NCBI RefSeq assembly: GCF_016653355.1
Contig: NZ_NHSK01000178.1
Location: 1-32,615 of the forward strand
Direction of reading: 5' to 3'
DNA: 32,615 nt
Source: Rhodoplanes elegans
GTDB lineage: Bacteria; Pseudomonadota; Alphaproteobacteria; Rhizobiales; Xanthobacteraceae
Part shown: piece by piece, positions 1 to 32,615 of the stretch
How positions within the stretch are numbered: position 1 is the first letter of the stretch
Layout of the letters: every line of letters starts with the position of its first letter
Translations under genes and position numbers: made by a program
The notes under the pieces: model-generated
Told to the model about the DNA's origin: nothing
The model's input: the letters and a program-made list of their open reading frames with translations, nothing else
Databases searched by the model: none

Positions 1-123
1 GCCATACCCTTGGCCCCAGCCCGGCCCGTACCCCTGACCCTGGCCCCAGCCCTGCGCATCGGCCGCGAGCGTGCCGGCCGCGAGCAACGCGACCGCGACG
101 ACGATCGTGCGAGCCGTTATCAT
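1..123 (-). CDS. Small secreted Gly-rich protein (3' part cut by window edge)
   Basis: The reading frame runs from an ATG at 123 off the left edge, so only the first 41 residues are visible. They begin with a short signal peptide (MITARTIVVAVALLAAGTLA, likely cut near ADA-Q) and continue as a Gly/Trp/Gln/Tyr-rich stretch with repeated GWGQG and GYG units. A strong Shine-Dalgarno AGGAGG lies seven bases before the ATG, which supports a real gene despite its shortness. It is divergent from the PepSY gene at 250. A predicted regulator site at 188-226 lies between them, and its promoter-side sequence resembles the one in front of the cytochrome b561 gene. I infer that it belongs to the same regulon and is exported to the periplasm or beyond. 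No family is recognised and no function is claimed. Confidence 0.75.
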   Translation of the reverse strand, partial: MITARTIVVAVALLAAGTLAADAQGWGQGQGYGPGWGQGYG

Positions 124-187
124 GTCGTCCTCCTGAGTTCCGGTCGGGACAAAGCTCCCGATCGACCGCAAGCGTCGCACAGGGCGG

Positions 188-226
188 CTGATCCGGGTCT
201 GACGCGGCCCGTCAGGCGCCCGTCAG
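188..226. promoter_or_regulatory. Predicted response-regulator operator, copy 1
   Basis: Four half-sites are arranged as CTGAT-N6-CTGAC-N7-GTCAG-N6-GTCAG, at 188-192, 199-203, 211-215 and 222-226. Each arm is a direct repeat with an 11-bp period, one helical turn, which is the usual layout for OmpR/PhoB-type regulators. The two arms face each other. The same arrangement with identical spacings is found at 2732-2770. On the minus-strand side it is followed after 7 bases by GTGCGAC (180-174), as in the second copy. Binding by the regulator at 694-1368 is an inference from proximity and architecture. Confidence 0.65.
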
Positions 227-249
227 GACGACGCGACGAGACTGCCGCG

Positions 250-666
250 ATGACCCTGCCCCGCCGATCCCTCGTCCTCGCCGGCCTCGCCCTTCTCACC
301 GGTGCGTCTCCCGCCCTCGCCCAGCGCGGTGACGGTCCGCCGTGGGGCGGCGGCGGCCCGCCGCCCTGGGCCGGCCGCGGCCGCGGCGAAGGACGCTACG
401 GGGAGGGGCGCGGCGAGGGCCGGCGGCGGCGCCAGCGCGGCGATCACGACTGCGCCCTCAAGGCGCTGTCCGAGGGCCGCGCCAAGCCGCTCTCCGAGCT
501 CCTGCCGGTGATCGAGAAGGAGCTCGGCGGCCAGGCCATCGACGTCGAGCTCGAGCACTGCCACGGTCGCATCGTCTACGAGGTGAAGGCGCTTCGCCCC
601 GACGGCAAGCTGGTCGAGGCGAAGGTCGACGCCCTGACCGGCAAGCCGGTCGCGGACGACGACTGA
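250..666 (+). CDS. Secreted PepSY-domain protein
   Basis: A 138-residue exported protein. Residues 1-24 are a signal peptide with RR at 5-6 and an ALA-Q cleavage site. Residues 26-64 are a low-complexity Gly/Pro/Arg linker, and residues 67-134 match a single PepSY domain (ALKALSEGRAKPLSELLP, then GRIVYEVKAL and DALTGKPV). PepSY proteins are periplasmic or membrane-attached and are often found next to two-component systems and redox proteins, where they may modulate signalling or partner activity. The gene is 27 bases upstream of the response regulator and probably starts the operon PepSY-regulator-kinase. The ATG at 250 was chosen because it gives a proper signal peptide. Its Shine-Dalgarno is weak, and the operator ends only 23 bases upstream, so the 5' leader must be very short. 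Confidence 0.85.
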   Translation: MTLPRRSLVLAGLALLTGASPALAQRGDGPPWGGGGPPPWAGRGRGEGRYGEGRGEGRRRRQRGDHDCALKALSEGRAKPLSELLPVIEKELGGQAIDVELEHCHGRIVYEVKALRPDGKLVEAKVDALTGKPVADDD

Positions 667-693
667 GGACGAGGACCGAAAGGACGACGAGCG

Positions 694-1368
694 ATGCGCA
701 TCCTGGTGGTCGAGGACGAGCCCCGCATCGCCCGCGACATCGCCGCGGCGCTGACCGCCGCCGGCGGCGTCGTCGAGGTGGTCGCCGATGGCGAGGAGGC
801 GTGGTTCAAGGGCGACACCGAGGACTACGCCCTGGTCGTCCTCGATCTCGGCCTGCCGCGGCTCGACGGCCTCGCCGTGCTCAAGCGCTGGCGCGCCAAC
901 CGCCGGCAGACGCCGGTGCTGATCCTCACGGCGCGCGGCACCTGGGCCGAGCGGGTCGAGGGCATCGACGCCGGCGCCGACGACTACCTGCCGAAGCCGT
1001 TCCGCATGGAGGAGCTGGTGGCGCGCGCCCGGGCCCTGATCCGCCGCTCCGCCGGCATCGGCACCGCCGTCATCACGGCCGGCCCGCTCACCGTCGATCC
1101 GCGCGACATGAAGGTGTTTTCCCGCGGCGTCCCGGTGAATCTCTCACCACTCGAGTATCGGCTGGTCGCCTATCTGGCGCTCCACCAGGATCGCGTCGTG
1201 CCGCCGCACGAGCTGATCGACCAGCTCTACGGCACCGACGACGCCCGCGACGCCAACGCGCTCGAGGCGCTGGTGATGCGGTTGCGGCGAAAGCTCGGCG
1301 CCGACGCCATCGAGACGCGGCGCGGCTTCGGCTATCGCATCGGCGAGGGCAAGGAGGCGACCTCGTGA
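694..1368 (+). CDS. OmpR/QseB-family response regulator
   Basis: A 224-residue DNA-binding response regulator. The receiver domain (about 1-115) has the acidic pair E7/D8, the phospho-acceptor D51 in VVLDLGLP, and the Lys of the LPKPF motif. The winged-helix Trans_reg_C domain covers about 125-220, with PLEYRLVAYLALH, an ALEALVMRLRRKL recognition helix and the RRGFGYRI wing. It is of the QseB/PhoP type by length and order. The stop codon overlaps the GTG start of the kinase (GTGA), so the two are translationally coupled cognate partners. Similar regulator-kinase pairs are known beside SHP/DHC/b561 clusters in other proteobacteria. The 11-bp-spaced direct repeats at 188-226 and 2732-2770 are its most likely targets. 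The signal it responds to is not known. Confidence 0.93.
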   Translation: MRILVVEDEPRIARDIAAALTAAGGVVEVVADGEEAWFKGDTEDYALVVLDLGLPRLDGLAVLKRWRANRRQTPVLILTARGTWAERVEGIDAGADDYLPKPFRMEELVARARALIRRSAGIGTAVITAGPLTVDPRDMKVFSRGVPVNLSPLEYRLVAYLALHQDRVVPPHELIDQLYGTDDARDANALEALVMRLRRKLGADAIETRRGFGYRIGEGKEATS

Positions 1369-2735
1369 TCGCCGGCTCGCTCCGGCTCCGCCTGCTGGTC
1401 GCCGGAGCCGTGTCGATCCTGGTCGCGCTCGGGGTCGCCGCCTTCGGCCTGTCGGTGCTGTTCGAGCGCCATGCCGAGCGCGGCATGACCGACGAGCTCG
1501 TCGTGCTGCTCGACCGGCTCGCCGCCGGGATCGACCGCGATGCCGACGGCAAGCTCGCCGTCGCCGATCCGCCCGACGACCCCCGGTTCGAGAAGCCGCT
1601 GTCCGGCCTCTACTGGCAGGTGACGCGCGAGCCCGGCGGCCTCGTCGATCGCTCCCGCTCGCTGTGGGACTTCGAGCTGACGCCGCCGCAGGACGAGCCT
1701 GCGGAAGGCACCGTGCATCGCCACCGAATCGCCGGGCCGGGCGGCACGCAGCTGATGGCGGTCGAGCGCCGCATCGTCCTGCCGGCCCGGCTCGGCGGCG
1801 CCACGGTCCGCCTGGTGGTCGGCCGCGACGCCGCCGACCTCGCCACCGCCCGGGCCGAGTTCACCAGCGAATTGCTGCCGTTCCTGGCGCTGGTCGCGCT
1901 GCTCCTGGTGATCGCCTCGGCCGTGCAGGTGCGGGTCGGCCTCGCGCCCTTAGCCGCCGTGCAGGCGCGCCTCGCCGCGATCCGCTCCGGCCGCACCGAA
2001 CGGCTCGGCATTGCTTTTCCGGACGAGGTGCGGCCGCTCGCCGCCGAGGTCGACGGGCTGCTCGTCCAGCGCGACCGCCAGGTCGAGACGGCGCGGGCGC
2101 GGGCCGCCGACCTCGCCCACGGGCTCAAGACGCCGCTGCAGGTGCTGGCCGGCGACATCGACCGGCTCAAGCAGAAGGGCGAGACGGCGATCGCGGCGGA
2201 TCTCGACCTGGTCGGCGAGACGATGCGGCGCCATGTCGAGCGCGAGCTCGCCCGCGCCCGGCGCACCGCGGTCGCGGCCGATGCGGCAGCCCCGGTCGGC
2301 GCGGTGGCGCAGCGGGTCGTCGACGTCGTCCGCCGCACCCCGACCGGCGATGCGCTCGACTGGGAGGTCACGGTCGATCCGCAGCTCGCCGCCCGCATCG
2401 CGCCCGACGACCTCGCCGAGATCCTCGGCAATCTGCTCGACAACGCCGCCCGCCACGCCCGCGAGCGCGTCGCCATCACGGCGGCAATCGAGGACGGCGA
2501 CGTGGTGCTGCGGGTGATCGACGACGGGCCCGGCATCCCGGCCGCCCTGGTGCCGCAGGCGCTGCGCCGCGGCGGCCGCATCGACTCCGGCCCCGGCACC
2601 GGGCTGGGCCTCGCCATCGCCAGCGACATCGCCGACGCCTGGAACGGGACGCTGCGGCTCGGCCCGACCGAGCCCGGCCGCATGACCGCGGCCGTCCGTC
2701 TGCCGCGGGCGGCGCCCCTGCAGGACGGCCGCTGA
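1365..2735 (+). CDS. Membrane sensor histidine kinase
   Basis: A 456-residue inner-membrane kinase starting at a GTG that overlaps the regulator's stop codon. The first membrane helix is at about 10-33 and the second at about 171-188, so residues 34-170 form a periplasmic sensor region. A HAMP-like linker follows. The dimerisation/phospho-acceptor motif DLAHGLKTPL carries H252. The ATPase domain has the N-box NLLDNAARHA (N360), the G1 box DDGPGIP (387-392) and the G2 box GTGLGLAI. Its architecture is QseC/PhoQ-like, which fits the upstream QseB-like regulator. The stop codon lies inside the second predicted operator. The periplasmic domain shows no recognised ligand-binding fold. Confidence 0.93.
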   Translation: MIAGSLRLRLLVAGAVSILVALGVAAFGLSVLFERHAERGMTDELVVLLDRLAAGIDRDADGKLAVADPPDDPRFEKPLSGLYWQVTREPGGLVDRSRSLWDFELTPPQDEPAEGTVHRHRIAGPGGTQLMAVERRIVLPARLGGATVRLVVGRDAADLATARAEFTSELLPFLALVALLLVIASAVQVRVGLAPLAAVQARLAAIRSGRTERLGIAFPDEVRPLAAEVDGLLVQRDRQVETARARAADLAHGLKTPLQVLAGDIDRLKQKGETAIAADLDLVGETMRRHVERELARARRTAVAADAAAPVGAVAQRVVDVVRRTPTGDALDWEVTVDPQLAARIAPDDLAEILGNLLDNAARHARERVAITAAIEDGDVVLRVIDDGPGIPAALVPQALRRGGRIDSGPGTGLGLAIASDIADAWNGTLRLGPTEPGRMTAAVRLPRAAPLQDGR

Positions 2736-2770
2736 CGGGAGCCTGACGGCGCGGGTCAGAAGCGCGTCAG
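2732..2770. promoter_or_regulatory. Predicted response-regulator operator, copy 2 (b561-SHP-DHC promoter)
   Basis: Half-sites are CTGAC 2732-2736, CTGAC 2743-2747, GTCAG 2755-2759 and GTCAG 2766-2770, giving spacers of 6, 7 and 6 bases exactly as at 188-226. The kinase stop codon TGA (2733-2735) lies in the first half-site. Seven bases downstream is GTGCGAC (2778-2784), at the same distance as on the Gly-rich-gene side of copy 1. The site ends 54 bases before the cytochrome b561 ATG, a sensible activator position. I could not define a convincing -10 box. Confidence 0.68.
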
Positions 2771-2824
2771 CCGGCGCGTGCGACAAGGCTGCATTGTTCC
2801 TGAAGCAGATCGGGATTCCGCATC

Positions 2825-3403
2825 ATGACCACGTCCATCGCCACGCCGCCCATCGCCACCGACAGATTTCGTTACGACACCTTCACCCAGGCCCTCCACT
2901 GGCTGACCCTGATCGCCGTCGCCGGCGCGTTCGTCAGTGGCCAGCTGATGGACGACATGCCGCGCGGCGCCGCCAAGGCGCAGCTCATCTCCACCCACAT
3001 CTCGGTCGGCCTCCTGGTGCTGACCTTCACGGTGCTGCGCCTCGCGCGGCGCATCGCCGTGCCGCAGCCGGACCCGATCCCCGGCGCGCCGCTCGTCCAG
3101 ATGGCCGCCAAGGCCATGCATCTGACGCTGTACCTCCTCTTGGTCATCGTGCCGATCGCCGGCATGGCGATGGTGTGGGCGAAGGGCCGCACGGTCGGCT
3201 TCTTCGGCCTGTTCACGCTGCCGCCGCTGATCGGGCCGGACCGCGACCTCGCGCACCGGCTCGGCGAGATGCACGAGATCGGCGCCAACCTGATCCTCGT
3301 CCTGGCCGGCGTGCACGCGGCGGCCGCCATCGTCCACCACACGATGCTGAAGGACGGCGCCATCGCCCGCATGCTGCCGTTCGGCACGTCGCGCCACGGC
3401 TGA
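2825..3403 (+). CDS. Cytochrome b561 (YceJ-type membrane b-type cytochrome)
   Basis: A 192-residue integral membrane protein with four predicted helices (about 22-41, 55-75, 97-118 and 148-172). It belongs to the prokaryotic cytochrome b561 family, which takes electrons from the quinol pool and passes them to periplasmic acceptors. Candidate heme ligands are H25 (ALHWL), H58 (STHISVG), H150 (EMHEIGANL) and H164, with further His at 99 and 144. It is the first gene of a probable operon with SHP (37 bases downstream) and DHC. That trio is known from Rhodobacter sphaeroides and other bacteria, where b561 is thought to be the membrane electron entry point. It lies directly behind the predicted operator at 2732-2770. 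Confidence 0.9.
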   Translation: MTTSIATPPIATDRFRYDTFTQALHWLTLIAVAGAFVSGQLMDDMPRGAAKAQLISTHISVGLLVLTFTVLRLARRIAVPQPDPIPGAPLVQMAAKAMHLTLYLLLVIVPIAGMAMVWAKGRTVGFFGLFTLPPLIGPDRDLAHRLGEMHEIGANLILVLAGVHAAAAIVHHTMLKDGAIARMLPFGTSRHG

Positions 3404-3440
3404 TCCGCGCCGCACCGACCGACGATCCAGGAGACGACCC

Positions 3441-3911
3441 ATGACCGGACTCCCGTCCGGCCGGCGCACCGCGCCGGCCGCCCGCCGCCTCGTCCCCGCG
3501 CTTCAGGTGACCGCGGCCCTGCTGCTCGCCTGTGTCGCCGCGCCGGGCCTCGCCCAGCCGGGCGCCGCCCAGCGCGCCGTGCTCGACCGCACGATCGCCG
3601 AGGCCCGCACGGCCGATGCCGGCTTCGGGGCGTCGGCGGAGCGCGGCCGCGCCCTGTTCATGAGCAGCCCGGCCGCCGGCAAGCCCGACACGCCGTCCTG
3701 CACGTCGTGCCACACGACGAATCTCGCCCGCGCCGGCCAAGCGCGCGCCGGCAAGACGATCGAGCCGCTCGCCCCCTCGGTCGTGCCGACCCGCCTGTCG
3801 GATCCGGCCACCGTGGACAAGTGGCTCCGCCGGAACTGCCCCGACGTGCTCGGCCGCGAGTGCTCGGCCGCCGAGCGGGCGGATCTCGTCGCCTTCCTGA
3901 TCGGCCAGTGA
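3441..3911 (+). CDS. shp: SHP-type oxygen-binding c-type cytochrome (DUF1924)
   Basis: A 156-residue periplasmic monoheme cytochrome c. A signal peptide ends near AQPGAAQ (about residue 38). The heme motif is CTSCH (C87, C90, H91). The C-terminal segment WLRRNC...GREC closely matches sphaeroides heme protein: N132 corresponds to the distal Asn ligand that is displaced when O2 or NO binds, and C133/C141 can form the conserved disulfide. RTGK/PLAPS-like residues (AGKTIEPLAPS, 103-113) are also typical. SHP is reported to bind oxygen and NO and to accept electrons from the diheme cytochrome DHC, which is encoded next here. A role in NO or O2 reduction is known for the family but has not been tested for this protein. 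The Shine-Dalgarno AGGAGA lies before the ATG. Confidence 0.93.
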   Translation: MTGLPSGRRTAPAARRLVPALQVTAALLLACVAAPGLAQPGAAQRAVLDRTIAEARTADAGFGASAERGRALFMSSPAAGKPDTPSCTSCHTTNLARAGQARAGKTIEPLAPSVVPTRLSDPATVDKWLRRNCPDVLGRECSAAERADLVAFLIGQ

Positions 3912-3937
3912 CACCAGCTCCGGTTGATCGGTTCGTT

Positions 3938-4040
3938 GTCATTCCGGGGCGCGCCGAAGGCGCGAACCCGGAATCCAACGGCTGACTCCACGCGCTCGGC
4001 TGGATTCCGGGTTCGGCGCTGTGCGCCGCCCCGGAATGAC
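3938..4040. repeat. GC-rich palindromic element, family A, copy 1 (short form)
   Basis: The outer inverted repeat GTCATTCCGGGGCG (3938-3951) pairs perfectly with 4027-4040. An inner one, GAACCCGGAATCCA (3964-3977), pairs perfectly with 4001-4014. The element fills most of the gap between SHP and DHC. In a shared transcript it would fold into a long hairpin between the two cytochrome genes. Related copies are at 12463-12581, 28407-28530 and 31477-31594. This copy lacks the conserved centre of the others. Confidence 0.88.
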
Positions 4041-4082
4041 TGCCCCGAGCCGATCAGCCGAATCACGCATGAGAGGACGATG

Positions 4083-4589
4083 ATGTCGGACAAATGGATG
4101 TGGATCCTGCGCCCGTTGGTGCTGGTCGGTGCCCCCGCCGTGGTGCTCGTCACGCTCGCGAGCCCGCTGGTCGCCGACGGGCTGCGGCTGGACCCGGTGC
4201 GCGACCCGGTCGTGAAGGCGGAATGCGGCGCCTGCCATCTGGTCTATCCGGCCGGGCTACTGCCGGCGCGCTCGTGGCGGGCCATGACGGCGAACCTATC
4301 AAATCACTTCGGTGACAACGCCGCGCTCGACCAGGCGACCACCGACCGCATCGCCGCCTATCTCGCCGCCAACGCGGCCGACGCCGCCGGGCGCAACAGC
4401 AAGATGATGCGCAAGCTCTCGCCCGAGGTGACGCCGGCCCGCATCACCGAGCTGCCGTGGTGGACCCGCAAGCACGAGCGCAAGGACCGGGTCGCGCCGG
4501 CGACGCTCGCCCGCAAGGGCGCCAAGTTCCGCGGCGACTGCAAGGCCTGCCACGAGGACGCCGAGCAGGGCTGGTTCGACGAGGAGTGA
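4083..4589 (+). CDS. dhc: Diheme cytochrome c (DHC family)
   Basis: A 168-residue diheme cytochrome c. It has an N-terminal hydrophobic helix (about 8-30) that acts as a signal or anchor. Heme motifs are CGACH (C48, C51, H52) and CKACH (C153, C156, H157). H75 in NHFGDNA and H131 are likely distal ligands. ECGACH, LLPARSW and HFGDNA are hallmark blocks of the DHC family, the electron donor to SHP. It follows SHP after 171 bases that hold a palindromic element. The ATG at 4083 is six bases from the Shine-Dalgarno AGAGG and was preferred over the adjacent in-frame ATG at 4080, which is only three bases away. With b561 and SHP it completes the expected three-component chain. Confidence 0.92.
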   Translation: MSDKWMWILRPLVLVGAPAVVLVTLASPLVADGLRLDPVRDPVVKAECGACHLVYPAGLLPARSWRAMTANLSNHFGDNAALDQATTDRIAAYLAANAADAAGRNSKMMRKLSPEVTPARITELPWWTRKHERKDRVAPATLARKGAKFRGDCKACHEDAEQGWFDEE

Positions 4590-4639
4590 GCGGGTTCGGC
4601 GGACCCGAGATTAGTTGCTGCCGCGCGTCCCCGCGAAGG

Positions 4640-4846
4640 CGCTACGGGATGCACACATCGCACGCCATGCATGAGAGCGTCATGCGCGGGTTTGACCCGC
4701 GCATCCATCGCCTTCGCCTGAAAGCACTCTCTCGCAGCGAGATGGGTCGCCGGGTCAAGCCCGGCGACGACGGCGGAGGGGGTAGCAGGCGTGTTTGCCC
4801 CTCACTGAAACTTCTCAGCTTTCTGAGATGTATGCATCCCGTAGCG
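4640..4846. repeat. Nested palindromic element, family B, in the 354-bp gap 4590-4943
   Basis: This is the only structure I see in the gene-free stretch 4590-4943. The outer 20-bp arms (4640-4659 and 4827-4846, CGCTACGGGATG...) are inverted with one mismatch. Inside lie two self-complementary hairpins, ATGCGCGGG-tttga-CCCGCGCAT (4682-4704) and TCGCCGGG-tcaag-CCCGGCGA (about 4746-4766). These two are themselves inverted relatives of each other. The inner part is of a kind common between genes in Hyphomicrobiales. It separates the DHC gene from the multicopper oxidase and may end or stabilise transcripts. Confidence 0.8.
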
Positions 4847-4943
4847 CGAAGGCGGGAATGAGCGGAGTGTGGCTTTCGCTCCGCGCCGCGATCGCATACG
4901 GTCAGTTGCATGTGATCAGGTCGTCGGACAGCCGGAGCATGCC

Positions 4944-6893
4944 ATGCCGATCGATCGTCGTGCCTTCCTCGCGTATGGGGCCGGGACCTCGCTCGGCCTG
5001 TTCGTCCAGGATCCTTTCGGCCGATCGCGTGCGATCGCCGGGCCGGTGATGGGCGGCAGCCTGCGGGTCGACCGGGTCGAGCGGTTCGCCATGCCGCTCG
5101 CCGTGCCGAAGGCGATGCCGCGCTCCGGCCCGAACACCTACCGGATCGCGGCGCGCCAGCAGCGCCAGCAGATGCTGCCGCCGCCCTTCGGCCGGACGAC
5201 TCTCTGGTGCTACGGCGCCGAGGGCCACGACGACAGCTTCGCCTCGCCGGCCGCGACCATCGAGGCGACGCGCGGCACGCCGATCGAGATCACCTGGATC
5301 AACGACCTGATGACGGCGGAGCGGCGCTTCCGGCCGCATCTCCTGCCGGTCGACCCGACGCTGCACTGGGCCAATCCGGGCGGCCGCCGCGACACCCGCC
5401 CGACCTTCACGGCGACGCCGGGGCCGTACCGCGGACCGGTGCCGCTGGTCACCCACGTGCACGGCATGGAGGCCGTGGAGGATTGGAGCGACGGCTATCC
5501 GGAGGCGTGGGTGCTGCCCGACGCCGTCGACCTGCCCGAGGGCTTCGCGCCGGTCGGCACCTGGTACGACTTCTTCTGGGCGAAGTCGGGCCGCAGCGAC
5601 TGGGGGGCGGGCCGCGTCACCTACCGCTATCCCAACAGCCAGCGCCCCGGGATGCTCTGGTATCACGACCACACCCTGGGCCTGACCCGGCTCAACGTCT
5701 ATGCCGGCCTCGCCGGCCTCTATCTGATCCGCAGCGACGACCCGGCCGACCATCCGCGCGTCGCCGGGGACGGTACGACCGCGGTGCTGCCGGCAGGCGC
5801 GCTCGAGATCCCGCTCGCCATCACCGACCGCTCGTTCAACGCCGACGGCTCGCTCTACTACCCGGACAGCCGGCGGCTGTTCGACGGCTATGCCGGGCCG
5901 TTCATCCCGGCCTCCGACGTCGCTCCGATCTGGGTGCCGGAGTTCCTCGGCAACGTGATGGTGGTCAATGGCCGCGCCTGGCCGCGCTGCGAGGTGGAGC
6001 CGCGGCGCTATCGCCTGCGCGTCCTCAACGCCTGCAACGCGCGGGTCCTGATCCTGCGCTTCGCCGACCCCAAGGTGGAGGTCTGGCAGATCGGTACCGA
6101 GGGCGGTTTCCTGCGCGCGCCCGTGAAGCTGCGCGACGTGCTCCTGGCGCCGGCCGAGCGCGCCGATCTGATCGTCGACTTCTCGCGCCTCGCGCCGGGC
6201 AGCCGCGTCACGCTGCGCAATCTCGGGCCGGATGCGCCCTACAAGGGCGAGCCCGACGAGGATCCGGCCGAGCGCCGCAGCACCGGTCAGGTGATGCAGT
6301 TCCGCGTCGTTCCGGCGACCGGCCCGGACAACACCACGCCGCCGGCCCGCCTCGCCCTGCCGCCGATCGCGGCGCTGCCCGAGCCGGTGCGCGAGCGGGC
6401 GCTGGCGCTGGTCGAGCAGATGGCGCCGTCGCGCAAGGGCGAGGTGCCGCACGAGGCGGCGCTCGCCACCTTCGATCCCGGGCTCGGCCGCGACCGCGGC
6501 GTCACGCTGCGCCACTGGGCCGACCCGGTGACCGAGAACCCGGCGCCGGGCGACACCGAGGTCTGGGCGTTCCACAATCTCACCGGCGACGCGCATCCGA
6601 TGCACGTCCACGACGTCCTGTTCCAGGTGGTCGACCGCCGCGCCCTCGACGACGAGACCGGCCGGCCCGAGGGTCCGGCGCGGCCGCCGCGACCCGAGGA
6701 GGACGGCTGGAAGGACACCGTGATCGCCCGGCCCGGCGAGGTGACGCGGGTGCGGATGCGGTTCGCGAAGGCCGGCCAGTTCGTCTGGCACTGCCACATG
6801 GTCGAGCACGAGGACAACGAGATGATGCGGCCGTTCCGGGTCGGCCCCGAGCAGCCCGGCGAGCCGCAGGACCACGGCGCCCCGAAGACCTGA
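4944..6893 (+). CDS. Tat-type multicopper oxidase (CotA/bilirubin-oxidase-like)
   Basis: A 649-residue exported multicopper oxidase. The N-terminus has DRRAFL (R5-R6) followed by a hydrophobic stretch, which suggests Tat export with copper loading in the cytoplasm. All four copper motifs are present: THVHG (H171, H173), WYHDH (H241, H243), HPMHVH (H551, H554, H556) and HCHMVEHEDNEM (H616, C617, H618, H622, axial M627). The last motif and the long spacing before it resemble the CotA/phenoxazinone-synthase branch. Such enzymes oxidise phenols, bilirubin or metal ions and reduce O2 to water. The true substrate cannot be read here, and no Met-rich copper-resistance segment is obvious. The ATG at 4944 has the Shine-Dalgarno CCGGAG six bases upstream. 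An overlapping out-of-frame ATG lies at 4939. Confidence 0.92.
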   Translation: MPIDRRAFLAYGAGTSLGLFVQDPFGRSRAIAGPVMGGSLRVDRVERFAMPLAVPKAMPRSGPNTYRIAARQQRQQMLPPPFGRTTLWCYGAEGHDDSFASPAATIEATRGTPIEITWINDLMTAERRFRPHLLPVDPTLHWANPGGRRDTRPTFTATPGPYRGPVPLVTHVHGMEAVEDWSDGYPEAWVLPDAVDLPEGFAPVGTWYDFFWAKSGRSDWGAGRVTYRYPNSQRPGMLWYHDHTLGLTRLNVYAGLAGLYLIRSDDPADHPRVAGDGTTAVLPAGALEIPLAITDRSFNADGSLYYPDSRRLFDGYAGPFIPASDVAPIWVPEFLGNVMVVNGRAWPRCEVEPRRYRLRVLNACNARVLILRFADPKVEVWQIGTEGGFLRAPVKLRDVLLAPAERADLIVDFSRLAPGSRVTLRNLGPDAPYKGEPDEDPAERRSTGQVMQFRVVPATGPDNTTPPARLALPPIAALPEPVRERALALVEQMAPSRKGEVPHEAALATFDPGLGRDRGVTLRHWADPVTENPAPGDTEVWAFHNLTGDAHPMHVHDVLFQVVDRRALDDETGRPEGPARPPRPEEDGWKDTVIARPGEVTRVRMRFAKAGQFVWHCHMVEHEDNEMMRPFRVGPEQPGEPQDHGAPKT

Positions 6894-6909
6894 GCCACAC
6901 GGCCGTGCC

Positions 6910-7380
6910 TCAGTCGCGGGACACGGTCGGCGGCCCGAAGGGCAGGACCGCCCCCTCCGGCCAGGCGAACAGGTGGCTCGGGCAGCCGGCGCAGTCGCTC
7001 GAGCCGAAGCCCGGGACCGGCACGGGCAGGCCGCCGAGTTGCGCCGCGAGCGCGCACTCGTCACCGTCCGGCACGGCCCATACGGCGATCACTCGGCCCT
7101 TGGTGGTCAGCCGGTCGACATGCCAGCGCAGGGTCTTTCGCCGGCGCAGGTGGCGGGCGACGCGGGCCCGCAACCCGCCGGGGCCACGGGCCGAGCCGCA
7201 GTACAGATACCGCCCCGCCGACACCGACACGGCCGACCGGCCGGCGAGCCGTAAGACGAAAGGCTTATCCAACCGGATGGCTAGTACATAGGCACCCGCA
7301 ACCGTCGGCAGCGCGGCCGCGGCGACGGCGGTTCGCGCTGCGGCCGTAGTGCGAGTCGCGGTTGTGCGCTGCGAGATCAT
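6910..7380 (-). CDS. DUF123 GIY-YIG-like protein
   Basis: A 156-residue protein of the DUF123/COG1833 group of GIY-YIG nuclease-like proteins. The domain runs from about residue 27 (VAGAYVLAIRL) to about 143. Key pieces are GRYLYCGSARGPGGLRARVARHLRR (57-81), WHVDRLT, an EC (DECALAAQL) and a C-terminal VPGFGSSDCAGCPSHLF block with two Cys and a His. Family members are often stand-alone and poorly characterised, and some may be nucleases. The first 26 residues are Ala/Thr-rich and outside the domain, and the Shine-Dalgarno at this start is poor, so translation may begin further in. The gene is convergent with the multicopper oxidase, with a 16-base gap. Confidence 0.82.
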   Translation of the reverse strand: MISQRTTATRTTAAARTAVAAAALPTVAGAYVLAIRLDKPFVLRLAGRSAVSVSAGRYLYCGSARGPGGLRARVARHLRRRKTLRWHVDRLTTKGRVIAVWAVPDGDECALAAQLGGLPVPVPGFGSSDCAGCPSHLFAWPEGAVLPFGPPTVSRD

Positions 7381-7459
7381 CGAGCTTGGCGGGTCGCCAC
7401 GGGTCGGCTTGTATGCATTATGCCACCGTAAGCTGCGGCCTGTGCATACCTTCCATTAA

Positions 7460-7474
7460 TTGTGCATAGCACAA
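7460..7474. promoter_or_regulatory. TTGTGC-ATA-GCACAA palindrome upstream of zinc-ribbon gene
   Basis: A perfect 6+6 palindrome with a 3-base centre lies in an unusually AT-rich stretch (about 7405-7485). Related TGTGCATA words occur just upstream (7441-7448) and within the palindrome (7461-7468). A possible -35-like TTGACT follows at 7482-7487, but no clear -10 box was found. It is 82 bases before the ATG at 7557, so it may be an operator for that gene or for the divergent DUF123 gene. Confidence 0.4.
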
Positions 7475-7556
7475 ATTTGTATTGACTCGTACCGCCTCGG
7501 CGCGCTGGACTAGACATGCGCAATTGCACGGACTGGAAAATCGAGGAGGAATTTGC

Positions 7557-7763
7557 ATGCGCCGTATGGGTGTAGCCTCCGCTAGCTCGCTGCCGTCCCT
7601 CATCATTCCCTGCCCGCGCTGTGCCCAGCGCATGTCCTACCGGTCGGTCAGCACGACCAAGGCCGAGCCCCGCATCCAGGACACCGTCTACGCCTGCGAC
7701 CAGTGCGGCACCGAGGTGATCCGCACCAGCTTCCGCACCGTCGATCCCAAGCAGGCCGCGTGA
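7557..7763 (+). CDS. Small zinc-ribbon protein, unknown function
   Basis: A 68-residue protein with two CxxC pairs, CPRC at residues 19-22 and CDQC at about 47-50. Together they form a likely four-cysteine zinc ribbon. Between them is a Tyr/Ser/Thr-rich strand region (RMSYRSVSTTKAEPRIQDTVYA), and the C-terminus is TEVIRTSFRTVDPKQAA. A very good Shine-Dalgarno (GAGGAGGA, 7543-7550) six bases before the ATG fixes the start. Small proteins of this build are widespread in Hyphomicrobiales and mostly uncharacterised. A nucleic-acid-binding or adaptor role is possible but unproven. The gene follows an AT-rich region with palindromes, which suggests its own regulated promoter. Confidence 0.8.
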   Translation: MRRMGVASASSLPSLIIPCPRCAQRMSYRSVSTTKAEPRIQDTVYACDQCGTEVIRTSFRTVDPKQAA

Positions 7764-7796
7764 ACGAAGCCGCGTGAACGAGGCTGCCTGAACCGC
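7755..7796 (+). repeat. 14-bp tandem repeat over the stop codon, three units
   Basis: The units GGCCGCGTGAACGA (7755-7768), AGCCGCGTGAACGA (7769-7782) and a degenerate GGCTGCCTGAACCG (7783-7796) are in tandem. The first contains the stop codon of the zinc-ribbon gene. The remainder of the 291-base gap to the serpin gene holds no recognisable gene or strong hairpin. Confidence 0.75.
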
Positions 7797-8054
7797 GCGG
7801 CAGACCGCAGGCCGCCCGAGCGTTTCGCCAGCCGCCCCGACGCCGTTCCGATCCGACCGCGTCGGTTGTGCCCCGCCCCGCTATCCGACAACCGAGTCGC
7901 GTGCGCACCGCCCCCCGGGCGGACCCTTCGTCCTGCGTGCGCGAGCCCGTTCCGTGCGTGGCATTCGCCCGCCGGCGGGCGTAAGCTTCGCCTCGACCGG
8001 CCGTGAACCTCCCGTGCCGCCGCCGACACCAGGGAGAGTGCCAGGGAGGGTGCG

Positions 8055-9746
8055 ATGTCCCGCAAGGTGATCGCCGTCGCCGCCGCCACGCTTGTCGCGC
8101 TGGCGGCCGTAGCCGTATCGGGCCCGGTCTGGTCGGCCCCGGCCGACCGCGACGGCAAGGCCGCGGCTCAACGCAGCCAATCGACCCCATCCAAGACGCA
8201 GAAAAAGAAATCGACCGACCGGCCGCCGGGTGCGCCGGTGCCCGGCCAGGCGACATCCGGCGCGGCGGCGCCCGTGAAGATCGACGTCGCCGCCATGCGG
8301 ACCGCCCAGACCCGGCTCGCCGTGAAGCTGGTCGAGGCGCTGCAGAAGGAGACGCCGGAGGCCGCCAACCTGATGGTGTCGCCCGGCAGCCTCGCCATGG
8401 TGTCGGGCCTGATCGCGCTCGGCGCCGACGCCAAGCTCGAGGCGGCGCTCGCCCGCATGCTCGGCTTCACCGAGGCGCTCGGCTTCGCGGAGGCGGCATC
8501 GCCCCCGGCCGCGCCGGACAAGCCAACCGGCAAGGCGGAGAAACCCCGCAAGGGCGACAAGTCGAAAAAAACGGCCAAGGCGGGGCCGGCGCGGACGCTG
8601 CCGCCGCCGGTCGACTTCGCCTCGGTGCGCGCCATCACGGCCGCCGTCATGGCCGACAAGAGCATCGCCGACGTGCTGTCCGTCGCCGACGCGATCTGGA
8701 TCGACCCGGCCATGACCCCGAAGGAGTCGGTGCTTGCCGCCGTCACGGCCGCCGGCGGCGAGGTGTTCCGCGATCCGCTCGGCAGCCCGGAATCGCTCGC
8801 CAAGATCAACGGCTGGGTCGGCGAGAAGACTCGCGGCCTGATCCCGGCGCTGCTCGACCGCGCGCCGGCAGATCCCGGGCTCGTCGCCGTCAACGCCCTC
8901 TATTTCAAGGACCGCTGGAAGACCGCCTTCGCGCCGGGCCGCACCCGGCCGGCGCCGTTCACCCGCGCCGACGGCTCGACCGTCGAGGTGCCGATGATGG
9001 CCGGCACGATCGACGGCACGCCGATGCGCAGCGACGACACCTTCGTCGCGGTCGAGCTCGGCTACCAGTCGCCGCGCTTCGGCCTGGTGCTCGTCACCTC
9101 GAAGGAGAAGCCGCTGCCCTCCTCGGGCTTCGCGCCCGTGGCCGACTGGCTGTCGGGGCGCGACTTCGCCGCCACGGCCGTCGAGGTGTCGCTGCCGCGG
9201 ATCGCGCTCGACCAGCGCGCCGGGCTCCTGCCCGCCCTCGACGCGCTCGGGCTGAAGGAGGGACGCGCCTCGCCGACCGCGCTCGACGGCTTCGGCCCCG
9301 GCCAGCGCATCTCCGACGTGATCCAGAAGGCGGTGCTGAGGATCGACGAGACCGGTACCGAGGCGGCCGCCGCGACCGCGGTGCTCACCGTGCGCTCGGC
9401 GCTGCGCAACCAGAACCCGCGCGTCTTCTTCGACAAGCCGTTCTGGTTCGCGCTGCGCGACCGCGACACCGGGGTCGTGCTGCTGGCCGGCTATGTCGGC
9501 GACCCGTCCCGCGCCGTCGCGACCGCCGCGGCCGCACCGGCCCCCGAACCGACCGCGCCTCCGGCCGCGGCCCCGCCGGAGGGACCGCCCCCGGCCGTCG
9601 ATCAGCCGACGCCCGAGGAGCCTGCCGCCGCCCCGCCTTCGCCGACGCAGGCACCGCCGATCGAGACGCCGGTGATCGAGGCCCCGGCACCCGCGGAGGC
9701 TGCCCCTCCGGCCGAGCCGGCGCCGCGCGCCGACGCGGCGCGCTGA
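8055..9746 (+). CDS. Secreted serpin (serine protease inhibitor family I4)
   Basis: A 563-residue serpin. Residues 1-28 are a signal peptide (cut near WSA-PA), and 30-75 are a Lys/Pro/Ser-rich linker. The serpin fold runs from about 80 to 484: shutter NLMVSPGSLAMVSGLIALGA (105-124), INGWVGEKTRGLI (251-263), VAVNALYFKDRWKTAF (277-292), hinge DETGTEAAAATAV (431-443) and the closing KPFWFALRDRDTGVVLLAG (461-479). The hinge G434-T435-E436-AAAA-T441 is the pattern of inhibitory serpins. Counting from P15 puts P1 near S448, but the loop is about three residues long, so R447 or R451 could be the bait. A Lys/Pro-rich insertion lies at 150-186, and an Ala/Pro/Glu-rich tail covers 486-563. Inhibitors of this family trap serine or cysteine proteases. 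The target here is unknown. Confidence 0.92.
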   Translation: MSRKVIAVAAATLVALAAVAVSGPVWSAPADRDGKAAAQRSQSTPSKTQKKKSTDRPPGAPVPGQATSGAAAPVKIDVAAMRTAQTRLAVKLVEALQKETPEAANLMVSPGSLAMVSGLIALGADAKLEAALARMLGFTEALGFAEAASPPAAPDKPTGKAEKPRKGDKSKKTAKAGPARTLPPPVDFASVRAITAAVMADKSIADVLSVADAIWIDPAMTPKESVLAAVTAAGGEVFRDPLGSPESLAKINGWVGEKTRGLIPALLDRAPADPGLVAVNALYFKDRWKTAFAPGRTRPAPFTRADGSTVEVPMMAGTIDGTPMRSDDTFVAVELGYQSPRFGLVLVTSKEKPLPSSGFAPVADWLSGRDFAATAVEVSLPRIALDQRAGLLPALDALGLKEGRASPTALDGFGPGQRISDVIQKAVLRIDETGTEAAAATAVLTVRSALRNQNPRVFFDKPFWFALRDRDTGVVLLAGYVGDPSRAVATAAAAPAPEPTAPPAAAPPEGPPPAVDQPTPEEPAAAPPSPTQAPPIETPVIEAPAPAEAAPPAEPAPRADAAR

Positions 9747-9755
9747 ATCGCGCCG

Positions 9756-10715
9756 CTACCGCAGCAGCACGGCGGCGACGGTCCGGCGCCACAGCGACGA
9801 GTCGCGCTGCGGCGTCGCCACCGGCTGGTTCGCCTTCTCCAGGGCCCGGATGGCGTCGATCGATTCCTTGCGGATGCGGCCGAGGTCGATCGATTCGGCA
9901 GCCGCGATCGTGTCCTTCAGCACGCCGGCGGTTCCCGCCGGCTGGGCGGCGAGCTCGTTGCGCAGGAGGGCGAGCAGCACGGGATCGCGCGCCGCGTTGG
10001 CGGCGAGCGTGAACTTCGCCATGCAGCCGACCGTCAGCCGGCCGGCGTCGGCGCGTTCCTCCGACCACGGCAGCAGCGCCACGATGCGGGCGAGCGGCGC
10101 CGCGTCGCCGGTGGCGAAATAGATGCCCCACAGCGTGTCGAGCACGTCCGGGCCGACGGCGAGCGCCGGCGTCTTGTCGGCCGGCTCGCCGAACCGGAAC
10201 CAGCCGCGCATGCGCGTCCACACCGAGGCCGGCTCGTCCATGGCGAGGCGGGCGAGGGTGGGCATGCGATCGCTGACATAGGCCTGGATCATCGCGTCGT
10301 GGTGCGGGAAGCGGGCGGCGCTGCGGGCGAGCAGGCCCTTCCAGTCCGGATGTCCCGAATAGGCGATGGCGCGGACGATCACCCAGGACTCCTCCTGCGG
10401 GAACGGCACCATGGCGGCGATCAGCGCATCGGCGCGGGTGGGCTGCGCCGCGATCACGCCGGCCAGGAAGCCGACATGGAGCCCGGCCGCCTCGGGCCGC
10501 GCCAGCGCCCCGGTCCGGCTCGCCGCGCGGATCGCCGCGGGCACGCGGGCCGGCTCGGGCCGGGCCCGGTAGCCCTGGATGAAGTGCAGCACGGCGTCCG
10601 ACGACGCGAACGCGTCGACGGCCTCGACGACGTCGCGCGGCGCCGGCTCCCCGGCCGCCGCGGGCAGCGGCAGCAGGAGCAAGCTCGCCAGCAGGACGGC
10701 GATCACTGATCTCAT
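9756..10715 (-). CDS. Secreted protein of unknown function
   Basis: A 319-residue protein with a clear signal peptide (MRSVIAVLLASLLLLPLPAAA, cut near AAG-EP). The mature part is helix-rich and Ala-rich, with segments such as DAVLHFIQGYRARPEP, GFLAGVIAAQPTRADALIAAM, WVIVRAIAYSGHPDWKGLL and TLWGIYFATGDAAPLARIVALLPW. This resembles a chain of helical repeats, but I recognise no named domain. The ATG at 10715 has AAGGGGA upstream. It converges on the serpin gene with only nine bases between stops. A role in the periplasm is inferred from the signal alone. Confidence 0.78.
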   Translation of the reverse strand: MRSVIAVLLASLLLLPLPAAAGEPAPRDVVEAVDAFASSDAVLHFIQGYRARPEPARVPAAIRAASRTGALARPEAAGLHVGFLAGVIAAQPTRADALIAAMVPFPQEESWVIVRAIAYSGHPDWKGLLARSAARFPHHDAMIQAYVSDRMPTLARLAMDEPASVWTRMRGWFRFGEPADKTPALAVGPDVLDTLWGIYFATGDAAPLARIVALLPWSEERADAGRLTVGCMAKFTLAANAARDPVLLALLRNELAAQPAGTAGVLKDTIAAAESIDLGRIRKESIDAIRALEKANQPVATPQRDSSLWRRTVAAVLLR

Positions 10716-10946
10716 GTCTCGTCCCCTTCCCCCGCTCCGCCATCGACGATGGCGGCGCGGCACTCCCCCGGTCGCCTATCGAACAGACCGGCGGGGCGAA
10801 TTCTGGGACGGGACGGGCCGATTCTTGGGCGTGTTCGGGGCGCGACACAGCGTGGCGCAACGGCCACAATCGGCGTCCGAACAGGCCGCCGACGGCGCGA
10901 TAGCGCCGCCGAAGCACAGAATCAGGAGGCAGGTAAGGTGGAGGCG

Positions 10947-11195
10947 TCAGGCCGCCTTGAGCGAGCGCGCCCGGCTCTGGGTCAGCTCGACATAACGAGC
11001 GATGTCCTGGGCGCGGCCTTCGCGGCCGTCCATGGCGTCTGACCAGATCCGGCGGATCTCCGGCTCGTTTTCGTAATAGTTGATGCCGCGCCACTGGTTG
11101 AGACGGATGCTGCCGTCCGCCAGCCGGGTGGCTGAGAACAAGAGGCCGAGCTCGCCGAGCCGGTCCAGAAAGTCTTTGATCCTGAAGTCCGACAT
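10947..11195 (-). CDS. Small soluble protein of unknown function
   Basis: An 82-residue protein without a signal peptide or membrane segment. It begins MSDFRIKDFLDRLGELGLLF, contains LADGSIRLNQWRGINYYENEPEIRRIW, and ends in a basic helix (RYVELTQSRARSLKAA). GAGG lies four bases before the ATG, which supports translation. I do not recognise the family. The 231 bases between this gene and the secreted protein at 10715 hold nothing I can name. It is divergent from yciB. Confidence 0.7.
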   Translation of the reverse strand: MSDFRIKDFLDRLGELGLLFSATRLADGSIRLNQWRGINYYENEPEIRRIWSDAMDGREGRAQDIARYVELTQSRARSLKAA

Positions 11196-11271
11196 GGCAC
11201 CTCGCTCCCCTGATTCGTCAGTGTGAGGCGTTTTCCCGGCCGGTCAATTTCCAACCACGGTTTTGACGCGA

Positions 11272-11286
11272 TGTTCACCGTGAACA
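11272..11286. promoter_or_regulatory. TGTTCAC-C-GTGAACA palindrome between divergent genes
   Basis: A perfect 15-bp palindrome with one central base lies in the 263-bp region between the small gene starting at 11195 and yciB at 11459. A TTGACG hexamer is just upstream (11263-11268) on the plus strand. Its form is that of a dimeric repressor site, but no regulator is identified. Confidence 0.4.
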
Positions 11287-11458
11287 GCCGGGAGCTGTGG
11301 CGAGGGCGTCACACGCGCGGTGTCAGATGGCGGGGATTGTGTACATGACCCGACTCGCCGTGCCGCGCAGCAGCCGCCGGCTCGTGAGCCAGGGCGGTGG
11401 CGCGACCGGCGAGCCTCGTGCTAGGTGCAGCTTTGCGCCACCCCTCGTGGAACCCCTG

Positions 11459-12058
11459 ATGTCCGAGACCCGCCTGAACCCCGCCCTCAAGGTCGCCCTC
11501 GACGTCGGCCCGCTGGTGCTGTTCTTCGCAGCCAATGCGAAATTCGGCATCTTCGCCGCGACCGGCACCTTCATGGTCGCGGTCCTGGCCGCGCTCGCCG
11601 TCTCCTATGCGCTGACCCGGCACCTGCCGGTGATGCCGGTCGTCTCGGCCGTCATCGTCACGGTGTTCGGCGGGCTGACGCTGGTGCTGCACGACGAGAC
11701 GTTCATCAAGCTGAAGCCGACCCTGATCTACATGCTGTTCGCGATCGTGCTGGCGGTCGGCCTGTGGCGCGACCGGCCGCTGCTCGCGATGGTGTTCGAC
11801 AGCGTGTTCGACCTGACCGAGGAGGGCTGGCGCAAGCTGACGGTGCGCTGGGCCGTGTTCTTCGTCGTCATGGCGGCCGTCAACGAGCTGGTCTGGCGCA
11901 CGCAGAGCACCGACTTCTGGGTGAACTTCAAGCTGTTCGGCTTCGTGCCGCTGACCTTCCTGTTCGCCGTCGCGCAGGTGCGCCTCCTCGCCCGCCATGC
12001 CGCCGGCGAGGCCGGCAAGCCCGCCGCGCCGGCGACCGACACCCGCCCCGCGCCCTGA
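11459..12058 (+). CDS. yciB: YciB/IspZ inner-membrane septation protein A
   Basis: A 199-residue polytopic inner-membrane protein. Family landmarks include [20 protein letters not shown] at the N-terminus, [17 protein letters not shown] in the middle and [26 protein letters not shown] near the end. Five or six hydrophobic helices are visible. YciB (earlier called septation protein A or IspZ) influences cell envelope synthesis and division in enterobacteria. The ATG at 11459 aligns with family N-termini. Longer upstream in-frame starts give unrelated sequence. The C-terminal 20 residues are Ala/Pro-rich and variable. In alphaproteobacteria this gene is commonly near ftsY, as here, although in this window ftsY faces it from the other strand. 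It is probably co-transcribed with gcvH, 17 bases downstream. Confidence 0.93.
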
Positions 12059-12075
12059 TCGCCCCGGAGACCCCG

Positions 12076-12441
12076 ATGCTGAAGTTCACCAAGGACCACG
12101 AGTGGCTGCGGCTCGACGGCGACGTCGCCGTCGTCGGCATCACGGACCACGCCCAGGAGCAGCTCGGCGACCTCGTCTTCGTCGAGCTGCCGGGGGTCGG
12201 CGCCGCCTTCGACCAGGGCGCCGCGGCCGCCGTCGTCGAGTCGGTGAAGGCCGCCTCCGACATCTACGCGCCGGTCGCCGGCGAGGTGACCGAGGTGAAC
12301 GAGGCCGTGGTCGCCGAGCCGGGCCTGGTCAACTCGGATCCGGCCGGGCAGGGCTGGCTGTTCAAGATGACGATCACCGACAAGGCCCAGCTCGACGGGC
12401 TGTTGGACGAAGCCGGCTACAAGGCGCTGATCGCGGGCTGA
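12076..12441 (+). CDS. gcvH: Glycine cleavage system H protein
   Basis: A 121-residue lipoyl carrier protein. It starts [15 protein letters not shown], typical of GcvH, and carries the lipoylation site K58 in [15 protein letters not shown]. The C-terminal [10 protein letters not shown] is conserved. In the glycine cleavage complex H shuttles the aminomethyl group between the P, T and L proteins, and in some bacteria it also donates lipoyl groups. No gcvT or gcvP lies in the window, so the gene is separate from the rest of the system or serves as a lipoyl carrier. It follows yciB by 17 bases, with CCGGAG before the ATG. Confidence 0.95.
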
Positions 12442-12462
12442 GCGGCGCGGGCGCCTACGCCT

Positions 12463-12581
12463 GTCGTCCCGGGGCGCTGCGACAGCAGCGAGCCCGGGAC
12501 CCATACGCACTGTGTTTCGTGAGCCACTTGCGCCGGGAGTATGGATTCCGGGCTCGGCCCTGCGGGCCGCCCCGGAATGAC
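12463..12581. repeat. Palindromic element, family A, copy 2 (inverted orientation)
   Basis: The ends GTCGTCCCGGGGCG (12463-12476) and CGCCCCGGAATGAC (12568-12581) form an imperfect inverted repeat. The centre, read on the minus strand, contains CCCGGCG then AGTGGCTCACGA. Copy 3 has the same words on the plus strand, so this copy is inserted the other way round. It sits between the convergent gcvH and ftsY genes and may act as a two-way terminator. Confidence 0.85.
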
Positions 12582-12585
12582 CGAG

Positions 12586-13542
12586 TCACTCCTCGATCCC
12601 GGCCACCGCCTTGGCGAAATCCTTCGCCGCGAAGGGCGACAGGTCGTCGACGCCCTCGCCGACGCCGATGAAGTGGACCGGCAGCCGGTACTTGGCCGCG
12701 ACCGCGACGAGGATGCCGCCACGCGCGGTGCCGTCGAGCTTGGTCATCACGAGGCCGGTGACGCCGGCCGTCCTGGCGAACACCTCGACCTGCGACATCG
12801 CGTTCTGCCCGACCGTCGCGTCGAGGACGAGCAGCACGGCGTGCGGCGCCGTGGCGTCGACCTTGCGCATCACCCGGACGATCTTCTCGAGCTCGCCCAT
12901 CAGGGTCGACTTGTTCTGCAGGCGCCCGGCCGTGTCGACGATCAGCACGTCGGCGTCCTGGCTGCGCGCCGTCTCCAGCGCCTCGTAGGCGAGGCTCGCG
13001 GCGTCGCCGCCCTGGGTGCCGGCGATCACCGGGCTCCTGGTGCGGGCGCCCCAGATCTTGATCTGCTCGATGGCGGCGGCCCGGAACGTGTCGCCGGCGG
13101 CGAGCACGACCTTACGGCCCTCCGCGGTGAGCCGCGCCGCGAGCTTGCCGATCGTCGTCGTCTTGCCCGAGCCGTTGACCCCGACCACCAGCACGACGAA
13201 CGGCTTCTTGGCCGGATCGATCACCAAGGGCTTGGCGACCGGCGCCAGGATCGTCTCGACCTCGGCGGCCAGGATCGCCTTCACCTCCTCGGGCGTGACC
13301 TGCTTGTCGTAGCGCCCCTCGCCGACCTTGCCGGCGATGGCGATCGCCGTCTCCATGCCGAGATCGGCGCGGATCAGCGCCTCCTCCAGCTCCTCGACCA
13401 CGGCGTGGTCGAGCTTGCGCTTGGTGACCAGATCGGCGATCGCCCCGCCGAGCGAGGCCGAGGTGCGCTTCAGCCCGGTGGAAAGCCGGCGCCACCACTG
13501 TCCCGGGGCGGTATTCTCGGTGTCTTCGGTGCTTTCGGTCAT
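12586..13542 (-). CDS. ftsY: Signal recognition particle receptor FtsY
   Basis: A 318-residue SRP receptor GTPase that docks ribosome-nascent-chain-SRP complexes at the membrane. The N domain spans about 20-105. The G domain has the P-loop GVNGSGKT (121-128), DTFRAAAIEQ (151-160), DTAGR (203-207), TKLDGTARGG (267-276) and the closing GVGEGVDDLSPF. The acidic A domain is reduced to a short Glu/Thr-rich start of about 14 residues, so the protein is near the NG-only size. The start codon is only 27 bases from the divergent pseudouridine synthase start and lacks a Shine-Dalgarno. The leader is therefore either very short or the promoter lies inside the neighbouring gene. Confidence 0.97.
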   Translation of the reverse strand: MTESTEDTENTAPGQWWRRLSTGLKRTSASLGGAIADLVTKRKLDHAVVEELEEALIRADLGMETAIAIAGKVGEGRYDKQVTPEEVKAILAAEVETILAPVAKPLVIDPAKKPFVVLVVGVNGSGKTTTIGKLAARLTAEGRKVVLAAGDTFRAAAIEQIKIWGARTRSPVIAGTQGGDAASLAYEALETARSQDADVLIVDTAGRLQNKSTLMGELEKIVRVMRKVDATAPHAVLLVLDATVGQNAMSQVEVFARTAGVTGLVMTKLDGTARGGILVAVAAKYRLPVHFIGVGEGVDDLSPFAAKDFAKAVAGIEE

Positions 13543-13569
13543 GTCGGCTGCCGTGATAGCGCTTTCGCC

Positions 13570-14310
13570 ATGACACAGGAAGAGATGCTTGCGCGCGTCC
13601 TACACCGGGACGGGCTGATGATCGTGATCGACAAGCCGGCCGGCCTGCCCGTCCACAAGGGACCGAAGGGCGGCGAGAGCCTGGAAGAGTCGTTCGACGC
13701 GCTGCGCTTCGGCCTGCCGCGGGCGCCGGCGCTCGCCCACCGGCTCGACCGCGAGACCTCCGGCTGCCTGGTGCTCGGCCGCCACCGCAAGGCGCTCGCG
13801 CATCTCGGGCTGCTGTTCAAGCACGGCGAGGTGAAGAAGACCTACTGGGCCGTGGTCGAGGGCGGCCCGGAGGCCGACGAGGGCACCATCGACATCCCGC
13901 TCGGCCGGCTGGACGAGACCCGCGGCTGGTGGATGAAGCCGGACCCGAACGGCCTGCCTTCGGTCTCGACCTGGCGGGTGCTGGGGCGCAGCGGCGGGCC
14001 GGGAGCTACGGCTGCGCCGCACACCGGAGCGCTGACTTGGCTCGCGCTGTCGCCCTTGACCGGCCGCACCCACCAGCTGCGCGTGCACTGCGCCGCGATG
14101 GGCTTCCCGATCCGCGGCGACAACATCTATGGCAACGGCCCGCGCTTCGGCGGCCCCGGCCTGCATCTGCACGCCCGCGAAATCGTCGTGCCGCTGTCGA
14201 AGAACAAGCCGCCCGTGGGGGTGAGAGCGCCGGTGCCGTCGCATCTCGTCGCGGCGCTGACCGCCTGCGGCTGGCGCGGCGAGGCCGAGTCGCCCGACGC
14301 TCAGCCCTGA
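13570..14310 (+). CDS. RluA-family RNA pseudouridine synthase
   Basis: A 246-residue stand-alone catalytic-domain enzyme without an S4 domain. It isomerises uridine to pseudouridine in rRNA or tRNA. The catalytic Asp is D60 in HRLDRETSGCLVL (57-69). IVIDKPAGLPVHKG (18-31), YWAVVEG and LTGRTHQLRVHCAAMGFPI are the other family blocks. Size and lack of an S4 domain resemble RluA/TruC-type members, but the target site cannot be assigned. There is no Shine-Dalgarno before 13570. An in-frame ATG at 13585, preceded by AGGAAG, is a possible alternative start. The 3' end overlaps the xdhC 3' end by ten bases on the opposite strand. Confidence 0.93.
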   Translation: MTQEEMLARVLHRDGLMIVIDKPAGLPVHKGPKGGESLEESFDALRFGLPRAPALAHRLDRETSGCLVLGRHRKALAHLGLLFKHGEVKKTYWAVVEGGPEADEGTIDIPLGRLDETRGWWMKPDPNGLPSVSTWRVLGRSGGPGATAAPHTGALTWLALSPLTGRTHQLRVHCAAMGFPIRGDNIYGNGPRFGGPGLHLHAREIVVPLSKNKPPVGVRAPVPSHLVAALTACGWRGEAESPDAQP

Positions 14311-15302
14311 CCGGCGCCGCCGCCGGTCGCGCGCCGTGGCACGGCGCCGAGCCTTTCCCGGGCGACGAGGAGCTGGGCCGCGACCGAGGCGGCGATGACG
14401 GCCGGCGTCTTGCCGCCGATCTCCGGCAGGCCGATCGGGCAGACGAGCCGGGCGATCGCTTCGTCGGAGAGGCCGAGCGCGCGCGCCTGCGAGGCGAACC
14501 TCGCCCGCTTGGTCGACGACCCGATCATGCCGACCAGATCGAACTTTTCGAGCGACAGCGCCCGGGTCGCCACGGCGTAGTCGATGGCGTGGGCGTGCGT
14601 CATCACCAGGACGAGCGCGCCCGCCGGCGCGTCGTCGACCTCCCGGTCCGGGGTCTCGCTGTGGACCGCGACCGCGTTCGCCGGCAGATGGCTCGGAAAG
14701 GCCTCGGCCCGGCTGTCGATCCAGCGCACCGCGAAGGGCAGCGGCGCCAGCGCCAGCACCAAAGCGCGGCCGACATGGCCGGCGCCGAACAACAGCACCG
14801 GCGTGAGCTCGTCGCCGAATTCTTCCAAGAACGGAGCGCCGGATTCCGGACGGCCCGGCTTCTGATCAGAGGCGGCCGAGGTCGGCGCCGACACGATTTC
14901 GCGTCTAACGCGACCATCGTCGCCGAGGCGGGCCATCACCGTGAACGCCCCGCCGCGCTCCGCCGCCGCCAGCGCCGCGATCGTCTCCTGATCACGTGCG
15001 TCGAACACTTCGGTGAGCGTCGTGACGACGCCGCCGCAGCACTGGGCGAGATCGGGCCCGAGCGTCCAGGTGCGGAATCGCGCCCGCGTCGCATCGGGGC
15101 TCGCCAGCGCCGCCGTAGTCTCGGCCAAGACCTCGTATTCCAGCCGGCCGCCGCCGATCGTGCCCCAGAATCCGCCGTCCGGCCGCGCGACCAGCCGCGC
15201 GCCGGCCTCGCGCGGCGACGAGCCCGCGACCCGCACGACGCTGACCAGCGCGGCGCGGCCGTGCTGCGCGATCGTCTCGGCGATACGGGCCCAGATCGCC
15301 AT
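14301..15302 (-). CDS. xdhC: Xanthine dehydrogenase accessory protein XdhC
   Basis: A 333-residue chaperone that binds molybdenum cofactor, promotes its sulfuration and inserts it into the XdhB subunit. The N-terminal XdhC/CoxI domain shows VRVAGSSPREAGARLV (23-38), GTIGGGRLEYEVL (47-59) and a Cys pair C88-C89 in LAQCCGGVV. The C-terminal Rossmann-like domain has LLFGAGHVGRAL and ends with LVCPIGLPEIGGKTPAVIAASVAAQLL, typical of the family. It is the last gene of xdhA-xdhB-xdhC, 18 bases after xdhB. A small Pro/Ser-rich linker (about 139-154) joins the domains. Confidence 0.95.
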   Translation of the reverse strand: MAIWARIAETIAQHGRAALVSVVRVAGSSPREAGARLVARPDGGFWGTIGGGRLEYEVLAETTAALASPDATRARFRTWTLGPDLAQCCGGVVTTLTEVFDARDQETIAALAAAERGGAFTVMARLGDDGRVRREIVSAPTSAASDQKPGRPESGAPFLEEFGDELTPVLLFGAGHVGRALVLALAPLPFAVRWIDSRAEAFPSHLPANAVAVHSETPDREVDDAPAGALVLVMTHAHAIDYAVATRALSLEKFDLVGMIGSSTKRARFASQARALGLSDEAIARLVCPIGLPEIGGKTPAVIAASVAAQLLVARERLGAVPRRATGGGAGQG

Positions 15303-15320
15303 CGATGCTCCGCGACCCGA

Positions 15321-17666
15321 TCAGCTCGGCCGCGCCAGCGCCGTACCGAGCGCCGCCGCCACGTCGAACGCGCCGATCGCCGTGACGATCGCCTCCGGCG
15401 TCGCCGGGGCGTCGAGACGCGCGCCAGCGCCCGGAGACGCCGCTTCGACCGCGTCGGCGAGGGCGCAGAACACCGAGATGGCGAGATTGAAGGGCGGCTC
15501 GCCGACCGCCTTGGAACGATAGATCGTCTCCTCGCGATTGGCCCCGTCGAACAGTGCGACGCGGAAGTCGGTCGGCACGTCGGACGCGACCGGAATCTTG
15601 TAGGTCGACGGCGCGTGGGTGAGCAGCCGCCCCTCGGCGTCGAACACCAGCTCCTCGGTGGTAAGCCAGCCCATCCCCTGGACGAAGCCGCCTTCGATCT
15701 GGCCGATGTCGAGCGCCGGATTGAGCGAGCGGCCGACGTCGTGGAGGATGTCGACGCGCAAAACCTTGTTCTCGCCCGTGGTAACGTCGATCAGCACCTC
15801 GCTGACCGCGGCGCCCCAGGCGTAATAGAAGAACGGATGGCCGGTGCCGCGGGCGCGATCCCAGTGCAGCTTCGGCGTCTTGTAGAAACCGGTCGACGAC
15901 AGCGAGACGCGGCCGCAATGCGCCGCATGGGCGAGCTCGCCGAAACCGATGCGCTGATTGCCGATCTGCACGTGATCGTCGGCGAAGAGGATCTGCTCCT
16001 CCGGCACCTGCCAGTTGTCCGCCGCGAAGGCGACCATGCGGGCCTTGATGGTGCGGCACGCCGCCTGCACGGCCATGCCGTTGAGGTCGCTGCCCGACGA
16101 GGCCGCCGTCGGCGAGGTGTTGGGGACCTTCTCGGTCGAGGTCGGCGTGATGCGCACGCGATCGAGCCCGATGCCGAACTCTTCCGCCGCCACCTGCGCC
16201 ACCTTCTGGAACAGCCCCTGCCCCATCTCGGTGCCGCCGTGATTCAGATGCACCGAGCCGTCCTGATAGACATGCACGAGCGCGCCGGCCTGGTTCATCG
16301 AGGCGAGCGTGAACGAGATGCCGAACTTCAGCGGCGTCAGCGCGAGGCCGCGCTTGAGGATCGGTGACGTCTCGTTGAACGCCGCGATCGCGGCGCGGCG
16401 CGCCCGATAGTCGGAGGTCCGCTCCAGCTCCTCGATCAGCGCCAGACCGACGTCGTGATCCTCGATCGTCTGCCCGTAGGGCGTGCGGTCGCGACCGGGC
16501 GCGTAGAAATTGGCTTTCCGGATGTCGAGCGGATCGCGGCCGAGTGACCAGGCGATGGCGTCGATCACCCGCTCGGCCGCCAGCATGCCCTGCGGGCCAC
16601 CGAATCCGCGGAACGCCGTGTTGGAGACCGTGTGGGTCTTCACGCGGCGCGTGTCGATGCGGAAGGCGGGCAGATGATAGGTGTTGTCGGCGTGGAACAT
16701 GGCGCGGTCGACGACGCCGGCCGAGCAGTCCGCCGACATGCCGCAGCGCGCCGCGAGCAGCAGGTCGAGCCCGGCGATGCGCCCGTCGTCGTCGAAGCCG
16801 ACCGACCAGTCGGCGCGGAAATCGTGGCGCTTGCCCGTCATCATCATGTCGGCGTCGCGGTCGAGCCGCAGCTTGCACGGCCGGCCGGTGACGCGCGCCG
16901 CGAGCGCGGCGATCGCGGCCCACTGGCAGGCCTGCGTCTCCTTGCCGCCGAAGCCACCGCCCATGCGGCGGATCTCGCAGGTGACGAACGCGTCCGGCAC
17001 GCCGAGCGTGCGCGCCACGATGTGCTGCACCTCGGTCGGGTGCTGGGTCGAGGAATGCACCAGCATGGCGCCGTCCTCGCCCGGAATGGCGAGCGCGATC
17101 TGGCCCTCCAGATAGAAGTGCTCCTGGCCGCCCATGCGCAGCGTGCCGGACGCGTTTCGCGGCGCCGCGGCGATGACGGCATCGACGTTGCCGCCGACGA
17201 ACGCATAGTCGGGCAGGACGCGGGCGTCGGTGGCGAGCCCCTCGTCGATCGTGACGGCCGGTGGCGCCGGCGCGATCTCGATCATCGCGAGCGGCACGGC
17301 ACGGCGCGCCGCATCGCGGCTCGTCGCCACCACGGCGAACAGCGGCTGACCGTGGAACTCGATCGTGTCGGTCGCGAAGATCGGCTCGTCGTCCATATGG
17401 GCGGCGACGCAGTTCTTGCCCGGGATGTCGGCCGCCGTGATCACGGCGACGACGCCGGGCGCGCTTTTCACGCGATCGAGATCGAGCGCCGTGAGCGTGC
17501 CGCGCGCCTTGGTGGCGCCGCCGACCGCGACGTGAAGCGTGCCGGCCGGCTCCGGCAGATCGTCGATATAGGGCGCCGCGCCCTGCACCTGCTTGACCGC
17601 GCTGTCGTGCGGCAGCGGCTTCCTGACGTGACGCAGCATGTCCTCGGGCTTTTCACGAAGCGACAC
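15321..17666 (-). CDS. xdhB: Xanthine dehydrogenase molybdopterin-binding subunit
   Basis: A 781-residue large subunit that holds the molybdenum cofactor and oxidises hypoxanthine or xanthine. Active-site residues match true xanthine dehydrogenases: Q181 in GGQEHFYLE, E243 in RMGGGFGGKE, R353 in AFRGFGGPQG, and the catalytic base E723 in SKAVGEPPFN. Conservation of both E243 and R353 supports purine rather than aldehyde or CO substrates. Length is normal for the bacterial B subunit. The start overlaps the end of xdhA by 14 bases, so the two are translationally coupled. The enzyme acts in the cytoplasm as an (AB)2 complex. Confidence 0.96.
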   Translation of the reverse strand: MSLREKPEDMLRHVRKPLPHDSAVKQVQGAAPYIDDLPEPAGTLHVAVGGATKARGTLTALDLDRVKSAPGVVAVITAADIPGKNCVAAHMDDEPIFATDTIEFHGQPLFAVVATSRDAARRAVPLAMIEIAPAPPAVTIDEGLATDARVLPDYAFVGGNVDAVIAAAPRNASGTLRMGGQEHFYLEGQIALAIPGEDGAMLVHSSTQHPTEVQHIVARTLGVPDAFVTCEIRRMGGGFGGKETQACQWAAIAALAARVTGRPCKLRLDRDADMMMTGKRHDFRADWSVGFDDDGRIAGLDLLLAARCGMSADCSAGVVDRAMFHADNTYHLPAFRIDTRRVKTHTVSNTAFRGFGGPQGMLAAERVIDAIAWSLGRDPLDIRKANFYAPGRDRTPYGQTIEDHDVGLALIEELERTSDYRARRAAIAAFNETSPILKRGLALTPLKFGISFTLASMNQAGALVHVYQDGSVHLNHGGTEMGQGLFQKVAQVAAEEFGIGLDRVRITPTSTEKVPNTSPTAASSGSDLNGMAVQAACRTIKARMVAFAADNWQVPEEQILFADDHVQIGNQRIGFGELAHAAHCGRVSLSSTGFYKTPKLHWDRARGTGHPFFYYAWGAAVSEVLIDVTTGENKVLRVDILHDVGRSLNPALDIGQIEGGFVQGMGWLTTEELVFDAEGRLLTHAPSTYKIPVASDVPTDFRVALFDGANREETIYRSKAVGEPPFNLAISVFCALADAVEAASPGAGARLDAPATPEAIVTAIGAFDVAAALGTALARPS

Positions 17667-19152
17667 GGCCGACCTCCCTCGGGCGCACGCGCGTGGTCGT
17701 CCCCGGCACGCCGGCGATCTCGGCCAGCGCCTTGATCACGGTGGTCTTGGCGACCTGCAGCCGATAGGCGGCGCTGCCGCGCTGGTCGGTGAGCGGGGTG
17801 AAGTCGGCGCCGATATTGTCCGCCGCCGCGCGCCAGGTCGCGGGATCGGCGAGCGGGGCGCCGGCGAGCGCCTGCTCCACCGCCGTGGCGCGCTGCGGCA
17901 CGCCGGCCATGCCGCCGAAGGCGATCCGGGCGGACGCGATCTGATCACCTCGCAGCGTGATCGCGAAGGCGCCCATCACGGCCGAGATATCCTCGTCCAT
18001 GCGCTTGGTGATCTTGAACACGCGCAGCCGCGTGTCGGCGGCCGGCTTCGGCACCACCAGACGGCGGACGAACTCGCCCTTCTCGCGGTCCTGCTTGCCA
18101 TAGGCGATGAAGAACTTTTCCACCGGCAGCGTGCGGACGCGGTCGCCCTTGCGCAGCTCCACGGTGGCGCCGAGCGCGATCAGCACCGGCGCGAGATCGC
18201 CGATCGGCGAGCCGTTGGCGATGTTGCCGCCGACCGTGCCCGAGCTGCGCACCTGGGTCGAGCCGAACCGGCGCATCAGCTCGTCGACGTCGGGGTCGAG
18301 CCCGCCGAGCAGCGGCTTGGCCCGCGCGAGCGGCAGCGCCGCGCCGAGCGTCAGCGTCTCGGCCGTGTCGGCGACGGCATCGAGCCCGGCGACGCGGCCG
18401 ACATGGACGATCTTGGGCAGCGCGGCGAGCTTCTTGGTGACCCACAGGCCGACATCGGTGGCGCCCGCCACGATGGTCGCATCCGGGTGCTGCTCCAGCA
18501 GCGCGGCGAGGGAGTCTTCGCTCGCCGGTGCGGCGAAGAACGAGGTCTCGTCCCCGACGAAGACGTCCTGGCCGTCATCGAGCTCGCGCAAGCGCGCGAG
18601 ACGCTCCGCCGCGGTGCGGGCGAAGCGGTCGGCGGCCGGCGCGGCGAGGCTCGCCGTCGCGGCGTCGACGATCGGGCGGTAGCCCGTGCAGCGGCAGAGG
18701 TTTCCCGCCAGGACCTCGTCGATCTCGTCACGCGACGGCGCGCGGTCGCGCGGCCCCGTCTCGGACACGCGGTGGTAGTGGGCGAACAGGCTCATCACGA
18801 TGCCGGGTGTGCAGAAGCCGCATTGCGAGCCGTGGCCCTGCGCCAGCGCCGCCTGCACCGGGTGCAGGGCGCCCACCTCGTCGGCCAGATCCTCCACCGT
18901 GATCAGCTCGGCGCCGTCGATCTGGCCCAGGAAGGCGATGCAGGAGTTGACCGGCTCGTAGACGACGCGATCGCCGCGACGGCGCGCCAGCACCACCGTG
19001 CAGGCGCCGCAGTCGCCCTCGGCACACGCCTCCTTGGTGCCGGTCGAGCGTTCGTCCAAACGCAACCAGTCGAGCACCGTGGTGCGCGGCGCGAAACCGC
19101 GCAGCCGAAGAACCCGCCCGCGGCGGATGATCTGGATACAGTCTCGCGACAT
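17653..19152 (-). CDS. xdhA: Xanthine dehydrogenase FeS/FAD subunit
   Basis: A 499-residue small subunit. The N-terminal plant-type 2Fe-2S cluster uses C43, C48, C51 (CAEGDCGAC) and C71. The second cluster uses C111, C114 (CGFC), C153 and C155 (CRC). The FAD domain follows from about residue 190, with ATIVAGATDVGLWVTK and GGNIANGSPIGDLAPVLIALGA, and then the CO-dehydrogenase flavoprotein C-terminal domain. Electrons pass from the Mo centre through the two clusters to FAD and NAD+. The ATG at 19152 is preceded by GGAGGAG, which fixes the start. It is the first gene of the xdhABC operon. Confidence 0.96.
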   Translation of the reverse strand: MSRDCIQIIRRGRVLRLRGFAPRTTVLDWLRLDERSTGTKEACAEGDCGACTVVLARRRGDRVVYEPVNSCIAFLGQIDGAELITVEDLADEVGALHPVQAALAQGHGSQCGFCTPGIVMSLFAHYHRVSETGPRDRAPSRDEIDEVLAGNLCRCTGYRPIVDAATASLAAPAADRFARTAAERLARLRELDDGQDVFVGDETSFFAAPASEDSLAALLEQHPDATIVAGATDVGLWVTKKLAALPKIVHVGRVAGLDAVADTAETLTLGAALPLARAKPLLGGLDPDVDELMRRFGSTQVRSSGTVGGNIANGSPIGDLAPVLIALGATVELRKGDRVRTLPVEKFFIAYGKQDREKGEFVRRLVVPKPAADTRLRVFKITKRMDEDISAVMGAFAITLRGDQIASARIAFGGMAGVPQRATAVEQALAGAPLADPATWRAAADNIGADFTPLTDQRGSAAYRLQVAKTTVIKALAEIAGVPGTTTRVRPREVGRVAS

Positions 19153-19299
19153 GACTCCTCCGGGAAGCCGCGAATCATACGAGATCGAAACTCGCTTCGG
19201 TAGCGGCGAGTTTACGCAGCCGCCGCCCAGCCGGCAGGCAGGAGGCGGTGACCGGCGGTGCGGGTGCATATGCAAAGCCTGTGGATCGGCGGCGTGGTT

Positions 19300-19456
19300 C
19301 CCTCTCCCCGCACGCGGGGAGAGGGTGGCTCGGACCGAAGGTTCGAGACGGGTGAGGGGCGTTTCCGTAAGGCTCAGACTCGCGGCGACGCCCCCTCACC
19401 CGGTATCCGCGCTGGACGCGCGGACACCGACCTCTCCCCCGCACGCGGGGAGAGGT
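19300..19456. repeat. CCTCTCCC-type palindromic element, copy 1, in the 460-bp gap 19153-19612
   Basis: Hairpin CCCTCTCCCC-gcacgc-GGGGAGAGGG (19300-19325) and a partner, ACCTCTCCCCC...GGGGAGAGGT (about 19430-19456), flank GGTGAGGGGCG and CGCCCCCTCACC words that also pair. The element lies between xdhA and the divergent hydantoinase gene. The rest of the gap holds a TGCATATGCA palindrome (19265-19274) and repeated GGCGAGGT words just before the hydantoinase, but no gene that I can support. Confidence 0.8.
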
Positions 19457-19612
19457 CACGGCGAGGCTCGCGGCGAGGTCGCACGCTCGCGCCCGGCGCG
19501 CGGCGAGGTCCCGCCGTTGCGCCGGAATCCGGATCGGGGTAAGCCTCGCGACCGGTCCCGCGCGGCCGCCCGATCCCTCCGGCCGCGGCTTTTCCCGCAT
19601 CCGGAGCGTCCT

Positions 19613-21025
19613 ATGTCCGACTACGATCTTTCCATCCGCGGCGGCACCGTCGTGACGGCGAGCGACACGGTGCGGGCCGATGTCGGCATCCGCGGCGGCC
19701 GCATCGTCGCGGTCGCCGAGCGGATCGAGGGCGCGGCGCGCGAGATCGACGCCTCCGGCCTCCTGGTCATGCCGGGCGGCATCGACAGCCACGTCCACCT
19801 CGCCCAGCCGACCTTCGGCGGGCCGAAGATGTCGGACGACTTCTTGACCGGCACCCGCGCCGCGATCGCCGGCGGCACCACGACGGTGCTGCCCTTCGCG
19901 ATGCAGCCGCGCGGCGCCGGCCTGCGCGCCGTCGTCCAGGAGTATCACCAGGAGGCCGACGGCAAGGCCTATTGCGACTACGGCTTCCATCTGATCATCA
20001 CCAACCCGTCGCCGTCCGTGCTCGGCCAGGAGCTGCCGGCGCTGGTCGGCGACGGCTACACCTCGTTCAAGGTGTTCATGACCTACGACGACATGGTCCT
20101 GAACGACCGCGAGCTCCTGGAGGTGTTCGAGTGCGCGCGCGGCTGCCGGGCGCTCGTGATGGTCCACGCCGAAGGCTACGACGCCATCAAGTTCATGACC
20201 GAGCGGCTGGAGCGGGCCGGCAAGACGGCGCCCTATTATCACGGCGTGTCGCGGCCCGAGATCGTCGAGCGCGAGGCGGCGCACCGCGCCATCAGCCACG
20301 CCGAGCTGACCGACGTGCCGATCATGATCGTCCACGTCTCCGGCCGCGAGGCGATGGAGCAGATCCGCTGGGCCCAGAACCGCGGCATGAAGGTCTACGG
20401 CGAGACCTGCCCGCAATACATCGCGCTGACGGCCGACGACATGAAGGGCCTCAACATGGACGAGAGCGGCGGCAAGTATGTCTGCTCGCCGCCACCGCGC
20501 GACCATGCGAGCCAGGAGGCGATCTGGCAAGGCCTCACGGCGGGCGTGTTCCAGACCTTCTCGTCCGACCACTGCCCGTTCATGGACGGCGTCGACGGCA
20601 AGCGCAGCCCGAAGGCCAAGACCTCGTTCAAGTGGGTGCCGAACGGCATCCCGGGCGTCGAGACCCGCATGGCGGTGCTGTGGGGCTTGGGCGTTGCCCA
20701 AGGGCGAATTGGCATGAACGAGTTCGTCGCGTTGACCTCGACCAACCACGCCAAGATGTACGGGCTCTATCCGAAGAAGGGCTCGATCGCGCCCGGCTTC
20801 GACGCCGACATCGTGCTGTGGGATCCAGCCCGCAAGGAGACGATCCGCCAGGCGCTGATGCACGGAGCCTGCGACTACACGCCCTACGAGGGCCTCGCCG
20901 TGACGGGCTGGCCCGTGATGACGATCCTCAAGGGCAAGCCGGTGTGCGAGGAGGGCAGGATCCTCGGCGCGCCCGGCGACGGCGCCTTCCTCAAGCGCGG
21001 CATCTCGCCCTACGCGTCGAAGTGA
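19613..21025 (+). CDS. D-hydantoinase / dihydropyrimidinase
   Basis: A 470-residue zinc amidohydrolase that opens cyclic diamides such as dihydrouracil, hydantoins or related rings. Metal ligands are all visible: H60 and H62 (DSHVHL), carboxylated Lys K153 (SFKVFMTYDD), H185 (VMVHAEGYD), H241 (IVHVSGREA) and D319 (SSDHCPF). The sequence pattern follows the hydantoinase/phenylhydantoinase group (PGGIDSHVH, MTYDDMVLND, TCPQYIALT). Allantoinase is less likely but cannot be excluded without comparison. The gene lies between xdhABC and ureEFG, in line with a role in purine or pyrimidine nitrogen use. The Shine-Dalgarno is GGAG, about nine bases upstream. Confidence 0.92.
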   Translation: MSDYDLSIRGGTVVTASDTVRADVGIRGGRIVAVAERIEGAAREIDASGLLVMPGGIDSHVHLAQPTFGGPKMSDDFLTGTRAAIAGGTTTVLPFAMQPRGAGLRAVVQEYHQEADGKAYCDYGFHLIITNPSPSVLGQELPALVGDGYTSFKVFMTYDDMVLNDRELLEVFECARGCRALVMVHAEGYDAIKFMTERLERAGKTAPYYHGVSRPEIVEREAAHRAISHAELTDVPIMIVHVSGREAMEQIRWAQNRGMKVYGETCPQYIALTADDMKGLNMDESGGKYVCSPPPRDHASQEAIWQGLTAGVFQTFSSDHCPFMDGVDGKRSPKAKTSFKWVPNGIPGVETRMAVLWGLGVAQGRIGMNEFVALTSTNHAKMYGLYPKKGSIAPGFDADIVLWDPARKETIRQALMHGACDYTPYEGLAVTGWPVMTILKGKPVCEEGRILGAPGDGAFLKRGISPYASK

Positions 21026-21060
21026 GCTTGGTCGCGGCTCAGCGCGAGCCGCTGGCCGTA

Positions 21061-21207
21061 ACCCTCTCCCTGAGGGAGAGGGTCGATCGCGAGCAAAGCT
21101 CGCGACCGGGGTGAGGGTTTACGGCGCCAGTTGGCTGGCCTCGGCACCCCCTCACCCGGATCTCGCGCATTTGCGCGAGATCCGACCTCTCCCCGCTGGG
21201 GAGAGGT
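21061..21207. repeat. CCTCTCCC-type palindromic element, copy 2
   Basis: A chain of perfect hairpins: ACCCTCTCCC-tga-GGGAGAGGGT (21061-21083), TCGCGAGC-aaa-GCTCGCGA (21087-21105), GGATCTCGCGCA-tt-TGCGCGAGATCC (21158-21183) and ACCTCTCCCC-gct-GGGGAGAGGT (21185-21207). It fills the gap between the convergent hydantoinase and ureG genes. It is well placed to end both transcripts, although no T-run follows. Confidence 0.85.
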
Positions 21208-21221
21208 GAAGCACGGCAACC

Positions 21222-21842
<621 letters not shown>

Positions 21843-21893
21843 GGCGAAACCTCGGATGTTAGTCTGGACGGAATACATGGACTGTGTCTCTCC

Positions 21894-22001
21894 GCCCTCA
21901 TTCTGAGGAGCGGACCGCAGGTCGGCGTCTCGAAGGACGAGGGTGGCCCGGGCGGCTCATGGTTCGAGACGCGCTCTTCGAGCGCTCCTCACCATGAGGC
22001 C
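21894..22001. repeat. Palindromic element, family D, between ureF and ureG
   Basis: The outer arms CCTCAttcTGAGGAGCG (21896-21912) and CGCTCCTCAccaTGAGG (21983-21999) are inverted copies, and each is itself a small hairpin. Inner words GCGTCTCGAAGGACGAGGG and GGTTCGAGACGC also pair in part. Elements like this are frequent between genes in Bradyrhizobium-like genomes. This one lies inside what should be a single ure transcript. Confidence 0.8.
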
Positions 22002-22030
22002 GTGAGAGGTGGTGCGGCTGTTCATTTTTA

Positions 22031-22732
22031 TCACGACCGGAACAGCCGGGTGTACTGGGTCTCGTGCCGCATCGAGGCGATGTCGGCCCGGAACGCGGCG
22101 CTGCCGATGTCGTCGAGCGGCGTTTCAACAGCGCGCGCGCAGGTCCCGGCGGCGAGCGGCTCCAGCGCGGCGAGCACGCGCTGGCCGTCGGTCTGGCCGA
22201 GCGGCACGAGGCGCACCCCGGCCGAGATCAGGTTCGCCACCAGCGCATGGACGAAGGCGTGCAGGGCGGGCTCGCGGGCGATGCCGTGACCGGCCGTCGC
22301 GACCGCCACGGCGATCGGATAGGCGACGTGACCGTCCGGTCCGAGCGGCAGCCGGTCGAGGGCCGCGCAATGCCAGGCCGAGCGGATCGCCGCGACGAAG
22401 GCTTTTCCTTGAGTCGTGGTCTCCAGGAAGCGTTCGCGCGAGGGGACCAGCGCCAAGGCCAGCTCGGCCGTCTCGGCGAGCCCCGCCACGTCGTTCGCCA
22501 CGGTGGCGCGATGCGCATGGGCGAACAGCGCGGCGTCGCAGAACAGGCCGCCATCGCGCAGCATCGCGGCGAGCCAGCGCCGCAGCGTTTCGGCGTCGCG
22601 GATGTCGCCCGCCTCGACGGCCCATTCGAGCCCGCTCGAATAGGCGAAGGCGCCGACCGGGAAGGACGGCGACATCCAGGCGAGCAGCCGCCACAGCGCC
22701 CCCGCCGACACGGTGCCGGCGGGTTCAGTCAT
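22031..22732 (-). CDS. ureF: Urease accessory protein UreF
   Basis: A 233-residue helical protein that acts with UreD(H) and UreG to load nickel into urease. Family blocks are [27 protein letters not shown] near the N-terminus and [15 protein letters not shown] in the middle. The C-terminal [23 protein letters not shown] is also typical. The ATG at 22732 overlaps the ureE stop in ATGACTGA, which shows translational coupling. An open frame continues upstream to 22879, but it encodes only a Met/Ile/Thr run that is the out-of-frame reading of the ureE His tail, so the longer start was rejected. Confidence 0.94.
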
Positions 22733-23303
22733 GCCGATGGGGTTGGCCATGACCATGGCGGTGGCCATGATCGTGACCATGCGCATGGTCGTGATCATGA
22801 TGATGATCATGATCGTGGTGATGATGATCGTGAGCGTGGTCGGCGCCGGTGTGACCATGCCCATGCCCGCCCGGCGCATAGGCGCCCGACTCGGGATCGA
22901 ACGCCGCGTCGACCGGCGTGAGCGTCGCGCCGAGCCCGCGGAGCATGTCCTCCAGGACGTGGTCGCGGCGGATGCGCAGGCGGTCGCCGACGATCTGCAC
23001 CTCGGTGTGGCGGTTGCCGATGTGCCAGGCGAGCCGCGCCAGCGCGGCCGGGCTCGCCGCAGCCACCTCGATCAGCGCCTCCGGTCGCGCCGCGACCAGC
23101 ACGACGCGCCCGTCCTCGAGCAGCAGGCCGTCGCCGTCGAGAAGCCGCGTCGCCTCGGGCAGATCGAGCAGGAAGGCGGTGCCGTTCTCCCCCGTCATCA
23201 CGAGACGGCGACGATGGCGGTCGCCGGCGTCGAGCAGGACACGGTCGGCGACCGTGTCCGGCGGCACCGTCCCGCGCGGCATTACAGCGGTGGCTCGCAG
23301 CAT
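22725..23303 (-). CDS. ureE: Urease accessory nickel metallochaperone UreE with long His tail
   Basis: A 192-residue nickel chaperone that hands Ni2+ to UreG. The N-terminal domain carries [20 protein letters not shown], and the metal-binding C-terminal domain has [17 protein letters not shown]. From about residue 145 to the end it becomes a His/Asp/Gly tail with 23 His in 48 residues, as in Klebsiella-type UreE but longer than usual. Such tails store or buffer nickel. The ATG at 23303 has GAGGATGG directly upstream. An in-frame ATG seven codons later is the alternative. It is the first gene of ureEFG. No ureA, ureB, ureC or ureD is near. Confidence 0.94.
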
Positions 23304-23344
23304 TCCATCCTCACGATCCGCGGCTTCGCGTTCCGCGGCTCTCG

Positions 23345-23361
23345 TACCACTTTTCATACCA
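23345..23361. promoter_or_regulatory. Possible operator: TACCA direct repeat with 12-bp period
   Basis: TACCA occurs at 23345-23349 and 23357-23361 around CTTTTCA, in the 205-bp region between the divergent ureE and TRAP binding-protein genes. On the minus strand this reads TGGTATGAAAAGTGGTACG, 42 bases or more before the ureE ATG. It is the most AT-rich spot in that gap. Evidence is limited to the repeat itself. Confidence 0.25.
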
Positions 23362-23508
23362 AAGCCGCCGGACAGATCTGCGTTTTCCCCGGATCGCTCG
23401 TCGATTAGGCAGCGTGATAGCGTTTCGGGCGACGTCCGCGAGTTTCGTTCGACGCCCCCGCCAGACGTTCCCCTGTTTCTGTGCCACCCATAGCCATCGG
23501 GGAATGCG

Positions 23509-24519
23509 ATGAACAGTCTTCTCGACACCACCCGTCTGTCCCGCCGCTCCGTCCTGGCCGGCACCGCGGCCACGGTCTTCGTCGGCTCGCGGGCCCGCGC
23601 CGCCGACTACACCTGGCGGCTCGGCCTCAGCCAGCCGGTCGACAGCCCCAACTTCATCCGCCTGAAGGAGATGACCGAGCGGGTCCGCACCGAGACGGGC
23701 GGACGGCTCGACATCTCCATGCACGGCGGCGGCGTGCTCGGGTCCGACACCAAGATGCTCGCCATGCTGCAGAGCGGCGAGCTCGAGATGTACAACGCCG
23801 GCAACGTGCTCGGGCCGATCGTTCCGGTCACCGAGATGCCCGGCCTGCCGTTCACGTTCAAGAGCCCAGCCGAGGTCTTCAAGGCGCTCGACGGCGATCT
23901 CGGCGACTACATCCGGGCGGAGCTCCTGGCCAAGGGCATCCACGCGTTCCGCTGGGGCGGCGACAACGGCTTCCACCATCTCACGACGAGCACCAAGCCG
24001 ATCCGCACCGTCGAGGATCTCGCCGGCATGACCATGCGCGCGCCGGTGCAGGAGATGACGGTCGACTTCTTCCAGGCGCTCGGCGCCGTGCCGAAGAAGT
24101 TCCCGCTCAGCCAGCTCTACCAGGTGCTCAAGGACAAGACCTGCGACGCCCAGACCGACCCGCTGTTCCTGATCGTGCTGATGCGGCTCTACGAGGTGCA
24201 GACCTATCTCAGTCTCACCAACCATTGGTGGTCCGGCTTCACCTTCACGGTCAATGCGGCCGCCTGGAACAAGCTGCCGGACGACCTCAAGGCGGTGGTG
24301 GATCGGAACGTGAGGATCAGCGCGCTCGCCCAACGCCAGGACGTCGAGAAGGCGACCGCCGAAGCGATCGGGATCCTTCAGGCCAAGGGCATGATCGTCA
24401 ACCAGTGCGACGTCTCCGGCTTCAAGAGGCCGCTCGGCGCCTTCTATGCCAAGTGGAAAGGCGTCTACGGCAGCAAGGCGTGGTCGCTGCTGGAGGCGCA
24501 TGTCGGCAAGCTGACCTGA
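23509..24519 (+). CDS. TRAP transporter substrate-binding protein (DctP family)
   Basis: A 336-residue periplasmic solute receptor. The N-terminus [21 protein letters not shown] is a Tat-like signal with RR at 12-13. The DctP fold follows ([24 protein letters not shown]..., [21 protein letters not shown]). R177 in GMTMRAPV is the family arginine that usually grips the substrate carboxylate. TRAP receptors feed organic acids to a DctQ/DctM membrane pair driven by the sodium gradient. Neither membrane subunit is in the window, so this is an orphan receptor or its partners lie elsewhere. A strong hairpin terminator follows at once, which shows a single-gene transcript. Confidence 0.92.
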
Positions 24520-24530
24520 GAACCAGCATT

Positions 24531-24575
24531 CACACCGCGCCGCTCGCGAGCCCGCGGCGCGGTGTGGGTTCGTTT
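24531..24575 (+). terminator. Hairpin terminator after the TRAP binding-protein gene
   Basis: A perfect 13-bp stem, CACACCGCGCCGC (24531-24543) with GCGGCGCGGTGTG (24554-24566), has a 10-base loop and is followed by GGTTCGTTT. It begins 11 bases after the stop codon at 24519. The U-tract is short, but the stem is very strong. It also lies in the convergent gap before the ubiD-like gene and could stop transcription from that side. Confidence 0.8.
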
Positions 24576-24609
24576 CGCCCCAGCAGATGCAGGCCGACAG
24601 TGCGGAGAC

Positions 24610-25968
24610 TCACGCCCCCTTGTCGCGCTGCCCGGCCAGCAGCGCGGCGAGGTCGACCTTCGGATAGACGATCTTGCTGTAGGAGCCGCGCAGCTCCGGC
24701 GCCAGCGTCGCGTCGATGATGGTCTTGGCGATCACGCCGGTGCGGTCGGCGGCCGGATGCAGCTCGTTGCCGAGCGTGCCCGGGATCGTCACCTGGTCGC
24801 GCTCCCAGCGCACCCGCGTCGACAGCGCCCAGAACAGCTCGGTCGGGTCGAAGATGTCGACGTCGGTATCGACCACCACCACGGTGTTGATGTTGACGTG
24901 GGCGTTGAGCGCCGCGATGCCGACCGTGCGGGCCTCGCCGGGCCGCGGCTCCTCCATGGCGACGACGGCCAGGAATCCCGACGCGAAGGGCGGCAGCCAG
25001 GCGTCGCGCACCCGCGGCGAGGCCTGCCGGCACAGACGCTTCAGCTTGGGCTCGCGCGTCACCGCGGTGCCGAGCAGCAGATGCTCGAACGAGGCACCGG
25101 CCGTGGTCTGGAAAATCGGGTCGCGGCGATGCGTGATCGCCTTCACGCGCCCGACCGGTTGCGGATGCACGCCGGAGTAATGGCCCGTGTACTCGGCCAT
25201 CGGGCCTTCCGCCTCGCGCTCGCCGGCGACGATCTCGCATTCGAGCACGATCTCGGCGGTCGCCGGCACCAGCACGTCGCAGGTTCTTGCGCGCACGACG
25301 GGGGTCGGCGCACCGCGCAGAGACCCTGCGATCTCGTACTCGTCGCCGTCGTAGCGATAGGCGGCGGCGATCATCAGGGCCGGATCGACACCGATGGCGA
25401 CGCAGAACGGCAGGTTCTCGCCGCGCTTTTCGGCGGCCTCGAAGAACTCGAGCAGATGCCGCCAGGTGTTGAGATTGACGCCGATGCGGTCGCGGCCCTT
25501 CACCTGCAGCCGCACATAGGAGAGGTTGTGGCGGCCGCCGCCCGGCGCGCGGGCGATGACGACGCCGGCGTTGATGTAGGGACCGCCGTCCTTCGGCGCG
25601 TGAGTCGGCACCGGGAGCGTGCCGAGATCGACCGCGGTCTCGACCACCTCCTGGCACGGCGCCGACCCGGCGATCTCTTTCGGCGGTATCGGCGCCTGCG
25701 TCGCCGCCTCCATCACGTCGCCGAGATCGTCACGGGCGCAGCCGACCGCGAGCGCGATGCGCTCGTGCGATCCGAGCGCGCTGCCGAGCACCGGCACGGA
25801 CGAGCCGCCCACCCGGTGGAAGTAGGCCGCCTTCCCGTCCTGCTCGCAGGCGCGCAGCACCGCACCGAGTTCGTGCTCCAAATCGACCGGCGCGGTGATG
25901 TCGCACAACAGGCCCTTCTGCCGGAGTGCCGCCATGAAGCTGCGGAGATCGTCGATGCGGCCCGTCAT
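24610..25968 (-). CDS. UbiD-family (de)carboxylase
   Basis: A 452-residue enzyme of the prenylated-FMN-dependent UbiD family, which removes or adds CO2 on aromatic or unsaturated acids. The catalytic residues can be placed by spacing: R153 in NLSYVRLQV, and the pair E254 and E259 in EGPMAEYTGHYSG. Other blocks are GPYINAGVVIAR, NLNTWRHLLEFFEAAEKRGENLPF and NAHVNINTVVVVDTDVDIFDPTELFWAL. The start at 25968 has GAGGA just upstream. A longer frame to 26127 has no family similarity. No ubiX-type prenyltransferase is in the window, so cofactor must come from elsewhere. True UbiD or a catabolic homologue is possible, and isolation from quinone genes favours the latter. Confidence 0.9.
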   Translation of the reverse strand: MTGRIDDLRSFMAALRQKGLLCDITAPVDLEHELGAVLRACEQDGKAAYFHRVGGSSVPVLGSALGSHERIALAVGCARDDLGDVMEAATQAPIPPKEIAGSAPCQEVVETAVDLGTLPVPTHAPKDGGPYINAGVVIARAPGGGRHNLSYVRLQVKGRDRIGVNLNTWRHLLEFFEAAEKRGENLPFCVAIGVDPALMIAAAYRYDGDEYEIAGSLRGAPTPVVRARTCDVLVPATAEIVLECEIVAGEREAEGPMAEYTGHYSGVHPQPVGRVKAITHRRDPIFQTTAGASFEHLLLGTAVTREPKLKRLCRQASPRVRDAWLPPFASGFLAVVAMEEPRPGEARTVGIAALNAHVNINTVVVVDTDVDIFDPTELFWALSTRVRWERDQVTIPGTLGNELHPAADRTGVIAKTIIDATLAPELRGSYSKIVYPKVDLAALLAGQRDKGA

Positions 25969-26194
25969 CGGTCCTCGAAGCGGCAGGAGCTGCGTTGCAG
26001 TGCGGCCGGATCTTAGGCGGGCGGAACCGGCGGCGTCAAACGCCCGCGCGGCGGTGGGTGACACAGACCGAAACAGGAGCATGGCGACCCGCCCGCGGTC
26101 CCGCGACTGCTGATTCTGGCCCGCCATTTGCTAAACTCCGGGCGACAGGCGGCGCCGTGGAGAGTGGACCCGTGGCCGCGAGGAGGACGACGTG

Positions 26195-27205
26195 ATGAGA
26201 CGGTTGGATCGACGTGCGTGGATCGTGGCCGCGCTGAGCGCGACCGTTCTGACCGGCAGCTTCGGCGCCGCCGCGGCGCAGAGCAGCGGCAGCGACGGCA
26301 GCCCCGACAAGGTCGTGATCAGATTCACCTGGAAGCTGAAGGGCGAGTACGCGCCGCTCTTCGTCGCCCTCGACAAGGGCTACTACAAGGCCGAAGGCAT
26401 CGACGTCACGCTCGCCGAGGGGTCCGGCGCCCAGACCGTCCTGAAGGTGGTCGCGACCGGACAGGAGCCGTTCGCCTACGGGCCGGCCGTCAACGCCGTG
26501 CAGGCGGTCGGCCAGGATCTGCCGGTGAAGCTCGTCGCGCTCTACCAGGCGTCGACCCCGATGGGCGTCATCTCGTTTCCCGACATGCCGCTGAAGACGC
26601 CGAAGGACATGGAGGGCAAGTCGATCGCCATCTCGTCGGGCGAGACCTTCTCGGACATGATCCGGCCGTTCCTCAAGGTCAACGGCGTCGATATCGAGAA
26701 GGTCAACCGCGTCCAGATGGACAACTCGGCGCGCGCCTCCCAGTTCATGGCGCGCCGCGTCGACCTGATGTCGGTGTTCCTCACCAACGACCTGCCCAAG
26801 ATGGAGCACGTCGCGAAGACGAAGTTCAACGTGCTCGAGGTCGCGGATTTCGGTCTCGCGGTGCCGGGCGCGGCCCTGATCGTCAACACGGCCTGGGCCG
26901 AGAAGAATCCGGCGCTCGTGACGAAGGTGCTGCGCGCCACCGCCAAGGGCTACGCCGACGCGATGGCCGATCCGGTCGCGGCCGCGCAGATCTTCCAGAA
27001 ATACCTCACCATCAAGGAGGACCCCGGCGTGCTGGAGCGCCAGGTCCGGGCCACGATGAGGTCGACCAACGCACCGGCCGGCAAGCCGATCGGCTGGCAG
27101 GACGACGCCACCTGGATCAAGTGCCTCGACCTGCTGACCGAGACCGGCACCGTGAAGGTGCGCAAGGAGCCGGGCGCCTACTACACGAACGCTTATCTGG
27201 AGTGA
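26195..27205 (+). CDS. ABC transporter substrate-binding protein (NMT1/SsuA-like)
   Basis: A 336-residue periplasmic receptor. The signal peptide covers about 1-28 (RRLDRRAWIVAALSATVLTG, cut near AAA-Q). The NMT1/THI5 fold shows YAPLFVALDKGYYKAEGIDVTLAEGSG, TGQEPFAYGPAVNAVQAV and KTPKDMEGKSIAISSGETFSDM. Family members take up thiamine precursors, sulfonates, nitrate or riboflavin-like compounds. The ligand here is unknown. AGGAGG at 26181-26186 serves an ATG at 26195 (8 bases) or a GTG at 26192 (5 bases), and the ATG was chosen. No ABC permease or ATPase is adjacent. It is divergent from the UbiD-family gene, which makes a functional link possible. Confidence 0.9.
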   Translation: MRRLDRRAWIVAALSATVLTGSFGAAAAQSSGSDGSPDKVVIRFTWKLKGEYAPLFVALDKGYYKAEGIDVTLAEGSGAQTVLKVVATGQEPFAYGPAVNAVQAVGQDLPVKLVALYQASTPMGVISFPDMPLKTPKDMEGKSIAISSGETFSDMIRPFLKVNGVDIEKVNRVQMDNSARASQFMARRVDLMSVFLTNDLPKMEHVAKTKFNVLEVADFGLAVPGAALIVNTAWAEKNPALVTKVLRATAKGYADAMADPVAAAQIFQKYLTIKEDPGVLERQVRATMRSTNAPAGKPIGWQDDATWIKCLDLLTETGTVKVRKEPGAYYTNAYLE

Positions 27206-27274
27206 TCAGTCGGTGGTGAGGGCCTGCGCCGGGCGGCTGACAAAGACGCAGTGCGCAAGGACGCCCCCCTCCCG

Positions 27275-27423
27275 TTCCCTCCCCCACAAGGGGGAGAGAA
27301 CGCAGGAGCCGCGAGCCTTTTCAAACCTGCTCGGCGCAGCTCGGCTCTGTCGTCTGCCGCGATGTCGCCTCGAACCGCAGCCTGCTCCCTCCCCCCTTGT
27401 GGGGGAGGGTTGGGGAGGGGGGT
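27275..27423. repeat. CCTCCCCC-type palindromic element, copy 3
   Basis: The hairpin TTCCCTCCCCC-acaa-GGGGGAGAGAA (about 27275-27300) has an inverted relative at 27385-27423 (CTCCCTCCCCCCTTGTGGGGGAGGG then TTGGGGAGGGG). The two halves pair over the whole element. It lies between two convergent genes, the ABC receptor and the dehydrogenase, and probably ends both transcripts. It is related in style to the elements at 19300 and 21061. Confidence 0.8.
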
Positions 27424-27474
27424 AGGCCCAGCGCACGAGAGTTTCCGTCGCTCCGTGACGTTATCAGACGCGCA

Positions 27475-28374
27475 CTACCGCCTCGTTTTCTCCTCCAGCC
27501 CCGACAACTCCTGGATCAGCGCGCCGACGGCCCCCCAGTCGAGGTCGGCACGGCCTGTTTGGACCAGCGCCTTCAGGAGCTGGTGGATGCCGGCGGAGAC
27601 CGGCGCGTAGACGCCGGTGCGGGTCATCGCCGCGACCGCGATGCGCAGATCCTTCTCCATCAGGCGGGCCCGGAAGCCGGGCGTGAAATCGCGCGCGATC
27701 AGCCGCGCCGCATGCCGCTCCAGCACGGTGCTGTTCGCGGCGCCGCCGCGCAGTGCCTCGCGCACGCGGCGCGGATCGACGCCCATGGCGAGCGCCAGCG
27801 CCACCGCTTCGCTCGCGCCCAGCATGTTGGCGACGACGCAGATCTGATTGCACGCCTTCGCCACCTGGCCGGCCCCAGTGTCGCCGATGTGGACGATCGT
27901 CGTCGCGATCGCCTCCAGGCACGGCCGCACGCGGTCCAGAACATCGGCGGCCCCACCGACCATGCAGGAGAGCGTGCCGTCGGCCGCGCCCTTCTGCCCG
28001 CCCGACACCGGACAGTCCAGCATGGCGATGCCGCGCGCCGCGAGCTTTTCCGCGAAGTCGCGGGTCGCGACCGGATCGATGGTCGAGGTGTCGATCACCA
28101 CCGCGCCGGGTGCCAGCGCGGCGGCGATCCCGCCGGCACCGAACAGCACGGCGGCGACGTCCTCGGTCGCCGGCAGGCAGAGGAACACGACGTCCCGCCC
28201 GCGCGCTGCCTCGGCAGCCGACGCGGCGAGCCGCGCCCCGAGGGAGGTCACGGGCGCCGCCTTGGCGGCGGTGCGGCTGAACACGGCGAGATCGAAGCCC
28301 TTGCGGGCGAGGTTGGCGGCCATGCCGCCGCCCATCACGCCGAGCCCGACGAAGGCGATCTTGAGTGACTCCAT
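27475..28374 (-). CDS. Beta-hydroxyacid dehydrogenase (3-hydroxyisobutyrate dehydrogenase family)
   Basis: A 299-residue NAD(P)-dependent dehydrogenase. The Rossmann motif is GLGVMGGGMAANL (10-22). The substrate motif is DCPVSGGQKGAADGTL (120-135). The catalytic Lys is K173 in GQVAKACNQ, and the C-terminal helical domain includes MEKDLRIAVAAM. Members oxidise short beta-hydroxyacids such as 3-hydroxyisobutyrate, tartronate semialdehyde (in reverse) or hydroxymethylglutarate-type acids. R34 after the second strand (VFSRT) favours NADP+. It is the last gene in line behind rraA-ldh-TTT receptor but is separated by 195 bases with a palindromic element. GGAGAG precedes the ATG. Confidence 0.92.
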   Translation of the reverse strand: MESLKIAFVGLGVMGGGMAANLARKGFDLAVFSRTAAKAAPVTSLGARLAASAAEAARGRDVVFLCLPATEDVAAVLFGAGGIAAALAPGAVVIDTSTIDPVATRDFAEKLAARGIAMLDCPVSGGQKGAADGTLSCMVGGAADVLDRVRPCLEAIATTIVHIGDTGAGQVAKACNQICVVANMLGASEAVALALAMGVDPRRVREALRGGAANSTVLERHAARLIARDFTPGFRARLMEKDLRIAVAAMTRTGVYAPVSAGIHQLLKALVQTGRADLDWGAVGALIQELSGLEEKTRR

Positions 28375-28406
28375 TCTCGTGCTCTCCGCGACGTTGGACA
28401 GCGCCG

Positions 28407-28530
28407 GTCATCCCGGGGCGCGGACCTCGAGGTCCGCGAGCCCGGGATCCATACGCCCGGCGATAGTGGCTCACGATCGACCGGGGCTATGGGCCCCGGG
28501 CTCGGCGCTGGCGCGCCGCCCCGGGACGAC
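28407..28530. repeat. Palindromic element, family A, copy 3
   Basis: The ends GTCATCCCGGGGCG (28407-28420) and CGCCCCGGGACGAC (28517-28530) form an inverted repeat with one mismatch. The centre carries CCCGGCG and AGTGGCTCACGA, shared with copy 2 in reverse orientation. A private hairpin, CGGACCTC-GAGGTCCG, follows the left end. It lies between the TTT receptor and the dehydrogenase, both on the minus strand. Confidence 0.86.
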
Positions 28531-28569
28531 GCCGTGCGGCGAGTGCGCGCCTGACCTGTCGTGTGCGGC

Positions 28570-29547
28570 TCACTCCTTGCGCAACGACTGGACCTGGCTC
28601 GACGTGTCGGCCATCGCCTTCATGAAGGCGGCCGCGTCGAGATAGCCGAGCTCGACGTTCATCTTCCTGGCGAGCTCGGCCATGCGGTCGCTCTTCATCA
28701 CCCGGTCGAACGTCTCGCGATGCCAGCGGATGATCGGCTCGGGCGTGCGCGACGAGATCAGCAGGCCCTTCATGTTGTCCATGCTCATCGCGAAGCCGAG
28801 CTCGGAGACGCCCTTGACGTCCGGGAGGATGGCGCTGCGATCCGAGAAGGTCGCGAGGATCCAGGCGTTGCCGGCCTCAGCCTGCGCCTTCGCCTCGGCC
28901 GGAATGACGAGCGTCATGTCGATGTTGCCGCTGAGCACGTCCTTGAAGGCGTCGGCGCCGCCCCGGTACGGAACATGGTTGAGCTTGATGTCGGCCGCCT
29001 TCTCGAACGCCTCGAAGCCGGCATGCAGGATGCCGCCGACGCCGGAGGAGCCATAGGAGATCTTGCCCGGATTGGCCTTCGCCGCCTTCACCAGCGCATC
29101 CAGGCTGTCGTAGGGGCCCTTGCGGCTGGTCACCAGCACCATGTGCTCGCGGTTGACGCGGCCGATCGCGGCGAAGTCGGCGAGCTTGTAGTTGAGCTTG
29201 GTGTAGTGCGGCAGCGTCGTGCTCTCGCTGCCGCCGCCGAGCAGCAACGTGTAGCCGTCCGGCTCGAGATGGGCGACCACGTCGGCCGCGATGGCGCCGG
29301 CGCCGCCGGGCCGGTTGACCACCACGAACTTGACCGGCGAGATCTCGTCGGCCGCCGCCGCATAGAGCCGGGCGATCACGTCGGTGCCGCCGCCGGCCTG
29401 GAAGCCGACGAAGATCTGGACGATGCGATTGGGCTGCCACGCCGGCGCGGCCGCCTGGGCCGCGGCCGACGCGACGCCCTGCGCGAGAGCGCCCGGCAGC
29501 GCCGCCGTCCCGAGGGTGGCGGCGAGGAAGCGACGTCGGTCGATCAT
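28570..29547 (-). CDS. Bug/TctC-family tripartite tricarboxylate receptor
   Basis: A 325-residue periplasmic receptor. The N-terminus MIDRRRFLAATLGTAALPGALA has a Tat-like RRR motif and a signal of about 30 residues. The Bug fold shows IVQIFVGFQAGGGTDVIARLYA, VVNRPGGAGAIAADVVAHLEPDGYTLLLG and NHVPYRGGADAFKDVLSGNIDM, all standard. These receptors bind carboxylates or amides for TTT transporters or signal to two-component systems, and many have no linked permease, as here. It lies 71 bases after the Ldh2-type gene and is probably in its operon. GGGAGAGAG precedes the ATG. A GTG five codons upstream (29562) is less likely. Confidence 0.93.
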   Translation of the reverse strand: MIDRRRFLAATLGTAALPGALAQGVASAAAQAAAPAWQPNRIVQIFVGFQAGGGTDVIARLYAAAADEISPVKFVVVNRPGGAGAIAADVVAHLEPDGYTLLLGGGSESTTLPHYTKLNYKLADFAAIGRVNREHMVLVTSRKGPYDSLDALVKAAKANPGKISYGSSGVGGILHAGFEAFEKAADIKLNHVPYRGGADAFKDVLSGNIDMTLVIPAEAKAQAEAGNAWILATFSDRSAILPDVKGVSELGFAMSMDNMKGLLISSRTPEPIIRWHRETFDRVMKSDRMAELARKMNVELGYLDAAAFMKAMADTSSQVQSLRKE

Positions 29548-29618
29548 TGTTCTCTCTCCCACGATGACGGTGTTCTGTGTTGTTCGGGGGCTCCGTCCGG
29601 CCCGATGAACGGGCCCGC

Positions 29619-30707
29619 TCAGGGTTCGGCAGCGACCTTTCCGCTGCGCCCGACCGCGGCCGGCGCCGGCCAGGCGACGCCGCGCTCGCGGCCGATCGCG
29701 GAGAGCTCCTCGATCAGGGCGGGCGGCAGCACGATGCCTTCGGCGCGTCGCGCCGTGGCGAGCCGGTGCTCGTGCTCCCCGGCGTAGAGGATCTCGGAAA
29801 AGCCGTCGGCCCTGGGCTCCGCCTTGAGCAGCGCGATGTAGTCGGCGAGCCGTTCGGTGAACATCGCGAGCGGCAGGAAGCGGCGGACATCGAGGACGAA
29901 GAAGAAGTGGCCGACGTTCTGCGGCGCATGCCAGTCGTCGTACATGTTGCGGATGTGCGGGCCGTAGCCGGCCCCGGTGAGCACACCGGAGAGGATGTCG
30001 ATGCCCATCGACAGGCCCGAGCCCTTCGCCCCGCCGACCGGCAGCACGGCGCCGTCGAGCGCCGCGCTCGCATCGGTGGTCGGGCGGCCGGCCTTGTCGA
30101 TCGCCCAGCCGAGCGGGATCGTGTCGCCCTTCTTGGCGGCCGAGAGGATCTTTCCGCGCGCGACGTGGCTGGTCGCCATGTCGAGCAGGAACGGCGCGCC
30201 CTCGCGGGTCGGGAACGCGATCGCCAGCGGGTTGGTGCCGATGAAGGGACGCAGGCCGCCGGTCGGCGGCATGGTCTGCGATGCGTTCGACATCACGATC
30301 GCGGCGTAGCCCATCGCGGTCGCCTGCTCGGCGAAATAGGCGGCGGTGCCGAAGTGATTGGAGGCGCGCACGCCGACGCAGGCGACGCCGTGCCGGCCGG
30401 CGCGATCGAGCGCCACCTCGAGCGCCTTCTGGCCCACATAGGCGCCGAAGTTGTTGCCGCCGTCGATCCGCACCGTCGGCCCGTCGTCGCGCTCGACGCG
30501 GGGCTCGGCGGCGACGTCGATCATCTTGCCGGCGACGCGCTTCAGATAGATCGGCAGGCGCAGCACGCCGTGCGAATCGACGCCGCGCAGATCGGCGCAG
30601 ACGAGCGAGTCGGCGACGATCGTCGCGACGCGCGCCGGCACGCCGGCTGCCGCGAAGACGGCGGCGCAGAAGGCGCCGAGGTCCTCGGCCCGGACCGCGC
30701 CGCTCAC
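29619..30707 (-). CDS. Ldh2-type malate/lactate dehydrogenase family oxidoreductase
   Basis: A 362-residue NAD(P)-dependent oxidoreductase of the Ldh_2/MDH_2 superfamily (YlbC, ComC, sulfolactate and ureidoglycolate dehydrogenases). It is unrelated to classical lactate dehydrogenases. Visible blocks are ADLRGVDSHGVLRLPIYLKR (38-57, with D44, S45 and H46), HFGTAAYFAEQATAMGYAAIVMSNAS and GTNPLAIAFP. LLDMATSHVARGKI and GGAKGSGLSMGIDILSGVLTGAGYG follow. These enzymes oxidise 2-hydroxyacids to 2-oxoacids. The start overlaps the rraA stop (ATGA), so the pair is translationally coupled. The product would be a 2-oxoacid, a fitting substrate for an RraA-type aldolase. Confidence 0.92.
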   Translation of the reverse strand: MSGAVRAEDLGAFCAAVFAAAGVPARVATIVADSLVCADLRGVDSHGVLRLPIYLKRVAGKMIDVAAEPRVERDDGPTVRIDGGNNFGAYVGQKALEVALDRAGRHGVACVGVRASNHFGTAAYFAEQATAMGYAAIVMSNASQTMPPTGGLRPFIGTNPLAIAFPTREGAPFLLDMATSHVARGKILSAAKKGDTIPLGWAIDKAGRPTTDASAALDGAVLPVGGAKGSGLSMGIDILSGVLTGAGYGPHIRNMYDDWHAPQNVGHFFFVLDVRRFLPLAMFTERLADYIALLKAEPRADGFSEILYAGEHEHRLATARRAEGIVLPPALIEELSAIGRERGVAWPAPAAVGRSGKVAAEP

Positions 30708-31375
30708 GGCTTGTATCCCCGCGCCGCGAGCGTCGCGTCGACCCAGCTGCGGTCGACGGTCCCGTCGGCGATCGAGGCGAGGATCACCGTCTCGCGCTCC
30801 ATCTGCGCGCGGCAGAGCGTGGCGATCTCGGCGGCGCCGTCGCGCGGGATCGCGAGCACGCCGTCGGCGTCGCCGATCACGATGTCGCCCGGCCGCACCG
30901 GCATGCCGCCGATCGAGACGAGGCCATTGATCTCGCCGGGGCCGTCCTTGTAGGGCCCGCGATGCGTGACGCCGCGCGCGTACACGGCGAAGGGCCGGGT
31001 CGCCATGCTGTCGGTGTCGCGCACCGCGCCGTCGATCACGAAGCCGGCGATGCCCTTCTTCGCCGCGAGCGTCGTCATGATCTCGCCGATGATCGCATTG
31101 GTGAGGTCGCCGCCGGCGTCGACGACGATCACGTCGCCGGGCTCCGCGAGATCGATCGCCTTGTGGACCATCAGATTGTCGCCCGGCCGGGTGCGCACGG
31201 TGAGCGCCGTGCCGAGGAGCGGCGTGCCGTCGTGATACGGCCGCAGCCCGGTGCCGCCCGCGAACAGGCGGGCCATGTTGTCGCTGGCGATCGGGGTCGG
31301 GACGCCGCGGAACGCCGCGAGCAGGGCGGGATCGATGGCGGGGGCGCGGGGAGCGATGCTGAAGCCGATGGGCAT
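30704..31375 (-). CDS. RraA-family aldolase (HMG/oxaloacetate-type)
   Basis: A 223-residue member of the RraA/HMG-aldolase family. The metal and catalytic motif G-x-RD is seen as GFVIDGAVRD, with R119 and D120. The phosphate or carboxylate loop region is DAGGDLTNAIIGEIMTTLAAKKG (86-108), and VRPGDIVIGDADGVLAIP is the closing block. Characterised relatives cleave 4-hydroxy-4-methyl-2-oxoglutarate or decarboxylate oxaloacetate. The RNase E inhibitor function of E. coli RraA is less likely here, because the gene is in a catabolic operon with an Ldh2-type dehydrogenase and a carboxylate receptor. It is the first gene of that operon, divergent from a LysR regulator. Confidence 0.92.
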   Translation of the reverse strand: MPIGFSIAPRAPAIDPALLAAFRGVPTPIASDNMARLFAGGTGLRPYHDGTPLLGTALTVRTRPGDNLMVHKAIDLAEPGDVIVVDAGGDLTNAIIGEIMTTLAAKKGIAGFVIDGAVRDTDSMATRPFAVYARGVTHRGPYKDGPGEINGLVSIGGMPVRPGDIVIGDADGVLAIPRDGAAEIATLCRAQMERETVILASIADGTVDRSWVDATLAARGYKP

Positions 31376-31456
31376 GGGACCTGTTCCGGACTCGTTGGTG
31401 CCCGAACGCTAGGCGGCGCTTGAAGAGACGTCCAATAACTTGCTAGGCTTCGATTG

Positions 31457-31471
31457 ATACGGAATATGTAT
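31457..31471. promoter_or_regulatory. LysR-type operator (T-N11-A box)
   Basis: ATAC-GGAATAT-GTAT is a perfect inverted repeat with a 7-base centre that contains the T-N11-A pattern of LysR regulator sites. It lies in a short AT-rich stretch between the divergent rraA operon (ATG 31375) and the LysR gene (ATG 31606), 82 bases upstream of rraA. Binding by the adjacent LysR protein is the natural inference. Confidence 0.68.
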
Positions 31472-31476
31472 TTTTT

Positions 31477-31594
31477 GTCATTCCGGGGCGCCGCGCAGCG
31501 GCGAGCCCGGAATCCATACTCCCGGCGGCATTTGATCATGCGAGACAGGGGTTATGGGTTCCGGGCTCCGCCCTTCGGGCGGCCCCGGAACGAC
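31477..31594. repeat. Palindromic element, family A, copy 4
   Basis: The ends GTCATTCCGGGGCG (31477-31490) and GGCCCCGGAACGAC (31581-31594) are an imperfect inverted repeat. Inner GAGCCCGGAATCCATAC and TATGGGTTCCGGGCTC also pair. It starts six bases after the LysR-type operator and ends 11 bases before the LysR ATG, so it fills the leader or promoter of that gene. Confidence 0.86.
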
Positions 31595-31605
31595 GGAGCG
31601 AACTG

Positions 31606-32565
31606 ATGGACCTCCTCCGCCTCAAGAGCTTCCTGGTGCTCGCCGAATGCCTGCATTTCGGCCGGGCAGCGGCGCGGCTCGGCATCGCGCAGCCGCATCT
31701 CAGCCGGCGCATCCGCGAGCTCGAGGCGGAAATCGGCGTGTCGCTGTTCACCCGCACGCAGCGCCGGGTGGAGCCGACCGCCGCCGGCATCACGCTGCGG
31801 CTGCGGGCGACCCGCATCCTCGAGGAGGTGGAGCGGGCCAAGATGGAGGCGCGCCAGATCGGCACCGGCGCGGCCGGGCGGCTGCGCATCGGCTTCATCC
31901 ACTCCTCGACCTACGGCATGCTGCCGGCGATCATCCGCTCGTTCCGGGCCAAGCGTCCCGCGGTCGTGCTCGATCTCGTCGAGATGACCATGGTGGAGCA
32001 GATTCGCGCGCTGCGCTCCGGCGACATCGACATCGGCCTGTTGCGCTCGCTGCCGGACTGCCCCGACATCGCCTTCGAGACCGTGATGCGCGAGCCGTTC
32101 CGGCTCGCCGTGCCATCCGACCACGGCTTCGCGCGCCGCAAGGCGGTGGCGATGCGCGATCTCTCCGGCGAGCCGCTGGTGCTGTTCCCCCGCGAGACGA
32201 GCCCGCTGTTCCACGCGCGCATCACGGCGGCCTGCGAGCGCGCCGCCGTGACGCCCGTGATCGTCCAGGAGGCGACGCAGATCCACACCGTGATGGGCCT
32301 CGTCGCGGCCGGCATCGGGCTCGCGCTGGTGCCGGCCTCGGCGGAGCGGCTGCCCCGCGCCGGCGCCGTGCTGATCGATCTCGTCGATCCGCCGGAGCCC
32401 GCCGACGTCAGCGTGGCTTGGCCGAACGGACGCATGCCGCTGCTGGTGCCACCGTTCCTCGCCGCGGCCCTCGAGGCGGCCGAGGGGTTGGCGGAAGGCT
32501 CGCCCGGCAAGTCACGACCGAGATCGACGGGCCGAGCGAAGTCGACATCCTCGGTGTCGCCGTGA
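31606..32565 (+). CDS. LysR-family transcriptional regulator
   Basis: A 319-residue regulator. The N-terminal winged helix-turn-helix is at about 3-60 (LRLKSFLVLAECLHFGRAAA, then LGIAQPHLSRRIRELEAEIG). The linker helix follows, and the LysR substrate-binding domain starts at about 90 (GRLRIGFIHSSTYGMLPAIIRSF). It resembles BenM/CatR-type aromatic-acid regulators in the LFTRTQRRVEPTAAG block and in length. The last 25 residues are Ser/Arg/Lys-rich and not conserved. It is divergent from rraA-ldh-receptor with a T-N11-A box between them and is the likely regulator of that operon, with the pathway substrate or intermediate as co-inducer. The Shine-Dalgarno GGAG directly follows the palindromic element. 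Confidence 0.95.
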   Translation: MDLLRLKSFLVLAECLHFGRAAARLGIAQPHLSRRIRELEAEIGVSLFTRTQRRVEPTAAGITLRLRATRILEEVERAKMEARQIGTGAAGRLRIGFIHSSTYGMLPAIIRSFRAKRPAVVLDLVEMTMVEQIRALRSGDIDIGLLRSLPDCPDIAFETVMREPFRLAVPSDHGFARRKAVAMRDLSGEPLVLFPRETSPLFHARITAACERAAVTPVIVQEATQIHTVMGLVAAGIGLALVPASAERLPRAGAVLIDLVDPPEPADVSVAWPNGRMPLLVPPFLAAALEAAEGLAEGSPGKSRPRSTGRAKSTSSVSP

Positions 32566-32615
32566 TCAGCGCGGGTCGACGACAACGAGGTCCGAGCAAG
32601 AACCGCCCCCCACCC

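Follow-up and report, generated by a model that had tools for sequence, protein, structure and literature searches.

Two copies of one 39 bp pattern flank a PepSY–response regulator–kinase operon in the 32,615-nucleotide stretch of DNA analysed here (the window), which raises the question of which protein reads them and why each copy carries two arms that face one another. The initial annotation had placed CTGAY-N6-CTGAC-N7-GTCAG-N6-GTCAG, with identical spacers, at 188–226 (site A) and 2732–2770 (site B). A scan of the window reproduced both sites exactly, with no match to the pattern in 100 shuffles of the window. Each arm is a direct repeat with an 11 bp period, which fits the 10–11 bp operator period of the OmpR/PhoB family and agrees with the description of the arms as OmpR-type repeats, whose geometry is conserved in relatives. 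A looser 16-base form, CTGA-N7-CTGA-N9-TCAG-N7-TCAG (half-site spacing 7-9-7), was present in the whole genome (6,538,588 bases in 320 contigs) only at sites A and B, and its reversed control gave no match in the same sequence. The features around the sites are listed in Table 1.

Table 1. Sites, predicted promoter elements and genes at the start of the window
Feature	Position	Strand	Basis
Gly/Gln-rich ORF start, signal-peptide-like N-terminus, cut by contig end	1–123	−	sequence
Predicted mirror −10 GACGCT, divergent promoter	171–176	−	A13 in distal flanks
Site A, four half-sites	arm 1 188–203, arm 2 211–226		pattern; geometry kept in relatives
Predicted −10 GAGACT, PepSY–regulator–kinase promoter	238–243	+	A at +13 from site A
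Exported PepSY protein (Orf1-like)	250–666	+	PF03413, 1.3e-6
OmpR-family response regulator, proposed site reader	694–1368	+	PF00072 5e-26, PF00486 7.8e-18
Histidine kinase, SK1 type	1365–2735	+	motifs SGLYWQ and RSRSLWD
Site B, four half-sites	arm 1 2732–2747, arm 2 2755–2770		pattern scan
Predicted weak −10 GACAAG towards b561	2782–2787	+	site B flank
Cytochrome b561	2825–3403	+	PF01292
SHP-like cytochrome (DUF1924)	3441–3911	+	PF09086
Dihaem cytochrome c (DHC)	4080–4589	+	PF09626

Site A sits between two divergent starts, the PepSY ATG at 250 and that of the Gly/Gln-rich ORF at 123. The ORF is preceded by an AGGAGG ribosome-binding site (129–134), and its 41 residues had no Pfam match. Site B starts at the kinase stop codon, so that the TGA at 2733–2735 lies inside its first half-site. 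The regulator encoded between the sites combines a receiver domain with a Trans_reg_C winged helix, which places it in the OmpR/PhoB family. Downstream, the gap between the SHP and DHC genes holds a long inverted repeat (window 3938–4040; CATTCCGGGG...GGATTCC / GGATTCCGGG...CCCCGGAATG), and the DHC gene is adjoined by a multicopper oxidase gene (window 4944–6893; Cu-oxidase_2 and Cu-oxidase_3).

Exact matches to the 16-base form were detected in 49 of 397 genomes sampled from the order and in 12 of 385 sampled from the class (own genome included), with none for the reversed control in either set; the genomes within these samples are related to one another. Together with the two genome sites against a control of zero, this bears out the expectation that the pattern exceeds chance frequency. 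Most of the 49 genomes contained one exact site only. Among 54 loci examined around exact sites in other genomes of the order sample (L033–L086), 27 had a regulator homologue and a kinase homologue no more than 3 kb away, and among 12 class-sample loci (11 other genomes) a regulator match was found in 11, the twelfth having SHP and DHC.

Choice of loci by the motif itself was avoided by taking matches to the kinase in the 397 order-sample genomes as the starting point. Matches with E ≤ 1e-60 were present in 141 of these, and loci were drawn from the first 95, which reach to 2e-79; 94 were used, including the window and with two per genome possible; the match left out (G014:C23) itself has an exact site (L066). 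Six loci were added by hand after their sites were known, giving a total of 100, and the regulator was in place in 98. The best upstream match to the 7-9-7 form was exact in 25 of 98, with ≤1 of 16 mismatches in 40, ≤2 in 62 and ≤3 in 75; without the six added loci the numbers were 23, 36, 57 and 69 of 92. When 153 spacer combinations were compared at ≤2 mismatches, 7-9-7 accounted for 62 of 98 loci and the runner-up, 10-6-7, for 21, with a mean of 0.5 for the other combinations and none in five shuffling rounds. The arm facing PepSY was the better conserved and the spacing between the arms was fixed. No site with ≤3 mismatches was found in 23 of the 98 loci, some of which had regulators of 65–70 % identity. 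When the regions preceding regulators that lack a CTGA site were scanned for repeats of any sequence with 7-9-7 spacing, most scores were at chance level. A chance origin of the sites is ruled out by the window shuffles and by the genome, order-sample and geometry controls. Sites A and B are real and are very probably where the neighbouring response regulator binds. The proposal that they define its regulon gains support from comparative sequence, and single-arm sites may belong to it too.

A second half-site sequence was seen in the same geometry. Sixteen of the 58 distinct exact sites were of a CTGAAC type (L036, L041, L044, L045, L046, L051, L053, L055, L063, L064, L067, L077, L080, L082, L083 and L084), with an A at flank position 13 (A13, described below) on at most one side. 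Within the order these sites mostly face other genes, several of them for small exported basic or His/Gly-rich proteins, and they are probably the operator of another regulator. Outside the order, CTGAAC-type sites occur at PepSY–regulator–kinase operons (L098:5610, L303, L305 and L309) whose regulators are 53–57 % identical to that of the window; a single half-site common to all relatives was therefore rejected. Regulators next to CTGAC sites (66) and those next to CTGAAC sites (4) differ at residues 189, 209 and 212 of the window regulator (A to T, R to L/E/V and F to Q/L), a comparison confounded by kinship and kept out of the evidence because the CTGAAC regulators are only four and related. 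In Stenotrophomonas sp. SY1 (L108) a comparable repeat of four CTAAC-like half-sites precedes the regulator by about 367 bp; its score was equalled in 1 of 40 shuffles, with about 50 regions tested.

The flanks of the 75 operon-first sites with ≤3 mismatches were aligned to examine what lies outside the arms. On the PepSY (proximal) side, position 13 was A in 70 of 75 and position 17 was T in 42, and on the distal side, read outward, the same positions were A in 73 of 74 and T in 46. This pattern suggests that each arm is followed outward, at constant spacing, by a −10-like element. The elements are weak and no −35 hexamer stands out in the aligned flanks. The first ATG was located at +24 or +25 from the site in 46 of the 75 loci, and at +24 in the window; since this is the expected transcription start, the PepSY message is probably leaderless. 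A13 as a part of the binding sequence is disfavoured, because it was absent distally in all nine loci without a distal arm and was present on only two of seven away-facing sides of the one-way SHP sites described below.

The relationship between arms and flanks indicates why the operator is double. The proximal arm had ≤1 of 8 mismatches in 85 of 97 scorable operon-first loci. Where the distal arm was kept (≤2 of 8 mismatches, n=68), distal A13 was present in 68 of 68 and proximal A13 in 65; with 3–4 mismatches (n=8) distal A13 was present in seven, and where the arm was lost (≥5 mismatches, n=9) in none. The separation persisted without the six hand-added loci (63 of 63 against 0 of 9) and when regulators were clustered at 80 % identity (39 of 39 clusters against 0 of 6). 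A divergent homologue of PepSY_2 was detected in 55 of 68, five of eight and one of nine loci, respectively, counts that score presence only and include some matches to a locus's own protein, as the queries came from loci of the present study and in part from the same genomes. No homologue was found in 13 of the 68 loci with a distal arm, where the partner gene either differs or escaped detection. Seven of the nine loci without a distal arm retained a proximal arm with A13, so that one arm seems to be enough; the other two (L223 and L225) also lacked proximal A13 and may not be real sites. The locus of the regulator most similar to that of the window (G313, 85 % identity) had a single arm, a −10 and an ATG at +24. 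Upstream of L226, where the distal arm is absent, there are several extra tandem half-sites, suggestive of a rebuilt site. Because a separate −10-like element accompanies either arm, and given both the joint loss of distal arm and distal A13 and the single-arm loci, the most suitable interpretation of the site preceding the operon is a putative bidirectional promoter made of two class-II activator sites placed back to back. The head-to-head double site of the initial annotation is real, and what that annotation missed is why the arms face each other.

Conservation at SHP genes was partial. SHP was present in 22 of the 397 order-sample genomes, and a site with ≤3 mismatches was identified at the SHP locus in ten (window, G189, G016 with three mismatches, G059, G313, G086, G337, G062, G211 and G166); none was found in the other 12, two of which (G014 and G046) are near contig ends. 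The predicted conservation therefore held upstream of orthologous regulator operons and at under half of the SHP genomes. In G059, G337 and G062 a single site lies between the regulator operon and the SHP operon, with A13 on both sides. The seven other SHP sites are one-way, with A13 on the gene-facing side in all seven and on the away-facing side in two (G016 and window site B). All seven retain both arms though one −10 would require only one, a feature that a bidirectional promoter leaves unexplained and that may reflect cooperative binding or recent copying of a double site. This retention, with −10 A so rarely on the away-facing side, and the fixed spacing between arms are what would be expected if the four half-sites formed one cooperative unit, in which case all targets would require a head-to-head tetramer and the second −10 would be a by-product or later gain. 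Such a tetramer is rather unlikely in our judgement: it fits poorly with the nine operon-first loci lacking a distal arm, seven of which keep the proximal arm and A13, and with the joint disappearance of distal arm and distal −10, and the SHP search pattern itself required both arms and so favoured double sites.

Class-II activation from each arm is the reading we regard as likely, with both sites serving as operators for the intervening OmpR-family regulator. A head-to-tail regulator dimer would bind the two half-sites of an arm, with their 11 bp period, and in response to a presumed signal would occupy about −39 to −24, overlapping the −35 region, and recruit RNA polymerase to the weak −10 element 11 bp further out. 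Two such units, back to back at fixed spacing, would form the bidirectional promoter at the operon start. One side of site A would drive the probably leaderless PepSY–regulator–kinase operon and the other side the divergent exported-protein gene, which in relatives is often a second PepSY protein; site B, at the kinase stop codon, would drive b561–SHP–DHC. Together these targets would make up an envelope redox regulon under positive autoregulation.

A role in repression, or in a DNA loop joining sites A and B, is improbable. The predicted overlap of the arms with the −35 region and the presence of two window sites about 2.5 kb apart would fit such a role. However, weak −10 elements without a prominent −35 hexamer suit activation, the similar dbfQRS operon is positively autoregulated via its phosphorylated regulator (PMC12714742, available text), and most of the matching genomes have a single exact site. 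The least probable alternative is that another OmpR-family regulator reads the sites alone or additionally, for example CenR of Rhodobacter sphaeroides, an envelope and division gene regulator whose motif TGA-N8-TGA is identical to the direct-repeat core of each arm (CTGA-N7-CTGA) and which may therefore cross-bind, but in the available text of PMC9275681 its motif is a single direct repeat that at activated genes lies upstream of −35, whereas the proximal arm here would overlap −35, and the homologues of the neighbouring regulator recur beside the sites in the order and class loci counted above.

Targets with one arm may extend the regulon. The single arm CTGAY-N6-CTGAC occurs at 16 places in the genome, four of them the arms of sites A and B, against five for the reversed control. 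A is present at +13 in five of the other 12 (L320:1963, L318:867, L316:1987, L317:2039 and L321:1987). Three of these precede genes for a PepSY_TM protein (PF03929), an exported CxxCH-motif protein and a protein resembling an RND adaptor, and two precede near-identical exported proteins with no Pfam match. Because two or three of 12 would be expected by chance (14–24 % A in neighbouring columns), membership of single-arm sites in the regulon is a hint only.

If the class-II reading is correct, the sensor operon and its envelope partner would be switched on together, and the four-site operator would be reused for one-way redox targets. It would allow genomes to be searched for the PepSY-linked two-component system of many alphaproteobacteria by a DNA signature that includes promoter geometry, would tie that system to the SHP, dihaem cytochrome and cytochrome b561 genes, and would make the role of SHP approachable via its regulon. 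The relatives offer a natural test of one operator driving divergent transcription, in which arm, −10 and partner gene are lost. It is possible, though we put it at somewhat below even chances, that bidirectional promoters of this type form a widespread class, with a head-to-head pair of OmpR-family dimers recruiting two polymerases back to back, one direction leaderless and the same operator reused one-way.

Several known systems share parts of this arrangement. In class-II activation of the PhoB/PmrA type, an 11 bp direct repeat replaces the −35 element about 10–11 bp from the −10 and acts one-way; we know of no fixed head-to-head partner arm at such sites. CusR/CopR-type boxes, read by an OmpR-family regulator between divergent genes, are palindromic with inverted TGAC/GTCA and contain two half-sites, compared with four here. 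Naming of the window regulator by NCBIfam was rejected, as none of the 25 families listed (of 95) scored above its cut-off: 152.9 bits for TIGR01387 (CusR/CzcR/CopR heavy-metal regulators; cut-off 279.2) and 194.1 bits for PmrA NF007928 (cut-off 330). A literature search among open PMC papers found no description of this operator. The DbfQRS system of Vibrio cholerae is similar in gene make-up, a single operon encoding a small periplasmic PepSY protein, a regulator and a kinase, as here; it differs in species and in its biofilm/envelope output, and the available text gives no DNA motif (PMC12714742). A further counterpart is the Orf1/RR/SK1 system of Meyer et al. 2010 (PMC2909971), in which, according to the available text, the SK1 kinase, with motifs SGVYWQ and RSRSLWD (and variants), is tied to SHP operons with accessory Orf1; for two Rhodospirillaceae the authors raised the possibility of divergent transcription from a shared promoter region. 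The available text of that paper contains no operator sequence, and we propose here the operator together with its geometry and −10 elements. Shared with it are the kinase motifs and an accessory gene, regulator and kinase beside cytochrome b, SHP and DHC; the window has SGLYWQ and RSRSLWD and this gene set, its accessory protein being periplasmic, which places it within the SK1/Orf1 group, and we infer that Orf1 of Meyer et al. is a PepSY protein.
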